Positions 1 to 64,000 of a DNA stretch of 64,000 nucleotides are shown here, one piece after another. Within the stretch, counting starts at the first letter, position 1, and the number at the start of each line of letters is the position of its first letter. The stretch is from Streptomyces sp. NBC_01276 (GTDB taxonomy: Bacteria > Actinomycetota > Actinomycetes > Streptomycetales > Streptomycetaceae), in the NCBI RefSeq assembly GCF_041435355.1, contig NZ_CP108442.1, positions 7,128,501 to 7,192,500 on the forward strand, written 5' to 3'. The position numbers and the translations under genes are program-made. The notes beneath the pieces are model-generated. The model did not search any database and had not been told where the DNA came from. It saw only the letters and a list, made by a program, of their open reading frames with translations.

Positions 1-327
1 ATCATTTCGGGCGGGGTGAACATCTACCCGGCGGAGATCGAATCCGCCCTGCTCACCCACCCGGCGGTCGCGGACGCCGCGGCCTTCGGCATCCCGCACG
101 ACTCCTGGGGCGAGGAGGTCAAGGCCGTCATCGAGCCCGCCGAGGGCTTCGAGGCGGGCGAGGCGCTGGCCGCCGAGATCCTGGGCCACTGCGAGCGCCG
201 GCTGGCCGGCTACAAGCGCCCGAAGTCCGTCGACTTCATCGAGGTGATGCCCCGCGACCCGAACGGCAAGCTCTACAAGCGCCGGCTGCGCGACCCCTAC
301 TGGGAGGGCCGGGAACGCGCCGTCTGA
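1..327 (+). CDS. Acyl-CoA synthetase, C-terminal end (partial)
   Basis: The gene is already open at base 1, so only the last 108 residues are present. They form the mobile C-terminal lid of an AMP-forming acyl/aryl-CoA synthetase. The read-through begins SGGVNIYPAEIE, the conserved hinge-side motif, and ends with PRDPNGKLYKRRLRDPYW, whose NGKLYK lysine is the adenylation lysine of the ANL family. Members activate a carboxylic acid with ATP and then load it on CoA. The real start lies outside the window, so substrate class cannot be judged. It is followed by an inverted repeat that may end the transcript. Confidence 0.9.
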   Translation: MISGGVNIYPAEIESALLTHPAVADAAAFGIPHDSWGEEVKAVIEPAEGFEAGEALAAEILGHCERRLAGYKRPKSVDFIEVMPRDPNGKLYKRRLRDPYWEGRERAV

Positions 328-341
328 ACGGGCTCGCCACG

Positions 342-382
342 CCCGGGGGCCGCGTGAGAAGTGCCACGTCAGCGCCCCCGGG
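342..382. terminator. Inverted repeat after acyl-CoA synthetase
   Basis: CCCGGGGGC (342-350) pairs perfectly with GCCCCCGGG (374-382). The 23-base loop contains a smaller GCGTG/CACG pairing, so a long two-part hairpin is possible. It lies 15 bases past the stop codon and has no U-tract, as usual for Streptomyces terminators. Confidence 0.5.
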
Positions 383-430
383 AGGCGGTATGCGCCGCAC
401 CGGAAGAACACTTCTGGCAAGTTGGCTGAT

Positions 431-1567
431 ATGAGTACGGCAACGAGCAAATCACCCCTGACCGACTGGACCGTCATCGTCCCCGTCGTGGCGCTCATCG
501 CGCTCGTCTTCAGCTGGGGACGGGAACTGCCCGGATTCGCCGTGGGCCTGGTCGCCCTGTGTCTGGCGGGAGCGGTGCTGGCGGCCGTGCACCATGCCGA
601 GGTGGTCGCGCACCGGGTGGGGGAACCCTTCGGCTCGCTCGTCCTGGCCGTCGCCGTCACGGTCATCGAAGTGGCCCTGATCGTCACCCTGATGGCCGAC
701 GGCGGCGACAAGACCGCCTCCCTCGCCCGGGACACGGTCTTCGCCGCAGTGATGATCACCTGCAACGGCATCGTCGGCCTGTCCCTGCTCGTCGGCGCCC
801 TGCGCAACCGGGTCGCCGTCTTCAACGCCGAGGGCTCCGGTGCGGCGCTGGCCACCGTGGCGACCCTGGCCGTCCTCAGCCTGGTCCTGCCGACGTTCAC
901 CACCAGCAAGCCGGGTCCGGAGTTCTCCACCGCCCAGCTGACCTTCGCCGCGGTCGCCTCGCTCGCCCTGTACGGGCTGTTCATCGCCGTCCAGACGGTC
1001 CGCCACCGGGACTACTTCCTGCCCGTGGCCACCGGGGCCGGCTCCTCCGGGGGCACGGGGGCCGAGGGGGCCGGCGGGGGCGGGGACGGCGGCCACGCCG
1101 AGCCGCCCACCGTCCGCGCCACCCTGATCAGCCTCGGCCTGCTGCTCGTCGCACTCGTCGCCGTCGTCGGCGACGCCAAGTCCGTCTCGCCCGCCATCGA
1201 GGCGGGCGTCGCCAAGGCCGGCCTGCCCAACGCCGTCGTCGGCGTCATCATCGCCCTGCTGGTGCTGGCCCCCGAGACCCTCGCCGCCGTCAACGCCGCC
1301 CGCCGCGACCGCGTCCAGACCAGCCTCAATCTGGGGTACGGCTCGGCCATCGCGAGCATCGGCCTGACCATCCCGGCCATCGCGCTCGCCTCCATCTGGC
1401 TCTCCGGCCCGCTGCTGCTGGGCCTCGGGCCGATCCACATGGTGCTGCTCGCCCTGACCGTCGTGGTCAGCGCCCTCACCATCGCGCCCGGCCGGGCGAC
1501 CCTCCTCCAGGGCGGAGTGCACCTCGTGATCCTGGCCGCGTACCTGTTCCTGGCCGTCAGCCCGTGA
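431..1567 (+). CDS. chaA: Calcium/cation:proton antiporter, ChaA-type
   Basis: A 378-residue inner-membrane protein of about eleven hydrophobic segments, in two homologous halves typical of the CaCA exchangers. The first half carries VTVIEVALIV (about residue 76) with its membrane-buried glutamate. The second carries APETLAAVNAARR and GSAIASIGLTIPA (about residue 280 on), closely matching ChaA. A Gly-rich cytoplasmic loop (about residues 200-220) joins the halves. The expected activity is export of Ca2+ (and possibly Na+/K+) in exchange for protons. The ATG at 431 is preferred to a TTG three codons upstream; neither has a strong ribosome site. It appears to be a single-gene transcript. Confidence 0.9.
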   Translation: MSTATSKSPLTDWTVIVPVVALIALVFSWGRELPGFAVGLVALCLAGAVLAAVHHAEVVAHRVGEPFGSLVLAVAVTVIEVALIVTLMADGGDKTASLARDTVFAAVMITCNGIVGLSLLVGALRNRVAVFNAEGSGAALATVATLAVLSLVLPTFTTSKPGPEFSTAQLTFAAVASLALYGLFIAVQTVRHRDYFLPVATGAGSSGGTGAEGAGGGGDGGHAEPPTVRATLISLGLLLVALVAVVGDAKSVSPAIEAGVAKAGLPNAVVGVIIALLVLAPETLAAVNAARRDRVQTSLNLGYGSAIASIGLTIPAIALASIWLSGPLLLGLGPIHMVLLALTVVVSALTIAPGRATLLQGGVHLVILAAYLFLAVSP

Positions 1568-1713
1568 CCGCGGCCGGCCCCTCCCCGGCGGGGGGGGGGC
1601 CGGCCCGGCCGGTTCAGCGCCGCTCGCGCGGCGAGACCACCCTCAGGTGCGGAGAGGTGAGGATGTCCCGCTCGCAGAACCGCGAGGTCACCCACCGCTC
1701 CCGGGAGACCAGC

Positions 1714-1993
1714 CGGGTCTCCTCCGCCTTCACCGCTCCGGCCCACCTCGCCGACCTTGCGAAGGCGGAGGACGGCACCGGGACGCACGCCACCTGGATC
1801 CTCCGTCGCGGCATCAGCGGCGCCACCTTCGGCGGCGGCGCCGCCGACTGGATCCGGTCGACGAGGTCAGCTCTCCCACCCGGAGAAGGACGTCTACCCG
1901 GTGGGCATGAAGTCCTACGGCCGAGCCCCGGCGTTCCTCGCCATGACCGGCTACGAGCAGGTCCGCTCCATCGCCGCCGCCCTCGCTCCCTGA
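1714..1993 (+). pseudogene. Remnant of FAD/NAD(P)H flavoprotein monooxygenase
   Basis: Three pieces of one protein family lie here in different frames. The first is FTAPAHLADLAKAEDGTG..THATWILRRG..ATFGGGAAD, the mid-protein second Rossmann region of ArsO-like flavoprotein monooxygenases. Next is a short LDPVDEVS piece in another frame. The third is HPEKDVYPVGMKSYGRAPAF..MTGYEQVRSIAAALA, the conserved C-terminus, ending at TGA 1991-1993. The whole N-terminal FAD domain and about 100 residues between pieces one and three are missing. It is therefore a deleted, frameshifted relic that cannot make an enzyme. The family match is from memory of conserved motifs. Confidence 0.7.
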
Positions 1994-2244
1994 GCCACGG
2001 GTGCGGCAGCGGTGTGGCGGGGTGATCGGCGTCCTGGCGTTGGCAGAGCCGCACGGTCCACGTCGTGGACCCGTCGAGGGCGATGGCGGGGCGTACCGGT
2101 CGTTGATCGGCGGCAAGGCGGCAGCCGGCGCCGCTGCCGTCCGCACACGCCGTCGACCCCGGCGTTGCCGGTACCCGTTCGGCGGCTTCCGCCCTGGTGA
2201 TCCCGGCGACCATCATGGGCGCGTCGAGCGAGTGGGAGTACGCC
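1994..2244. other. Intergenic, no recognisable gene
   Basis: This 251-base stretch has open frames on both strands, but none gives a recognisable family or a plausible start with a ribosome site. It probably holds the promoter of the patatin-like gene and more debris of the upstream relic. Confidence 0.4.
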
Positions 2245-5200
2245 ATGCCCCAAGGATCGCAGCAGTGGGCGCCGAGGTGGCTGGTGGTGCCCGCGCTGGT
2301 GCTGTCGGCGATGCTGTTCATCGCGTTGGGGCGGATCGACGCGGGGCTCGGCCGGATCGAGGCACCGGACCACCCCGCGGCGACCTGGAGCAGCCTGGTC
2401 GCACTCGATCCCCTCTCCGAGCAGGCCGCCGCCGACGCACGCACGGCGTGGTGCGTCTGGTTCAACGCGATGCCCGACCGGCGGGCGGTGGCCGCCGCGC
2501 GGGGACCGTACGACGATCCCGGGCCGGGGCCACGGGTGGAGACCTGCCTGAACGCCTTCACGAGCCAGCCCCGGCCCGCGACCGCACCGCAGGCCGGCGG
2601 CGACGAGGCGCGGCTGCTGATCCGGTGGTACGTCGGCCTCGACGCGGTACTCGTCCTGCTCTACGTCTGGTTGCTGTACGCGGCCCTCACCGCCCTGCGC
2701 GCCAGGATTCCGTGCGGTCCTCCGGCCTCGCAGCCCGACGACCCGACGAGTACGACGCTCTGCTGGGCGACCAAGCGGTCGCGGCTCGTGATCCTGACCT
2801 GTGTGCTGGTGTCGGCGGAAGTGGCGGAGGACACCGGGCAGTGGATGCTGACCGGGCGCAGCCCGTCACCGGGCACGATCGACTTCCTGAGCCGGCTCAT
2901 CGGCTGGGCCGCCCTCGCCAAGTGGGCGTTCGTGGGCCTGGCGCTGCTGCTCCTGATCGTGTTGACCCTGCACACCGGGGTGCTCCGAACGGTGCCCTGG
3001 CGGGACTTCGTGGTGGTACGCGTACAACTCTTCGTGTCGGCCGTACTGTTGCTGTTCATCGTCGGCGTCGGGACCGACCAGGTGCCGGACGCCCTGCTCG
3101 GCCTGCTCGACCACTGGGCCACCGCCATCGCCACACCGGTCGCGGTCTTCCTGCTGTCGCTGCTGCTGTGGCGCAGCGTGCACCGCGTCGCCCTCACCCG
3201 CGACTCCGCGCTCGCTCCGGTCCATCAGTGGTGGGTGGCGGGAGCGGCCGTCGTCTGCGCGGTCCTCGGATTCTGGCTGCGTAGCCTGCTCGGGCTGGCC
3301 ATGGTGCTCGGCTTCGTCTTCGTCCTGTCCTGGATCGCGGGCGCGCCCTTCCGCCTCGGCGACGCGGCGGTGGATCCCGGAGCCGACGTGGCCAAGGCAA
3401 GGGCGCAGGGGCGGGCCGCCCTGATCGTCGGCGATCCGAGGAGGAACCTGCGGAGCATCGCGCGGTGGCTCGCGGCGCTACCGCTCCTGGCCCTCGGGGT
3501 GTTCGCCGTCCGGTCCGCCGTGGTACCGGCCATCGTCGGCCCGCGCCGCTGGTCCGCCGTCCTCCTCGTGGTCCTCGGGCTGTTGGCGGCCGCCGTCGGT
3601 TTTCTGCTGCCGTACCTGCTGGACTGGGCCGAGCGGCACTGGTCCTGGGCGAAGGAACCCGACACGCAGAACCGAAGGGATGAGCTGTATGTCGTCCTGG
3701 CCGCCCTGTTCGGGGCGTTCGCGGTCGGCTGTACGGTCACGCTCGTCACGGACCGGGCATGGAACCTGGCGGTCTGGGCGGGGCCGATGGCCGTGCTGAT
3801 GGTGTTCCTCGGCGTGGTGCTCGTGCTCCTGAACGAACTGCAGCTCTGGTCCGAACGGGCCACTCCGGTCGCAGGATTCCGGGCCCTGAAGCTGGACCGC
3901 ACCCCGGTCTTCGTACTGCTGATCGCCTGGTTCCTCCTCGGCTCGCTCGTCGATGCCAAGGGCCACCACCAGGTGCGCGTCCGGGAGGAGGCCGGGGCGC
4001 CGGTCCTGGTCGACGTGGACCTCGACACGGCGTTTCAGCGCTGGGCCGCCGCCAATTGTGCGACGGTGCCGTCCCCGGCCGATGCCGCAGCGGGCCCGGG
4101 GACGAAGCAGCCCCTGCCACTGGTGATCGTCGCGGCATCGGGCGGTGGCATTCGGGCGGCCTACTGGACCGCCTCCGTGCTGGACTGGCTCTTTCCACCG
4201 GGTCCGGTCACTCCCGCCGCAGGAGCCTCCTGCACACCGTCGGACGGACGGGCCCCGGTCTTCGCGGTCAGCGGTGTCTCCGGAGGCAGCCTCGGATCGA
4301 TCTCCTGGATCGCACGGACCTCGCCCGACGCGCCGGACGGCGATCCGAGCCACAGGAAGGTCTTCGGGCAGGACCATCTCTCCGGCGCACTCGCCTGGAT
4401 GGCATTCGTCGACCTGCCGCGAGCGTTCGTCGGCTTCCCCGGCAAGGACCGGGCGGCCGTACTCGAACAGTCCTGGGAACACCGGCAGAAGGAGCTGGAG
4501 CAGCCGTTCTACGCGACCTGGCAGCCGTCCTCCGACGGATCCACCACCACGTGGACCCCGTTGGCGCTGCTCAACGGCGCCGCTGCCGAGAGCGGTTGCC
4601 GCGTGCTCACCTCCGCCCTTCAGCTCGGGGCCTTCGACCAGCCCGTTGGATCCACCTCGTGCCGGCAGCGCCCTGAGGAGTCCCGCCAGAAGACGCGGGG
4701 GCCGCGGCCTGCACAGGCCGGGCAGGGCAGTCCCACCCTGATCGATTTGCGTAGCGGATTCCTCTGCGGAAAACAGGACGTCAACCGGTCCACCGCCGCC
4801 CTGCTCTCGGCGCGCTTCCCCTTCATCACGCCGTCCGGCCGGCTCACCGGCGACGCCTGCCACCACACCGGGGCGGGGCTGTCCGTGATCGACGGGGGTT
4901 ATGTCGACGCGACGGGCAGCATGACCGCCACCGATCTCCGGGAGCAGCTGGAGCATCTGAGCGCCTGCCACAACCAGCGGGTCGCAGGGGGCACGGGTGG
5001 CGCGGACTGCAAGCCGGCCGCCGGCACCGCGGCGCGGCCGGTGGAGGTGGTGCTGGTCCAGATCGACAACGGCTATACGAGTGTGGCGTCGGCCCCCGCA
5101 CCGGGCCGCCCCCGGGAACTGCTGGTGCCGACGAAGGGCAAGGCCGCCGCGGTGTCGGCGGCCGAGTCGACCGTGCGCCAGCGGGCTCTGGAAGCCTTCG

Positions 5201-5406
5201 GCTGCCCTGACTACCTCACCTTCGCCAACGTACGCGGCCCGGGAGCGCAGGCGCCCCTGGGCTGGGTGCTGTCGCTCAGTGCCAAGAAGGACCTGGACGA
5301 CCAACTGGCGAGGCTCAAGGGTGAAGGAGCGGGGAACGTCTCGCCGCTGACCGCCCGGCTCGCCGCCGCGCAGCAGGCCTGCGGGCGCGCGGGGATGACT
5401 CGCTGA
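2245..5406 (+). CDS. Membrane-anchored patatin-like phospholipase domain protein
   Basis: The 1053-residue product has two parts. Roughly residues 1-600 hold many hydrophobic segments. The C-terminal part carries patatin signatures: oxyanion loop ASGGGIRAAYW (631-641), nucleophile elbow GVSGGS with Ser679, and DGG with Asp883, giving the Ser-Asp dyad of patatin lipases. The expected role is hydrolysis of lipid acyl esters at the membrane, but no substrate can be named. The start at ATG 2245 is chosen because GTGGGAG precedes it by 7 bases; an in-frame GTG at 2197 lacks a site. It is monocistronic and convergent with the thiamine-diphosphate enzyme, with only 9 bases between stops. Confidence 0.75.
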   Translation: MPQGSQQWAPRWLVVPALVLSAMLFIALGRIDAGLGRIEAPDHPAATWSSLVALDPLSEQAAADARTAWCVWFNAMPDRRAVAAARGPYDDPGPGPRVETCLNAFTSQPRPATAPQAGGDEARLLIRWYVGLDAVLVLLYVWLLYAALTALRARIPCGPPASQPDDPTSTTLCWATKRSRLVILTCVLVSAEVAEDTGQWMLTGRSPSPGTIDFLSRLIGWAALAKWAFVGLALLLLIVLTLHTGVLRTVPWRDFVVVRVQLFVSAVLLLFIVGVGTDQVPDALLGLLDHWATAIATPVAVFLLSLLLWRSVHRVALTRDSALAPVHQWWVAGAAVVCAVLGFWLRSLLGLAMVLGFVFVLSWIAGAPFRLGDAAVDPGADVAKARAQGRAALIVGDPRRNLRSIARWLAALPLLALGVFAVRSAVVPAIVGPRRWSAVLLVVLGLLAAAVGFLLPYLLDWAERHWSWAKEPDTQNRRDELYVVLAALFGAFAVGCTVTLVTDRAWNLAVWAGPMAVLMVFLGVVLVLLNELQLWSERATPVAGFRALKLDRTPVFVLLIAWFLLGSLVDAKGHHQVRVREEAGAPVLVDVDLDTAFQRWAAANCATVPSPADAAAGPGTKQPLPLVIVAASGGGIRAAYWTASVLDWLFPPGPVTPAAGASCTPSDGRAPVFAVSGVSGGSLGSISWIARTSPDAPDGDPSHRKVFGQDHLSGALAWMAFVDLPRAFVGFPGKDRAAVLEQSWEHRQKELEQPFYATWQPSSDGSTTTWTPLALLNGAAAESGCRVLTSALQLGAFDQPVGSTSCRQRPEESRQKTRGPRPAQAGQGSPTLIDLRSGFLCGKQDVNRSTAALLSARFPFITPSGRLTGDACHHTGAGLSVIDGGYVDATGSMTATDLREQLEHLSACHNQRVAGGTGGADCKPAAGTAARPVEVVLVQIDNGYTSVASAPAPGRPRELLVPTKGKAAAVSAAESTVRQRALEAFGCPDYLTFANVRGPGAQAPLGWVLSLSAKKDLDDQLARLKGEGAGNVSPLTARLAAAQQACGRAGMTR

Positions 5407-5415
5407 CGGGGGCCG

Positions 5416-7122
5416 TCAGTCTCGGAAGCGTGCTTCGAGGGTCTCGACGAGGCCGTCGATCACGCCGTCCGGTGACGGGCTGTAGTGCGGCAGGGCCCAT
5501 CGCGTGATCTCGGCGTCGATGAGCGTGGGCCGGCCGGAGGCCAGTGCCGCGCGGAACGCGTCCTCGAAATCCTCAAGCGTCTCCACCCGGTAGCCGTCCG
5601 CGCCGCATGCACGGGCGTACGAAGCGAAGTCCGGGTTCTGGAACTCGACAAGGCCCGACTCGGCGTACGTGACCATCTGGAAGAGTTTGATCAGCTTGAA
5701 TTCCCCGTCGTTGAAGATGACCCAGATGACGGGGATCTCGTGCTCGACGGCGGTCATCAGCTCGAAGCCGGACAGCGAGTAGCACCCGTCGCCGCAGCCG
5801 ACGACGACGGTCCGGTCCGGGTGGGCGACCTTGACTCCGAGGGCTCCGTTCACGTGTCCGGCCATCGGCCCGAAGGAGCCGGCCTTGCGGAAGTTCTGCC
5901 CCTGTTCGAGCTCCACGTAATACCCGAGCCACGCCACGTGGGCGCCCGCGTCCGCGAGCAGGACGCCCCGGGGCGGCAGCATGCGCCCGATCGACTGCGC
6001 GAGTTCTCCGGGGTGGATCTTTCCCGTCAGGTGGGTGATCTTCCGGGCCTCGTAGTCCCGGCGGTCGATCTCGACCGCCGGGACTTCGCCGACCATCCGC
6101 TCCAGCGCGTCGGCCAGGGCGGCCACTGCGGGACGCGCGTCGGACAACAGGGTGTGGTCGGCCCGGTAGGCCTTGCGGAACTCGCCCTCGGAGATGTTCA
6201 CATGGATGAGCAGCTTGTTCTCGAACAGGTCCTCGCGGTAATTGAACGTGGCGTGCTGATTGAGGGAATTGCCGATGCACAGCACGACGTCGGCCTGGCG
6301 GAAGGCCTTCCACGCACTGGAGTGGCCGCTGTCGGCGAAGACGCCGACCGCGAGCGGGTGTCCCTCGGACACGATGCCCTTGCCGTCCAGGGTGGTGAGC
6401 AGTGGGATCTGGAACCGCTCGATCAGCCGCTCGATCTCCGGTCCCGCCCCGCTGCGTACCGCACCGAAGCCGACGAGCGCCACGATCCGCTTCCCCCGTG
6501 CCAGGGCGTCCGCGAGTACGGCCGCGATCTCCGCCACCCGTGCCGGGTCCGGCAGGACCGGCTTCACGTCGAGCCTCAGCGGCCGGAAGTTCGTGACCTC
6601 GACGCCGTGGTGGGTCAGGTCCTCGGGCACGTGGATGTGCACGGGCCCGGGCCTTCCCTCGAATGCGATGTTGACCGCCTCCTCAAGAACGTCGCAGGTG
6701 TCGGCGATGTCGGTGAGCAGGAAGGACTTCTTGGTCGTGGCCGCGAACATGGCCTGGGAGTCGGGCGTGCGGTTCACTCCCGAGGTCTCGTTGAGCGAGC
6801 CCCATCCGCGCCATTTCATGGTGGCGTACCCCGAGACGGCCAGGACCGGATAGGAGTCGGACATGGCCACGGCCAGCCCCGAGAACAGGTTGAACGCGCC
6901 CGGCCCGGCCGTCGCGAAGCAGAAGCCCAGCCGATTGGTGTACATGGCATAGCCGCAGGCCATGAAGGACGCGGCCTGCTCGTGTCGCGTGATGACCGGC
7001 CGGATCTGCCGCGAATGCTTCAGCGCCAGCATCAGACCCGCCGCGTTCTCCCCGGCACCGCCGAAGGCCGCTCGTACCCCGATGCCTTCCAGCCCCTTGA
7101 CGATGGCCTCGTAGACTCTCAT
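5416..7122 (-). CDS. Thiamine-diphosphate-dependent enzyme (acetolactate synthase-like)
   Basis: 568 residues with the three-domain layout of the IlvB/benzoylformate decarboxylase superfamily. The N-terminal Pyr domain has RHEQAA, in which Glu48 would activate the cofactor. A central NAD/FAD-fold domain follows. The PP domain carries the ThDP-Mg motif from VVVGCGDG to IFNDGEF. It differs from true acetolactate synthases in substrate-side motifs and has no small subunit nearby, so a C-C lyase or decarboxylase such as the 2-hydroxyacyl-CoA lyase/oxalyl-CoA decarboxylase branch is equally possible. It is the last gene of the operon, 10 bases after the nitroreductase-like gene, with GAGGGAGA before its ATG. 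Its position after an alpha-dioxygenase gene suggests it cleaves or condenses an oxidised fatty-acid product (inference). Confidence 0.85.
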   Translation of the reverse strand: MRVYEAIVKGLEGIGVRAAFGGAGENAAGLMLALKHSRQIRPVITRHEQAASFMACGYAMYTNRLGFCFATAGPGAFNLFSGLAVAMSDSYPVLAVSGYATMKWRGWGSLNETSGVNRTPDSQAMFAATTKKSFLLTDIADTCDVLEEAVNIAFEGRPGPVHIHVPEDLTHHGVEVTNFRPLRLDVKPVLPDPARVAEIAAVLADALARGKRIVALVGFGAVRSGAGPEIERLIERFQIPLLTTLDGKGIVSEGHPLAVGVFADSGHSSAWKAFRQADVVLCIGNSLNQHATFNYREDLFENKLLIHVNISEGEFRKAYRADHTLLSDARPAVAALADALERMVGEVPAVEIDRRDYEARKITHLTGKIHPGELAQSIGRMLPPRGVLLADAGAHVAWLGYYVELEQGQNFRKAGSFGPMAGHVNGALGVKVAHPDRTVVVGCGDGCYSLSGFELMTAVEHEIPVIWVIFNDGEFKLIKLFQMVTYAESGLVEFQNPDFASYARACGADGYRVETLEDFEDAFRAALASGRPTLIDAEITRWALPHYSPSPDGVIDGLVETLEARFRD

Positions 7123-7132
7123 CGGGTCTCCC

Positions 7133-8518
7133 TCATCCGTCCCAGCGCGAGGTGTGCCGGCGGTGCGCTTCCGTCAGGCCGTTCTGGAAGAACCGGTCGT
7201 AGTACTCGGATTCGACGTGGTGCGCCTGCAGCCAGATGCCGGGCACATGGATGGCGTCGGTGTGTGCCGGGAACCGCCCGTGGGTCTCGTGGATGTACAC
7301 GCAGATGTCCCGCGCGCATTCGATCACTTGCCGGTCGTACTCACTGGCCTCGGCGAGGTACCGCTGCGCGTAGTCGTTCTTGTAGATGCGGGCGAACAGA
7401 TCCTTGTCCGCGTAGATGCCGTTCTCCCCGAACTTGGAACGGACGACGGAATCGACGGCGTCGTGCATCGACGGGTAGTTGGGTGGGCAGGCGCCCTTGA
7501 TGAGGTGTTCGCCATCGGCCCGCAGCCCCACCGGGTGGGCGCGCAGCTCGGCGTATTTCGGTAGCGGCACCTGCCAGCGGAGGATGTCGGCAGGGCGGAA
7601 CTTCGGCGTGACGAAGTCGAAGCCCAGCATGCGGCCGTAGGTGCGCGAGAACTTCGGGTCGCCCAGCATGATCTGTGGGCTGACCGTCGCGTGGATCCAG
7701 GCACCGAGTCCCATGGCGTCCGCGACCAGCATCATGTTCTGGAGCAGCAGGTCGGCTTCGACCTGGGTACGCATCGGCCCCAGAGAACCGAGCGGCATCT
7801 TGATCGCGGGGTTGAGGAAGCCGCTGCGCACCCACTTGCGTACCCCGGCCGGGCGGTAGAAGTTGCGGTCGTCGACGGGCGTGGGCCGAGCTCCCTCGGG
7901 CTGGGTGAGCAGGTACATCAGCGCGTTGATGTACTGATGGGAGAGATCGACCACCGGCAGGAAGAGCGTGGTGCCCGGGCGATTGGACAGGAACCGGTTG
8001 GAGTCGAGGTACGCCGGGAAGTCGCGCATCCCCTCGGCGACGTCCAGGCGGCGGTCCAGTACCCGGACCTTCGACTGGCGTGCGCGTTCGATCAGCGTGT
8101 CGGGATCGAAGGCATGGTCCGGGGAGGGAGGCAGCTTCCTCAGGTAGTACGTGCCACTGTCGTTGATCATGAAGAAGTGGGTGGCCTGCGCGTTGTCGGG
8201 GCTGCCCGCGGTCCGCCCCGTCATGTTCAGGTTCGGCTTGGCCATGATGGGTTTGTGATCGCGCGGGTCCTCGAAGGGGCGGTCGGGCATGGTGAGTCCC
8301 GAGGAGCCGGTGAGGGCGATGAGCACCGCTTCCTCAAGCTCGCCCAGCGGCTCCGGCCGGTGCTCGGATCGATAGCTCATCGACCCGGCCGGCACGGACG
8401 CGCCCCTGCTGACGCGGTGGGTGCGCCGTTTGAAGACCGTCTCCCACAGCGGACGGGAAAGAAGGTCTTCCAGGCCGGGGTGGCCTGCGTGGTGGCCTGC
8501 ATGGTCGGGTGCGGACAT
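7133..8518 (-). CDS. Nitroreductase-like flavoprotein, uncharacterised
   Basis: 461 residues. Near the N-terminus FKRRTHRV resembles the Arg-rich FMN-phosphate site of nitroreductase-fold proteins. It is followed by the helix PEPLGELEEAVLIALTGSSG. Around residues 255-285, EADLLLQNMMLVADAMGLGAW matches the C-terminal helix of that fold. The last 130 residues, including HVPGIWLQAHHVESEYYDRF, are an extension I cannot assign. No heme or metal motif is evident. The ATG at 8518 is chosen because AGGAG lies six bases upstream; the ATG at 8524 directly abuts that site. Tight spacing to both neighbours implies work in one pathway, perhaps as a flavin redox step. The family assignment is tentative. 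Confidence 0.6.
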   Translation of the reverse strand: MSAPDHAGHHAGHPGLEDLLSRPLWETVFKRRTHRVSRGASVPAGSMSYRSEHRPEPLGELEEAVLIALTGSSGLTMPDRPFEDPRDHKPIMAKPNLNMTGRTAGSPDNAQATHFFMINDSGTYYLRKLPPSPDHAFDPDTLIERARQSKVRVLDRRLDVAEGMRDFPAYLDSNRFLSNRPGTTLFLPVVDLSHQYINALMYLLTQPEGARPTPVDDRNFYRPAGVRKWVRSGFLNPAIKMPLGSLGPMRTQVEADLLLQNMMLVADAMGLGAWIHATVSPQIMLGDPKFSRTYGRMLGFDFVTPKFRPADILRWQVPLPKYAELRAHPVGLRADGEHLIKGACPPNYPSMHDAVDSVVRSKFGENGIYADKDLFARIYKNDYAQRYLAEASEYDRQVIECARDICVYIHETHGRFPAHTDAIHVPGIWLQAHHVESEYYDRFFQNGLTEAHRRHTSRWDG

Positions 8519-8531
8519 GGCCATCTCCTGC

Positions 8532-11447
8532 TCAGCCGCGGCCGCGGCCGCTGTCGTTGCGTACGGGCTGGACCGGGCGCCAGGGCGCGAACGCGCTGGC
8601 CGCGCGCGGCAGGGTGCCCGCCAGCTCGGGGCAGTGCCGCAGGATGACGCTCGTCATGCCGTTGCGATCGATCCAGTCCATGCCGAGAGGCGTGTAGACC
8701 TCTGGCCGGAAGTCGACGGTGAGGAAACGGTCGCTCTGCAACCGTCTGCTGGCCATCAGGATGAAGACGCGGAAGGCGGTGTCGCTGAAGCCGAAGCCCG
8801 CGGGCGGATTCTCGGCGAAGAGCCCCACCATGGTGTCGATGTCGTCCACCGAGCGGTACACGTCCCGAAGCCGTGCGACCGTATCCGGATCGGCGGAGAG
8901 GTCCTCGAACCGCCGGATCCGCGGCTTGTGCAGGCCGGCGCGGAAGTCGTTGTAGCGCGCGACGCCGCGGCGCCGGGTGCGCACCAGGTCGACCACGGAG
9001 AGGTCGATCACCTCCCCGTCCCGCTTGAACGCCTGCAGGGCGCGCGGAAAGTTGTGCAAAGTGATCGCCCCCGGGTGGGCGATGCCCAGCGAGTACAGGG
9101 TGTTCACCAGACCGGTCTTGCGCATCAGCGGCTCCGCGGCGGCGCCCTGGACCTCGGTGAAGCCCAGGGTGTCGAGCCGATGGCCGAACCGGTGGTCGAT
9201 GAGCTCGTAGTCGTCGGGGATCAGGGGGTGCATCCGGTAGACGGTGACGAACTCCTCCGTGAGGGAGTACGGGGCACCGTGGTGGTCGGGCAGGGTCTTG
9301 GGGATGCCCTTCTGCCCGTTCGCCTCCAGCAGCCAGACGCCCAGCTGGTCGAGCCAGTTCTTCGGGGGCCCCTGCCAGTTGGTCTTCATACCGATGTCGA
9401 GCGTCTTGGTGGCGAGGATCGCGGGAGTCCATTCGACCGTGTGGATCTTCGCGATCAGGGCGGAGACGATCAGCCGCGCCGTGTGGTACACCCGGTCTTC
9501 GCTCATGCGCGGATATTCGTGCCGCAGGGCTTCGCACACCGCGTTGTGCTCACGGGCGAACAGGGTGTGCATGGCGCTGAGGCCGAGCCACCAGTTGTCC
9601 GTGAATCCGGTGCGCGGGACGCCGTTCGAGCCGCTGGGCAGGTGCCCCTCCTCCAGCCGGAGCCCGGCGCCGCCATCGGGCTCGCGAAGCGACTTCGCGA
9701 CGGACAGGTCGCTGCCGTAGAGCTCCGAACCGTCCCACCAGTGCGAGACGTCGCCGGCGAACACGATCGGCGGCCGCCCGCTGCCGGGTGGATCCACCGC
9801 CTCGTCCGCGCCGAAGCGCATCACCTTCTCCCGCGGTCCGCCCGGGGTGTTCTGCCAGGTCTCGCCGGGCGGCAGCGGCACCTCGATGCTCTTGGCGGCG
9901 ACGGGAAGCCTCTTGTGCTTGACCCAGTCGTGCACTTGGAACTGGATCCACGCGGCGGCGATGATGTTCAGCGACGTCGCGGGGATGAACACGTCACGCT
10001 GGAGCAGTTGCCTGCTGACGGCGACCGGATTGGGCGTGTCGAACTGGTCCGGGCGGTAGACGGGGGGCACGGTGCGGCCGAAGGTCGCACCGACGGCGCC
10101 CATCCGCGGCGCCGACAGATCGTTGTAGGTGCCATCGTAACTGCGCCTGACCAGCAGCTCTTCGTCGAGCGGGGCCTCGACCGGCCCGGCCTGGGGCGGA
10201 GCCTCGTGGACTTCGGTGTCGATGAGGTTGTGCCGGCGCAATGTCTGCCGAAAGGCCATGAGGTTGAGCAGGCCGAGGGGGGTGGGCAGCCGGTGCCACG
10301 GGACGAAGCGGTCCACGGTACGGAAGGCGGCCCGGAGCGGTGCCCCGAGCAGGGCGTTGCGCCGTGGCTCGACGGTCAGGAAGCGGTGGCCCAGGCGGTG
10401 GGCGCTGCTCGCCTCGTACGCGAGCTTGCGGGCACGGTTGAGGTTGCCCAGGGGGCGGAAGTCCTCCGTGGTGTGCCAGGGGTTGAACGCCAGCAGGTCG
10501 ACCTGCGACGCGGAGGTGCGCGCTTCGGCGGTGTGGATGTCCTGGAGCGGGATGGTCAGCGTGGCCACGGGCAGGACGGGCGCGTCCTCCTCCCTCCACT
10601 CGGCCGCGCCGTCCTCGACGGAGGTGCGCCGGGCGTCCACGTAGCGCTGCACGCAGAACTCGAAGACGACATCCGTCCGACTCAGCCGCTGTGAAAGCTC
10701 ACGCCGCAGGTGATCGGGATCGGGATCGGGATCGGGGCCGGGGTCGGGGCCGGGGTCGGGATCGGTGCGCGGCGTTGCCGGGGCGGCGGCCGGTGAGGCG
10801 TCGGCCGCAGGCCGCAGCTGATAGCGCACCGGTCCGCAGTCGCCCCACAGGATCGCCCCACGGCTCCAGTACGTCTCCAGCGCCAGGCTGGACACCGTGC
10901 GGCTGGTTCCCGCGACGACGTTGCGCCGCATGCGGGCGGCCGTGGACCAGCCGACCGCCAGGGGCAGCTTGACGAACAGGGCGTACCCTTTGCCGAGCCG
11001 CGAGTCGGCGCCCGCCATGGCCTTCGCGAAGGCGACGAACTCCATCGCGTCGCGGGCGTGGGAGACCGGGAAGCTCGTCATCAGCAGATCGTGGGTCTCG
11101 TCGGGGCCCACCTCGACCCGCAGCGCCGCCCCGCGCAGATCGGGCGCGAAGTCGGGCTGACGGACGCCGCTCGCGTTGGAAAGCCGGACCGTGACCCGGT
11201 ACTCGGCTCCGGGCCTGGCGAAACCCGTGCGCAGGGCCCCGGGGAGGTCGTCGTGGAACCTCAGACGGGCGTTCTCCACGCCGAGGACCGCCTTGGCGTG
11301 GAAGGTCCGTTCGAGAGCGGGGGAGCGGCTGCGTTTCTTCGCCTTGAGCTGTACCCGAACGAGGTCACCCGCGAGTCGCTCGAAGACCAGCCGTTCGGCC
11401 TCAGGACTGCCGCCGACGTAGCGCTCGTACCGCTCGACCTCGTCCAT
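8532..11447 (-). CDS. Catalase-like domain fused to alpha-dioxygenase/cyclooxygenase-type heme peroxidase
   Basis: 971 residues. Residues 1 to about 400 look like the catalase-fold family related to allene oxide synthases: RTFHAKAVLG with distal His50, and RKLAY (Arg340, Tyr344), the RxxxY heme-ligand pattern. Residues about 440-971 look like an animal-type heme peroxidase of the fatty-acid alpha-dioxygenase/prostaglandin synthase group: QFQVHDW with distal His506, and YRMHPLIPDDYEL with Tyr737 three residues before proximal His740, as in cyclooxygenase YxxH. Such enzymes make fatty-acid hydroperoxides by tyrosyl radical chemistry, and catalase-like partners convert hydroperoxides. The start ATG 11447 is preceded by GAAGAGG. 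It is the first gene of a three-gene operon. The order of domains and retained ligands are seen; substrate and product are inferred. Confidence 0.8.
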   Translation of the reverse strand: MDEVERYERYVGGSPEAERLVFERLAGDLVRVQLKAKKRSRSPALERTFHAKAVLGVENARLRFHDDLPGALRTGFARPGAEYRVTVRLSNASGVRQPDFAPDLRGAALRVEVGPDETHDLLMTSFPVSHARDAMEFVAFAKAMAGADSRLGKGYALFVKLPLAVGWSTAARMRRNVVAGTSRTVSSLALETYWSRGAILWGDCGPVRYQLRPAADASPAAAPATPRTDPDPGPDPGPDPDPDPDHLRRELSQRLSRTDVVFEFCVQRYVDARRTSVEDGAAEWREEDAPVLPVATLTIPLQDIHTAEARTSASQVDLLAFNPWHTTEDFRPLGNLNRARKLAYEASSAHRLGHRFLTVEPRRNALLGAPLRAAFRTVDRFVPWHRLPTPLGLLNLMAFRQTLRRHNLIDTEVHEAPPQAGPVEAPLDEELLVRRSYDGTYNDLSAPRMGAVGATFGRTVPPVYRPDQFDTPNPVAVSRQLLQRDVFIPATSLNIIAAAWIQFQVHDWVKHKRLPVAAKSIEVPLPPGETWQNTPGGPREKVMRFGADEAVDPPGSGRPPIVFAGDVSHWWDGSELYGSDLSVAKSLREPDGGAGLRLEEGHLPSGSNGVPRTGFTDNWWLGLSAMHTLFAREHNAVCEALRHEYPRMSEDRVYHTARLIVSALIAKIHTVEWTPAILATKTLDIGMKTNWQGPPKNWLDQLGVWLLEANGQKGIPKTLPDHHGAPYSLTEEFVTVYRMHPLIPDDYELIDHRFGHRLDTLGFTEVQGAAAEPLMRKTGLVNTLYSLGIAHPGAITLHNFPRALQAFKRDGEVIDLSVVDLVRTRRRGVARYNDFRAGLHKPRIRRFEDLSADPDTVARLRDVYRSVDDIDTMVGLFAENPPAGFGFSDTAFRVFILMASRRLQSDRFLTVDFRPEVYTPLGMDWIDRNGMTSVILRHCPELAGTLPRAASAFAPWRPVQPVRNDSGRGRG
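10712..10765. repeat. Nine tandem GRYCGG hexamers inside the fusion gene
   Basis: Nine head-to-tail hexamers (GATCGG, GGCCGG and GGTCGG variants) encode a run of Asp-Pro and Gly-Pro dipeptides at about residues 228-246 of the fusion protein. The array lies within the catalase-like domain, between the distal His and the RxxxY motif, and is probably a surface loop of variable length. Confidence 0.85.
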
Positions 11448-11598
11448 GCGCGCCTCTTCGCGAAGGGGGTGTCTGTGCACTCCGCACGACGTTGCCCTAC
11501 CGCTGGGACGGTGTCGTGTGGAGCGGGGCAGATGGGCGAAGGACCTCACCCAGCCTGCCTCCCCGGCACCGGAGGTTTCCAGGACTAGCCTCCACATC
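11448..11598. promoter_or_regulatory. Divergent promoter region
   Basis: These 151 bases separate the oppositely transcribed heme-peroxidase operon and CysRS-like gene, so both promoters must lie here. A TAGCCT hexamer seven bases before the rightward ATG could be a -10 for a leaderless message. I see no clear operator palindrome. Confidence 0.45.
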
Positions 11599-12405
11599 AT
11601 GCTGCGTATCGCCGACACCCGCACCGGACGCTTCGTGGACGTTCCCTCAGCCCACCGCCACCTGCTGCGCATTTGCGTCCACCTGCCGGTCATCGGCACC
11701 GGAGACGGCGCGGTGCACCTGAGGGTGCCTCTGGTCGGTGACGTACTGGCCCGCACCGCGGAGCTGCACGGCCTGGAGGCCCTCACCGTCCTCATCACGC
11801 CGGACCTGCCTCCTGAGCAAGCCCGAGCGCTGGATCGCGCCATGTCCGCTCTCGGCATCCACCCGCCTGCCGGCGTCGGGGTTCACGGGCTGACCGAGTC
11901 GCTCTGCTCCGCTGCCGATGTGCACCTCGCCGAGTACGGCACCCCCGGACACGACGCCGTCGGCGGGGTCTGGATCGACGTGGGCCAGGTCAGCCCGGCA
12001 CTCCCCGAGGAGGGCGCCCCCGACCGTGGTCATCTCCTCGCCCCGGAGGGGACCGATCCGCTGGCTGTGAGGATGTTGTTGGTCCGCCACGCCTACCGCA
12101 CACCGGTCACCGTCACCGGCGCCGCGCTCGCCGAGGCCCGACGGACACTGGGGCAGTGGCGGCAGCAGGTGGCCGCATGGGCACAGGAGCCGTCCAGGCC
12201 GATCCCCGCCGATGTGCTTCGGCAGGCTCATGCCGCGCTGGCCGATGATCTCGGAGTCCCCGCCGTCCTGGACATGCTGGCACAGGTGGCGATTCGCCCG
12301 GACGTTCCGGCCGGCGCCAAGTTCGAGACGTTCGCCTTTCTCGACCGAGTCCTCGGTCTCGACCTCGCGCGTGAGGTCGGCCACCGACACCCGGTGACGC
12401 CATGA
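11599..12405 (+). CDS. Cysteinyl-tRNA synthetase-like protein, short and degenerate
   Basis: 268 residues that follow the plan of CysRS/MshC in shortened form. The start LRIADTRTGRF..LLRICVHLP parallels the class I first strand. DGAVHLRVPLVGDVLART sits where the HIGH signature and following helix should be, but the HIGH motif is degenerate. The C-terminus LADDLGVPAVLDMLAQ..FLDRVLGLDL matches the anticodon-side helical region of CysRS. Without HIGH or KMSKS motifs, or the zinc cysteines, ordinary aminoacylation is unlikely. It may use a cysteine-like ligand or may be decaying. The chosen ATG is the first Met that begins the family-like sequence. Confidence is good for the relationship and low for function. 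Confidence 0.6.
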   Translation: MLRIADTRTGRFVDVPSAHRHLLRICVHLPVIGTGDGAVHLRVPLVGDVLARTAELHGLEALTVLITPDLPPEQARALDRAMSALGIHPPAGVGVHGLTESLCSAADVHLAEYGTPGHDAVGGVWIDVGQVSPALPEEGAPDRGHLLAPEGTDPLAVRMLLVRHAYRTPVTVTGAALAEARRTLGQWRQQVAAWAQEPSRPIPADVLRQAHAALADDLGVPAVLDMLAQVAIRPDVPAGAKFETFAFLDRVLGLDLAREVGHRHPVTP

Positions 12406-12477
12406 CGGCGCCCAACGCCCGGCGCCCGGCGCCTGGTCGTCCTGCGGCACGCCAAGTCCGCCTGGCCGCAGGTCCCC
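12402..12477 (+). pseudogene. Fragment of SixA-type histidine phosphatase
   Basis: An ATG overlapping the preceding stop opens MTAPNARR. After a one-frame slip the sequence reads RRLVVLRHAKSAWP, the N-terminal strand and RHAK catalytic motif of SixA phosphohistidine phosphatases. Nothing else of that family follows, so it is a 5' stub joined to the next relic. Confidence 0.5.
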
Positions 12478-13111
12478 GTGCCGCAGCCCACCGACATCGC
12501 CGAGATGCTCGCCGAGCGGATGACGACGGCGGTGGAGCGCCGCATGGCCCTGTACGGCACGACGTCCACGGACATCTCCGGGGGTATCGACAGCAGCGTG
12601 GTCGCCGCCGTGGCGTCGAATCGGCCGCCGGTCCTCGCCATCACGTACACCGACCAGCAGATGGCCGCGGAGGACGACCTGCTACGGCTCTCGAGCCCAC
12701 CTGACCGGCCGTGGCGGGGACGACGTCCTGGACGCGGTTGCGACCACGGACATCGACCGCTTCCGGGACGGACGGCGGTCGCCAGCGGTTCGCCGTATCG
12801 GGGCGTTCGCCCGCGCACGGCACCGCTCCGTTCTCTCCGTCGTCGCGCAGGCAGCCCGTACGAAGCGCACGAACTGCCCGCAGGCCCTGACCCGGCCGGC
12901 CGGACAACTGGAGCGCCCCTCCGCTCTGGCGCAGGCCGGGCTGATCGACCCGCTCCGAGTCGTCGCCGCTCTGGAGGCGGCCGTGCGTGCGGAGCCCGCC
13001 CCGCCGGCCGGACTGCACAGCCTCATCACCGTCGAGCGGTGGCGGGCCTCCCTCCCCATCCGGCGCGAACTGTTCCGGGAGCAGGCCCCGGCCGCGAAGG
13101 AGGCAGCATGA
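12478..13111 (+). pseudogene. Broken asparagine-synthase/lasso-peptide cyclase gene
   Basis: In one frame the sequence reads ERRMALYGTTSTDISGGIDSSVV and then LAITYTDQQMAAEDD. SGGIDSS is the ATP-pyrophosphatase P-loop of asparagine synthases. After about 12695 the homology continues one frame over as AHLTGRGGDDVLDAV, the second conserved block, then runs to GLHSLITVERWRASLP and a TGA at 13109. About 70-90 residues normally present between the two blocks are missing. Both the C-terminal style and the following RRE-like stub favour the lasso-peptide macrocyclase branch over housekeeping AsnB, but this is inference. It cannot encode an active enzyme. Confidence 0.65.
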
Positions 13112-13161
13112 AGCGCACCGGTGGCGTCTACGCCGCACGGACGAGCGCAGGACTGCCCTGA
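13108..13161 (+). pseudogene. 17-codon stub resembling a lasso RiPP recognition element start
   Basis: An ATGA overlap with the cyclase relic opens a 17-residue frame containing GVYAARTSAG. PqqD-like precursor-recognition proteins begin in a similar way and normally follow the cyclase gene in actinobacterial lasso clusters. The frame then stops. The stretch is too short for a firm call. Confidence 0.3.
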
Positions 13162-13169
13162 TGGACACC

Positions 13170-13441
13170 CGCCGCGGTTGGCCGGAGCGGGCGCGGCCGG
13201 CAGCTTCTCGACCGTGCCCGTCTCCCGTAGGCCCTTGAGGAAGAGGTCGCTGGAGAGGTTCGTCGCGGCCGAGGAGAGCGAGAGGTCGGGTGCCGCGTCG
13301 GGGCCCAGCCGGCGAGAGCGCTCCGGCCTGCGGTATCGCGGCCGTAGCGGCGAGGAACGTGGCACCGGTGACGGCCAACCGGCGCAGGAGCGGTCCGGTG
13401 CGGCGGAGGGGACGCTCGGTCGAGCGCAACACGCCGCCCAA
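13170..13441 (-). pseudogene. Possible frameshifted secreted-protein remnant
   Basis: Read leftward from 13441, one frame gives a convincing signal peptide, LLRRLAVTGATFLAATAA..PQAGALS. A second frame then continues with plausible mature sequence (DAAPDLSLSSAATNLSSDLF, then LKGLRETGTVEKLPAAPAP). Neither frame alone makes a sensible protein and I recognise no family. It lies in the same gene-debris zone as the lasso-type relic. Confidence 0.3.
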
Positions 13442-13599
13442 GTGGCCCGCGCACTGGGCGGGGTTGCCCGTGGGACGGGTGGTGTGTGCGTGCCCCCACG
13501 CTCATGCAGTCGGTCCGATGCCCCGTCAACATCCCGTTCGGCACGCCCGGTTGGCGCGCCGATCTTGACCCGGGCGTGCCGCGGGGCGAGGATCGCGCC

Positions 13600-15128
<1,529 letters not shown>

Positions 15129-15493
15129 CCGCGCTGACCCGTCTTCGTCTCCGGCGGACGACGGGCGGGCCGAGACCTGCCGGGCCGTGTGGGAGCCGCT
15201 GTCCGGGCTGTGGGTTCCGGCTCTCGTTCCCCCGACGCGGACGAGGTCGTGCCGCCGGTCCGCGGCGGCGTCCGCCCCTGGAAGGGGCCCCGGGACGTCG
15301 CCGCGACCGGGCCGGCACCACCCCGAGTCCCCGTATCCGCCAACTGGGGGCTGAAGATAGGCTCATGGTGCTCCGTCAGCCGACCGCGGCGCTCGACGGC
15401 GGCCCGGAATGGCCGGGATCCCGCTCATGACCCGAAATGAGGAGCCATAAGCTCGGCCGGGGGGCCGCGAGCGTACGGACAAGGGGCGCATGC
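15129..15493. other. Intergenic region before SARP gene
   Basis: 365 bases with no supported gene. They presumably hold the promoter of the SARP regulator. TCATGACCCGAAATGA and GAGCCATAAGCTC at 15425-15453 are short dyads that could bind protein. No -10/-35 pair is clear. Confidence 0.4.
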
Positions 15494-18403
15494 ATGGAGT
15501 TCCGCGTGCTCGGAACGGTGGCCGTGGTGACGGAAGGCGGCCTTCCGCTCCCGCTCGGCCCCGCCAAACGCCGGAGCCTGCTCGCCGCACTGCTCCTGCG
15601 CCCCAACGCCCCCGTCGGCGTGGAGCGGCTGACCGAGGCCCTGTGGGACGAGGACCCGCCCCGGCACGCCCGCACCGTGCTCCAGGGCCACGTGTCCCGG
15701 TTGCGCGCGCTGCTCGCCGCGTACGGAGCACCCGCGCACGGGGTGGAACTCCTCACGCAGGGGCAGGCGTACGCCCTCCGCCTTCCCGCGCCACTGCTGG
15801 ACGCCCACCGCTTCGAGGAGCTGCTCGCCCGTGCCCGGACCCGCGCGGAGCGGGAACCGGCCGAGGCCGCCGCGCTGCTGCGGGAGGCACTCGCTCTCTG
15901 GCAGGGGCCCGCCCTCGGGGGGACCGTACGCGGACCCGTGCTGGAGACGGCCGCGCACGGGTTGGAGGAGCTGCGGCTGACCGCCGTCGAGGAACTGGCC
16001 GCCCTGCACGTGCGGCTGGGCGAACACGCCGCTTCGGCCGCCCTGCTGCACGCCGAGGCCGTCGGCCGGCCGCTGCGGGAACCGCTGGTGGCGGCGTTGA
16101 TGCTGGCCCTGGCCGGAGCGGGCCGGCAGGCGGAGGCGCTGGACTGGTTCCACCGCACGCGCCGGCTCCTGGCCGATGAACTCGGCGTGGGCCCCGGGGC
16201 GGTGCTCGCCGACGCCTACGCGGCCCTGCTGGAGGCCGACACCCGCATGCCGTCAACGGCCCGGCGGCCTCAGGCGGTCACCCCGCGGGCCACCGACGCC
16301 GACGCCGCGGCCCCCGGGGCACACGGGACGCGGCCGCCCCAGGCGGGGGCAGCCGTCGCGCGGGCCGGCTCAGGAACCGGGTCGGGGCCAGACACCCGGG
16401 CAGGGGCAGGGGCAGGGCCGTCGGCCGGGCCAGGGTCAGGAGCCGGGTCAGGAGCCGAGCCGTCGGCCGACCCGTCGGCCGGGTCAGGGGTCGGGTCAGG
16501 GGCCGGGTCGGCCTCCGGGGGCACCGCGCTGCCCGTCGACGCGGCCGGGCCGCAGCTCCTGCCGCGCCGTCCCCGGGGCTTCACCGGCCGCGAGGGCGAA
16601 CTCGCCGCGCTGGACCGGGCCGCCGCAGCGGCCTCCGACCCGATCGTCATGCTGACCGGCGGCGCCGGCGTCGGGAAGACCGCCCTGGCCGTGCACTGGG
16701 CCCACCGGAACGGCACCCGCTTCCCCGACGGCCGGCTCTTCGCCGACCTGCACGGCTACAGCCCCCTCCCGGCCCGCGACACCACCGCGGTCCTGCGGGA
16801 GTTCCTGCTCGCCCTCGGCGAACCGGCCGAGCGGATGCCCGGATCGCCCGAGGCCCTCGGAGCCCGCTACCGCGAACTGACCTCCGGACGCCGGATGCTG
16901 GTCCTGCTGGACAACGCCCACGACGCCGAACAGGTGCGACCCCTCCTGCCCGGCGGCGCCGACTGCCTCACCGTCGTCACCAGCCGCAGCCGCCTCGCCG
17001 CACTCGTCGCCTCCGACGCCGCCCGTCCCGTACCGGTCGCCCCGCTGCCCACCGACCAGTCCACCGCACTGCTGGCCGCCGTCCTCGGCGCCGACCTGGT
17101 CGCCGCCGAACCCGGTGCCGCCGCCCGGCTCGCAGGCCTGTGCGACGGCCTGCCCCTGGCCCTGAGGCTCGCCGCCGCCCGGCTCGCCACCCGCCCGCAC
17201 CGGGGTCTCGCCGCGTTCGCCGGTGAACTGGCCGACGAACACACCCGGCTGGACCTGCTGGACGTCGGCGACACCGGTGTCGCCGCGGCCCTCGCCCTCA
17301 CCGTCCAGCACCTGCCCGAACCGGCCCGGCGGATGTTCCACCGGCTCGGACCGCACACCGGCGCCACCCTCGACACCTGCACCGCGGCCGCCCTCGCCGG
17401 CTGCCCGCCCGGCCGGGCCGCCACGGCCCTGGACCAGCTGGCCGCCGCCCAGCTGATCGTGGAGGCCGGGCCCCGGTCGTACGTGCTCCACGACCTCGTA
17501 CGCCTCTACGCCCGCAGCCTCTCGCCGGGCCACGACCCCGAGGGCCTGCTGCGGCTGCTGGACCACTGGCTGCACACGCTCCTGGCGGCCTGTGCCGCCG
17601 CCGAGCCCGGCAGCGAGCCCTGCTGCGCCCCGCCCCCGGAGGCCGGGCCGGCGGGCGAGATCAGGCGCTTCCCCGACCGCACGGGCGCACTGGCCTGGTT
17701 CTCCGCCGAACGGGACGCGCTGCGCGGTGCCGTGGAGGCGGCCGCCTCCGCGGGAGCGCACGACCGGGCCTGGCGGCTGGTCCTGCTGCAGTGGCCCCTG
17801 GTCCTGTGGCAGGTCCGCGACGGCTGGGTGCCGTTGCTCGAACAGGGGCTGGCCTCCGCCGAACTCGACGGGGACACCGGAGCCCAGTCCCGGGTCCGGG
17901 CCCTGCTGGGCTGGGTGCTGGCCGAGGAAGGCCGGTCCGAGGAGGCCCTCCGACAGCTGGAGCGGGCCCCCGCGCTCGCCGCCCTCGCCGGGGACGCCTC
18001 CGGGGAGGCGACCGCCCGGATCAACCTCGCCGTCGCCCTGATGCGCCGCGGCGAACGCAGCCGCCCCGGGGAGCTGCTGGTCCGCGCCCTCGACCTGGCC
18101 GAACGGGACGGGCTCACCGGCACCGTCACCCTCGCCCACCAGCACCTGGCGCACCACCTCCTGTCGGTCGGCGCCGCGGAGGAGGCCGTCGAGCACGCCG
18201 CCCGGGGCCTGGCCCTCGCCACCCCGCCGCTGGCCGCCCCGCGGCGCGTGGTGCTGCGCACCCTGTACGGCGAGGCCCTCGCCGCCACGGGCCGCACCGG
18301 TGAGGCCGTGCGCCAGCTCGACGCCGCCATCCGCGAGGCCCGCGCCCACACCTACGAGGAGGGCGAGGCCGCGGCCCGCGCCGCCCTGGCGGCCCTGGCC
18401 TAG
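15494..18403 (+). CDS. SARP/AfsR-family transcriptional regulator with NB-ARC ATPase
   Basis: 969 residues in the AfsR layout. An OmpR-type winged helix (residues 1-95, EFRVLGTVAVV..RRSLLAALLLRP) is followed by a bacterial transcriptional activation domain to about 255. Then comes a Gly/Ser/Ala linker of repetitive sequence (about 290-350). The NB-ARC domain has P-loop TGGAGVGKTALA near residue 388 and Walker B RMLVLLDNAHDAEQ near 470. TPR-like repeats fill the last 350 residues. Such proteins bind direct repeats upstream of secondary-metabolite genes. No biosynthetic cluster lies nearby, so it is probably global or acts at a distance. The ATG at 15494 has AAGGGG upstream; another ATG at 15490 is out of frame. 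Confidence 0.9.
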   Translation: MEFRVLGTVAVVTEGGLPLPLGPAKRRSLLAALLLRPNAPVGVERLTEALWDEDPPRHARTVLQGHVSRLRALLAAYGAPAHGVELLTQGQAYALRLPAPLLDAHRFEELLARARTRAEREPAEAAALLREALALWQGPALGGTVRGPVLETAAHGLEELRLTAVEELAALHVRLGEHAASAALLHAEAVGRPLREPLVAALMLALAGAGRQAEALDWFHRTRRLLADELGVGPGAVLADAYAALLEADTRMPSTARRPQAVTPRATDADAAAPGAHGTRPPQAGAAVARAGSGTGSGPDTRAGAGAGPSAGPGSGAGSGAEPSADPSAGSGVGSGAGSASGGTALPVDAAGPQLLPRRPRGFTGREGELAALDRAAAAASDPIVMLTGGAGVGKTALAVHWAHRNGTRFPDGRLFADLHGYSPLPARDTTAVLREFLLALGEPAERMPGSPEALGARYRELTSGRRMLVLLDNAHDAEQVRPLLPGGADCLTVVTSRSRLAALVASDAARPVPVAPLPTDQSTALLAAVLGADLVAAEPGAAARLAGLCDGLPLALRLAAARLATRPHRGLAAFAGELADEHTRLDLLDVGDTGVAAALALTVQHLPEPARRMFHRLGPHTGATLDTCTAAALAGCPPGRAATALDQLAAAQLIVEAGPRSYVLHDLVRLYARSLSPGHDPEGLLRLLDHWLHTLLAACAAAEPGSEPCCAPPPEAGPAGEIRRFPDRTGALAWFSAERDALRGAVEAAASAGAHDRAWRLVLLQWPLVLWQVRDGWVPLLEQGLASAELDGDTGAQSRVRALLGWVLAEEGRSEEALRQLERAPALAALAGDASGEATARINLAVALMRRGERSRPGELLVRALDLAERDGLTGTVTLAHQHLAHHLLSVGAAEEAVEHAARGLALATPPLAAPRRVVLRTLYGEALAATGRTGEAVRQLDAAIREARAHTYEEGEAAARAALAALA

Positions 18404-18603
18404 GCGGTCGACTCCACCCTCGTCCGTGCCCACCGGCACGCTGCCGGGCCCCTCAAAGGAGCCCCGGCCGGCGGGCCGCACGAGCACGTCCTCGGACGGT
18501 TCCGCGGCATCCGTCCACGCGGCCGACCGCCACCGCCTCGATTCGCGCATGAAGCCGGCTCCCCTCCGCAGGCACCGTGGAATCGATTGCCTGGGCTGGC
18601 GCG

Positions 18604-19149
18604 GTGACTGATGAGCAGGAGCGGGTGCGGCCGTCGGGAGTGTGGGCCACTGCGTTGGGGGTGGCCAGGGTGCGGGCGCTGGAGACCGAGCGGGAGAACG
18701 CGCTGTTCCGCGACCCACTGGCACAGGCCTTCGCAGGTCGTGCTGCTCGGCGCCGGCATGGACAGCAGGGCCTTCCGGATGGACCGGCCCGAAGGCACCC
18801 GGCTGTTCGAGGTCGACACCGCAGCGCCACTGGACTTCAAGGCTTCGGTGCTGCGCCAGGAGAGGTCGTCGCACGCTGCGAGCGGATCACCGTCGCGGTG
18901 GATCTGCGTGAGGACCGGCCACGCGCGCTGGCCGCCGCAGGGCACGACCCGGCCGTGCCGACCGCGTGGATCGCCGAGGGACTACTGATCTATCTGCCCG
19001 ACGACCCGGTGGGCTGGCTGGCCGGGCACGGCTGGGCGGCCGACAGCCACACCCTGCGCGAGCGCGCCGCCGCCTACGGCCGCCCGATCAGTACCCCGCC
19101 GCAGCCCGAGGAGCGGCCCGGCGGACTGATCTCGGCGGTCCGCCGGTAG
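18604..19149 (+). pseudogene. Broken SAM-dependent methyltransferase (TIGR00027-like)
   Basis: Pieces of the family appear in order. The N-terminal segment is [27 protein letters not shown]. In another frame comes [33 protein letters not shown], the SAM-binding core. Back in the first frame come [19 protein letters not shown] and [18 protein letters not shown]-terminal GWLAGHGW piece follows. About 50 residues are lost before the SAM motif and about 60 before the last piece. The two frame changes and two deletions rule out function. A GTG at 18604 looks like the original start. Confidence 0.75.
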
Positions 19150-19639
19150 AGCGCCTCCCGGTTCCCTGGACGATCGATTCCAAGGGGGCCTGAAGAGTGG
19201 AGCCGGCTCGCGCGCGGCCGGCCGGTCATGCACGCACTGACTGCCCACGACCATCACCTCTTCGTCTGTGAGCGAGATCCTGCGCCAACGACTCCTGTTG
19301 GCGCAACCGAGAGTCACGCGACCGCACGAAGTGGACCCGGAGCCCGAGAACGGGCTCCGGCCCACGTCGTGTGATCCATGACGGACCGTCACGGCGTTCG
19401 GCGGGCGCACGGCGTTGGGCGAACGAGGTCGTGACGGGGAAGGCGAACGGAGCCCGCCGGAGCGGGGCAGGTCTTCCAACGTGGCAACCTGCCGTGGGCA
19501 ATGCGAAAATGGCGGTATCCCGTCGGCGCGGAAGCCCCGCCCACGGGGACGAAGACGGGTGGGCGCCGGCCGCCGGCAGGCGTCCCACCGGCGGATCACC
19601 AACGCGGAACCCTGGTCCCGCGAGCAGGTGAGGTGCCCC
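19150..19639. other. Intergenic, 490 bases with two hairpins
   Basis: No family-level coding is seen. A 9-base stem (TGCGCCAAC/GTTGGCGCA, 19281-19305) and a stronger hairpin at 19337-19360 are present. A 37-codon frame from GTG 19268 spans both hairpins but lacks a ribosome site or homology. Confidence 0.5.
19337..19360. terminator. Hairpin terminator candidate
   Basis: CCGGAGCCCG, loop AGAA, CGGGCTCCGG is a perfect 10-base stem with a GNRA-like tetraloop. The flanking GTGG/CCAC can extend it. It probably closes the remnant transcript upstream. Confidence 0.6.
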
Positions 19640-20587
19640 ATGTTCCACTTGTGGGTGCGCGCCGGCAAGGCGCGGAAACGGATACGTGGGCGCGCCGCAC
19701 GCCGCACCCCGGTCGAGGCGGGTGTGGTCGCGGCGGCCGTCCTGGCAGGTTCGGTGATCGCGGGCGGGACCGCCGCCGCCGAGATGCCGGCCAAGGTGCC
19801 GCAGGGCGCCAACCAATGCCGCGAGGGGTACGCGTGGCGCAAGACCACTTCCTGGGACCTCGTCTGTGTCCCACTCGCGGAGAGATATCTCGTCTACATC
19901 GACGCCATAAACGCTGGAGGACGCACGAATCACAACACGGGTGCGTGCCTGAGCGGATTCGTTCGCCGCGACGCCGTTCCCGGCGATGATGTATGCGTTG
20001 CGCCGGAGTCACGGCGCCGCGCGCGGGAGCAGAACAAGCTCGTGGCCTACGGGTGGGCGGGAACTGCCAGCCGGAACCCCGACAACCGCATCGTCCTCCA
20101 CCCCTTCAACCTGAGCGGCGACGTGTACACGATCACCAGCGGATACACGGACCCCAGGCATCCGCTCGTGGTGGACGTGTATGCGGCGAGCACCGCCGAC
20201 GAGATAAAGCTGGGCGTGTGGGGAAAACACCTCGGAAACAACCAGAAGTTCTGGTTCAGGGCGGCTCGCACCAGCGATGACAGCGTCTTTCAGAACAGCT
20301 TCGAGATAGTCGCGAAACACAGCGGGAAATGCCTGGACGTAACCTGGGCCAAGACGGAGAACGGCACGAGGGTCCAGCAATTCCGGTGCACCGGCAACAT
20401 CAACCAGAAATGGTACCTCTGGCGCCGCGGCGACAACCAATGGGAGATCCGCTCCCTCCAGAGCAACAAGTGCCTCGACGTCCACAGCCCGTCCCTCGGC
20501 GCACCACAGCTGGGTGCTTGGCTGCAGGTGTGGTCCTGCCACGGCTTCGCCAACCAGGCCTGGATCCTGCGGTCCGCCGGATACTAG
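19640..20587 (+). CDS. Secreted ricin-B-type lectin domain protein
   Basis: 315 residues. An Arg-rich N-terminus leads into a hydrophobic stretch (VEAGVVAAAVLAGSVIAGG) with cleavage likely after AAA near residue 47. Two copies of a short Cys-containing motif follow: CREGYAWRKTTSWDLVCV, and CLSGFVRRDAVPGDDVCV. These are common in actinomycete secreted proteins. The C-terminal 110 residues carry ricin-type beta-trefoil repeats with GKCLDV, NQKWYLW, NKCLDV and NQAWILR (QxW motifs), which bind carbohydrates. Its role is probably binding to wall or environmental glycans outside the cell. The ATG at 19640 has GAGGTG upstream. It is a monocistronic gene. Confidence 0.85.
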   Translation: MFHLWVRAGKARKRIRGRAARRTPVEAGVVAAAVLAGSVIAGGTAAAEMPAKVPQGANQCREGYAWRKTTSWDLVCVPLAERYLVYIDAINAGGRTNHNTGACLSGFVRRDAVPGDDVCVAPESRRRAREQNKLVAYGWAGTASRNPDNRIVLHPFNLSGDVYTITSGYTDPRHPLVVDVYAASTADEIKLGVWGKHLGNNQKFWFRAARTSDDSVFQNSFEIVAKHSGKCLDVTWAKTENGTRVQQFRCTGNINQKWYLWRRGDNQWEIRSLQSNKCLDVHSPSLGAPQLGAWLQVWSCHGFANQAWILRSAGY

Positions 20588-20739
20588 TGCCGCATCAGCC
20601 GACGTCTGCCCTGCCTCTGCGGTCGGGGCATGGACGCCGGCCGCCGGCCCGCTCTTCATGAGATCGAAGACCGCTTCGCCGCCATGGTCGAAGGTCGGTC
20701 GGCCGGGGACGAGGCCGACCGCTGGGCCGGCTCGCCCGG

Positions 20740-22047
20740 TCAGACGGCGTCGTCGTGGGCGAGCGCCAGGAGGCGGTCCAGGACGCGGGGACCGCCTGCC
20801 CGGACGCCGTCGTGTTCGAATTCGTCGGTGACCCACGTGCGCAGGCCGCGCACGGTCCGGGCGGTCTCCAACGAGTGGGCCGTGTCGACGTACATGTCGT
20901 CGTGGTAGACCGCGGCGGCGACCGGCACCTCGTTGGCGGCCAGCCGGGCCGGGTCGTAGAGCGGGGTCCAGCCGGTGCGCGCGGCGAGCAGTTCGGCGGT
21001 CTCGCGGAGCGGTTCGAGTGCCGGGTCGGTGGTGAAGTGCCAGGGGTGGATGCTCTCGCCGGTGAAGAACAGGGGCCCGTTCCCGGCGAGCGCCCCGGCG
21101 GCGTCGAAGCGGGGGTGTGCGGCGCGGACCCGTTCGGCGGCCCAGCCGGTGGGGGCGGCCGGGTCCTGGGCGTAGATGGCCTCGTGGAGCAGGGCGTAGA
21201 GCGGATGCCCGGCGAAGGAGAGCCGTTCGCGGACGGCCTCCAGGAAGGAGTCGGAGAGCGCGTGGCCGGCCGGGGTGCGGACGAACGCGTCCTCCAGCAG
21301 GTAGTGCAACTGGTGGCTGCCGTCCCCGGTGCCGAGGAGGATGCCGAGGGACTGGAACGCCTCGGGTGTCAGGCGGTGCCCGCCGGGCAGGGTGGTGCGG
21401 TGCTCGGCGAGGTGGGCGGCGATGCGGCGGGCGCGTTCCACGTCCATCGGGTAGCGGGCGTAGTGGGCGAGGTTCTTGCGTTCGACGCGGGGGAGGGCGG
21501 CGGCGTACACCTCGTCGGCGGTGGCGGTGAGGGACGGCAGGCCGCCGGTGATCAGGGCGGTCCGCAGACCCCCGGGCGCGGTGGTGAGGTAGTGGGTGGC
21601 GCAGAAACCGCCGAAGCTCTGGCCGAGCACCGTCCAGGGGGCGCCGCCGGTGAGGGCGGGCCGGATGGCCTCGCAGTCGCGGACGATGGAGTCGGCGCGG
21701 AAGTGCGAGAGGTACTCGGCCTGTCGGCCGGGTGTACCGCGCAGCGGCAGGGTCTGCCGGTTCGCGGGGGTGGAACGGCCGGTGCCGCGCTGGTCCAGGA
21801 GGAGCACGCGGTGGTCGCGCAGGGCCCGCTCCAGCCATGCCTGACGGCCGGTGAACCGGCGGGCGCCGAAGCCGGGGCCGCCCTCCAGGTAGAGCAGCCA
21901 GGGCAGGCCCTCGGGGTCCTTCCCGGTGGCGACGGCCTCGCGGGCGTAGAGCCCGATCCGCTCGCCGCCGGGGTCGTCGTGGTCCAGGGGGACCGTGAAG
22001 TGGTGGTCGGTGAGGACGACGCCGGGCTGGCGGTAGCTGGTGGTCAT
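20740..22047 (-). CDS. pip: Alpha/beta hydrolase, proline iminopeptidase-type
   Basis: 435 residues. Early motifs are LYLEGGPGFGARR (the HGGPG-type oxyanion region), LLLDQRGTGRSTP and the nucleophile elbow GQSFGG. This set is diagnostic of the proline iminopeptidase (S33) family. A cap region and a late Asp/His region follow, with HPW in ESIHPWHFTTDP. It should release N-terminal Pro or similar residues from peptides in the cytosol, though S33 proteins also include non-peptidase hydrolases. The start ATG has AGGGAAG upstream. It appears monocistronic. Confidence 0.85.
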   Translation of the reverse strand: MTTSYRQPGVVLTDHHFTVPLDHDDPGGERIGLYAREAVATGKDPEGLPWLLYLEGGPGFGARRFTGRQAWLERALRDHRVLLLDQRGTGRSTPANRQTLPLRGTPGRQAEYLSHFRADSIVRDCEAIRPALTGGAPWTVLGQSFGGFCATHYLTTAPGGLRTALITGGLPSLTATADEVYAAALPRVERKNLAHYARYPMDVERARRIAAHLAEHRTTLPGGHRLTPEAFQSLGILLGTGDGSHQLHYLLEDAFVRTPAGHALSDSFLEAVRERLSFAGHPLYALLHEAIYAQDPAAPTGWAAERVRAAHPRFDAAGALAGNGPLFFTGESIHPWHFTTDPALEPLRETAELLAARTGWTPLYDPARLAANEVPVAAAVYHDDMYVDTAHSLETARTVRGLRTWVTDEFEHDGVRAGGPRVLDRLLALAHDDAV

Positions 22048-22273
22048 ACGGCTTCCCTGGGTCTGCGGCGGTGCGGCCGGCCGGGATGCGGTCCGGCCGG
22101 CCGAGGGGTGCGCGGCGCCCTCGCGGCCGGGCCGAGTCTAGGCGGTCGCTCCGGGACCCGGCAGGGCTCACCCGTGGTGGGACACGCCCCTCCGTCGGCC
22201 TCGGCGCCGGGCCGGCCGGTCGGCCCCACGCTCCCCAGCGCCCCGTGGCGCGGGAGGTGCCGGGCGGGCGCCC

Positions 22274-22342
22274 GTCAGGCCGTCAGGCCGTGAGGCCCGT
22301 GAGGCCCGTGAGGCCCGTCAGGCCCGTGAGGCCCGTCAGGCC
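22274..22342. repeat. Tandem 8/9-base repeats at the 3' end of the YihY gene
   Basis: Two GTCAGGCC units are followed by five 9-base GTSAGGCCC units and a final GTCAGGCC. The last unit carries the stop codon of the adjacent minus-strand gene (TGA at 22338-22336). In another frame the array would encode Gly-Leu-Thr repeats. Confidence 0.85.
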
Positions 22343-23196
22343 GGTCCCGGGCCGGCGGGCGGAGGCGGGGGCGGCTCGGTGGGGAGGGTGCCGTCCGCGC
22401 GGAGGCGGCGCAAGGTGAGGTGCTCGTGCACCAGACGGCCCACCAGGGCCCCGCCGTACACCACGAACCCCACACCGACCAGCCAGGACTGGACCACCAG
22501 CAGGGTGCCGAAGGGGCCGTAGGTGACGGCGTTCGAGGCGATCAGGGGGGAGAAGACCAGCTGGGAGAAGACCCTGAGGCCGAGCAGCCCGAGACTGGTG
22601 GCCACGGCCCCCGGGAGCAGCGCGCGCCAGCGGACCCGGCCGCCCAGCAGGAGCCGCCCCGAGGTCCAGAAGAACAGGCAGGTGCCGGTCATGTCGGCGA
22701 CGGTGCCCAGGGCCGTGCCCAGCCAGTTGTGGGAGGGGGTCGGGATCCCGACGAGCAGCCCGAGGTAACAGACCAGCAGGGCGAGCCAGATCACGTGCCG
22801 CCACATGGTGTGCCAGCGGGCGGTCGGCAGGTCCCACACCTTCTCGTAACCGGTCTGCACGGCGGAGCCGAAGGTCAGGCCGAACACCGCGAGTGCCGCG
22901 AGGCCGAAGGCGGTGGTCCGTTCCAGCGCCAGGTCCGCCGCCCCGAACAGCAGCTCCACCCGGGCCCGCGAGGGCGCCGTCACCCCCAGGGCCTGGCCCA
23001 GCCAGCGGCCGAAGCCCGAGCCGCTGCCCGGCGCGGCCGCCGCGACGACGACCAGCAGCGGCACGAGCGTGAGGAACCCGAGGGCGGCGAACCCCATCGC
23101 CCGGTGCATCAGCTCGATCTCCCGGCCACGGCTCCAGGCCAGCCCCGCGGGCGAGCTCTGGAGACGGTCGTGGAGCTGCCGGAGGAACGAGGTCAC
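22336..23196 (-). CDS. YihY/BrkB-family inner-membrane protein
   Basis: 286 residues with about six membrane helices (ALGFLTLVPLLVVVAAAAPG, VIWLALLVCYLGLLVGI and others). It is typical of the UPF0761/YihY family, once mislabelled ribonuclease BN. Conserved features include HRAMGFAALGFLTLVP at the start, TYGPFGTLLVVQSWL in the middle and a proline-rich tail. The biochemical role of the family is unknown; a transport or envelope function is assumed. The stop is embedded in a tandem repeat array, so slippage there could lengthen the tail. Confidence 0.8.
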   Translation of the reverse strand: MTSFLRQLHDRLQSSPAGLAWSRGREIELMHRAMGFAALGFLTLVPLLVVVAAAAPGSGSGFGRWLGQALGVTAPSRARVELLFGAADLALERTTAFGLAALAVFGLTFGSAVQTGYEKVWDLPTARWHTMWRHVIWLALLVCYLGLLVGIPTPSHNWLGTALGTVADMTGTCLFFWTSGRLLLGGRVRWRALLPGAVATSLGLLGLRVFSQLVFSPLIASNAVTYGPFGTLLVVQSWLVGVGFVVYGGALVGRLVHEHLTLRRLRADGTLPTEPPPPPPAGPGPA

Positions 23197-23289
23197 GCCC
23201 CATCCCCTACCCGTACGGGCCCGCCGATTCCCGGAAGCGGCGCCGAAGTGGGCCCGAACGGGGTCGTTTCGGCCGCCCGGCGGCCGGAC

Positions 23290-24597
<1,308 letters not shown>

Positions 24598-24620
24598 CGT
24601 CGTCACCTCATCCAGGGCCA

Positions 24621-24638
24621 ACCGAACGTTCATTCGGT
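24621..24638. promoter_or_regulatory. TetR-type operator candidate before paaK
   Basis: ACCGAA-6-TTCGGT is a perfect interrupted palindrome 24 bases upstream of the chosen start. The sequence CGAACGTTCATTCG fits 13 of 14 positions of the CNAACGNNCGTTNG box I recall for Thermus PaaR, a TetR-family repressor that responds to phenylacetyl-CoA. The consensus is quoted from memory. Confidence 0.55.
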
Positions 24639-24716
24639 AGACTGCCGGACGCCGTCCCGTAAATCAATGACTCGAACGAGTGATCGTCCGCCCGCCCCGA
24701 CAGGCCGCGCCGGATC

Positions 24717-25009
24717 GTGCTGGTCACGCCCACGTCGTGGGCGGTGGACCTCCCCGTCACCGACGGGCAGCGGATGGCGGCGGCCCGCTCCGGGCGGCCG
24801 ACGCCGCCCTGCGGCAGGTCGCGGGCGAGGTCCTCGTGCTCGCCGGCGGCCTGGACGGCAACCCGGCCCCGGCCCTGGCGGCCCGGCTCGCCGAGCTGTT
24901 CCCGTACGGTGCCGTCGACGTCCAGCCGGGCGCCGGCCGCTTCCCGTGGCTGGACGACCCCGCCCGGTTCGCGGAGCGCGTCGAGCGCTTCCTCGCCACC
25001 GGCGGCTGA
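24717..25009 (+). pseudogene. Alpha/beta-hydrolase C-terminal fragment
   Basis: A short VLVTPTSWAVDLPVTDG piece in one frame is followed in another by LRQVAGEVLVLAGGLDGNP..VQPGAGRFPWLDDPARFAERVERFL. This is the typical end of alpha/beta hydrolases, with the acid (GGLDG) but Arg where the catalytic His usually stands (GAGRFPW). The nucleophile half is gone. It is read as a relic. Confidence 0.55.
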
Positions 25010-25085
25010 GCGGCGGCCGCCCCGCCGGAGGCGTACGGTCGAAGGAGGCGCCCCCGGCCGAGGAGCGCGAAGGGAGGCGGCGGCG

Positions 25086-25301
25086 ATGTCCGTCATCGAC
25101 CCGGCGGTATCGGTACGACTGAGCGCGTCGGACGCCCGACGCCTGTCAGCGCTGCTGGCCGAGGCGGCCCACCTGCTGGAGGACCCCGGCCCGCAGCGCA
25201 TGACCGACGCGCAGGCCGACGCCCTCGGCGGGAGCGCGAGCCGCACCGAACTGGCCGGCTGGGCCCGCACCCTCGCGGCGGAACTGAGGGCCCAGCGCTG
25301 A
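25086..25301 (+). CDS. Small conserved-type hypothetical protein
   Basis: 71 residues, with GGGAGG 8-9 bases before the ATG. It is mostly helical and amphipathic (SDARRLSALLAEAAHLLEDP, ELAGWARTLAAELRAQR), with no Cys, signal peptide or known motif. I do not recognise the family. Codon use is normal for the genome. Confidence 0.55.
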   Translation: MSVIDPAVSVRLSASDARRLSALLAEAAHLLEDPGPQRMTDAQADALGGSASRTELAGWARTLAAELRAQR

Positions 25302-25417
25302 GGCGTGCCCGGGATGCCGCCGTCCGATCCGGCGCCTCCGCCGCCCGCGACGCGCCCCTTCGGCCGGTGTACCGCCACGCGCCGGAACCGCGGTGTCGGG
25401 TCCCCCGCCCGGGGTGC

Positions 25418-27049
25418 TCAGCGTGCCGAGTCCGCCTCCGTGGCCACCGTCTTCGCCCAGCGGTAGTCCGCCTTCCCGCTCGGGGAGCGCTGGATGGCGT
25501 TCGTGAGCACCAGCTGGCGGGGGATCTTGTACCCCGCCAGCCGGGTGCGGCAGTGCCGCTGGATCTCCTCCAGCGTCGGCTCCGGCGCACCCTCGCGCAC
25601 CTGCACCACCGCCGCCACGTGGCTGCCCCAGGTCGGGTCCGCGACGCCCGCCACCAGGGCGTCGTACACGTCCGGATGCGACTTCAGCGCCTGCTCGACC
25701 TCCTCCGGGTAGACCTTCTCGCCGCCCGTGTTGATGCACTGCGAACCGCGCCCCAGCACGGTGACGATGCCCTGCTCGTCCACGGTCGCCATGTCGCCGA
25801 GCAGTACCCAGCGCTCCGCGCCCTTCCGGAAGAAGGTCTCCGCGGTCTTCGCCGGGTCGTTGTAGTACCCGAGCGGTACGTGCCCGCGCTGGGCGAGCCG
25901 GCCGGGCACGCCGACCCCCACCGGCTCGTGCGTCACCGGGTCCACCACCTGGGTGCGGTCGTTGACCTGGAGGCGGAAGCCCTTCTCCGGACCGGAGTCG
26001 TCCGTGGCCCGGCCGTTGGAACCGGACTCGGAGGAACCGAAGTTGTTCAGGAGCACCACGTTCGGCACGAGCCGCCGGAACTCCGCGCTCACCGTCTCCG
26101 ACATGATCGCCCCGGACGAGGAGACGCTGAACAGCGAGGACAGGTCGGTCCCCGCGAGCGGGCCGTTCAGGGCGTCGATCAGTGGCCGCAGCATCGCGTC
26201 GCCCACCAGCGAGACGCTCGACACCTTCTCCTTCTCGATCGTGCGCAACACCTCCTCCGGCACGTACTTGCGGTGGATGACCACCCGCTGGCCGTAGTTG
26301 AAGGCGATGAACGAGGTCAGGGTCGAGGTGCCGTGCATCAGCGGGGGAGCCGGGAAGAAGGTCAGGCCCGCCCCCCGCGCCGCGACCCGCTCGGCCAGTT
26401 CCTCGGGCCGCTTCACCGGCTCGCCCGAGGGCTCGCCGCCGAACAGGCCGGCGAAGAACAGGTCCTCGGCCCGCCACATGACGCCCTTGGGCATGCCGGT
26501 CGTGCCGCCCGTGTAGATGATGAACAGGTCGTCGGGGCTGCGCTCGGGGAAGCCGCGCTCCGCGGAGCCCGCGGCCTCGGCGGCCTCGTACGCCACCGGC
26601 GCGAGCGCCGGCTCCGGGGCGCCCTCGGGCGCCGGCCCGACCCGGATCAGGTGGCGCAGCCGCGGCGTCTGCGGCAGCGCGGCGGCCACCCGCTCCGTGA
26701 ACTCGCCCTCGAAGACGAGGGCCGCGAGATCGGCGTCGTTGTAGAGGTAGACCAGCTCCTCCTCCACGTAGCGGTAGTTGACGTTCACCGGAACGAGGCG
26801 GGCCTTCAGGCAGGCCAGGACGGTCTGGAGGTATTCGACGCCGTTGTAGAGGTGCAGTCCCAGGTGGTCGCCGGGCCCCAGTCCGCTGTCGAGCAGGTGG
26901 TGGGCGAGGCGGTTGGCCGCCGCGTCCAGTTCCGCGTACGTCAGGCGGCGTTCGGCGCCGGTTCCGGGGTGGTCCACGTACACCAGGGCCTCGCGGTCCG
27001 GGACCACGTCCACGACCGACTCGAACAGGTCGGCAAGGTTGTACTCCAC
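25418..27049 (-). CDS. fadD19: Acyl-CoA synthetase, FadD19-like
   Basis: 543 residues beginning VEYNLADLFESVVDVVPDRE, a start shared by actinobacterial steroid-side-chain acyl-CoA ligases. The ATP loop is IIYTGGTTGMPKGVMWRAED. The hinge is WVLLGDMATVDEQGIVTVLGR..CINTGGEKVYPEEVE, and the catalytic lysine is in SPSGKADYRW. The GTG at 27049 is chosen because AGGAGG lies just upstream; an ATG nine codons earlier lacks a site. It is divergent from an EchA19-like gene, as fadD19 and echA19 are in mycobacteria, where FadD19 loads C-24-branched sterol side chains on CoA. The steroid role here is inference from synteny. Confidence 0.85.
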   Translation of the reverse strand: MEYNLADLFESVVDVVPDREALVYVDHPGTGAERRLTYAELDAAANRLAHHLLDSGLGPGDHLGLHLYNGVEYLQTVLACLKARLVPVNVNYRYVEEELVYLYNDADLAALVFEGEFTERVAAALPQTPRLRHLIRVGPAPEGAPEPALAPVAYEAAEAAGSAERGFPERSPDDLFIIYTGGTTGMPKGVMWRAEDLFFAGLFGGEPSGEPVKRPEELAERVAARGAGLTFFPAPPLMHGTSTLTSFIAFNYGQRVVIHRKYVPEEVLRTIEKEKVSSVSLVGDAMLRPLIDALNGPLAGTDLSSLFSVSSSGAIMSETVSAEFRRLVPNVVLLNNFGSSESGSNGRATDDSGPEKGFRLQVNDRTQVVDPVTHEPVGVGVPGRLAQRGHVPLGYYNDPAKTAETFFRKGAERWVLLGDMATVDEQGIVTVLGRGSQCINTGGEKVYPEEVEQALKSHPDVYDALVAGVADPTWGSHVAAVVQVREGAPEPTLEEIQRHCRTRLAGYKIPRQLVLTNAIQRSPSGKADYRWAKTVATEADSAR

Positions 27050-27142
27050 CGTTCCTCCTGACCCGAAAGATCCCATGGCTGGGCTGCTCGGCGGTCATTA
27101 GAGCCGCGCCCGGCCCAACTGGGAAGGGTGCCGGCCAAAGAA

Positions 27143-27159
27143 TCTGACTGAGTGTCAGA
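27143..27159. promoter_or_regulatory. 17-bp palindrome in the fadD/echA divergent promoter
   Basis: TCTGACTGAGTGTCAGA has perfect 6-base arms. Its reverse complement matches TCTGATGCTGAGTCAGA, upstream of the ketosteroid dehydrogenase at 42498, at 14 of 17 positions. A common repressor is suggested. Confidence 0.65.
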
Positions 27160-27186
27160 AAACTATTGAACTGCACCCTCCCCTCC

Positions 27187-27200
27187 TGCAACCTGTTCTA
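27187..27200. promoter_or_regulatory. KstR-type box
   Basis: TGCAACCTGTTCTA fits every fixed position of the KstR consensus TnnAACnnGTTnnA, the TetR-family regulator of mycobacterial cholesterol genes. It sits 24 bases before the enoyl-CoA hydratase start. The consensus is recalled, not searched. Confidence 0.55.
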
Positions 27201-27223
27201 GGTCTTGAGACGGGAGGACGGCA

Positions 27224-28024
27224 ATGGGTGGGACGGAACACCTGACCGTGGACCGCCACGGCGCCACGCTGGTGCTCACCATGAACAGGCCGGAGGCGAA
27301 GAACGCGCTCTCGCTTCCGCTGCTCGTGGGGCTCTACGACGGCTGGCTGGAGGCCGACGAGGACGACACGGTCCGGTCGGTGGTCCTGACGGGCGCGGGC
27401 GGGGACTTCTGCGCCGGGATGGACCTCAAGGCGCTGGCCGGGAAGGGCATGGAGGGCGAGCGGTACCGCGACCGGCTCAAGGCCGACCCCGACCTCCACT
27501 GGAAGGCGATGCTCCGTCACCACCGTCCGCGCAAACCGGTGATCGCGGCGGTGGAGGGGTACTGCGTGGCGGGCGGTACCGAGATCCTCCAGGGCACCGA
27601 CATCCGGATCGCGGGGGAGGGGGCCACCTTCGGGCTGTTCGAGGTCAGGAGGGGGCTGTTCCCCATCGGGGGCTCCACGGTGCGGCTGCCGCGCCAGATC
27701 CCGCGCACGCACGCGCTGGAGATGCTGCTGACGGGACGGCCGTACGCGGCCGAGGAGGCGGCGCGGATCGGGCTGGTCGGCCGGGTCGTACCCGACGGTA
27801 CGGCCCTCGACGCCGCGCTGGAGACCGCGGAGCGGATCAACGCGTGCGGACCGCTGGCCGTCGAGGCGGTGAAGGCGTCCGTCTACGAGACCGCCGGGCT
27901 GACGGAGACGGAGGGGCTCGCCGCGGAACTGGCGCGGGGATGGCCGGTCTTCGACACCGCCGACGCGAAGGAGGGGGCACGGGCGTTCGCGGAGAAGCGG
28001 ACGCCGGTGTACCGGCGGGCCTGA
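27224..28024 (+). CDS. echA19: Enoyl-CoA hydratase, EchA19-like
   Basis: 266 residues of the crotonase fold. The oxyanion-hole segments are DFCAGMDLKALAG and the motif ending EGYCVAGGTEILQGTDIR. Both catalytic-loop acids typical of hydratases appear plausible (EILQGTD and FEVRRGLFP). It would hydrate a 2-enoyl-CoA in side-chain beta-oxidation. It is divergent from the FadD19-like gene across a 174-base promoter with two operator candidates. GGGAGGACGGCA before the ATG is a good ribosome site. It is probably co-expressed with the thiolase-type genes 186 bases downstream. Confidence 0.85.
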   Translation: MGGTEHLTVDRHGATLVLTMNRPEAKNALSLPLLVGLYDGWLEADEDDTVRSVVLTGAGGDFCAGMDLKALAGKGMEGERYRDRLKADPDLHWKAMLRHHRPRKPVIAAVEGYCVAGGTEILQGTDIRIAGEGATFGLFEVRRGLFPIGGSTVRLPRQIPRTHALEMLLTGRPYAAEEAARIGLVGRVVPDGTALDAALETAERINACGPLAVEAVKASVYETAGLTETEGLAAELARGWPVFDTADAKEGARAFAEKRTPVYRRA

Positions 28025-28210
28025 GCGGGCCGCGCGCAGCCGGGGAGGCGGCCCCGCGGGGCGGTCCCCCGCCCGCCCTTCCCCCTTCCCCGGGACCGGA
28101 ACCGGAACCGGCCCCGGACCCCCGGACCCCGTTGCGACGCCCGCCCGTACCTCCCCCGGCCGGCCACCCGGTCGGCGGAGCCGTTCCTCGCGAGAAATCG
28201 GAGATCCACC

Positions 28211-29191
28211 ATGACCGCCGCGTCCCCACCACAGGTGCTCCGCGCGCCCCTCGTCGTCGAGTTCCCCTTCACCCGTTCCCTCGGCCCCGTGCAGAGCGCC
28301 TTCCTCACCGGCCTGCGCGAGCGCGTCGTGCTCGGCGTCCGGACCGGCGACGGGCGGGTGATGGTGCCGCCCGTCGAGTACGACCCCGTCACCGCCGAGG
28401 AGATCCGCGAGCTCGTCGAGGTCGCCCCCGCCGGCACCGTCACCACCTGGGCCTGGAACGGCGACCCCCGCCCCCAGCAGCCCCTCGCGACCCCCTTCGC
28501 CTGGGTGCTGGTCCGGCTCGACGGCGCCGACACCGCGATCCTGCACGCCCTCGACGCCCCCGGCCCCGACGCCGTCCGCACCGGCATGCGGGTACGGATC
28601 CGCTGGGCCGCCGACCGCACCGGCGCCATCACCGACATCGCCTGCTTCGAGCCGGAGGCACGGGGAGCGCGGGAGCCGGACGCCCGCCCGGCCGCCCCCC
28701 ACGACGGGGCCTTCGCCGACCCGGTCACCGGCATCGTCGCCGAGGCCCGCCTGGACTACACCTACAGCCCCGGCCGCGCCCAGAGCGCCTACATCAACGC
28801 CCTCGCCGAGCGGCGGACCGTCGGCGAGCGCTGCCCGTCCTGCCACAAGGTGTACGTCCCCCCGCGCGGCGCCTGCCCCACCTGCGGGGTCGCCACCACG
28901 GACCGGGTCGAGGTCGGCCCCGCCGGCACCGTCACCACGTACTGCGTCGTCAACATCAAGGCCCGGAACGCCATGAGCGACGGCATCGAAGTCCCCTACG
29001 TCTACGCCCACATCGCCCTCGACGGCGCCGACCTCGCCCTGCACGGCCGGATCGGCGGCATCCCGTACGACCAGGTCCGCATGGGCCTGCGCGTCGAACC
29101 CGTGTGGACCGACGGCGGACGCTACCCCGACCACTACCGGCCCACCGGCGAGCCGGACGCGGACTACGACGCGTACAAGGAGCTCATCTGA
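28211..29191 (+). CDS. Tandem OB-fold/zinc-ribbon DUF35 protein (Rv3521-like)
   Basis: 326 residues made of two DUF35-like parts. The first (residues 15-150) is an OB-like unit containing GDGRVMVPPVEYDP and VAPAGTVTTWAW. The second has a rubredoxin-like zinc ribbon, CPSCHKVYVPPRGACPTC (about residues 212-229), followed by a second OB fold with VGPAGTVTTYCVVN. DUF35 proteins bind acyl-CoA and partner thiolase-like or MaoC-like enzymes such as ChsH2-Ltp2. The gene overlaps the next thiolase-like gene by one base (TGATG), supporting a complex with it. The tandem form is like mycobacterial Rv3521, which also precedes ltp4 and ltp3. Confidence 0.8.
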   Translation: MTAASPPQVLRAPLVVEFPFTRSLGPVQSAFLTGLRERVVLGVRTGDGRVMVPPVEYDPVTAEEIRELVEVAPAGTVTTWAWNGDPRPQQPLATPFAWVLVRLDGADTAILHALDAPGPDAVRTGMRVRIRWAADRTGAITDIACFEPEARGAREPDARPAAPHDGAFADPVTGIVAEARLDYTYSPGRAQSAYINALAERRTVGERCPSCHKVYVPPRGACPTCGVATTDRVEVGPAGTVTTYCVVNIKARNAMSDGIEVPYVYAHIALDGADLALHGRIGGIPYDQVRMGLRVEPVWTDGGRYPDHYRPTGEPDADYDAYKELI

Positions 29192-30270
29192 TGCCCAGGA
29201 CGAGCAGGTACGCGCGCGACGTGGCCGTCGTCGCCTTCGCGCAGAGCGACCACCTGCGCCGCACCGACGAACTCAGCGAAGTCGAGATGGTCATGCCGGT
29301 CCTGCACGAGGTGCTGGCCGCCACCGGGCTGAAGGCCGGGGAGATCGGCTTCACCTGCTCCGGCTCCAGCGACTACCTCGCCGGCCGCGCCTTCTCCTTC
29401 ACCATGACCCTCGACGGGGTCGGCGCCTGGCCGCCGATCTCCGAGTCGCACGTCGAGATGGACGGCGCCTGGGCGCTGTACGAGGCCTGGGTCAAGATCC
29501 AGACCGGCGAGGCCGACACCGCGCTCGTCTACTCCTACGGGAAGTCCTCCCCGGGATCGGTCCGCGACGTCCTCACCCGGCAGCTCGACCCGTACTACCT
29601 CGCTCCCCTCTGGCCCGACTCGGTGGCCCTCGCCGCCCTCCAGGCCCGGGCGCTGATCGACGCGGGCGAGACCGACGAGGCCGCGCTCGCCGGCGTGGCC
29701 GCCCGCAGCAGGGCCGCGGCCGAGGGCAACCCCCACGCCCAGCTGCGCGGGGCCGTCCCGCAGGGCGAGTACCAGGTGGCACCGCTGCGCACCGGGGACT
29801 GTCCGCCGATCGGTGACGGCGCGGCCGCGGTCGTCCTCGCGGCCGGGGACACGGCCCGCCGGCTGTGCGAACGGCCCGCCTGGATCACCGGCATCGACCA
29901 CCGCATCGAAGCCCACGGCCTGGGGCTGCGGGACCTGACCGACTCCCCGTCCACCCGGCTCGCCGCCGAGCGCGCCGGGCTCTTCGAGGCGCCCGTGGAC
30001 ACGGCGGAACTGCACGCGCCGTTCTCCTCCCAGGAGGTCGTGCTCCGCAAGGCGCTCGGCCTCGGGCCCGGCGACGGCGACGGGGTGGCCGTCAACCCCT
30101 CCGGCGGGGCCCTCGCGGCCAATCCCGTCATGGCGGCGGGCCTGATCCGCATCGGCGAGGCCGCCGCCCGCATCCACCGCGGCGCGTCCGACCGGGCCGT
30201 CGCCCACGCCACCTCAGGCCCCTGCCTCCAGCAGAACCTGGTCGCCGTCCTGGAAGGGGATCGGGCATGA
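29191..30270 (+). CDS. ltp4: Thiolase-like lipid-transfer protein (Ltp4-like)
   Basis: 359 residues of the SCP-x/non-condensing thiolase group. It has thiolase-fold landmarks such as FTCSGSSDYLAGRAFSF at the first half and VNPSGGALAANPVMAAGLIRIGEA at the C-terminus. The conserved GHxxGxxG end is shortened to VAHATSGPCLQQN. The nucleophile region has Cys-Ser-Gly-Ser instead of the usual CxS, so lyase or scaffold activity is as likely as thiolysis. Such proteins act as retro-aldolases or thiolases on steroid side chains with DUF35 partners. It is translationally coupled to both neighbours (1-base and 4-base overlaps). Confidence 0.75.
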   Translation: MPRTSRYARDVAVVAFAQSDHLRRTDELSEVEMVMPVLHEVLAATGLKAGEIGFTCSGSSDYLAGRAFSFTMTLDGVGAWPPISESHVEMDGAWALYEAWVKIQTGEADTALVYSYGKSSPGSVRDVLTRQLDPYYLAPLWPDSVALAALQARALIDAGETDEAALAGVAARSRAAAEGNPHAQLRGAVPQGEYQVAPLRTGDCPPIGDGAAAVVLAAGDTARRLCERPAWITGIDHRIEAHGLGLRDLTDSPSTRLAAERAGLFEAPVDTAELHAPFSSQEVVLRKALGLGPGDGDGVAVNPSGGALAANPVMAAGLIRIGEAAARIHRGASDRAVAHATSGPCLQQNLVAVLEGDRA

Positions 30271-31442
30271 GCACGTCCGGCAAGGAGCCCGTGGCCGTCG
30301 TCGGGGTCGGCCAGACCAAGCACGTCGCCGCCCGGCACGACGTCTCCCTCGCCGGCCTCGTCCGCGAGGCCGCCGCCCGCGCCCTCGCCGACGCCGAGCT
30401 GACCTGGGCGGACGTCGACGCCGTCGTCATCGGCAAGGCCCCCGACTTCTTCGAGGGCGTGATGATGCCGGAGCTGTACCTGGCGGACGCCCTCGGCGCG
30501 GTCGGCAAGCCGATGCTCCGCGTCCACACGGCGGGATCCGTCGGCGGGTCCACCGCACTGGTCGCGGCCAACCTCGTCGCGGCCCGCGTCCACCGGACCG
30601 TACTGACCCTCGCCTTCGAGAAGCAGTCGGAGTCCAACGCCATGTGGGGGCTCTCCCTGCCCATCCCCTTCCAGCAGCCGCTGCTCGCCGGAGCGGGAGG
30701 CTTCTTCGCACCGCACGTGCGCGCGTACATGCGGCGCACCGGCGCCCCCGACGCGGTGGGCTCGATGGTGGCGTACAAGGACCGGCGCAACGCCCTGAAG
30801 AACCCGTACGCGCACCTGCACGAGCACGACATCACCCTGGAGAAGGTCCAGGCGTCCCCGATGCTGTGGGACCCGATCCGCTACTCCGAGACCTGCCCCT
30901 CCTCGGACGGGGCCTGCGCGATGGTCCTCACCGACCGGGCCGGAGCGGCCCGCTCGCCCAAGCCGCCCGCCTGGGTGCACGGCGGGGCGATGCGCAGCGA
31001 GCCGACCCTGTTCGCGGGCAAGGACTTCGTCTCCCCGCAGGCCGGCAAGGACTGCGCCGCCGACGTCTACCGGCAGGCCGGGATCACCGACCCGCGCCGG
31101 GAGATCGACGCGGTCGAGATGTACGTCCCCTTCTCCTGGTACGAGCCCATGTGGCTGGAGAACCTGGGCTTCGCGCAGGAGGGCGAGGGCTGGAAGATGA
31201 CGGAGGCCGGCGTCACCGAACTCGACGGGGACCTCCCCGTGAACCCCTCCGGCGGAGTGCTGTCCACCAACCCGATCGGCGCCTCCGGCATGATCCGCTT
31301 CGCGGAGGCCGCCCTCCAGGTACGGGGGCTCGCCGGGGAGCACCAGGTCCCCGGAGCCCGCCGGGCCCTCGGGCACGCCTACGGCGGCGGCGCGCAGTTC
31401 TTCGCGATGTGGCTGGTCGGGGCCGAACTCCCGGCGTCCTGA
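30267..31442 (+). CDS. ltp3: Thiolase-like lipid-transfer protein (Ltp3-like)
   Basis: 391 residues, starting at the ATGA overlap. VAVVGVGQTKHVAARHDVS is the typical SCP2-thiolase start. HTAGSVGGSTALVAAN lies where thiolases put the nucleophile, but has Ser and not Cys. VEMYVPFSWYEPMWLENLGF and VNPSGGVLSTNPIGASGMIRF are conserved, and GHAYGGGAQFF is the C-terminal GHxxG-type loop. It probably forms a heteromer with the two preceding gene products. Lack of the nucleophilic Cys argues for a non-thiolytic activity such as aldol cleavage. Confidence 0.8.
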   Translation: MSTSGKEPVAVVGVGQTKHVAARHDVSLAGLVREAAARALADAELTWADVDAVVIGKAPDFFEGVMMPELYLADALGAVGKPMLRVHTAGSVGGSTALVAANLVAARVHRTVLTLAFEKQSESNAMWGLSLPIPFQQPLLAGAGGFFAPHVRAYMRRTGAPDAVGSMVAYKDRRNALKNPYAHLHEHDITLEKVQASPMLWDPIRYSETCPSSDGACAMVLTDRAGAARSPKPPAWVHGGAMRSEPTLFAGKDFVSPQAGKDCAADVYRQAGITDPRREIDAVEMYVPFSWYEPMWLENLGFAQEGEGWKMTEAGVTELDGDLPVNPSGGVLSTNPIGASGMIRFAEAALQVRGLAGEHQVPGARRALGHAYGGGAQFFAMWLVGAELPAS

Positions 31443-31563
31443 GGGTTGCCGAGGGGAGGGCGGCCGCGCCGGGCCGGTCACCATCGGCCCGGCGGGGCCT
31501 GTGCGGGGGCCGTCGCGATGGCTACCCTGGGCCCCCGGACGACGTACCGGGAGGAGCACGCGC

Positions 31564-31788
31564 GTGGCGAACGGCAACACGGTGTGGGGAAAGCCCGAGC
31601 TCGATCTCAGCGGGGCGGACTGGCGGTCGGGCAGCCGGGGGGTGGGCGACGTCCAGATCGCCTTCGTGGAGGGGTTCATCGCGATGCGCAGCGGCGAGCG
31701 CCCCGACGGCCCCTCCCTGGTCTTCGCGCCGGACGGATGGCGCAAGTTCGTCCTGGGCGCACGGGGCGCGAAGTTCGGCCTGACCTGA
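31564..31788 (+). CDS. DUF397 protein
   Basis: 74 residues with the DUF397 plan: WGKPELDLSGADWRSGSRG, then VQIAFVEGFIAMR and a final GPSLVFAPDGWRKFVLGARG. These small actinomycete proteins usually pair with helix-turn-helix regulators and modulate development. No such partner is adjacent here. The GTG start is chosen for GGAGGAGC 7 bases upstream. A very strong hairpin follows. Confidence 0.75.
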   Translation: MANGNTVWGKPELDLSGADWRSGSRGVGDVQIAFVEGFIAMRSGERPDGPSLVFAPDGWRKFVLGARGAKFGLT

Positions 31789-31795
31789 CGGGACG

Positions 31796-31837
31796 CTCCG
31801 CCCGGCGCGCGGCCGGCGTACCGCGCGCCGGGCGGAG
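31796..31837. terminator. Strong hairpin terminator
   Basis: CTCCGCCCGGCGCGCGG (31796-31812) pairs perfectly over 17 bases with 31821-31837 across an 8-base loop. It starts 7 bases after the DUF397 stop. Confidence 0.85.
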
Positions 31838-31871
31838 TCGTCGGACCGCTCCCGTCGCACCGGCCGGGCGC

Positions 31872-31988
31872 GGACTCAGCTGCGACGTGATCGCCGGACA
31901 CCACCACGAGCACCTGTTCGTGGCCGCCGGCCGGGCCGCCGGAGCCGTCTCCGTACCGGAGGAACCGGCCGCACGTTCGACGGAATAG
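31872..31988 (+). pseudogene. ACT-domain protein C-terminal fragment
   Basis: The frame ending at TAG 31986-31988 reads LSCDVIAGHHHEHLFVAAGRA. This resembles the end of small ACT-domain proteins (VVAGYHHDHLFVP-type). It has no start and no N-terminal half, so it is a relic. Confidence 0.4.
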
Positions 31989-32089
31989 GCAAATCGGTAA
32001 AACAAATCGATCTTTCCCGGCCGTAGGACCTCCGCCGCGCGCGTGCGGGCGTACGCTGAGGCCCCGAACCGGCCAGGGGGGTTCCAGCC

Positions 32090-34933
32090 ATGACGGACCG
32101 TCACGCCCGCACGCGGCACACGCTCTTCGAACGCGAAACGGAACTCGTCGCCCTCGACGCGGCCCTCGACCGGCTCACCGGATCGGGACCCGACGCAGGC
32201 GGCGGACTGCTCGCCCTCTCCGGCCCCGCCGGACTCGGCAAGACCACCCTCCTCGCCGAAGTGCGCCGCAGCGCACTCGCCCGCTCCTGCACCCTCCTCG
32301 CCGCCCGCGGCGGCGAACAGGAACAGAGCCAGCCCTTCCACGTCGCCCGCCAGCTCATCCAGCCCCGGCTGGCCGGCCGCTCCGAAGCCTCCCTGCGCGC
32401 CGCCCTCGGCGGCTGGTACCCGATCGTCGGCCCCGCCCTCGGCCTCTGTGCCCCCGGGCAGGGCGCCCCGCCCGACCCCCAGGGCCTGCGCGACGGGCTC
32501 GACTGGGTGCTCACCCAGCTCACCGTCCAGCGCGCCCCCGTCGTACTCGTCCTCGACGACGCCCACTGGGGCGACTCCGAGTCCCTCGGCTGGCTCGCCG
32601 CCTTCGCCCCGCGCGCCGAACACCTCGCGCTGCTCCTCGTCGTCGCCTACCGCCCCGACGAACTGCCCGCCCACGCCGAGGCCTTCCGCGGCCTGCCCGG
32701 CCGGGCGGGCCGCCGCCCGCTGAGCCTCGCCCCGCTCAGCGCGGCCGCCGTCTCCACGCTGGTCCGCGAAACGGTCGGGGAACACGCCGAGGAGGCCTTC
32801 TGCCGCGAGGCCTGGGCCGTCACCACCGGAAACCCCTTCGAGGCCGTGGAACTCACCGCCCGGGTCCGGGCCAAGGGCCTCGAACCCACCTCGGCCAGCG
32901 CCCCCCTGCTGCGCGACCTCGCCGCCGCCCAGCGCGGCAGCGGGCTCATCGCCCGCCTGCACGGCCTCGGGCCCTCCACCGTCCGCTTCGCCTGGGCCTG
33001 CGCCGTCCTCGGCACCGCCATCCCGCAGCGGATCGCCGCACGCGTCGCCGGCCTCGGAGCCGAGGAGGCCGCCGACGCCACCACCCGGCTGCGCGACGCC
33101 CGCATCCTGTCCGCGCCCGCCGAGGACGGCGACCCCGAGGGCTGCCCCCCGCTGGAGTTCGTCCACCCGCTGCTCGCCACCGGCATCTACCGGGGCATCC
33201 CCGACGCCCTGCGCGTCGCCCTCCACGGAAAGGCCGCGGCCGCCGTCGTCGACGCCGGACTCGGCCCCTCCGCCGCCGCCCGCCACCTCCTGGAGACCCA
33301 GCCCGAGAACGACCCCTGGGTCGTGCGCACCCTGCGCGAGGCCGCCGCCGAGAACCTGCGCGCCGGCGCCCCCGAAGCCGCCCGCCGCCAGCTCGACCGC
33401 GCCCTCCAGGAACCCCCGGACTTCGACGAACGCGCAGCCGTGCTCTACGAACTCGGCTGCGCCTCCCTCCTCACCGAACCCGCCAACACCGTCAACCACC
33501 TGCGGGCCGCCCTCGCCGAACCCTTCGACGACCCGGCCCTGCGCCAGGGCATCGTGATCCGGCTCGCCCAGGTCCTCGCCCACAGCGACCACCTCTCCGA
33601 GGCCTCCGAACTCCTCGCCCGCGAGATCCCCCACACCACGGACGCCCGCGCCCGGCTGCGCCTGCAGTCCGAGCAGTTCATGTGGGACGCCTTCGACGCC
33701 GCCGAAGCCGACTCCCCGGCCCGCTCGCGCCGGCTCGCCAAACTGGCCGACCGCCTCGGCGGCCGCGACCTCACCGAGCGGTACGTCATCGGACTGCGCG
33801 CCTGGGACGCCTGCCTGCGCGGCGAGAGCGTCGAGACGGTCCTGCACCACGCGCGCCGGGTCCTCGGGGAACCCTTCAGCTGGGCCTACGCCGACCGCGG
33901 CTTCGAGGTCCCGGTACTGACCGCGATGGTCCACATGTACGCCGACCGGCCGGGCCGCGCCGAGCAGCTCTTCGCCGCCGGCACCGCCGAGTTCGAACGG
34001 CAGGGCTGGCGCGGGGCCCACCTCTCCTTCGCCCACGGGCTGCGCGCCTACATCCGCTACCGGCGCGGACAGCTCGCCGCGGCCGAGGAACTGGCCCGCG
34101 CCGGCCTGCGCCTCGCCGAACGCGTGGGCCGCCGTACACCGGTGCACTGGTACGCCATCGCCATCCTCCTGACCACCCTGGTGGCACGGGGCCGGGTGGA
34201 CGAGGCCTGGGAACTGGCGCGCGAGCACGGGTACGGCGAGCCCTTCCCCGCCGCCGTCGTCTTCCCCGACTCGCAGACCGTCCACGCCGAACTGCTGCTG
34301 GCCCGGGGCGAGACGAAGGCGGCGGTCGCCGCACTCGAAGGGGTCGGCCGCCGGCTGACCCCGCGCGGCATCCAGAACCCGGCCTGGTGCCCCTGGCAGC
34401 TCCACCTGGCCCGCGCGGTGGCCCCCGAGGACCCCGCCGCGGCCCGCGCCCTCGCCGCCGAGGCCCTCGGCCGTGCCCGTGCCTTCGGCGCCCCCTCCGC
34501 CATCGGCCAGGCCCTGCGCGTCCGCGCGGAGGTGGCGGACGCCCCGGGGGAGCGGGCGGCCCTCCTGGAGGAGGCGGTCGCCCTGCTGTCGCGCTCGCCC
34601 GCCGGATACGAACTCGCCCGCGCCCTGGCGGCCCTGGGCACCGAGCGCGGGGACCGGGAACTGCTCACCCGGGCGCTGATCACCAGTCGCGAGTGCGGCG
34701 CCGACGCCCTCGCGGCGAGCACCGCCGAACGGCTGGTCGCCCTCGGCGGCGCCCTGCCCTGCGGTTCCTCCTGGGAGGACGAGCCGACCCCGGAGGAACT
34801 GCGCGCAGCCGAGGACGCCGTCCGGGGCGCGCCGACGCCGGGCCCCGAACTGTCCGCCGTCTGCCGCAAGCTCGGCACCGACCTGAACGGCCTGCCCGAC
34901 GCACTCGCGGCGTTCGCCCGCGGCGGACACTGA
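32090..34933 (+). CDS. Large LAL-like AAA ATPase without LuxR tail
   Basis: 947 residues. The N-terminal module is a LuxR-LAL-type ATPase: FERETELVALDAAL, P-loop LSGPAGLGKTTLLAEV (near residue 43), Walker B PVVLVLDDAHWGDSES (near 150) and a sensor stretch VVAYRPDELPAH. About 550 residues of TPR-like helices follow. LAL regulators normally end in a LuxR helix-turn-helix, but this one ends in a Ser/Glu-rich tail and AALGTERGDRELLTRAL-type helices with no HTH. It may be a signalling ATPase or act through a partner. The ATG has AGGGGGG upstream, and an AT-rich promoter-like patch lies at 31985-32020. Confidence 0.75.
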   Translation: MTDRHARTRHTLFERETELVALDAALDRLTGSGPDAGGGLLALSGPAGLGKTTLLAEVRRSALARSCTLLAARGGEQEQSQPFHVARQLIQPRLAGRSEASLRAALGGWYPIVGPALGLCAPGQGAPPDPQGLRDGLDWVLTQLTVQRAPVVLVLDDAHWGDSESLGWLAAFAPRAEHLALLLVVAYRPDELPAHAEAFRGLPGRAGRRPLSLAPLSAAAVSTLVRETVGEHAEEAFCREAWAVTTGNPFEAVELTARVRAKGLEPTSASAPLLRDLAAAQRGSGLIARLHGLGPSTVRFAWACAVLGTAIPQRIAARVAGLGAEEAADATTRLRDARILSAPAEDGDPEGCPPLEFVHPLLATGIYRGIPDALRVALHGKAAAAVVDAGLGPSAAARHLLETQPENDPWVVRTLREAAAENLRAGAPEAARRQLDRALQEPPDFDERAAVLYELGCASLLTEPANTVNHLRAALAEPFDDPALRQGIVIRLAQVLAHSDHLSEASELLAREIPHTTDARARLRLQSEQFMWDAFDAAEADSPARSRRLAKLADRLGGRDLTERYVIGLRAWDACLRGESVETVLHHARRVLGEPFSWAYADRGFEVPVLTAMVHMYADRPGRAEQLFAAGTAEFERQGWRGAHLSFAHGLRAYIRYRRGQLAAAEELARAGLRLAERVGRRTPVHWYAIAILLTTLVARGRVDEAWELAREHGYGEPFPAAVVFPDSQTVHAELLLARGETKAAVAALEGVGRRLTPRGIQNPAWCPWQLHLARAVAPEDPAAARALAAEALGRARAFGAPSAIGQALRVRAEVADAPGERAALLEEAVALLSRSPAGYELARALAALGTERGDRELLTRALITSRECGADALAASTAERLVALGGALPCGSSWEDEPTPEELRAAEDAVRGAPTPGPELSAVCRKLGTDLNGLPDALAAFARGGH

Positions 34934-34999
34934 GCCCGTGGCGTTCACCCGTGGCGCAAGCCGGGGCCGCGGGACCCGCCGCCGGGCACAGTGGCCCGT

Positions 35000-35818
35000 A
35001 TGGATCACTCCACCCGAATCGGGATCTTCCTGACCGAAGCGGCCGCCTTCGACCGGGCGTTGCGGCGCGCGGCCGGCCCGGGCGGCCGGCCGCCCCTGGT
35101 GCCCGCCTGCCCCGGCTGGTCGGTCGCCGACCTCGCCGGACACCTCGGCAGCGTCCAGCGGTTCCTCACCCACATCCTGCGCGAGCGGCTCACCACCGCG
35201 TCCGATCCCACCGACCCGTCCCTCTACGGGCTCCCCGCCGACCCGGCGGTCCGCGCCGCCTGGCCGCTGCCCGACCGGACCCCGACCCTGGGCCCGGTGC
35301 CCGGGGAACTGTTCGACTGGTCGGCGGAGGCCGCCCGCGGCCTGGCGGAGGTACTGGGCGGGCTCGGCCCCGACGTCCCGGTATGGAGCTGGTCGGCGGA
35401 GCGGACCAGCGGCTTCTGGCTGCGGATGCAGACCATCGAACAGGCCGTTTACCGCTGGGACGCCGAGGACGTCACCGGGGAACCCGCCCCCTTCGACCCC
35501 GACCTGGCGGCCGACGCCGTGAGCCAGACCTTCGAGGTGATGGCCCCCGCCCGGCGCGGCTGGAAGCCGGCCCCCGCCGGGGACGGGGAGCGCTACCGCT
35601 TCCGCCGCACCGACGGCCCCGAGACCTGGACGGTGGAGTTCCGGGGCGACGAGGTCCGCCTGGAGCCCGGCGACGACGGCCCCGCGCACGTCGAGCTCGC
35701 CGCCACCGCCTCCGACCTGCTGCTCCACCTCTGGCAGCGCAGGCCCGCCCGGGAACCGCGCGTCACCGGGGATCCCGCCCTGCTCCCGCACTGGTTCACG
35801 CTCGTCCCGCCGGTCTGA
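35000..35818 (+). CDS. Maleylpyruvate isomerase/DinB-like metalloprotein (TIGR03083 family)
   Basis: 272 residues. The N-terminal four-helix bundle has VPACPGWSVADLAGHLGSVQ, a hallmark of the mycothiol-dependent isomerase/DinB superfamily, and later RMQTIEQAVYRWDAE. The usual metal-binding His triad is only partly visible: His in AGHLG is present, but the second conserved HRxDAE motif is YRWDAE, lacking its His. The C-terminal domain with VELAATASDLLLHLWQRR is an SCP2-like extension. It could act with mycothiol or be a non-catalytic relative. It lies 66 bases after the ATPase gene and is possibly co-transcribed. Confidence 0.7.
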   Translation: MDHSTRIGIFLTEAAAFDRALRRAAGPGGRPPLVPACPGWSVADLAGHLGSVQRFLTHILRERLTTASDPTDPSLYGLPADPAVRAAWPLPDRTPTLGPVPGELFDWSAEAARGLAEVLGGLGPDVPVWSWSAERTSGFWLRMQTIEQAVYRWDAEDVTGEPAPFDPDLAADAVSQTFEVMAPARRGWKPAPAGDGERYRFRRTDGPETWTVEFRGDEVRLEPGDDGPAHVELAATASDLLLHLWQRRPAREPRVTGDPALLPHWFTLVPPV

Positions 35819-35820
35819 CG

Positions 35821-35911
35821 CGAACGCGCCTCACCCGCGCGGACGCGGCCCACCCGCGCGAACGCGCCTCACCCGCGGGGGACGCGGCCCACCCGCGGGG
35901 GACGCGCCCCC
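35821..35911. repeat. Five-copy 19-20-base tandem array between convergent genes
   Basis: Alternating units CGAACGCGCCTCACCCGCG and CGGACGCGGCCCACCCGCG, then two GGGGACGCG-type units, occupy nearly the whole 103-base gap. Units 1 and 3 are identical. The GC-rich array may act as a bidirectional transcription end. Confidence 0.8.
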
Positions 35912-35921
35912 GCGGCACGGT

Positions 35922-37337
35922 TCACCCGCGCAGTGCCGCGACCGCCGCAAGCTCGGCCTCCGCCAGCGGCGGCCCGGTCAGCTGCGCCCGGCGCGGGCCC
36001 AGCGCGGCGGCCAGCAGCACCGGCGGGGTGAACAGCCGGGCCGCGGGCCGCTCCAGGGTCATCACGTCGGTGACGGCGCGCGCCACCCGCCCGTTGCCGG
36101 TACTCGTGTGCAGCAGCCGCCGCACGTAGGCGGCGGCCACCTTCTCAGCCCGCGTCGGACCCCCCTCGATGGCACCCGGGTAGAAGACGTCGTTGCCGGT
36201 GGACAGCGCCCACGCGGCGCTCACCGGCCCGGCGACGGCCTTCTGCACGCGGGCGCCGAGCCCGTCGGCGGACCAGCCGTGCCGGGCGATCACGGCCCGC
36301 AGGGCGAGGGCGCTCTGCGCGGCCACCGACATGCCGTGCCCGTACACCGGGTTGTAGGCGGCGACGGCGTCCCCGATGACGGCGAACCCCTCCGGCAGCG
36401 CGGACTTCTCGTAGTGGTGCCTGCGGTTGACGGTCGTCCGCGTGACGACCACGTCGGTCAGCGGCTCCGTCCCGCCGATCAGCTCGCCGACGACCGGGTG
36501 GCGCAGCTCCCGCGCGAAGTCCTCGAACGCCTCCGGATCCGCGGTGGGTTCGCCGCCCCGCGTCCCCGACAGGGTGACGAGCCAGCGGTCCCCCTCGATC
36601 GGCACCAGGGTCGCCGAGCGGCCCGGACCGGGCTCGCGCGGATCGGCCTGCACGTTCACGATGACCGGGAAGGCGTTCGCGAGGTCCTCGGGGGCACGGA
36701 AGATCCGGCTGGCGTAGACGAGACCGGGGTCGACCGTCCGCACCGCGGGCTCCGCCATGCCGAACCCGGTCAGCCAGGCGGGGGCGCGCGAGGACCGGCC
36801 GGAGGCGTCGACCACCAGGTCCGCCGCGACGACCCGCTCCGCGCCGCTCCGTTCGCGCACCCGGACCCCCGTGACCCGGCGGGCGTCACCCTCCAGGCCC
36901 AGCACCTCCGTACGGTCGACGACCCTGACCCGTGCCAGGGCCCCCACGGCCCGGCGGACGTGCCAGTCCAGGAGGTCGCGGCTGGCCACGACCACGTAGT
37001 GGGAGGCCTCGGCCCAGCGGCGGAACCAGCCGGCCGGGGAGAGGCCCACCATGTTGGTCGGCAGCGCTATCCGGTGGGCGCCGTCGTCCATGAGCCGGCC
37101 GATGGTGCCCGGCAGCAGGCTGTCGATCGCCGCCGCCCCGCCGGACCACAGCAGGTGGGCGTGATGGGCCTGCGGCAGCGCCCGGCGCGGCAGGGGACCA
37201 TCGGGCAGCGCGTCCCGTTCCACGACGACCACGTCGGCGGACTCCGCGAGCGCGGCGGCCGTCAGCATCCCGGCGAGGCTGCCGCCGATGACCACAGCGG
37301 TGCGCGGACCCGCTGACGACGGTGCGGTGCTGCTCAT
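35922..37337 (-). CDS. FAD-dependent monooxygenase/hydroxylase
   Basis: 471 residues. The Rossmann motif is VVIGGSLAGMLTAAALAE (GxGxxG-like, residues 15-32). It is followed by VVERD, an RALPQAHHAHLLWSGG segment typical of geranylgeranyl-reductase/halogenase-like flavoproteins, and DLVVDASGRSSRAPAWL. The FAD-ribityl motif is FAVIGDAVAAYNPVYGHGMS. It would oxidise a small molecule with NAD(P)H and oxygen. It is the last gene of a four-gene operon and overlaps the previous membrane-protein gene by 4 bases (ATGA). No PKS or other biosynthetic genes are adjacent, so substrate is unknown. Confidence 0.8.
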   Translation of the reverse strand: MSSTAPSSAGPRTAVVIGGSLAGMLTAAALAESADVVVVERDALPDGPLPRRALPQAHHAHLLWSGGAAAIDSLLPGTIGRLMDDGAHRIALPTNMVGLSPAGWFRRWAEASHYVVVASRDLLDWHVRRAVGALARVRVVDRTEVLGLEGDARRVTGVRVRERSGAERVVAADLVVDASGRSSRAPAWLTGFGMAEPAVRTVDPGLVYASRIFRAPEDLANAFPVIVNVQADPREPGPGRSATLVPIEGDRWLVTLSGTRGGEPTADPEAFEDFARELRHPVVGELIGGTEPLTDVVVTRTTVNRRHHYEKSALPEGFAVIGDAVAAYNPVYGHGMSVAAQSALALRAVIARHGWSADGLGARVQKAVAGPVSAAWALSTGNDVFYPGAIEGGPTRAEKVAAAYVRRLLHTSTGNGRVARAVTDVMTLERPAARLFTPPVLLAAALGPRRAQLTGPPLAEAELAAVAALRG

Positions 37338-38518
37338 GAACCCACGCTCTCTGGATGGTCTGCCGGCCCGGACCGGGCGCGGAAGGAGGTGACGGCCGGG
37401 GACCGGCGCAGGGCCTTGGACACCGCGACCAGGTCCGGGGCCTGGGCCTGGCCCGCCGCGGCCGCCTCCTCGGCTTCGGCACCGCCGCTCATGCGGCGCA
37501 GCGCCGCGACCACGGCGACCGCGTCGGCGGTGGCCGCGGCCTGGGCCGGGGCCTCCCTGCGGGCCAGTGCCTCGGCGAGGGCCCGCTCCCGGACCTCGGG
37601 TTCCATGTACGGCTGGAGGCGCAGCAGTCCGTCGCTGATCTGGGTCCTGCGCTGGACGAGGCGCCGGCTGATGGGGGAGCGCCGCGGCAGCCTCAGCGAA
37701 CCGGTGTCGAGCGGCTCCAGTTCCTTCACGAACGGCACCAGGCAGCGGAAGTGGTAGTAGTCGGTCCCTATCCGCTGCAGGGCCTCGCCCGCGTGGGGCA
37801 GGATGAAGCCCACCGCGATGAACAGCGCGCACACGGCGGCGATGGGCGGGGCGACGTAGGTGCTGAGCCAGTCCAGGTCGTTGCCGCTCCAGCGGGCGAA
37901 CACCGCGATCAGCTTCACCGTGTCGTAGCAGAGGTTCAGGATGAAGCCGATGACGAGGAGCACCAGGCCCGCGCGCAGCCAGCCCGAGACCTGGCGCAGC
38001 CAGGACCAGGTGACCACCGAGGTGATCGCGCAGGCGATGGTGTGGGCGCCCAGGTAGAGCAGGATGTGCTCGCGCATCCAGGGGGTGTTGGCGTAGTACG
38101 TGTCCAGATCGCGCAGACGCTCCACCGGTACGTCGGCGAACGCGAAGGTGATCCACAGACCGGCGACGACGGCCGAGTAGACGATGCCGATCGTCCAGCT
38201 GGTGCGCCGCACGCGCCGCGGATCGCCGCCCCGCCAGTGGATGATCATCACCAGGCAGGAGGCGCAGAACAGCGTGAGCAGCGTGTACAGGATGGGCGCC
38301 GCGATGTTCGGGACGCCCGTCCCGCGGTTCATCGCCCCCAGCGTCTTGGGACGGCCGCAGTAGAAGACGGCGGAGGCCAGCAGCAGCAGGCCGCCCACGG
38401 AACGCACGTTGGGATCGATGCGCCAGAACCTCATCATCACGGGCAGCCGGATCGCGAACGCCAGGGTGAGGATCGCGGCCGGGATGAGGTAGGGGATGTA
38501 GTACTTGTCGGAGTTCAC
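37334..38518 (-). CDS. Seven-helix membrane protein (MAB_1171c-like putative transporter)
   Basis: 394 residues. The first about 260 contain seven hydrophobic helices (YLIPAAILTLAFAIRLP, ILYTLLTLFCASCLVMII, TIGIVYSAVVAGLWITFAF and others). A cytoplasmic domain of about 130 residues includes RRTQISDGLLRLQPYM and an Ala/Glu-rich tail. I recall this plan under the name MAB_1171c family putative transporter, a label not backed by a known substrate. The GTG at 38518 follows the protease stop by two bases, so translation is coupled. Co-occurrence with an ImmA/IrrE protein and HTH suggests a receptor-like signalling role as much as transport. Confidence 0.7.
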   Translation of the reverse strand: MNSDKYYIPYLIPAAILTLAFAIRLPVMMRFWRIDPNVRSVGGLLLLASAVFYCGRPKTLGAMNRGTGVPNIAAPILYTLLTLFCASCLVMIIHWRGGDPRRVRRTSWTIGIVYSAVVAGLWITFAFADVPVERLRDLDTYYANTPWMREHILLYLGAHTIACAITSVVTWSWLRQVSGWLRAGLVLLVIGFILNLCYDTVKLIAVFARWSGNDLDWLSTYVAPPIAAVCALFIAVGFILPHAGEALQRIGTDYYHFRCLVPFVKELEPLDTGSLRLPRRSPISRRLVQRRTQISDGLLRLQPYMEPEVRERALAEALARREAPAQAAATADAVAVVAALRRMSGGAEAEEAAAAGQAQAPDLVAVSKALRRSPAVTSFRARSGPADHPESVGS

Positions 38519-38520
38519 CG

Positions 38521-39069
38521 TCAACCGATCGGTCCGCGGTAGCCGAGCGCGTTGCCGATGCGCCCGGCGACGTCGTTCCTGCGCACCGCGCCGGGGGCGT
38601 CGCCGCCCACCAGCCAGGGCCGGCACCGGTCGCCGAGCATCAGGCCGAAGCTCTCCGCCTCGATCTCCTGGACGTCCTCGTAGTGGGAGCGCGCCGCGAC
38701 GCTGGCGTACGTCAGGTCCGAGGCGTCCGGCAGGGAGCGGGCGGCGGCGGCCGCCCCGCGTCCGTGCTCGGTGCAGTGCCCGGCCTTCATGTGCCACAGC
38801 TCGTGTCCGAGGATGACCAGCTGGTGGTCGGGGGTCGTGTACTTCTCCACCACGACGATGTCGTACTCCTCCATGTTCAGCCACAGTCCCGAGGTGGTCA
38901 GTTCGGTGGGGAAGCGCTCGAAGCGCAGCACGATCGGGCGGCCGCCCCGGCTGCGGCTCATGGCGTCGCAGAGGGCGCGGAAGAGCGTCTGGGGCTCGAC
39001 CGGCGCCTCCAGGTCGAGCGACGAGGTGAGCGCGGTGCAGAGCTTGCGCATGGAGCGAGAGACGTTCAC
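38521..39069 (-). CDS. ImmA/IrrE-type zinc metalloprotease domain protein
   Basis: 182 residues. ILGHELWHMKAGHC (about residues 86-99) has the HExxH zinc site (HELWH), and EIEAESFGLML lower down can supply the third ligand Glu, as in ImmA/IrrE. Family members cleave or de-repress a partner XRE regulator in response to stress. The partner here would be the upstream HTH protein, whose stop codon overlaps this GTG start (GTGA, 4 bases). GAGGAGG precedes the start. It is a cytoplasmic protein with no membrane segment. Confidence 0.8.
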   Translation of the reverse strand: MNVSRSMRKLCTALTSSLDLEAPVEPQTLFRALCDAMSRSRGGRPIVLRFERFPTELTTSGLWLNMEEYDIVVVEKYTTPDHQLVILGHELWHMKAGHCTEHGRGAAAAARSLPDASDLTYASVAARSHYEDVQEIEAESFGLMLGDRCRPWLVGGDAPGAVRRNDVAGRIGNALGYRGPIG

Positions 39070-39665
39070 CGGACCTCCTCGGCGGACAGCATCGAGGTGA
39101 TCATGCCAAGGAGCAGTGTCTCCTGTGTACGGCTGAGTGTTCTGCCCCGGGTGGATATGGAGACCAGACCGTAGTGGTCCGTGAGTTCGGCCAGCAGATC
39201 GCCCGGTCCGTTGTCGAGGGACCGCACCGCGGGCTGGAGGGCCCTGTCCAGGGCCTGGGCCGGGGTGTCCGTCAGGAAGGCGGGTTCGTGGCCGAAGAAG
39301 GCCGCGAACTCCTCGCAGTGCCGCTGTTGCGGCAGGGGCCCGCCCGACACCAGGCGGTCGACCCGCTCCGGGGGCGCGCCGATGGCCGCCGCGATGTCCG
39401 CGACGGAGTAGGGGCGGCCGTTGGTGTCCCGGGAGGTGGCGTACAGGAAGGCCGCGCGCCGGTGGACCGTTTCCCCGGCCTCCTCGGGCGTGGGATCCGC
39501 GAATTCCTCGCCCCGCAGCAGCGCGGCCGTCACCTCGGCGGGTACGCCGGTGCGTGCCGCGAGGGCCTCCGCGTCCAGGATCTCGTCGAGGTCCAGTTGC
39601 CTCTCCTTGGCGAGCGCCCGTATGCGGGCGAGCGTCGTGGCGAGGGACAGGACAGACTCCGCCAT
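39066..39665 (-). CDS. XRE-type regulator, first gene of the protease/membrane operon
   Basis: 199 residues. After a short N-terminal helix region (LATTLARIRALAKERQLDLD), the stretch GRPYSVADIAAAIGAPPERVDRLVSGG is a helix-turn-helix. Next comes CEEFAAFFGHEPAFLTDTPA, the Fxx-type tail typical of XRE regulators that pair with ImmA/IrrE proteases. The C-terminal 70 residues are helical and may be the protease target or dimer domain. A repressor that is inactivated by the next gene product is the simplest model. The 422-base upstream gap should contain its promoter. Confidence 0.7.
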   Translation of the reverse strand: MAESVLSLATTLARIRALAKERQLDLDEILDAEALAARTGVPAEVTAALLRGEEFADPTPEEAGETVHRRAAFLYATSRDTNGRPYSVADIAAAIGAPPERVDRLVSGGPLPQQRHCEEFAAFFGHEPAFLTDTPAQALDRALQPAVRSLDNGPGDLLAELTDHYGLVSISTRGRTLSRTQETLLLGMITSMLSAEEVR

Positions 39666-40087
39666 CTGTCTGTGCTCCCATACGTCCGAAGGGCAGATCC
39701 GTCTGCACTCGTGGAGGGACGCCCCGTCCCCCCGGTCACAAGATCCTCAGCGCCGGACTGGTCGTCGTCGTGTCGTCGCACGGAGGACGGCCGGACCGGT
39801 GGTGGGGATGGACAGCAAGATACAGCCAGTGAGCGGGACTGTGGCGGGAAAGGGAGCGTGCTTCGCGGTCCGACGCGGCGACCCGCCTCCCGTCCGTCCG
39901 GACGGTAAGGAGTACAGCGGTCGGACGGTCCATACGCGCAGGTCCGGGATCTCCGGGCGGGCGGGGGCGGCGGCCGGGAGGCCCGTCGCGGAACCGCCGC
40001 AGGCCCGCCGTGTGCCCTTCGTGGAGCCTTCGCCCGGACGAGGGCCCCCGGGGCCGGAAAAGCGCCGCGGCCACGTACCATGGCGGC
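39666..40087. other. Divergent intergenic region
   Basis: 422 bases with no supported gene. It must contain leftward and rightward promoters. A perfect 12-base palindrome CCGTCCGGACGG lies at 39894-39905, with related CGGACGGT words nearby (39934-39941), possible sites for the XRE protein. Confidence 0.4.
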
Positions 40088-40588
40088 ATGTCCTTCCTCC
40101 GCCGCCACCGTGCCGCCACTCCCGCCGGCCCGGACTTCGACGTCCTGGCCATGGACCCGGGGGACTGGCCGGGCAACCTCGGGGCCGGGCTGCTGCCCGC
40201 TCCCGACGGCAGCTGCCAGGGCGTCTTCCTGCGCTACGACCTGTTCGGCGGCCGCGGCCCCGCGATGATCATCGGCAACCTCCCCGAGGGATCCCCGGCC
40301 CGGGACCTCGCCGAGGGCCAGGTCCCCTTCGAGGTGGCCCAGCTCCTCGCCGCTCTGGAGAACGACGAGGAAGTCGAGGTCACCGGCTCCGAGGACTGCC
40401 CCGTCATGCAGGGTGACAACCTCCTCATCGTCCGGAAGGTCAAGCTCTCCGAGAGCCGGATCTCCTGCGTCCAGTTCGACCGCAGCGACAACGTCCTCGT
40501 GACCATCGCCAGCTGGGACCGCCCCATCACCGACGACCTCTACGCGCTGCTCAAGCCGCTGCCCGCGGAGCTCTTCCAGCAGGGCTGA
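40088..40588 (+). CDS. Hypothetical protein, conserved-looking
   Basis: 166 residues, soluble and acidic. It begins MSFLRRHRAATPAGPDFDVL and has LPEGSPARDLAEGQVPFEVAQLLAALENDEEVEVTG. I see no membrane segment, signal or catalytic motif and do not recognise the family. Normal codon bias and a complete frame after the divergent gap support a real gene. The Shine-Dalgarno is weak (GGCGGC). Confidence 0.65.
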   Translation: MSFLRRHRAATPAGPDFDVLAMDPGDWPGNLGAGLLPAPDGSCQGVFLRYDLFGGRGPAMIIGNLPEGSPARDLAEGQVPFEVAQLLAALENDEEVEVTGSEDCPVMQGDNLLIVRKVKLSESRISCVQFDRSDNVLVTIASWDRPITDDLYALLKPLPAELFQQG

Positions 40589-40604
40589 ACGGTCCCCTCC
40601 GTGA

Positions 40605-40632
40605 CGGGGCGGGCCCTCCCGGGCCGGCCCCG
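40605..40632. terminator. Bidirectional hairpin between convergent genes
   Basis: CGGGGCGGGCC and GGCCGGCCCCG pair around CTCCCG with one internal G-G mismatch. It lies between stops at 40588 and 40660. Confidence 0.5.
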
Positions 40633-40659
40633 CCGGTGCCTGCGGCTCCGCCGCTCCGG

Positions 40660-42453
40660 TCAGGCGTCCGCGATGTCGTTCGCCGCCACGTAGCCGAAGG
40701 TCATCGCCGGCCCGATCGTCGATCCGGCCCCCGCGTAGCTGTGGCCCATCACCGCCGCGCTCGCGTTGCCCGCCGCCCACAGGCCCCGGATCACGGAGCC
40801 GTCCGGCCGCAGGGCGCGGGCGCGGGCGTCCGTGACGATCCCGCCCTTCGTGCCCAGGTCCCCCGGCACGATCTTGAAGGCGTAGAACGGCGGTACCCAG
40901 ACCGGGGCCAGACACGAGTTCGGCTGCACGGCCGGATCCGTGTAGTAGTGGTCGTACGCCGTGTCGCCCCGGTGCTGGTCGGGGTCGGTGCCGTTCCACG
41001 CCTGGGCGTTGAAGCGGTTCAGCGTCGCCCGCAGCGCGGCCGCCGGCACCCCGATCTGGCCCGCCAGGGCGTCCCAGGTCCAGGCCTTCTTCGCCGCGCC
41101 CGCCTCGTACCAGGAGTCGGGGAAGGGGAGCGTCGGCAGGATGTCCTTGAACAGGTACCGGTTGCGGTAGTTCTGGTCCACGATCAGCCACGCCGGTATG
41201 TGGGAACCCGCCCCCGCCCGGTCCTTCTCGTACATCACGTGCACCACGTCACTGTACGGAGCGGCCTCGTTCACGAAGCGCGCCCCCGCCCGGTTCACGA
41301 TCAGACCGCCCGGCAGGGTCCGCTCCGCCAGGCAGAAGTAGGGCTCCCCGGGCAGCGGGATCGACGGCCCCCACCAGGCGTCCTCCATCAAGGCCAGCGC
41401 GGCGCCCGCCCGTTGCCCGGCCCGGATCCCGTCGCCCGTGTTCTCCTTCGCGCCCACCGACCACTCGGTGCCGATCGGCTGCTGCTGGTACTGCGCCCGC
41501 ATCTGCGCGTTGTGCTCGAAGCCGCCGGAGCCGACGATCACCCCCTTGCGCGCCCGTACGACGCCCCGTACGCCCTCCTTCTCCACCACGACGCCGGTCA
41601 CGGCACCGTCCGGCCCCTCCTGCACCAGGTCGACCAGCGGGCTGTTCAGCCACACCGGCACCCCCGCCCGCAGCAGTCCGGCCCGCAACCCGGCCGCCAG
41701 GGCCTGCCCCATGGTCAGCGGCTTCTCCCCGAGCAGCGCGGCCTTGGTGCCGCGCGCCAGGCACTCCGTGGACACCGCGAGCCCCTTCGCGCTGACCGCG
41801 GCGAGGTTCAGCCACTTGTAGTCCTGGCTGAAGACCACCATCCCGGCGGGCACCGGCATGTACGCCGGGTTGAGGTGCGCCAGCTCCGCCCCCAGGACGT
41901 TCCCGTCGATCTGGTCCGGCTCGACGGACCGGCCGCCCGGCAGCCCGCCCGGCAGGTTCGGGTAGTAGTCGCTGTAGCCGTCCATGAAGCGGAACCTCAG
42001 CGGGCTGTTCGCCATCACGAAGTCCAGCATCCGGGGCCCGTTCGCCAGGAACGCCGCCTGGCGGTCGGCCGGTACGTCGGGGCCGACGACGGCCGAGAGG
42101 TACGTCGCCGCCTTCTGAGGGGTGTCCGGGACCCCGGCGCCCAGGATCACCGAGTTGTTGGGCAGCCAGATCCCGGCACCGGACCGGGCGGCCGACCCGC
42201 CGAAGGTGGGGGCCTTCTCCACCACCAGGACGCTCAGCCCGCGCCGGGCGGCGGTGAGCGCGGCGGTCATCCCGGAGGCCCCGGACCCGACCACGACGAC
42301 GTCGTACTCGCCGAGCGGCGGCCCGTCGGCCGCCCGCGCGACGGCGGACGGGAGCACGGTGGCGGCGAGCACCCCGGCGCCGGTCCCGGCCAGGACGGTA
42401 CGCCTGGAGGGGAGGGCGGCGGCGGGGGAGGTGCGTGAAGCGCTTGCGGACAT
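40660..42453 (-). CDS. kstD: TAT-exported 3-ketosteroid Delta1-dehydrogenase-like flavoprotein
   Basis: 597 residues. The N-terminus LPSRRTVLAGTGAGVLAATVL is a twin-arginine signal, with cleavage near AVARAA. The FAD domain has YDVVVVGSGASGMTAALTAA..VVEKAPTFGGSAARSGAGIWLPNN. The C-terminus has PPFYAFKIVPGDLGTKGG and LWAAGNASAAVMGHSYAGAG with TIGPAMTFGYVAANDIA, close to KstD, which introduces the C1-C2 double bond of 3-ketosteroids. KstD enzymes are usually cytoplasmic, so export would be unusual; other FAD_binding_2 reductases remain possible. GGAG precedes the ATG. Operator-like sites upstream match those of the fadD19/echA19-like pair. Confidence 0.8.
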   Translation of the reverse strand: MSASASRTSPAAALPSRRTVLAGTGAGVLAATVLPSAVARAADGPPLGEYDVVVVGSGASGMTAALTAARRGLSVLVVEKAPTFGGSAARSGAGIWLPNNSVILGAGVPDTPQKAATYLSAVVGPDVPADRQAAFLANGPRMLDFVMANSPLRFRFMDGYSDYYPNLPGGLPGGRSVEPDQIDGNVLGAELAHLNPAYMPVPAGMVVFSQDYKWLNLAAVSAKGLAVSTECLARGTKAALLGEKPLTMGQALAAGLRAGLLRAGVPVWLNSPLVDLVQEGPDGAVTGVVVEKEGVRGVVRARKGVIVGSGGFEHNAQMRAQYQQQPIGTEWSVGAKENTGDGIRAGQRAGAALALMEDAWWGPSIPLPGEPYFCLAERTLPGGLIVNRAGARFVNEAAPYSDVVHVMYEKDRAGAGSHIPAWLIVDQNYRNRYLFKDILPTLPFPDSWYEAGAAKKAWTWDALAGQIGVPAAALRATLNRFNAQAWNGTDPDQHRGDTAYDHYYTDPAVQPNSCLAPVWVPPFYAFKIVPGDLGTKGGIVTDARARALRPDGSVIRGLWAAGNASAAVMGHSYAGAGSTIGPAMTFGYVAANDIADA

Positions 42454-42497
42454 GGGCGGGCTCCGGCGGGAGGGAGGGGAAGGGTGGCTCCAGCATG

Positions 42498-42522
42498 TCT
42501 GATGCTGAGTCAGAAACCTGTT
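42498..42522. promoter_or_regulatory. Shared operator motif upstream of kstD-like gene
   Basis: TCTGATGCTGAGTCAGA (42498-42514) has 5-base palindromic arms. It is followed at 42515-42522 by AACCTGTT, the exact core of the KstR-like box at 27.19 kb, though the outer T and A of the full box are absent here. The site lies 45-69 bases before the gene start. Confidence 0.6.
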
Positions 42523-42539
42523 CGGGGGATCATGGGATG

Positions 42540-43133
42540 TCAAGGCATCCGGCGCCGCCGCGTCCAGTACCCGACCGTGGCGACGCCGAGCAGCGGGCCC
42601 CACAGCACCAGCGGCGCGTAGCAGGCGTAGAACCACACGGCGGCGAAACCCCCCGCCCGGCCGGGGAAGTCGTCGGGCAGCGGCTCGCCCGTGACGGTGG
42701 TCCCGGCCACCTGGCTCCACGCGACGAAGCCCCACAGGACGGTCAGCGCGAGGGCGCCGAGGGCGGCGGGGATCCCGGCGGCCGCCACCGGTATCCGCCG
42801 CCCGCCCAGGACCGGCAGCCGGCGCGGGACCCGCTCGCCCCACGCGGCGACCAGCCCGACCGCGGTGAAGGCCAGCAGCTCGGTGAAGACCGTCAGGGCG
42901 ACCAGGTACACCCGCATCGGGATCCACCCGGGCAGGTTGTCCCGGGCCCCCTCGGGATCGTCGGCGAAGAGCAGGCCGAGCCGCCAGATCCCGGACGGCA
43001 GCACGGTGAACGGGACCGCGTACGCGGCGGCCCGGGCCCACCGCGCGACCCCGGGCACCGGGGCGTGTGCGGTCCTCCAGGCGGCGCGCAGGCGCCCGCC
43101 CGACGGCGGGGCGTCGATCATCTGTACGGGCAC
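42540..43133 (-). CDS. Hypothetical four-helix membrane protein
   Basis: 197 residues with four clear hydrophobic helices (AAAYAVPFTVLPSGIWRLGL, RVYLVALTVFTELLAFTAVG, IPAALGALALTVLWGFVAW, FYACYAPLVLWGPLLGVAT). Short Arg-rich ends place the tails in the cytoplasm. I cannot assign a function. The GTG at 43133 has GGAGGACACC upstream and is preferred over ATG 43121. Its stop is 25 bases from the shared kstD operator, so it is separate from kstD transcription. Confidence 0.65.
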   Translation of the reverse strand: MPVQMIDAPPSGGRLRAAWRTAHAPVPGVARWARAAAYAVPFTVLPSGIWRLGLLFADDPEGARDNLPGWIPMRVYLVALTVFTELLAFTAVGLVAAWGERVPRRLPVLGGRRIPVAAAGIPAALGALALTVLWGFVAWSQVAGTTVTGEPLPDDFPGRAGGFAAVWFYACYAPLVLWGPLLGVATVGYWTRRRRMP

Positions 43134-43281
43134 GGTGTCCTCCGGGGTGGCCGGCGTCCGGCGTCTTCAGGGGTGCCCTCCGAAGATCGCAGCCGCCCCC
43201 GGGCCCGTGGATCCCCCGCCGGAGCGATCCGCCTCGCCCGCGCGGGGGAAGGCGGATCCGCCGCGCGGCGTACGCACACGA

Positions 43282-43318
43282 GCGAAGTCCCGTGGCGGTG
43301 GGAGCCACGGGACTTCGC
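43282..43318. terminator. Strong hairpin after APH-fold gene
   Basis: GCGAAGTCCCGTGGC pairs perfectly with GCCACGGGACTTCGC over 15 bases across a 7-base loop. It lies 16 bases past the minus-strand stop at 43334. Confidence 0.85.
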
Positions 43319-43333
43319 GTCATGGGGGCGGGA

Positions 43334-44464
43334 TCAGCGCGTGCCGACCGCGGCCCTGACCGCTCTGCGCGCCATCCCGGCGTCGTCGTGCAGGCGGCGC
43401 AGCAGCAGGCGCTGCTCCTCCCCGGAGGACAGGGCCCCCGCGGGCAGCGGCTGCGTCGGTGCGGCGGCCGTCATCGACCGCTGCACCGCCGTCTCGGTCA
43501 TCCGGATCTCCCGGGTCAGCACCAGCATCAGGTTGACCAGGAAGGCGTCCCGGAAGGCGGGACCGGCCGACTGGGCGAGCCGGCTGATCTGGCCGCGCGC
43601 CGCCGGGGCGTCGCCCAGCACCGCCCACAGCGTGGCCAGGTCGTAGCCGGGCAGGTACCAGCCCGCGTGCTCCCAGTCCAGGAGCACCGGACCCGCCGGG
43701 GAGAGCAGCAGGTTCGACAGCAGCGCGTCACCGTGGTTGAACTGCCAGGGGATCCCCGCCGGCCGCAGGCCGTGCAGCAGCTTCTGCAGGTCGCCGAAGT
43801 CCCGGTCGGGCAGCAGCCCGAGCTGGTGGTCCCGGCTGATCCGCCGCGCGTAGTCCACCGGGTGTCCGAACAGGTCGGTCGGCGGCCGCCACTGGTTCAC
43901 CCGGCACACCGCTCCGAGGGCGGCCCGCAGGTCCGTCCGGGGCGGGGCCTCCACCGGGTGCCGCTGGAGCGCCGCGACCCGGCCCGCCATGCGCTCCACG
44001 ATCAGTACGCAGTTCTCCGGATCGGCGGCGATCAGCCGGGGCACGCGTACCGGCGGACGGTGCCGGACGAAGGTCCGGTACGCAGCTATTTCGTGCCGGT
44101 ACCGCTCGCGCCACTCGGGCGAATGGTCCAGTAAGACCTTCGCGACGGCGGTCATCCGCCCGGTCGTTCCCACCAGCAGGACCGACCGGCCGCTCCGCCG
44201 CAGGACCTGTACCGGAGCGAACTCCGGACAGATCCGCTGCACCGAGGCGAGCGCGGTGCGCAACTGTGCTCCCTGCGGCCCCGACAGGTCGATTCTTCCG
44301 CTGAGCGGCTGCGATCCGGTACCCGGCATCCGCCGCGCCCGTACGGCGCCGGCGCCCTGCGCCGGGGCCGGCGCGCGGCCGGGTTCGAGGTACGGGCCGC
44401 CCCCCGCCTGGAGGGTGCGGTGCGGACGGACCGGGGCGGACACGGAGGACGTTGCTGCGTACAT
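43334..44464 (-). CDS. APH-fold phosphotransferase
   Basis: 376 residues. [14 protein letters not shown] holds the ATP-binding lysine and [10 protein letters not shown] the hinge. [14 protein letters not shown] is the Brenner catalytic loop (HxDxxxxN type, with Asp and Asn) and [17 protein letters not shown] the metal-binding Asp. The C-terminus is a helical lid. This fold phosphorylates aminoglycosides, choline or other small molecules. No resistance context is seen and the extra 60-residue basic N-terminus is unlike APH enzymes, so a housekeeping or developmental role is more likely. It is divergent from an NsdA-like regulator. Confidence 0.75.
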
Positions 44465-44593
44465 GGCGTTTACGGTTCCCTTCGTGCGCCGACGAGTTGC
44501 GTACGCCGCCCCGCCGGATCCCGTACTTCACCCTGGGGAGTTCCGCCGGTGAACCGGGTCGGGGAGGCGCATTCCTACCTGACACCCGGCGGT

Positions 44594-44637
44594 CCCTGGC
44601 GAACCACTGGGCGTGCCCTGGCGAACCCTGGCGAATA
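44594..44637. repeat. Three CCCTGGCGAA iterons in the divergent promoter
   Basis: CCCTGGCGAACC occurs at 44594-44605 and 44616-44627. CCCTGGCGAATA occurs at 44626-44637. The starts are 22 and 10 bases apart, about one or two helical turns. On the other strand the unit reads GGTTCGCCAGGG, reminiscent of PhoP direct-repeat units (GTTCACC core) with one change. Confidence 0.65.
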
Positions 44638-44650
44638 GTCCACGGGGATC

Positions 44651-44669
44651 TGACAGGGGGTTACTGTCA
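44651..44669. promoter_or_regulatory. Operator candidate before NsdA-like gene
   Basis: TGACAG-7-CTGTCA is a perfect interrupted palindrome centred 37 bases before the GTG start of the regulator gene. It could serve as an autoregulatory site. Confidence 0.5.
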
Positions 44670-44696
44670 ACTCAGCCGAGAACCTGGGGGCTTGAC

Positions 44697-46193
44697 GTGA
44701 GCAAGGGTCCAAACACCCGTCTGAACGACCTGTTCGGCCTGGCCGGCTGGTCCAAGGGCGAACTGGCGAGGATGGTCAACCGGCAGGCGGCGGCCATGGG
44801 TCACCACCAACTGGCCACCGACACCTCGCGGGTGCGGCGCTGGATCGACATGGGGGAGACCCCGCGCGAACCGGTGCCCACGGTACTGGCAGCACTGTTC
44901 ACCGAGCGGCTCGGTCGTGTCGTGACCATCGAGGACCTCGGGTTCGTACGGCAGAGGCGCACCACCAAACGGCAGCCGGACGGGGCGAAGGACAACCCCG
45001 ACGGAGTGCCCTGGGCGCCCGAACGCACAGCCGCGGTCCTCACCGAATTCACGGGAATGGACCTCATGCTCAACCGTCGCGGCCTGATGGGCGCGGGAGC
45101 CGCGCTCACCGCCGGCTCAGCCCTCAGCAACGCCATGTACGACTGGCTCCACTCCGACCCCGCCGCGGCCAAGAACGCGCAGCGCTTCGGCGACGCGCAC
45201 CAGGCCGACCCGGCGGGCTACGACCGCTACGAGGCCGCCCCCATCGGCTCCCAGGAGATCGAGGCCCTGGAGCGCTCCGTGGAGGTCTTCCGCGCCTGGG
45301 ACGCCTCCCGGGGCGGCGGCCTGCAGCGCAAGGCCGTCGTGGGCCAGCTGAACGAGGTGGGCGGCATGCTCGCCTACCACCACCCCGACCACCTCCAGCG
45401 CAGGCTGTGGGGGGTGGCGGCCAACCTCGCGGTGCTGGCGGGCTGGATGTCGCACGACGTCGGCCTCGAACCCACCGCGCAGAAGTACTTCGTCATCGCC
45501 GCGCACGCGGCCCGCGAGGGCGGCGACCGCCCGCGCGCCGGAGAGGCGCTCTCGCGGGCGGCCCGGCAGATGGTCCACCTCGGCAAGCCGAACGAGGCCC
45601 TGGACCTGATGAAGCTGGCCCAGTCGGGCTCCGGCGAGCAGACCCTCCCGCGCACCCGCGCCATGCTGCACACCATCGAGGCCTGGGCACAGGCCGCCAT
45701 GGGCAAGGGCCAGGCCATGCGCCGCACCCTGGGCGAGGCCGAGGAACTCTTCGTGTCCGACAAGGGCGACGTACCGCCGCCCTCGTGGATGCAGCACTTC
45801 GACGAGGCGGACCTGCACGGGATGCAGGCCCTGGCGTACCGGACGCTCGCCGACCACGACGCCACGGCGGCGCCGGTGGCGGCGCGCCACGCGCGGGAGG
45901 CACTGCGGCTGCGCGGCGACGGCTACCAGCGCTCCCAGACCTTCGACTACATCTCCATGGCCTCGGCCTGCTTCATCGCCGACGAACCGGAACAGGCCGA
46001 CCGCTACGCCCGGCTGGCCCTGGTCTCCATGAGCGAGACCAGCTCGCACCGCACCTGGGACCGGCTGCGCGAGATGTACCGGCTGACCGGCCAGTACGCC
46101 GGCTACGCCCGTATCGAGGACCTGCGCGAGGAGATCAAGCTGGCCCTGCCGGACGCACCCGCGCCGAGGGTCGCCCGTGGGACGGAGGCGTAG
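44697..46193 (+). CDS. NsdA-like TPR developmental regulator
   Basis: 498 residues. The N-terminal 75 (WSKGELARMVNRQAAAM..DTSRVRRWIDMGETPREPVP) closely resemble the atypical helix-turn-helix region of NsdA, a negative regulator of Streptomyces differentiation and antibiotic production. A hydrophobic GLMGAGAALTAGSALSNAMY at about residues 128-147 looks like the TAT-like segment often seen in this group. Residues 170-480 form TPR-like helices (AQKYFVIAAHAAREGGDRPR and the repeats following). The GTG start has TGGGGG upstream; an in-frame upstream extension lacks features. It is divergent from the APH-fold gene. Confidence 0.75.
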   Translation: MSKGPNTRLNDLFGLAGWSKGELARMVNRQAAAMGHHQLATDTSRVRRWIDMGETPREPVPTVLAALFTERLGRVVTIEDLGFVRQRRTTKRQPDGAKDNPDGVPWAPERTAAVLTEFTGMDLMLNRRGLMGAGAALTAGSALSNAMYDWLHSDPAAAKNAQRFGDAHQADPAGYDRYEAAPIGSQEIEALERSVEVFRAWDASRGGGLQRKAVVGQLNEVGGMLAYHHPDHLQRRLWGVAANLAVLAGWMSHDVGLEPTAQKYFVIAAHAAREGGDRPRAGEALSRAARQMVHLGKPNEALDLMKLAQSGSGEQTLPRTRAMLHTIEAWAQAAMGKGQAMRRTLGEAEELFVSDKGDVPPPSWMQHFDEADLHGMQALAYRTLADHDATAAPVAARHAREALRLRGDGYQRSQTFDYISMASACFIADEPEQADRYARLALVSMSETSSHRTWDRLREMYRLTGQYAGYARIEDLREEIKLALPDAPAPRVARGTEA

Positions 46194-46260
46194 AGGGGGA
46201 GGGGTGCCACGGAACGCATGCGGAAGGGAACGGACGCGGAACCGGAGGGGAACGACGAAG

Positions 46261-46281
46261 GGCCGCGCCCCGGGCGCGGCC
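46261..46281. terminator. Bidirectional hairpin between convergent genes
   Basis: GGCCGCGCC, loop CCG, GGCGCGGCC: a perfect 9-base stem between stops at 46193 and 46348. Confidence 0.7.
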
Positions 46282-46347
46282 ACCAACCTGCGGTCGTCGC
46301 CGGGCTGCGGTCCGCCGGCCGACGCCCGCGGACCGGTACGCGGTGCC

Positions 46348-47772
46348 CTAGCCGCCGATCCGGGCGACCAGTACGCAGGCGTCGTCCTCCCGCTCGCCCT
46401 CGCCGAACTCCTCCGTCACCAGCCGTACGCAGTCCCGCGCCGAACGCGCCGCCGGGATCCGCGGCGCGAGCGCCAGGAGGCGTTCCGCGCAGTCCGACCG
46501 GCCGAACTCGATGCCGCGCGGCGCCAGTCCGTCCGTGTGCAGGACGAGCACGTCGCCCGGTTCGAGCAGCTCCTCGGCCTGCCCGTACGCGGCCCCCGCG
46601 GTCGCGCCCAGCAGCACGCCCTCCGGCGGCCGCAGCGCCCGGCCCCGGCCGCACCGGAACAGCAGCGGCGCGGGGTGACCGGCCTGGGCCCAGGTGAGCA
46701 ACCGGCGGGCGGGGTCGTAGCTGCAGCAGACGGCCGAGCCCAGGGCGGGCTGTACGGAGGCCTCCAGCAGTCGGTTGAGCCAGCCCATCAGCGGGCCGGG
46801 CTCGATCCCGGCGATGGCCATCCCGCGCAGGGCGCCGAGCATCATGGCCATGCCGGACGTGGCGCTCACCCCGTGCCCGGTCAGGTCGCCGACCGTCAGC
46901 AGGGAGCGGCCGTCCGGCAGTTCGAGGGCGTCGTACCAGTCGCCGCCGATCAGCGAGCCGGTCGTGGAGGGCAGGTACCGCGCGGCCACGTCCACGGCGG
47001 CGGCGCTGTCGTGCGGGAACCGCAGGGAGCCGCGCCACGGGGGGAGCACGGCTTCCTGCAGTTCGACCGCCAGCCGGTGCTCGGTCCGCGCGATCTCCTG
47101 CCGGCGCTGGAGCGAGTCCTGTGACTCGCGTACCGCGCGCTGGCTCCGGCGCAGTTCACTCACGTCGCGGAGCACGGCCCACATCGTGGCCGTGCAGCCG
47201 TCGGAGTCGAGTACCGGCTCGCCCCTCATGTGCAGCGTCCGGACGCGGCCGTCGGCCCGGACGATGCGGAACTCGCCGTCGATCGGCTTCCCGTCGACCA
47301 GGCAGTCCGTGACCATCGCGGTCAGCAGGGGCTGGTCCTCGGAGAAGAGGGTGGAGCCCAGCTCGTCGAGGGGCAGCGGACCGGCCTCGGGAGAGCGGCC
47401 GAAGATCTGGAAGAGCTCCTCGGACCAGGTGACCTCGTCCGTCAGCAGGTTCCACTCGGCGCTGCCGATGCGGGTGTGCCGGTCCTCGGTGGTGGTCCCG
47501 GGCGCCACCGGGGGGAGTCCGGAGGGCTCCGGGGCGGGCGGCAGCCCTTCCCTGAGCCGGCCGAGGTGCTCGCCGAGGTCGTCGAGCTGGTGCACGGCCA
47601 GGTCGCAGAGCGCGCGCTGCCAGCGGCCCTGCGGGTCGTCCTCGTCCACGACGGTGTCGCGGCGCACCGCGTCCACGTCGCCCCGCAGCCGCCGGGTCCG
47701 GGAGATCAGGGCGTCCACCGGTCCCGGCTCGGGCGGCTGCGCGGGGCGGTCCGCGTACAGATGGGACGGCAT
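46348..47772 (-). CDS. PAS-PP2C (SpoIIE/RsbU-type) serine phosphatase
   Basis: 474 residues. The N-terminal about 80 are helical. A PAS fold at about residues 95-215 has SAEWNLLTDEVTWSEELFQI and GEFRIVRADGRVRTLHMRGEP. The PP2C domain (255-474) has IGGDWYDALELPDGR and VGDLTGHG with metal-binding aspartates, then VLVLHTDGLAPRGIEFG and EREDDACVLVARIGG. Such enzymes dephosphorylate anti-sigma-factor antagonists (STAS proteins) in stress and development signalling. No anti-sigma pair is adjacent. The ATG at 47772 has GGAG 6 bases upstream. Confidence 0.9.
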   Translation of the reverse strand: MPSHLYADRPAQPPEPGPVDALISRTRRLRGDVDAVRRDTVVDEDDPQGRWQRALCDLAVHQLDDLGEHLGRLREGLPPAPEPSGLPPVAPGTTTEDRHTRIGSAEWNLLTDEVTWSEELFQIFGRSPEAGPLPLDELGSTLFSEDQPLLTAMVTDCLVDGKPIDGEFRIVRADGRVRTLHMRGEPVLDSDGCTATMWAVLRDVSELRRSQRAVRESQDSLQRRQEIARTEHRLAVELQEAVLPPWRGSLRFPHDSAAAVDVAARYLPSTTGSLIGGDWYDALELPDGRSLLTVGDLTGHGVSATSGMAMMLGALRGMAIAGIEPGPLMGWLNRLLEASVQPALGSAVCCSYDPARRLLTWAQAGHPAPLLFRCGRGRALRPPEGVLLGATAGAAYGQAEELLEPGDVLVLHTDGLAPRGIEFGRSDCAERLLALAPRIPAARSARDCVRLVTEEFGEGEREDDACVLVARIGG

Positions 47773-48322
47773 GGGCACTCCGATGCAGGCGCGGCGATGA
47801 GAACGCGGCACGGCCAGGTCCTGAAGCAGGACCGGCTACGACTGTGGCACAGCCCGCGACGGGCTGTAAGGCGTTTGGCAACATCCGTACAGGCCTTGCT
47901 CCCGGCATATGCCGCAGGCCTTCCGGTCTCCCGGCGCGCGTACGAACGAATCCGGTCACCCGCTGCGGGCCCGGCCGGCCGGGAGGAGCTGGTCCGTCCC
48001 TCCGCCCGCCCGGCGCGGGGCCGCGCCGGGACGGCCGGAAAAGGGCGCTCCGCGCGCCATTCATCGAGCGTACGGGCGAAGTGTTCGCACCAGCGGGGCC
48101 CCTCGGGCGAGCCCGTGATCACTCCCTCCGGGGGATCCCCCGGAAGGGGGATCCGAGTCCCGTGAGGGCCGAACCCGGCGGGCTCGGCGCGCGGTCCGTG
48201 GCCACTGGGGTCACTCCGTCCCCGCGCTTCCCACCCCGTCCGGTGATCGCTACTCTACGTGTCGGTAATCAGCCGGTGGCGGTCCGAGCGGCGGGCCGGG
48301 GGCAGGGCGGGGACACGACCAG
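47773..48322. other. Intergenic, 550 bases
   Basis: No supported gene. It holds divergent promoters for the phosphatase and the molybdenum enzyme. A perfect 18-base palindrome (TCCGGGGGATCCCCCGGA, 48127-48144) with a flanking GGGGGATCCGA copy is the only clear structure. Confidence 0.5.
48127..48144. promoter_or_regulatory. 18-bp perfect palindrome upstream of molybdenum enzyme
   Basis: TCCGGGGGATCCCCCGGA is fully self-complementary with no spacer. A half-like GGGGGATCC recurs four bases later. It lies 179 bases before the oxidoreductase start and could be an operator or cruciform. Confidence 0.5.
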
Positions 48323-50596
48323 ATGACCGAACAGACCAGGGTGACCGGATCCGCGTCCGCGTCCGCCGCCGACGGACCGGCGGCCGGCTCCGGGAGCAGC
48401 CGGCGGTCCTTCCTGACCTACCTCGTCGGGGCGCCGACCCTGGCACTGGTCACCCGGGCCGGGGCCGACGTGCTCGCCCCGCAGCCCGCGCACGCCGTGG
48501 TCCCGACCCTGCCCGCCATCGCCGACCTGGTCGACCTCGGTGACCTGTTCATCCTGGCCGGCGCCCCGACCTCCGCCCTGCTGGCGCTCGCGGTGGAGGC
48601 GGACGGCACGATCCGATTCCGGCTGCCGCGCGAGGAGGTCGGCCAGGGCCTGACCACCGCCGTGGCCATGCTGGTCGCCGAGGAACTCGACGCGCCCCTG
48701 GGCTCGGTCCGGGTGGAGCTCGACGACGCACGCCCCGAGCTGCTGTTCAACCAGCTCACCGGCTCCTCGAACTCGATCCGGTCCCTGTACGGCCCGGTCC
48801 GCCAGTGCGCCGCCACCGCCCGCGCCCGCCTCGTCGCGGCGGCGGCCGTCCGCTGGAACCTCCCCGCCTCCCGCCTGACCACCGCGAACGGCGTCGTCCG
48901 GGCCCCCGACGGCCGCGCCGCCGACTACGGCGGCCTCTCCGCGGAGGCGGCGGCGCCGGGCCTGATCGTCCTCGGCGCCACCCCGAAACCCGCCGCGCGG
49001 CACGCCCTCGTCGGCACCCCCACCCGCCGCATCGACGCCCGGGCCATGGTCACCGGTGCCCAGAAGTACACCCTCGACCTCGACGTGCCCGGTGCCAAGC
49101 CCTGCGTGGTGCGCCGTCCGCCCACCCTCGGCGGCGCCGTGCGGAGCGTGTCCAACCTCGACGCCGTCCGGGCCATGCCCGGGGTCCTGCACGTGGTCAC
49201 CGTCCCGACCGGGGTCGCCGTCGTCGCCGAGACCTTCGGACAGGCGCTGGACGCGAAGGCCGCCCTCCAGGTGCTCTGGGGCCCCGGCCCCGCCGACCGG
49301 CTCTCGGACGCGCAGATCCGTGCCAAGCTCCGGGCCGCCGTTCCTCCGCTGCTGGTGCCGCCGCTGCTCACCCCGTACGTGGACGCCGAGTTCGACTTCG
49401 CCTTCGTCAGCCACGCCCCGATGGAGACCAACTCCGCCGTCGCCGACGTGCGGGACGACCGTGCCGAGATCTGGTCCGGGCTCAAGTCCCCGATCGTGGC
49501 GCGCGAGACCATCGCCGCCGACCTCGGGCTGCCGCTGGACAAGGTGAAGGTGCACGTGGTCCAGGCCGGCGGCTCCTTCGGGCGGCGGCTGTTCTTCGAC
49601 GCGGCCCTGGAGGCCGCCCGGATCTCCAAGGCCTGCCGCCGCCCGGTGAAGCTGATGTGGACCCGCGTCGACGACACCCGGCACGGCCGGATGCGCCCCG
49701 CGACCCACCACCGGATCCGCGCCACCCACCTGCTGGGCGAGGTGCTCAGCTTCGAGCACCGGGTCGCCGCCGCGGAGACCGACTTCCGGCACGGGCTCGG
49801 CGAGATCATCACCGCCACCGCGGCGAGCCTGCCGTCGGGCATCGGCAACGCCACCCTGGCGCAGACCCTGTTCCTGACCACGGTGAAGTCCCCGTACCAC
49901 TTCGGGCTCACCACCCAGGCGCTGAGCGAGGTGCCCACCGGCGTCCCCACCGGGTCCTGGCGCTCGGTCTACTCGGCCAACACCCGGGGCGCCGAGGAGA
50001 TCGTGGTCGACGAGCTGGCCGCCGCCACGGGCAAGGACCCGTACCGCTTCCGCCGCACCTTCCTGAAGACCGACGCCCAGCGCGCGGTGCTGGACAAGGT
50101 GGCCACCGAGGGGGAGTGGGGGCGCGCGCTGCCCGCCGGCTGCGCTCAGGGCATCGCCTTCCACGAGGAGTACAAGTCCCGCACCGCCTGCCTGGTGGAG
50201 ATCGACACCCGGGATCCGGAGCACCTGCGCGTCACCCGGGCGGTGATCGCGGTGGACGTGGGTCTGCCCGTCAACCCGAGCGGCCTGGAGGCACAGATGA
50301 TCGGCGGCCTCACCGACGCGATCTCCACCACGCTGCGGGCCGGGCTGCACCTGGACAAGGGGCTGCCGCTGGAGGGAAGTTACAGCCAGTTCCACTGGGC
50401 GAAGCAGCGCGACACCCCGCTGGACGTACGGGTCTTCGTGCTCCCGGCGACCGGGACCGACCCGGGCGGTGCCGGTGAGCTCGGGGTGCCGGCCGCCGTC
50501 GGCGCCATCGCCAACGCCTGGGCCCGCGCCACCGGTTCCAAGCCGCGCAGCTTCCCCCTCGACTTCGACGTCGACTTCACCCCCTACCCGCGCTGA
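48323..50596 (+). CDS. TAT-exported molybdenum hydroxylase large subunit (IorB-like)
   Basis: 757 residues. [19 protein letters not shown] (residues 25-43) is a twin-arginine signal. The rest matches the isoquinoline 1-oxidoreductase beta-subunit/aldehyde dehydrogenase branch of the xanthine oxidase family: [51 protein letters not shown] (molybdopterin-contacting), [16 protein letters not shown], and [17 protein letters not shown], in which the Glu could be the catalytic base. The enzyme hydroxylates an N-heterocycle or aldehyde using water. The [2Fe-2S] subunit gene follows after 16 bases. Signal and partner imply joint export of the complex. Confidence 0.85.
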
Positions 50597-50612
50597 CCGA
50601 CTGGAGCACGCC

Positions 50613-51068
50613 GTGCCCTCGCACACCTTCACCGTCAACGGGCGGAGCGTCACCGTCGACGCACCCGACGACCTGCCCCTCCTGTGGGTGCTCCGCGACA
50701 TGCTGGGCGTCACCGGCCCCAAGTACGGCTGCGGGGTGGACGTCTGCAAGGCCTGCACCAGCCACCTCGACGGCACGGACGTCCGCCCCTGCGTGGTGCC
50801 CGTCTCCGCCTGCGCGGGCAAGCGGGTCACCACCATCGAGGGCCTGGCGGACGGGGACGTGCTGCACCCCGTGCAGGAGGCCTGGCTGGAGCAGGACGTG
50901 GCCCAGTGCGGCTTCTGCCAGCCGGGCCAGATCATGGCCGCGGTGGCGCTGCTCCGGCGGACGAGCGAGCCGACGGACGAGGACATCGACGCCATCGCCA
51001 ACATCTGCCGCTGCGGCACCTACTTCCGCATCCGCGAGGCCATCCGCAGCGCCGCCGCCCGGATGTGA
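50613..51068 (+). CDS. [2Fe-2S] small subunit of molybdenum hydroxylase (IorA-like)
   Basis: 151 residues. The plant-ferredoxin cluster loop is [20 protein letters not shown] followed by CVVPVSAC. The second cluster has CGFCQPGQ and [15 protein letters not shown], as in all xanthine oxidase-family small subunits. It passes electrons from the molybdenum centre to an acceptor. No cytochrome or FAD subunit is encoded nearby, so the acceptor is unknown. The GTG start has GGAG 7 bases upstream. It has no signal peptide and would be carried out with the TAT-signal subunit. A strong terminator follows. Confidence 0.9.
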
Positions 51069-51076
51069 GGCCGTGG

Positions 51077-51110
51077 GCGGGGGCCGGATCCCGACGGATC
51101 CGGCCCCCGC
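51077..51110. terminator. Strong bidirectional terminator
   Basis: A perfect 15-base stem: GCGGGGGCCGGATCC (51077-51091) and its complement (51096-51110) around CGAC. It lies between convergent genes. Confidence 0.9.
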
Positions 51111-51125
51111 CGCGCCGCATGGGGG

Positions 51126-51539
51126 TCAGGCGAGCAGCTTCTGCTTGGCCTGCTGGAACTCGGCCTCGGTCAGATCGCCCTTGGTCCTCAGCTCGGAGAG
51201 CCTGGCCAGCTCGTCCGCCGTGCTCTTGCCGGAGCCGCCCGCGGTCTCGCGGATGTAGCTGTTGAACGCCTCCTGCTGTTCCTGCGCGTGCGAGATCTCG
51301 CGCTTGCCCATGTTCTTGCCGCGGGCGATCACGTAGACCAGGACGCCCAGGAACGGGATCAGGATCAGGAACAGCAGCCAGAGGGCCTTCAGCCAGCCGT
51401 TCATCTCGTGGTCGCGGAAGAGGTCCACGATGATGCGGAAGAGCAGGACCAGCCACAGGACCCAGAGGAAGATCCACATCACCGTCCAGAACGCGCCCAG
51501 CACGGGGTAGTCGTAGGCCAGATAGACGGATGCCTCCAT
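51126..51539 (-). CDS. SHOCT-domain membrane protein
   Basis: 137 residues. Two long hydrophobic helices near the N-terminus (AFWTVMWIFLWVLWLVLLFRI and ALWLLFLILIPFLGVLVYVIA) are joined by a short loop, as in the phospholipase-D nuclease N-terminal (PLDc_N) family. The C-terminal 30 residues ELARLSELRTKGDLTEAEFQ..KQKLL form a SHOCT motif, a short helical domain thought to mediate oligomerisation. Its function is unknown; many Streptomyces carry several. GGAGGAC precedes the ATG. Confidence 0.8.
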   Translation of the reverse strand: MEASVYLAYDYPVLGAFWTVMWIFLWVLWLVLLFRIIVDLFRDHEMNGWLKALWLLFLILIPFLGVLVYVIARGKNMGKREISHAQEQQEAFNSYIRETAGGSGKSTADELARLSELRTKGDLTEAEFQQAKQKLLA

Positions 51540-51717
51540 GGCCGTCCTCCTTCGTTCGGGCGGCCGTCCGTTCGCGTGGCGCGCGGGCGGCCGACGTGAT
51601 CACCATCGCAGCAGCCCCCCAAGATCGCCACTGGGCCGGACGGAGGCCCGACGCGGGCCCGGCGGGGGCCCGACGGCGGCCGGACGGACGGGTCGCTTCC
51701 CCGTAAACCGGGCACCG

Positions 51718-53694
51718 ATGGACGATCATGCCGGAATGAGGCGTATCAATCTGAAACGCGTGCTGGTCGGTCAGCCCCTCGACACCGCGCGCCTGGGTGA
51801 GACCCTGCTGCCCAAGCGGCTCGCGCTGCCGATCTTCTGCAGCGACCCCCTCTCCTCCGTGGCCTACGCCACCGAGGAGATCCTGCTGATCCTCGCCCTC
51901 GGCGGGGTCGCGCTGCTCCACCTCACGTGGTACGCGGCCGCCGCCATCGTCTTCCTGCTGGTGGTCGTCATCGCCTCCTACCGGCAGACCTGCCACGCCT
52001 ACCCCGGCGGCGGAGGCGCGTACATCGTCAGCTCCGAGAACCTCGGGCCGACCGCCGCCCTCACCGCCGCCAGCGCCCTGCTCGTCGACTACGTGATGAC
52101 CGTCGCCGTGTCCGTGGTCTCCGGGGTCGACGCCATCACCTCCGCGATCCCCTCCCTCAGCGACCACGAAGTCGCCCTGTCCGTCGCCTTCGTGGTGCTG
52201 CTGACCCTGATGAACCTGCGCGGCGTGCGGGAGTCGGGCCGCGTCTTCGCCATCCCCACGTACGGTTTCGTGCTGGTCGTCTACGTGATGTTCGCCGTCG
52301 CCGCCGTCCGCTTCGCGACCGGGGACAGCGTCCGGGCCGAGTCGGCCGACCTGCCGATCCACGCCGTCGGCACCTACACCGGCTTCGCCGTGGTCCTCCT
52401 GGCCATGCGCGCCTTCGCCTCCGGCTGCACCGCCCTCACCGGCGTCGAGGCCATCAGCAACGGCGTCCCCGCCTTCGAGAAGCCCAAGGCCAGGAACGCT
52501 GCCACCACCCTCGCCGCCATGGGCGTGCTGTCCGTGACGATGTTCTCCGGCATCACCGTCCTCGCCATGGCCTACCAGGTGCACGTCGCGGCCGACCCCA
52601 CCGAACTCGGACTGCCGCCCGGCACCCCGATGTCCACCGCGCTCGCCCAGATCGGCCGCGCCACCTTCGGCGACTGGCACTTCCTCTTCTACCTTCTCCA
52701 GGCCGTCACCGCCGGCGTCCTGATCCTCGCCGCGAACACCGCCTTCAACGGCTTCCCGATGCTCGCCTCGATCCTGGCCAAGGACCGTTACGCCCCGCGC
52801 CAGCTCTACAACCGCGGCGACCGGCTCGTCTACTCCAACGGCGTCGTGCTGCTCGCCCTCGCGGCCATCGCCCTGATCGTCGCCTTCGACGCCGAACTGA
52901 CCCGTCTCATCCAGCTGTACATCATCGGCGTCTTCGTCTCCTTCACCCTCTCCCAGGCGGGCATGGTCCGGCACTGGCGGCGCGCACTCGCCTCGGCGGC
53001 CACGCCCCGCGCCGACCGGGTCCACATCCACCGCCGGCTCGCCATCAACGCGGTCGGCGCGTGCATGACCGCCGTCGTCCTGGTCATCGTCCTCATCACC
53101 AAGTTCACGCACGGCGCCTGGCTGGTCGTCATCGCCATGCCCGCGCTCTTCATCGGCATGAAGGGCGTCCGCCGCCACTACGACGTCGTCGCCCGCCAGG
53201 TCACCGTCGCCCCCGGGATCAAACCCCGCAGACCCGCCCGCCACCACGTCATCGTCCTCGTCGCCTCCGTCCACGCCCCCACGCTCAAGGCCCTCGGCTA
53301 CGCTCAGGGGCTGCGGCCCGACACCCTCACCGCCCTGTCCGTCGCCGCCGACGAGGAGGACGCGCAGCGGCTGCGCGAGGCCTGGGCCGCGCACGACCCG
53401 GGGATCGCCCTGAAGGTCCTGCACTCGCCCTACCGCGAAGTGGTCGCACCGGTGATGGCGTACGTGGAGGAACGGGCGGCCGCCGAGGGCACCGACGTCC
53501 TGTCGGTGGTCATCCCCGAATACGTCGTCGGCCACTGGTGGGAGCAGCCCCTGCACAACCAGAACGCGCTGCGGCTCAAGGCGCGGCTGCTGTTCACCCC
53601 CGGGGTCGCGGTGATCGACGTGCCGTACCTGCTGGAGTCGGCGCGCCACCCCCGGCCCCGGGAGGAGCGGGAGGCGGGGGCTCCGCGCGGGTAG
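51718..53694 (+). CDS. APC-family permease, KimA-like
   Basis: 658 residues. About twelve membrane helices fill residues 30-480. They start with PIFCSDPLSSVAYATEEILL, close to the unwound first helix of the KimA (YdaO) high-affinity potassium importers, then YPGGGGAYIVSSENLG and ANTAFNGFPMLASILAKDRY. A cytoplasmic about 170-residue C-terminal domain (HHVIVLVASVHAPTLKAL..VVIPEYVVGHWWEQPLHNQ) has a universal-stress-like fold expected to bind a nucleotide regulator. K+ or amino-acid import is plausible. Start choice between ATG 51718 and 51736 is uncertain because neither has a strong site. The 3' end overlaps the PucR-type gene by 101 bases, tail to tail. Confidence 0.8.
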   Translation: MDDHAGMRRINLKRVLVGQPLDTARLGETLLPKRLALPIFCSDPLSSVAYATEEILLILALGGVALLHLTWYAAAAIVFLLVVVIASYRQTCHAYPGGGGAYIVSSENLGPTAALTAASALLVDYVMTVAVSVVSGVDAITSAIPSLSDHEVALSVAFVVLLTLMNLRGVRESGRVFAIPTYGFVLVVYVMFAVAAVRFATGDSVRAESADLPIHAVGTYTGFAVVLLAMRAFASGCTALTGVEAISNGVPAFEKPKARNAATTLAAMGVLSVTMFSGITVLAMAYQVHVAADPTELGLPPGTPMSTALAQIGRATFGDWHFLFYLLQAVTAGVLILAANTAFNGFPMLASILAKDRYAPRQLYNRGDRLVYSNGVVLLALAAIALIVAFDAELTRLIQLYIIGVFVSFTLSQAGMVRHWRRALASAATPRADRVHIHRRLAINAVGACMTAVVLVIVLITKFTHGAWLVVIAMPALFIGMKGVRRHYDVVARQVTVAPGIKPRRPARHHVIVLVASVHAPTLKALGYAQGLRPDTLTALSVAADEEDAQRLREAWAAHDPGIALKVLHSPYREVVAPVMAYVEERAAAEGTDVLSVVIPEYVVGHWWEQPLHNQNALRLKARLLFTPGVAVIDVPYLLESARHPRPREEREAGAPRG

Positions 53695-54862
53695 CGGGCC
53701 GCTGGGCCACCGCCGCGTGCGCCAGGGCCAGTTCGACCACGTGGGCCGGGTCGGAGAGGGCGCGGCCGGTGAGCTGCTCCAGGCGCCGCAGCCGGTTGGA
53801 GACGGTGTTGCGGTGGCAGTAGAGGCGCTGGGCGGCGTACGTCGTCGAGCCCCGGCAGGCCAGCCAGGTGCCCAGGGTGTCCAGCAGCACCCGCGCGTCC
53901 TCCGGGGGCAGCGCCAGCACCGGACCCAGCACCACCTCGCGCAGCCGGCCGGCGAGTTCCGGGTCGCCCGCCACCAGGGCCGCGGGGAGCCGCTCGTCCA
54001 GCAGGACGGCTCCGGCTCCGGTATCGGCCGCCTCCGGGGCGGTGCGCAGGGCGAGGACCGCGAGCCGGCGGGCCCCGGCCAGCGCCGCCGGCGCCGCCAC
54101 CACGGGGCTGACCCCGACGGGCACCCCGAGCGGCGCGAGGACGTCGCGCAGCGAGTCCAGCGGATGGTGGCCCAGGTCGACGAGGCCGGTCTCCCCGTCG
54201 GTGCGCACCCGCCACAGCACCCGGGGCCCGCCCGCGTCCGCGCCCGGCCCGGAGCCGGCGCGGGCTCCCGGGGCGCCGGCGCCGAGGACGACCACGGCGT
54301 AGCGGCCCCGGTCCGCGAGCCCCAGCCGACCGGCCGCCGCGGCCACACCGCCGGCGGTGCCACCGCCGTCGAGCAGGGTGTCCAGCAGGGCCGCCCGCAG
54401 CTCCCGTTCGCGCTCGCCGCGGTCGGCCTCGGTCCGCAGGTACGCCTCCGACGCTGCGTCCGTCATCTGGTCCAGTACGTCCCACAGCGCCACCGCACCC
54501 GGGAGCAGCCCCGCAAGCTCCGCCCGGTCGTGCGCGGCCACCGCCTCGGTCAGGCTCTGCCACAGCAGGCGTCCGCCGCGCCGGTAGGTCCGCCGCAAGG
54601 AGGCGAGCGGCACCCCCTGTTCGGCGCGCAGGGCGCCGGTGGCGCGGGCGTCGGCCAGCTCGGCCGGCAGCCCCCGGGCGCCGCGGACCAGGCCGTCGAC
54701 GGCCTGGGTCAGGGTGAGGTGGATCCGCTCGCGCAGCTCGGCCCGCCCGAGCCGGGCGGCGTAGGCGGGATCCTCGGTCAGGGTCCGGTCGGCGAGCCGC
54801 TCCGCGGCGATCCCGATCCGGCGCTCCAGGTCCTCGCGTATCTCCTCGATGATCCGCTCCAT
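53594..54862 (-). CDS. PucR-type helix-turn-helix regulator
   Basis: 422 residues. The N-terminal about 170 are helical (ERIIEEIREDLERRIGIAAERL), similar to the RsbT co-antagonist/PucR N-domain. A GGDEF-like central region follows. The C-terminal HTH_30 is LACRGSTTYAAQRLYCHRNTVSNRLRRLEQLTGR, the PucR signature. It would control transcription of nearby genes in response to a metabolite. The last 30 codons, a Pro/Ala/Gly tail, lie inside the convergent permease gene. The ATG at 54862 is the first Met of the conserved region, though its ribosome site is weak. Confidence 0.8.
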   Translation of the reverse strand: MERIIEEIREDLERRIGIAAERLADRTLTEDPAYAARLGRAELRERIHLTLTQAVDGLVRGARGLPAELADARATGALRAEQGVPLASLRRTYRRGGRLLWQSLTEAVAAHDRAELAGLLPGAVALWDVLDQMTDAASEAYLRTEADRGERERELRAALLDTLLDGGGTAGGVAAAAGRLGLADRGRYAVVVLGAGAPGARAGSGPGADAGGPRVLWRVRTDGETGLVDLGHHPLDSLRDVLAPLGVPVGVSPVVAAPAALAGARRLAVLALRTAPEAADTGAGAVLLDERLPAALVAGDPELAGRLREVVLGPVLALPPEDARVLLDTLGTWLACRGSTTYAAQRLYCHRNTVSNRLRRLEQLTGRALSDPAHVVELALAHAAVAQRPATRAEPPPPAPPGAGGGAPTPAGTARRSPRPRG

Positions 54863-54931
54863 GACGGGCAGGGTTGCACGGGCGGGGCCGCGGTGGGGAG
54901 GGCCCGGAGCGCGAAGGTCCGCCGGCGTGTG

Positions 54932-54957
54932 CTGAGCACTGCGCGTGCAGTGCTCAG
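54932..54957. promoter_or_regulatory. Perfect 11+11-base palindrome
   Basis: CTGAGCACTGC and GCAGTGCTCAG flank GCGT. It lies 70 bases upstream of the PucR-type gene and 56 bases upstream of a truncated TetR gene, where a TetR operator would be expected. It contains the GAGCACT word of the heptamer array at 15.1 kb. Confidence 0.65.
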
Positions 54958-55012
54958 GAAAAGGCCCGTCCGCACCCCGTCCGCACCCCCTCCACACCCC
55001 AGGGATCCGCGC

Positions 55013-55330
55013 ATGCGACAGAACCCGCAACGCCGAGCCGCCCTGCTCGACGCCGCCGAACTCGCGGGCCCGCCGGACACGGAGGTACTGCTGCGCCGGC
55101 TCCTGGAACGGATGCGCCGCGAGCGCAGCATCCACATCGCCGTGCTGGACTCCGGGCGCGGCCGAGTCCTTCCGGCCGTTTCCACCGCATCGCCGATCTC
55201 CATGTCCCCTCCCCGCCGGGCCCGTCCGGGTCCGCGGCCACGGAAGGACGGAAGGCGCCCCGGGCCCGGGGGCGGGCGGGGCGGCCGTGTACCACTGGCT
55301 GCGCACACCGAGCCGCCAGGGGTACGTTGA
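55013..55330 (+). pseudogene. Truncated TetR-family regulator
   Basis: MRQNPQRRAALLDAA is a standard opening of actinomycete TetR regulators (first helix of the DNA-binding domain). Then the sequence jumps to ELAGPPDTEVLLRRLLERM and an unrelated basic tail, with the HTH helices 2-3 missing. The internal deletion removes DNA binding. The product is probably inert, while the palindrome upstream survives. Confidence 0.55.
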
Positions 55331-55404
55331 GAGGGGAGGAAGGGTCCTTCCGGCCGGCCGGTGATCTGCCGCCGATGTCGTGATCCGATCCCGGAAACGA
55401 CCCC

Positions 55405-55424
55405 CTGATCACACTCTTGATCAG
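55405..55424. promoter_or_regulatory. Operator candidate before roadblock locus
   Basis: CTGATCA-6-TGATCAG, perfect 7-base arms, lies about 160 bases upstream of the first roadblock-like gene in an unusually AT-rich stretch (55380-55540). Confidence 0.5.
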
Positions 55425-55581
55425 AAACGAACACGATCCGGCCAAGCTGCCACGCGCGACCGCGCATGTTCCAGCGGAAAATGCCAGAACGCCTTTTCGC
55501 AGAGTGGAAGTTGAGTAAGTTCCCTTCTTGTCGCGCCGTAGGACCGTGCATTCAGCACGTGCGGCCGGGAGGGGAGCCCGC

Positions 55582-55995
55582 GTGCCCGGGATCGACGAAT
55601 GCCTGCTCGAAGCCATGGCCCTGCCGGGTGCGCGCGGGGCCGCGCTGGTCGACTGGAGCAGCGGACTGGCCCTCGGCACGGCAGGGGAGTCGCCCGTCGG
55701 TGACCACGAGACCACCGCCGCCGAGACTGCGGAGCTGGCCCGGGCGGCGGCCGAGTACGAGTCGTTCGCCCCCGCGCCGGGCGAGCCGGGCGCGGTCGGC
55801 GGGCCCGCCGCGGCGGGACCGCCCGTCGAGGACCTCATCGTCACCACGCGCACCGGCTACCACGTGCTCCGCTTCGTCGAGACGAGTTTCGACAGCAGCG
55901 TCTTCCTCCACCTCTGGCTCGACCGGACCGACGGCAACCTCGCCCTCGCCCGCCTCAGACTCCGTGCGCTGGCCGAAGGGCTGGTGCTCAGATGA
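55582..55995 (+). CDS. Roadblock-like protein, first of locus
   Basis: 137 residues, mixed alpha/beta. GARGAALVDWSSGLALGTAGE near the start and YHVLRFVETSFDSSVFLHLWLDR near the end align with the fourth gene of this locus (57357), so the two are paralogues. The pattern is that of the roadblock/LC7 fold, which dimerises and often regulates small GTPases. An Ala/Gly/Pro insert lies in the middle. The GTG start has GGAGGGGAG 7 bases upstream. It is coupled by ATGA to the next gene. Confidence 0.65.
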   Translation: MPGIDECLLEAMALPGARGAALVDWSSGLALGTAGESPVGDHETTAAETAELARAAAEYESFAPAPGEPGAVGGPAAAGPPVEDLIVTTRTGYHVLRFVETSFDSSVFLHLWLDRTDGNLALARLRLRALAEGLVLR

Positions 55996-56756
55996 CCACC
56001 GCCGTCTCCCCGCTGCTCACCCGGCTCGCCGCCGAACGGGCCACCGGCGCCCTGCTCCGCGACCGCGGGACCCTCTTCCTGGAGGACGGCCGCGTCGTCC
56101 ACGCCGAGAGTCCCTCCACCCCGGGCCTCGACGTCCTGCTCACCACCGGCGGAGGCCTCGCCCCCGAGCGCTGGAAGGAGGCGGTGGACGAGGCCGGAGG
56201 CCGCCGTCAGGTCGCCCGCTTCCTCGTGGACAGCGGAGGGCTCGCGGACGGCGAACTGGAGATCTGTCACCTCGCGGCGATCTTCGACGCAGCCTTCTTC
56301 GCGCTCTCGCCTGGCAGCGGCCCGTCCCGCTTCCGCCGCGGCGCCACCCACTGGATCGGCTCCGTCCGCTCGGTCCCCGCCGAGGCCGTCGAGCGCGAGA
56401 CCCGCCGCCGCCGCGAGCTGCTGGACGCGGTGTGGCCCTACCCGCTGCTCGACATATCCCCGGTGGTGCCCCGGCAGGCCGCGCCCGGGCAGACGGTCAC
56501 CGCGCGGCAGCGGATCCTCCTGGGGCAGGCCGACGGCGTGCGCACCCCCGCGGACCTGGCCTGGGTACTCGGCCGGCCCGCCTTCCACACCTTGCTCGAC
56601 GTGCGAAGACTCGCGGCCGCCGGGCTCGTGGAGACTCCCCGTACCCGGCCGGTCCCGCTTCCGGCCGCCCCCCTGCCCGACTGGATCACCGAGTCCCAAT
56701 CCCCGGACGTGGCTCTGCTCCGCCGGTTACGCGACGCACTGGAGGCAAGTCTGTGA
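55992..56756 (+). CDS. PATAN/DUF4388-like protein with winged-helix-like tail
   Basis: 254 residues. The first 100 (TGALLRDRGTLFLEDGRVVHAES) resemble the PATAN/DUF4388 fold found in bacterial two-component and gliding systems. Residues about 115-150 are Arg-rich. Residues 170-215 (VTARQRILLGQADGVRTPADLAWVLG..LLDVRRLAAAGLVETP) look like a winged helix. No kinase or receiver domain is present. It overlaps the preceding gene by 4 bases, so the products are made together. An adaptor that reads the roadblock proteins is a reasonable guess. Confidence 0.6.
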   Translation: MTTAVSPLLTRLAAERATGALLRDRGTLFLEDGRVVHAESPSTPGLDVLLTTGGGLAPERWKEAVDEAGGRRQVARFLVDSGGLADGELEICHLAAIFDAAFFALSPGSGPSRFRRGATHWIGSVRSVPAEAVERETRRRRELLDAVWPYPLLDISPVVPRQAAPGQTVTARQRILLGQADGVRTPADLAWVLGRPAFHTLLDVRRLAAAGLVETPRTRPVPLPAAPLPDWITESQSPDVALLRRLRDALEASL

Positions 56757-56827
56757 GGCTCCCGCTGCGACCGGTTCTGCGAGCCGACCGTTCCGAGCGG
56801 AGGCCGCTCGAAGGGAGGAAGGCCGAC

Positions 56828-57277
56828 ATGAACACGGCGATGGTGCCCGCCGAGGCCGAAGCCGAGATACTCGCCGAGCTCCGGCGGCTGAGGGCCCGTG
56901 TCCCCCAGCTCACCGGAGCCCTGGCCGCGAGCGCCGACGGACTGGTGCTCGCCCAGGACAGCGCCGCCACCGAGGCCGAGTCCGTCGCCGCGCTGACCGC
57001 GGCCGCCCTCGGCGTCGCCCAGCGGCTCAGCGACTGCACCGGTCAGGGCGGTTTCCGCGAGCTCCTCGTGCGCGGGGAGAACGGATACGTCGCCACCTAC
57101 GCCGCCGGCGAGACGGCCGTCCTCACCCTGATCGCGGAGCCGCGCGTCAACGTCGGACGGCTCCACCTGGAGGCGCGCCGCTCCAGCCTGCGGATCACCG
57201 AGCTGATCGACCGCAGCCTCGGCCGGCGGGGCCCCGCGACGCCGCCGGCCCTCGGCCCGGCGGGCCCGCCCTCCTGA
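56828..57277 (+). CDS. Roadblock/LC7-domain protein
   Basis: 149 residues. VPQLTGALAASADGLVLAQD (residues 28-47) and the strand LTAAALGVAQRLSDCTGQGG form the roadblock core, as in CvnB of the Streptomyces conservons. FRELLVRGENGYVATYAAGETAVLTLIAEPRVNVGRLHLEAR completes the fold. CvnB normally works with CvnA (kinase-like), CvnC (DUF742) and CvnD (GTPase), but none of these is beside it. GGGAGGAAGG precedes the ATG. Confidence 0.8.
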   Translation: MNTAMVPAEAEAEILAELRRLRARVPQLTGALAASADGLVLAQDSAATEAESVAALTAAALGVAQRLSDCTGQGGFRELLVRGENGYVATYAAGETAVLTLIAEPRVNVGRLHLEARRSSLRITELIDRSLGRRGPATPPALGPAGPPS

Positions 57278-57356
57278 CCTTCTTCTCTCTTGGCAAACGA
57301 CAGCACGTCAGACCCTCACGCACAACGGACAAGCGACAGCAGAAAGAGGAACCCCC

Positions 57357-57731
57357 ATGGCCAACGTGGAAACCGCCCTCAAGGAAGCCACCACCACCAT
57401 CGACGGGGCGCTCGGCGCGGCCCTCGTGGACTACGGCAGCGGCATGGCCCTCGGCACCATCGGAGGCAGCAAGGACCTGGACCTTTCGGTCGCCGCCGCC
57501 GGCAACACCGACGTGGTCCGCGCGAAGGTCCGCACGATGGAGATGCTGGGGCTGAACGACGAGATCGAGGACATCTTGATCACTCTCGGCAGTCAGTACC
57601 ACCTGATCCGGCTGATGAAGGCGAGGGGCTCCAGCGGCTTCTTCCTTTACCTGGCCCTCGACCGGGGACGGGCGAATCTCGCGATGGCGCGGCACCAGCT
57701 GAGGAAGATCGAGGCCGAGCTGGAGATCTGA
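57357..57731 (+). CDS. Roadblock-like protein, last of locus
   Basis: 124 residues. GALGAALVDYGSGMALGTIGG and YHLIRLMKARGSSGFFLYLALDRG match the first protein of the locus. It lacks the Ala/Gly/Pro insert and is closer to a minimal roadblock fold. AGAGGAA lies before the ATG. It sits 79 bases after the CvnB-like gene, so it is probably the last gene of the same transcript. Confidence 0.7.
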   Translation: MANVETALKEATTTIDGALGAALVDYGSGMALGTIGGSKDLDLSVAAAGNTDVVRAKVRTMEMLGLNDEIEDILITLGSQYHLIRLMKARGSSGFFLYLALDRGRANLAMARHQLRKIEAELEI

Positions 57732-57838
57732 GGCACCCGAGGGGTCGTGACGGCGCGGTGGCGGGCGGTCGAATTCTTTGCCGTCCGCCCCGGCGGCCCC
57801 CACTGATATGTCCGGGATGGGCGGACTTTATCATCCTG

Positions 57839-57859
57839 TTACAGAGTAAGATGCTGTAA
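57839..57859. promoter_or_regulatory. Dyad before GT2-TagF gene
   Basis: TTACAG-9-CTGTAA, perfect 6-base arms, sits in an AT-rich leader (57830-57900) 56 bases before the start. An overlapping ATCAGCTGAT palindrome follows at 57859-57868. Either could be an operator or part of the promoter. Confidence 0.45.
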
Positions 57860-57914
57860 TCAGCTGATCATTAACTCATCGACAAAGCAAAAAACGCTGG
57901 AGAACCTGCCACCC

Positions 57915-60900
57915 ATGCCCCCGCGCCTGAGCATCGTCGTACCTGTCTACAACGTCGAGCTCTACCTCGACGAGTGCTTGGAGTCCATCGCAGCTCAGAC
58001 GTTCGACGACTTCGAGGTCGTGATCGTCGACGACGGGTCCACGGACGCGAGCGCCGTCATCGCGAAGAACTTCGCGGAGCGTGACCAACGGTTCCGGGTG
58101 GTCCTCCAGAAGAACGCGGGTCTCGGTGCCGCCCGGAACGTGGGCTTCCGCCACCTCGCCGAGGGCACCGAGTACGTGGCCTTCGTGGACAGCGACGACA
58201 CCATGCCGCCGTACGCCTACGAGAAGCTGATCGCGGCCCTCGACAAGACCGGCTCCGACTTCGCGGGCGGCAACGTCCGCCGCTTCCGATCCGTCGGCAT
58301 GCAGCAGTCCTGGGGCCACCGGATCGCATTCGCGAACACCCGGCTGAAGACCCACATCTCCAAGTTCCCGGCGCTGGTCACCGACCGCACCGCGTGGAAC
58401 AAGGTCTACCGGCGCAGCTTCTGGGAAGAGCACGGCTTCGCGTACCCGGAGGGCATCCTCTACGAGGACGCTCCCGTCAGCATCCCCGCCCACTACTTCG
58501 CCAAGAGCGTCGACGTGATCGGCGACGTCGTCTACCACTGGCGGGTCCGCGAGACCGGCGAGCGCTCCATCACCCAGCGCGCCACCGACCCGGTCTCCCT
58601 CACCGACCGCGTGACCTCCGTCCGCCTGGTCCGCGAGGCCCTCCTCGGCAAGCAGGGCGAGAAGTACGCCCGCTACCTGCGCGACTACGACCGCAACGTG
58701 CTGAGCGAGGAACTCCCCCTCATCTACAAGTACGTCGGCGAGGCCGGTCCCGAGTTCCGCGCCGCCTTCGTCAAGGAGGTCGGCGGCCTCATCCGGGAGA
58801 TCGGCACCGAACCCTGGAGCGACCTCACCGTCGCCGACCGGCTCAAGGCCTACCTGGCCCGCGAAGGCCGTGTCGAGGAGTTCATCGCCCTCGTCCAGCA
58901 CCAGAAGGACTTCACCTACAGCGTTCCGGTCAAGGGACTGGCCCGCCCGCAGGCCGACTACCCCTTCCTCAAGGCGCCCGTCCCGGCCAAGTTGCTCACC
59001 CTCGGCCCGCGCGAGCGCCGCGTCGTGAGCCGGGTGGAGCAGGTCGCCTGGAGCGACGGCAAGCTGCTGCTGCGCGGCTACGCCCTGCCCGGCCACATGG
59101 GCGCGGAGAGCCGCCTGGGCTCCCGCAAGATGCTGATCTTCCGTGAGAACGGCAAGCGCCGGCGCACCGTCGTCAACACCCGCACCGTCGCCTCCCCGAT
59201 GGCCACCGTCAACAGCCCGCACCTCGCCCTGCGGCACGCGGACTGGGCCGGCTTCAGCGCCGTCGTCGACCCCACCGTCTTCCAGTCGGGCGGCAAGTGG
59301 CGCGAGGGCATATGGTCCACCTCCATCGCCGTCACCGGCGCCGGGGGCCTGCACCGCGCCCGTCTCAAGGGCGGCGAACACGACAGCGGACTCACCCCGC
59401 CGCCGTACTGGGCCACCCCCGACGTGCGCATCCTGCCGACCGTCTCCGGTGTCCTCACCGTCCAGGTCGAGATCGTCCGCGCCCGGGTCCTGGACGTCCG
59501 CGCCACCGGCGACGACGCCCTGGAGCTCACCGGCGAGCTCGCCGCCGAGGCCGGCACCGACGCCACCTTGCAGGCCACGCAGGCCGGCACCACCCTCACC
59601 TTCCCGCTCACCACCTCCGCGGCCCGCCCCGGCGGCCGGATCCCCTTCACCGTCACCGTGCCGCTCGCCGTCCTGGGCGAGGTACCCGACAGCGGGGGAC
59701 AGGCCGGCGGATGGCGTCCCCGGCCGTGGAACCTCTCCGTGGTCCGCGCCGACGGAACCCGCCACCCCCTCGCCCACGACGAGCGCGGCGGCTTCACCAG
59801 CCTGGTCGCCCCGATCCCCGGCGATCCCGCCGAGCGCACCGTCTTCGCCAAGCGCGGAATGACCGGCCACCTGATCCTCTCCGTCCAGGCCTCCCCGCCG
59901 CTGGTCGACACGGTCACCGCCCAGGAGGGCGTCCTCACCCTCGGGGGCACCTTCCGCGCGCCCGCGAGCACCGCCGGCGAACCGTACGAGCTCGTCCTGC
60001 ACAACCAGTACGGCATGGAGTTCAGCTACCCCGTCACCCGGGACGGCGACCGCTTCGAGGCCTCCTTCGAGCCCGTGCTCCCCGAGCCCTACGCCGGCCG
60101 CACCAGCCTCCCGCAGGGCCGCTGGTGGCCCACGCTGCGCCCGGCGGCCCAGGGCGGATCCACCGCCGGCCTGCTCGGCGTCGACCGCGGCGCGCCCGTC
60201 CAGCTCGTGGCGCCCGTCCTGACCTCCGGACCGCACGCCATCACCGTCCTCGGCCGCCGCATGCGCGTCGAAGCCCGCCTGCACGACCGGATGGCGCTGG
60301 TCTGCGACCCGGTCCTGAGCCCGCACGACCGCTCGCACTACGCCCAGCGCGTCGCCCGCGACGTGACCTACCCCGCGCAGCGCGCCCTGCCGGTCAAGGA
60401 CATGGTCGTCTACGACACCTTCAAGGGGAACGGCGCGGGTGACTCGCCCCGCGCCGTCCACGAGGAGCTGCTGCGCCGCGGCGAGAAGCTGGAACACGTC
60501 TGGCTGGTGCGCGACGGCCGCGCCGAGGTGCCGCCGACCGCGCGCGCCGTCCAGTACGACAGCATGGAGGCCTGGGAGGTCCTGGCCCGCGCCCGCTACT
60601 ACGTCGTCAACGACAGCGTTCCGCCGACCTTCTCCCGCCGCCCCGGCCAGACCGTCGTACAGACCTGGCACGGGACGCCGCTGAAGCAGATCGGCTACGA
60701 CTTCACGCACGACTACTACACCAGCCCCGAGGTGCTGGAGGGGCTGCAGCACGACAGCGCCCAGTGGTCGCTGCTCGCCTCCCCCAGCTCGTACGCCACG
60801 CCCATCCTCCGGCGGGCCCTCGGCTACCAGGGCGAGGTCATCGAGGCCGGCAGCCCGCGCACCGACGCCCTGGTGCGCCCCGACGCGGCACGGATCGCCG

Positions 60901-61475
60901 AGGTCAGACGCCGGCTCGGCCTGCCGGACGGCAAGAAGGTCGTCCTCTACCTGCCCACCTGGCGCGAGAACCGCCTCGGCTGGACCGGCGGGTACAAGCT
61001 CGACCTGAGGATCGACCTGGACGCGGCCCGCCGCGAGCTCGGCGAGGACCACGTCCTGCTGGTGCGCGGCCACCACAAGGTGGGCGAACAGGTCCGCGAG
61101 GGCGTGCGCGACGGCTTCGTCGTCGACGTCTCCCGCTGGCCCGACACCACCGACCTGCTGCTCGTCGCCGACGTGCTGATCTCGGACTACTCCTCCGCGC
61201 TCTTCGACTTCGCGCTGACCGACCGGCCGATCCTGTTGTTCACGTACGACCTGGAGCACTACCGCGACACGCTGCGCGGCTTCACCTTCGACCTGGAGTC
61301 CAAGGCCCCCGGACCGCTCCTGGCGGACTCGCCGAGCCTGATCGCCGCCGTGCGCGACTCGGACGCGGTGGGCGCCGAGTACGCGGGGGCGCGGGCGGCG
61401 TTCCGCGCCGAGTTCTGCGACCTGGACGACGGCCACGCCGCCGCCCGCGTCGTGGACCGGATGCTCGCGATGTAG
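57915..61475 (+). CDS. Bifunctional GT2 glycosyltransferase/TagF-type glycerophosphotransferase
   Basis: 1186 residues. Residues 1 to about 240 are a GT-A glycosyltransferase: LSIVVPVYNVELYLDECLES, VIVDDGSTD and FVDSDDTMPP (the DxD metal site). Residues about 370-740 are beta-rich spacer domains. From about 820 there is a CDP-glycerol glycerophosphotransferase: VYDTFKGNGAGDSPRAVHEE, QTWHGTPLKQIGYD (near 917) with the catalytic His, and ISDYSSALFDFALTDRPIL (near 1090). It would make or decorate a teichoic-acid-like wall polymer at the inner face of the membrane. No other wall genes are adjacent. It is AT-rich only in its leader. The start ATG follows GGAGAAC. Confidence 0.9.
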   Translation: MPPRLSIVVPVYNVELYLDECLESIAAQTFDDFEVVIVDDGSTDASAVIAKNFAERDQRFRVVLQKNAGLGAARNVGFRHLAEGTEYVAFVDSDDTMPPYAYEKLIAALDKTGSDFAGGNVRRFRSVGMQQSWGHRIAFANTRLKTHISKFPALVTDRTAWNKVYRRSFWEEHGFAYPEGILYEDAPVSIPAHYFAKSVDVIGDVVYHWRVRETGERSITQRATDPVSLTDRVTSVRLVREALLGKQGEKYARYLRDYDRNVLSEELPLIYKYVGEAGPEFRAAFVKEVGGLIREIGTEPWSDLTVADRLKAYLAREGRVEEFIALVQHQKDFTYSVPVKGLARPQADYPFLKAPVPAKLLTLGPRERRVVSRVEQVAWSDGKLLLRGYALPGHMGAESRLGSRKMLIFRENGKRRRTVVNTRTVASPMATVNSPHLALRHADWAGFSAVVDPTVFQSGGKWREGIWSTSIAVTGAGGLHRARLKGGEHDSGLTPPPYWATPDVRILPTVSGVLTVQVEIVRARVLDVRATGDDALELTGELAAEAGTDATLQATQAGTTLTFPLTTSAARPGGRIPFTVTVPLAVLGEVPDSGGQAGGWRPRPWNLSVVRADGTRHPLAHDERGGFTSLVAPIPGDPAERTVFAKRGMTGHLILSVQASPPLVDTVTAQEGVLTLGGTFRAPASTAGEPYELVLHNQYGMEFSYPVTRDGDRFEASFEPVLPEPYAGRTSLPQGRWWPTLRPAAQGGSTAGLLGVDRGAPVQLVAPVLTSGPHAITVLGRRMRVEARLHDRMALVCDPVLSPHDRSHYAQRVARDVTYPAQRALPVKDMVVYDTFKGNGAGDSPRAVHEELLRRGEKLEHVWLVRDGRAEVPPTARAVQYDSMEAWEVLARARYYVVNDSVPPTFSRRPGQTVVQTWHGTPLKQIGYDFTHDYYTSPEVLEGLQHDSAQWSLLASPSSYATPILRRALGYQGEVIEAGSPRTDALVRPDAARIAEVRRRLGLPDGKKVVLYLPTWRENRLGWTGGYKLDLRIDLDAARRELGEDHVLLVRGHHKVGEQVREGVRDGFVVDVSRWPDTTDLLLVADVLISDYSSALFDFALTDRPILLFTYDLEHYRDTLRGFTFDLESKAPGPLLADSPSLIAAVRDSDAVGAEYAGARAAFRAEFCDLDDGHAAARVVDRMLAM

Positions 61476-61499
61476 CCCGTACGGGTGGAAGTACGGACC

Positions 61500-61536
61500 G
61501 GTCCCGCGCCCACCGATGAGTTCGGGGCGCGGGACC
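61500..61536. terminator. Hairpin terminator after GT2-TagF gene
   Basis: GGTCCCGCGCCC (61500-61511) and GGGCGCGGGACC (61525-61536) form a perfect 12-base stem with a 13-base loop, 25 bases after the stop. Confidence 0.8.
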
Positions 61537-61592
61537 TGTCTGTAGGTGGGGGACGGCAGCCGCCGCACCCCACCCCTCGCAGGGAGGCAGTC

Positions 61593-62075
61593 ATGGCCAG
61601 TACCGGTTTCACCACGTGCCTGTGGTTCGACGGCGACGCGGAGGCCGCCGCCGACCACTACCTGTCGGTCTTCAAGGACGGCCGGCGCGGCAGGACCGCC
61701 CGCTACAACGAGGCCGGGCCCGGCCGGGCCGGTGACGTGATGGTCGTCGAGTTCGAGATCAACGGCCAGAAGTTCATCGGCCTCAACGGCGGCCCCCAGT
61801 TCCCCTTCACCGAGGCCATCTCCTTCCAGATCCACTGCCAGGACGAGGCGGAGGCCGACTACTACTGGGACGCCCTGACGAAGGGCGGCGGCGAGGAGGG
61901 CGCCTGCGGCTGGGTCAAGGACTGCTTCGGCGTGTCCTGGCAGGTCATCCCGCCCGGCGTCATCGACCTGGTGGCCGACCCGGACCCGGCCCGTGCGGCC
62001 CGCGCCACCGCCGTGATGATGAAGATGAAGAAACTCGACGCCACCGCCATGCGCCGGGCCGCCGACGGGGGCTGA
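61593..62075 (+). CDS. VOC-fold (PhnB-like) protein
   Basis: 160 residues. TCLWFDGDAEAAADHYLSVF, VMVVEFEINGQKFIGLNGGP and GWVKDCFGVSWQVIPPGV are the three conserved blocks of PhnB/3-demethylubiquinone-methyltransferase-like VOC proteins. The C-terminal MMKMKKLD helix is also typical. The classic metal-ligand residues of glyoxalases are mostly absent, as is usual in this branch, so function is unknown. AGGGAGG precedes the ATG. Confidence 0.85.
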   Translation: MASTGFTTCLWFDGDAEAAADHYLSVFKDGRRGRTARYNEAGPGRAGDVMVVEFEINGQKFIGLNGGPQFPFTEAISFQIHCQDEAEADYYWDALTKGGGEEGACGWVKDCFGVSWQVIPPGVIDLVADPDPARAARATAVMMKMKKLDATAMRRAADGG

Positions 62076-62105
62076 ACCTCCGGGCGGGCCGCGGGGGCGG
62101 TCGTC

Positions 62106-62834
62106 TCAGCCCGCCGCGATGCGGGCCAGCAGGGACGGGAGGGCGGTGCCGATCGGTTCGCGGACGATCTCGTCGGCCAGGGCGTCGTACGGGGTCTCCT
62201 CCGCGTTCACGATGATCAGACGGGCCCCCGCCTCCGCCGCCATCCCGGCCAGCGAGGCGGCGGGCTGGACCTGGAGGGTCGTACCGACGGCGATGAAGAC
62301 CCGGCAGCCCTTGGCCACGGCCACGGCCTGCGCCAGGACCTCGGGATCGAGCCGTTCCCCGAACATCACGGTCGCCGTCTTCAGGATTCCGCCGCACGTC
62401 AGACAGGCCGGATCCGGCTCCCCGGCGGAGACCCGGGCCAGCGCCTCCTCCAGCCCGGTCCGGGCACCGCAGCCGGTGCAGACCACCGACCGGGCCGACC
62501 CGTGCAGCTCGAACACCTTGCGCGCCGGCATCCCGGCGAGCTGGTGCAGCCCGTCCACGTTCTGTGTGACCACGCGCACCGGGGTGCCCCCGCGTTCCAG
62601 CTCGGCGACGGCCAGGTGTGCCGCGTTGGGCCGGGGCGCGGAGGCCCAGACCTCGGCGCGCATCAGCCAGGAGCGCCGGCGGATCTCCGGATCGGCCATG
62701 TAGTACTCGTAGGTCACGAGCTTCTCGGCGTCCGGCTCACGCCTCCACAGACCCTGCGGCCCCCGGTAGTCCGGGATCCCGGAATCGGTGGACATCCCTG
62801 CCCCACTGAACACTGCGACGAGCGGCTTTCCCAT
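62106..62834 (-). CDS. cobB: Sir2-family NAD-dependent deacetylase
   Basis: 242 residues. GAGMSTDSGIPDYRGPQGLW is the NAD-binding motif. TQNVDGLHQLAG follows, then ELHGS with the catalytic His. Zinc cysteines appear as CTGCG and CLTCGG, and GTTLQVQPAASLAG and IIVNAEETPYD complete the NAD site. It removes acyl groups from protein lysines using NAD. It is convergent with the VOC gene with 30 bases between stops, and 121 bases separate it from the divergent GNAT gene. Confidence 0.9.
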   Translation of the reverse strand: MGKPLVAVFSGAGMSTDSGIPDYRGPQGLWRREPDAEKLVTYEYYMADPEIRRRSWLMRAEVWASAPRPNAAHLAVAELERGGTPVRVVTQNVDGLHQLAGMPARKVFELHGSARSVVCTGCGARTGLEEALARVSAGEPDPACLTCGGILKTATVMFGERLDPEVLAQAVAVAKGCRVFIAVGTTLQVQPAASLAGMAAEAGARLIIVNAEETPYDALADEIVREPIGTALPSLLARIAAG

Positions 62835-62955
62835 GCGCCGACCCTACGCGGGCGCCGCTCCGGCCCGCGACCCCATTTGCCGCGTGCGGGCCGGGCTCCT
62901 GACGGCCGGTCAGGCCCTGCTGCGGCGCCCCCCGCGGTCTGGTACAACACCGGAC

Positions 62956-63801
62956 ATGACGGGATTCGAGATCGGCGGCGCGAGCGCCGCCGACATGGAA
63001 CTGCTGCGCGGCTGGGCCGAGGCGGAAGGCTGGAACCCGGGCGACAGCGACCGTTTCGCCTTCGCGGTGGCCGATCCGGAGGGCTTCCTCGTCGGACGCC
63101 TCGACGGGGATCCGGTGGCCTGCGTCTCCGCCGTGCGCTACGGCACCTCGTACGGGTTCATCGGCTTCTACATCGTCCGCCCCGACCAGCGCGGCCGGGG
63201 GTACGGCCTGCGGCTGTGGAACGCGGCGACGGAGCGGCTGGCCGGCCGGCTCACCGGCCTCGACGGGGTGGTGGAGCAGCAGGCCAACTACCGCAAGTCC
63301 GGATTCCGTTCCGCCTGGACGAACATCCGCTTCGAGGGGGTCCCGGACGCCGGCGGGGAGGACGGCGCCGTGCGGACCGTCGACGCGGCCTCGCTGCCGT
63401 TCGACCGGCTCGCCGCCTACGACCGCCGGTTCTTCCCGGCGCCCCGCGACGCGTTCCTCTCCGCCTGGACCGCCCTGCCCGGCCGGACCGCCCTCGCGGC
63501 CGTCCGCGACGGGCGGATCGAGGGCCTCGGCGTGATCCGGCCGTGCGGGGCGGCCTCCCGGATCGGTCCGCTCTACGCGGCCACCCCGGAGGTGGCCGCC
63601 GCCCTGGTGCGGGGGCTCGCCGGGTACGCCCCCGGAGGGGAGGTCGCGGTGGACGCGCCCGACGTGAACCCCGCCGCGGCCACCCTGCTGGCCGGGCTCG
63701 GGCTGCTCCCGTCGTTCGAGACGGCCCGCATGTACACCGGCCCGGCGCCCGATGTGGATACGGCCGGACTGTACGGGGTCACCAGTCTCGAACTGGGCTG
63801 A
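62956..63801 (+). CDS. GNAT-family N-acetyltransferase with second GNAT-like half
   Basis: 281 residues. The N-terminal GNAT fold has IGFYIVRPDQRGRGYGLRLWNAA, in which QRGRGYG is the acetyl-CoA pyrophosphate loop. The C-terminal about 130 residues (LAAVRDGRIEGLGVIRPC..IGPLYAATPEVAAALVRGLA) resemble the YitH/HolE-type second GNAT domain. The substrate is unknown. TACAAC at 62943-62948 sits 8 bases before the ATG, so the mRNA may be leaderless. No Shine-Dalgarno is present, which supports that. It is divergent from the sirtuin gene. Confidence 0.85.
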   Translation: MTGFEIGGASAADMELLRGWAEAEGWNPGDSDRFAFAVADPEGFLVGRLDGDPVACVSAVRYGTSYGFIGFYIVRPDQRGRGYGLRLWNAATERLAGRLTGLDGVVEQQANYRKSGFRSAWTNIRFEGVPDAGGEDGAVRTVDAASLPFDRLAAYDRRFFPAPRDAFLSAWTALPGRTALAAVRDGRIEGLGVIRPCGAASRIGPLYAATPEVAAALVRGLAGYAPGGEVAVDAPDVNPAAATLLAGLGLLPSFETARMYTGPAPDVDTAGLYGVTSLELG

Positions 63802-63891
63802 GGGCCGGGCCGCCGCGGCGCGGGGCCGGACGGCGGTCGCACGGCGCCGCCCGGCGCACCGGGGGGAGGGGGCCCGGCCGGGACCCGGGGC

Positions 63892-64000
63892 TCAGACGCC
63901 GAACAGCACTCCGGTGCTGGCGTGCAGGCCGCACGGGTTGGCGAACGTGTAGGTGTAGCTCAGCCGGCGCCCCTGCCACACGCCGTCGGCGGTGACCGTC
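63892..64000 (-). CDS. Subtilisin inhibitor (SSI-like) C-terminus, partial
   Basis: The minus-strand frame entering from the right edge gives [31 protein letters not shown] and a TGA at 63894-63892. This matches the C-terminal strand of the Streptomyces subtilisin inhibitor family ([20 protein letters not shown]...). These are secreted about 110-residue inhibitors of serine proteases. The signal peptide and reactive-site loop lie beyond the window. Confidence 0.75.

Follow-up and report, generated by a model that had tools for sequence, protein, structure and literature searches.

Organization of the locus

The window analysed here is a stretch of 64,000 nucleotides from Streptomyces sp. NBC_01276 (contig NZ_CP108442.1, positions 7,128,501 to 7,192,500), and the genes under study, named P1, P2 and P3, lie on its minus strand between positions 5416 and 11447 (Table 1). 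The layout of three closely spaced genes proposed in the initial annotation was confirmed, with intergenic gaps of 7 bases between P1 and P2 and 10 bases between P2 and P3.

Table 1. Coordinates (positions in the window) of the genes and domains at the P1-P2-P3 locus
Feature	Position	Strand	Basis
P1, predicted catalase-related / alpha-dioxygenase fusion, 971 aa	8532..11447	-	Open reading frame
P1 N-terminal catalase-related heme domain, residues 23-355	10383..11381	-	R47, H50, Y344 and R351 as presumed heme positions
P1 C-terminal predicted alpha-dioxygenase domain, residues 378-956	8580..10316	-	H506, Y737, H740, H669/R902/T674
P2, protein with FMN-nitroreductase-like fold, 463 aa, clade linked to P1	7133..8524	-	Open reading frame, fold match
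P3, ThDP enzyme of the acetolactate-synthase-like group, 568 aa	5416..7122	-	Open reading frame, TPP domains

A convergent ORF of 1069 amino acids (2197-5406) ends 9 bases from the stop of P3. It was judged by eye to be a membrane protein and carries GGGIRAA and GVSGGS, presumably patatin-like motifs, and no Pfam match was found for it at E 0.01. A conserved link of the gene set to a lipase was rejected as a general feature, as the ORF was matched weakly at one locus alone (L109) among the 80 loci surveyed below. In Geodermatophilus, a patatin-like phospholipase gene (L130:11365-12627, Pfam E 5e-25) overlaps the end of P2, and it was unmatched in the remaining 79 loci. An AMP-binding protein is encoded at 13600-15102 on the opposite strand, separate from P1-P3. 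A role as a defence system was rejected, P1, P2 and P3 all being without a PADLOC match, and so was a phage origin, for which P2 alone was compared and gave no PHROGs match. No sigma-70-like promoters or terminators were found at the locus, a result which is uninformative at this GC content.

The alpha-dioxygenase half of P1

Residues 435-943 of P1 match the Pfam family An_peroxidase (E 1.9e-96). The best solved relatives of the C-terminal half are 4kvj/4kvl (E 1e-105) and 4hhr (E 1e-101), all alpha-dioxygenases, which we take to be the rice (4kvj/4kvl) and Arabidopsis (4hhr) enzymes, and these are followed by lactoperoxidase (4e-24) and COX-2 (near 5e-10). In an alignment of 561 residues, this half shares 39% identity with 4kvj from plants. 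The residue numbers of rice alpha-dioxygenase given in the available part of PMC8720084 fit the 4kvj chain at each of the 16 positions compared once a constant +3 is added, in support of the name given to this chain. In P1, 14 of the 16 positions are retained, and retention is complete (8/8) for H157, H311, T316, F375, Y379, H382, F552 and R559. The distal His of P1 is H506 (rice H157), which is kept in 26 of 27 aligned fusions and replaced by Arg in one. The catalytic Tyr737 and proximal His740 (OsaDOX Y379 and H382), the carboxylate anchors H669 and R902 with the C2-positioning T674 (rice H311, R559 and T316) and the Phe pair packing on the catalytic Tyr, F733 and F895 (rice F375 and F552), are present in all 27. 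Two channel positions are changed, M325 to L683 and A331 to T689, and the substrate preference of P1 may therefore differ from that of the rice enzyme.

AlphaFold modelled this half poorly, with pLDDT values under 50 for most of it, so its geometry is argued from the sequence and carries no claim about the fold. The presence of the channel residue Tyr737 and of the carboxylate triad agrees with the initial annotation, which had proposed an alpha-dioxygenase. There is good support for assigning the C-terminal half of P1 as a fatty-acid alpha-dioxygenase, with a 2(R)-hydroperoxy acid as its predicted product.

The catalase-related half of P1

The N-terminal half of P1 has a compact catalase-related fold. 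Structurally nearest to it are a mycobacterial 33-kDa catalase-related protein, coral allene oxide synthase (cAOS) and the AOS-lipoxygenase fusion, and true catalases rank behind these, in line with the catalase-like assignment made earlier. The presumed proximal Tyr344, Arg351 at +7 and Arg47 occur in 27 of 27 fusions and the distal His50, with Arg at -3, in 26. The cAOS residue numbers were taken from the available part of PMC5617202 and were matched to P1 by spacing and by eye. According to that text, Thr66 of cAOS immediately precedes the distal His; in P1 this Thr is absent and Phe49 takes its place (F 24, Q 2 and L 1 among the 27 fusions). At the position judged by eye to correspond to cAOS N137, P1 has Ser125 (N 19, S 7 and G 1). 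Because Ser125 and Phe49 deviate, the reaction of the catalase-related half cannot be read from the sequence. Moreover, the formation of an allene oxide needs an allylic hydroperoxide, and the 2-hydroperoxide of a saturated acid is none. With Phe49 in place of the cAOS Thr and a hydroperoxide that is not allylic, the earlier proposal of an allene oxide synthase is unsupported.

A PDPDPG-type insertion of about 14 residues lies in this half at about 10710-10784 of the window; at the same site two of the 26 other fusions have a few residues and the rest have nothing.

P2 and P3

P2 shows an FMN-nitroreductase-like fold through a marginal Foldseek match, and its fold matches include the nitroreductase-fold oxidases of peptide/NRPS pathways BmdC, ThcOx and McbC. 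By sequence, P2 scored 14.5 bits against Pfam PF00881, under the cut-off of 23.5, and no family reached its cut-off. P2 is probably an FMN enzyme. The wider family of P2 is large and consists of proteins of about 460 amino acids, mostly unnamed or hypothetical, with an archaeal member (Natrialba) and no precomputed Pfam domain among the entries listed. P2 matched 23 of 396 phylum genomes and 13 of 200 family genomes; 2 and 5 of these, respectively, are close to P2 and the rest are distant relatives.

P3 carries three TPP domains (Pfam), and Glu48 and G444-D445-G446, which we take to be the catalytic Glu and the GDG motif of ThDP enzymes, are invariant across 12 aligned orthologs; the earlier identification as a thiamine-diphosphate enzyme is borne out. 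A profile of P3 orthologs ranked BbmA first (318.8 bits), followed by CsmA (264) and acetolactate synthases (219), while 2-hydroxyacyl-CoA lyases reached 171.7 bits at best, after pyruvate oxidases and glyoxylate carboligase. The lyase role suggested for P3 in the initial annotation therefore does not correspond to its nearest relatives. The nearest solved relatives are BbmA and CsmA (8xod, 8x3x and 8x3z), for whose reaction no published account was found in the literature searched. P3 orthologs (E 1e-120 or less) occurred in 3 of 200 family genomes, each time at the P1-P2 locus. In two genomes without P3 at the locus (G095 and G172) no ortholog was found elsewhere, the best matches being paralogs of 32% and 31% identity, and in the Roseibium genome with locus L137 no ortholog was found and the best match reached only 29%.

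Conservation of the gene set

When genome contigs were scanned using a P2 alignment, 121 stretches were confirmed and 80 of them kept. At all 80 loci P1 is found no more than a few kb from P2, and P3 is present in 43. The catalase half is found in 79, the exception being Reyranella (L135). By record title, 23 of the loci are alphaproteobacterial (Rhizobium, Mesorhizobium, Sphingomonas, Roseibium and others), and the gene set recurs in Actinobacteria and Alphaproteobacteria. The gene order is P1P2 in 36 loci, P3P1P2 in 18, P1P2P3 in 12 (and in 3 more with two P3 copies), P1 divergent from P3P2 in 6 and other in 5. P1 and P2 share a strand in 71 loci, 63 of which have a spacing of at most 167 bases and 27 an overlap of 4-14 bases, as measured from script-called gene starts. 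Apart from P1-P3, the 40 largest neighbour-gene clusters are each confined to at most 18 loci; five of them, of 4 to 11 loci each, span both phyla and were judged by eye to be transporter or dehydrogenase genes.

Some loci have particular features. Two P3 copies stand at the P1-P2 locus in L061, L063, L067 and L128. In Roseibium/Labrenzia (L131, L133, L134, L136, L137 and L138), a di-heme cytochrome-c-peroxidase-like gene (in L138 with 144.3 bits, slightly below the cut-off of 150) and an extra ORF of 195-201 amino acids, for which no family was found in L137, lie between P1 and P2, and P3 is absent. Seventeen of the 80 loci encode, in the vicinity of P1 or P2, a protein of about 490 amino acids, with pentapeptide repeats in L094; a protein of this kind also directly follows P1 in the Streptomyces loci L178 and L179 and is called as two ORFs in the Streptomyces locus L180.

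Close P1 homologs were found in 35 of 295 same-genus, 6 of 394 class and 8 of 200 family genomes (overlapping samples which include the genome of the window), and in the alphaproteobacterial sample an alpha-dioxygenase-like match at E 1e-30 occurred in 2 of 289 genomes, one of them the search centre itself. The count seeded on P1 was confined to close homologs (at least 68% identity); three weak partial matches and 16 alpha-dioxygenase paralog loci (41-48%) were left out, and the latter were read separately. Among the 41 distinct loci counted, P1 is alone in 17, accompanied by P2 in 17 and by both partners in 7, and P1 with P3 and without P2 occurs in none, within the stretch read; for G184, G033 and G122 the absence of P2 was also tested genome-wide. 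The catalase half is present at all 41. Contig ends cut short some of the stretches fetched in the survey. Such nesting would arise by chance in 1.5% of cases if the loci were independent, and this figure overstates the case because the loci are related. The nested presence suggests an order P1, P2, P3 with P1 alone indispensable, and it fits, as weak evidence, a pathway in which P2 would use the product of P1 and P3 that of P2. On the other hand, the 17 loci without P2 and P3 mean that the product of P1 may be an end product and the partners tailoring enzymes. In three of them (L178-L180) the flanks resemble ordinary metabolic genes as judged by eye. The co-occurrence of the three genes proposed earlier is real, but they do not form an obligate set.

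Trees were compared for 43 loci. Those of P1 and P2 have 28 of 40 splits in common and show one strong conflict, whereas the P3 tree is contradicted by five strong P1 splits and four strong P2 splits, and P3 may therefore have been exchanged. A branch separates the alphaproteobacteria from all other loci in the P2 tree (support 0.59) and the P3 tree (0.98); in the P1 tree they are not set apart and group with Geodermatophilus (0.90).

Another alpha-dioxygenase operon of this genome

The same genome encodes, outside the window, a second alpha-dioxygenase, 46-47% identical to the first, in a five-gene operon at C1:1024384-1032236 (L176:3385-11237). The other four genes lie upstream of it on the same strand and encode a benzoylformate-decarboxylase-type ThDP enzyme (649 bits against a cut-off of 493), a GlcD-like (2-hydroxyacid-oxidase-like) FAD oxidase (400 bits, below the cut-off of 568), a P450 and a protein whose alpha/beta-hydrolase matches are sub-threshold. 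The five-gene pattern of ORFs was recognized by order and length in 7 of the 16 paralog loci, the first ORF being short (378 aa) in L188; Pfam searches covered four genes of L176 and two each of L177 and L184. The ThDP enzyme of this operon has 22% identity to P3, and the occurrence of two distantly related ThDP enzymes beside two distinct alpha-dioxygenases suggests 2-oxo acid chemistry after alpha-dioxygenation.

In two further loci (L182:8678-12237 and L190:8236-11782) an alpha-dioxygenase lies near a separate catalase-like ORF, with an ORF of 129 amino acids in between. In BLAST alignments with the catalase half of P1, these ORFs reach 42% identity across about 96 residues in L182 and 29% across about 267 in L190, and no Pfam catalase domain was found in them. 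This arrangement is possibly an unfused version of P1, and the pairing supports the functional link which the fusion implies.

Proposed pathway and alternative explanations

A modular bacterial system of fatty-acid alpha-oxidation, built around a two-heme fusion enzyme, is the reading to which we give an even chance. The alpha-oxidation part of it is supported by the second operon, where a ThDP decarboxylase and a 2-hydroxyacid-oxidase-like protein accompany the alpha-dioxygenase. The C-terminal half of P1 would bind the carboxylate of a free fatty acid, or of a comparable linear carboxylic acid, and the Tyr737 radical would take a hydrogen from C2 with addition of O2 to form the 2-hydroperoxy acid, a step well supported by the residue-by-residue agreement with crystallised alpha-dioxygenases. 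The catalase-related half, with heme on Tyr344 and His50 as the distal residue, would then capture the 2-hydroperoxide before its spontaneous decarboxylation and might turn it into a 2-oxo or 2-hydroxy acid. P2 may carry out the next redox step, most likely from 2-hydroxy to 2-oxo acid, and P3, where present, could decarboxylate the 2-oxo acid to a chain-shortened aldehyde, or to an acyloin with another carbonyl. The initial annotation had proposed oxidation next to the carboxyl followed by rearrangement or cleavage; the residues favour the C2 chemistry, but the allene-oxide and 2-hydroxyacyl-CoA-lyase routes found no support. It can further be speculated, although we consider it doubtful, that the pathway is self-contained, with one two-heme enzyme converting a free fatty acid through a channelled 2-hydroperoxide to a 2-oxo fatty acid, from which P2 and P3 would produce a long-chain acyloin or a chain-shortened signal.

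Among the alternatives, a mid-chain system like that of Nostoc punctiforme would form the allylic hydroperoxide of an unsaturated acid, which the catalase-related half cleaves or rearranges and whose fragments P2 and P3 tailor. The resemblance of cAOS to the catalase half of P1 speaks for such a system, as does the tandem of heme dioxygenase and catalase-related lyase, the nearest published precedent in the available parts of PMC9579011 and PMC13049297. It is nevertheless unlikely, since P1 has the alpha-dioxygenase carboxylate anchors near the catalytic Tyr, which would place C2 at the radical, has alpha-dioxygenase as its best solved relative, far above COX, and carries Phe49 in place of the Thr that adjoins the distal His in cAOS. 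The Nostoc 10S-dioxygenase does not appear among the listed matches of P1 to solved structures. We also see little likelihood in a guarding role, where the catalase-related half destroys H2O2 or stray hydroperoxide, P1 makes Cn-1 aldehydes in the manner of plant alpha-dioxygenases, and its two neighbours either use those aldehydes or are mere bystanders. The products of alpha-dioxygenases decarboxylate spontaneously to aldehydes, as this explanation needs, and nearby partners are missing at 17 of 41 P1 loci; against it, the P2 clade always accompanies P1 in the 80 kept loci, the P3 orthologs of the 200-genome sample are confined to the P1-P2 locus (3/3), the linkage persists across two phyla and several gene orders, and the half in question is closer to catalase-related proteins than to catalases.

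Cleavage of an alpha-hydroxylated acyl-CoA by P3, acting as a 2-hydroxyacyl-CoA lyase and giving formyl-CoA and a Cn-1 aldehyde, appears quite improbable. These lyases are ThDP enzymes of the superfamily of P3 and act in alpha-oxidation, and the AMP-binding protein encoded separately on the other strand would suit this route. The substrates of alpha-dioxygenases, however, are free acids, and the chains of 2-hydroxyacyl-CoA lyase and oxalyl-CoA decarboxylase score far below BbmA, CsmA and the acetolactate synthases (171.7 vs 318.8 bits). A further proposal makes the substrate a specialised linear carboxylic acid in place of a membrane fatty acid and the genes a natural-product tailoring cassette. 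The patchy distribution of P1 (35/295 in the genus and 6/394 in the class, with alpha-dioxygenase-like matches at E 1e-30 in 2/289 alphaproteobacteria) and the presence of BmdC, ThcOx and McbC among the fold matches of P2 are in its favour, but it has a low probability, as only five of the 40 largest neighbour clusters beyond P1-P3 span both phyla and look transporter- or dehydrogenase-like by eye, and the flanks of L178-L180 resemble ordinary metabolic genes by eye.

Significance and comparison with known systems

Searches of the open literature, which left out most subscription papers, turned up no account of this gene set, nor of an actinobacterial catalase/alpha-dioxygenase fusion. According to the available part of PMC8720084, alpha-dioxygenases are known mainly from plants, together with a few characterised cyanobacterial ones; there, Kim et al. 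mention actinobacterial alpha-dioxygenases and state that they trimmed N-terminal extensions for their tree, and neither 'catalase' nor 'fusion' occurs in the text. A fusion conserved in actinobacteria and alphaproteobacteria would give the alpha-dioxygenases a bacterial pathway context, and P1 would offer a two-heme enzyme for testing the channelling of hydroperoxides. The carriers of the fusion, whose chemistry is predicted, include soil and marine bacteria, and the hosts Rhizobium, Mesorhizobium and Streptomyces raise a testable question on lipid signals in soil and roots. The enzymes may also be possible biocatalysts for 2-oxo acids, 2-hydroxy acids or aldehydes.

P1 shares the whole dioxygenase domain and the key residues with the alpha-dioxygenases AtDOX1, OsaDOX, CalDOX and LepDOX. 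In comparison to the plant and cyanobacterial enzymes, it adds an N-terminal catalase-related heme domain and clusters with P2 and P3. Nostoc punctiforme has a linoleate 10S-dioxygenase and a catalase-related 10S-hydroperoxide lyase (Brash 2014, as cited in the available parts of PMC9579011 and PMC13049297), which resemble P1 in combining a heme dioxygenase with a catalase-related, hydroperoxide-metabolising partner. There, however, the specificity is mid-chain and the lyase comes from a separate gene according to the part of PMC13049297 available, which we take as right, although the wording leaves some chance of a fused precedent; P1 is one polypeptide with alpha-dioxygenase anchors. In the coral AOS- and HPL-lipoxygenase fusions (3dy5; PMC5617202, in part) the partner is a lipoxygenase and Thr66 of cAOS corresponds to Phe in P1, and in the cyanobacterial catalase-LOX fusions (PMC11719350, in part) the partner is likewise a lipoxygenase, unlike the alpha-dioxygenase of P1. 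The fungal DOX-P450 fusions (linoleate diol synthases; available parts of PMC13049297 and PMC4420034) join, like P1, a dioxygenase of the COX superfamily to a second heme domain that converts hydroperoxides; this domain is a P450 and C-terminal, whereas the second heme domain of P1 is catalase-related and N-terminal. If the self-contained pathway is true, it would be an undescribed oxylipin pathway common to Actinobacteria and Alphaproteobacteria, and would match, for alpha-oxidation, the dioxygenase fusions of animals and fungi.
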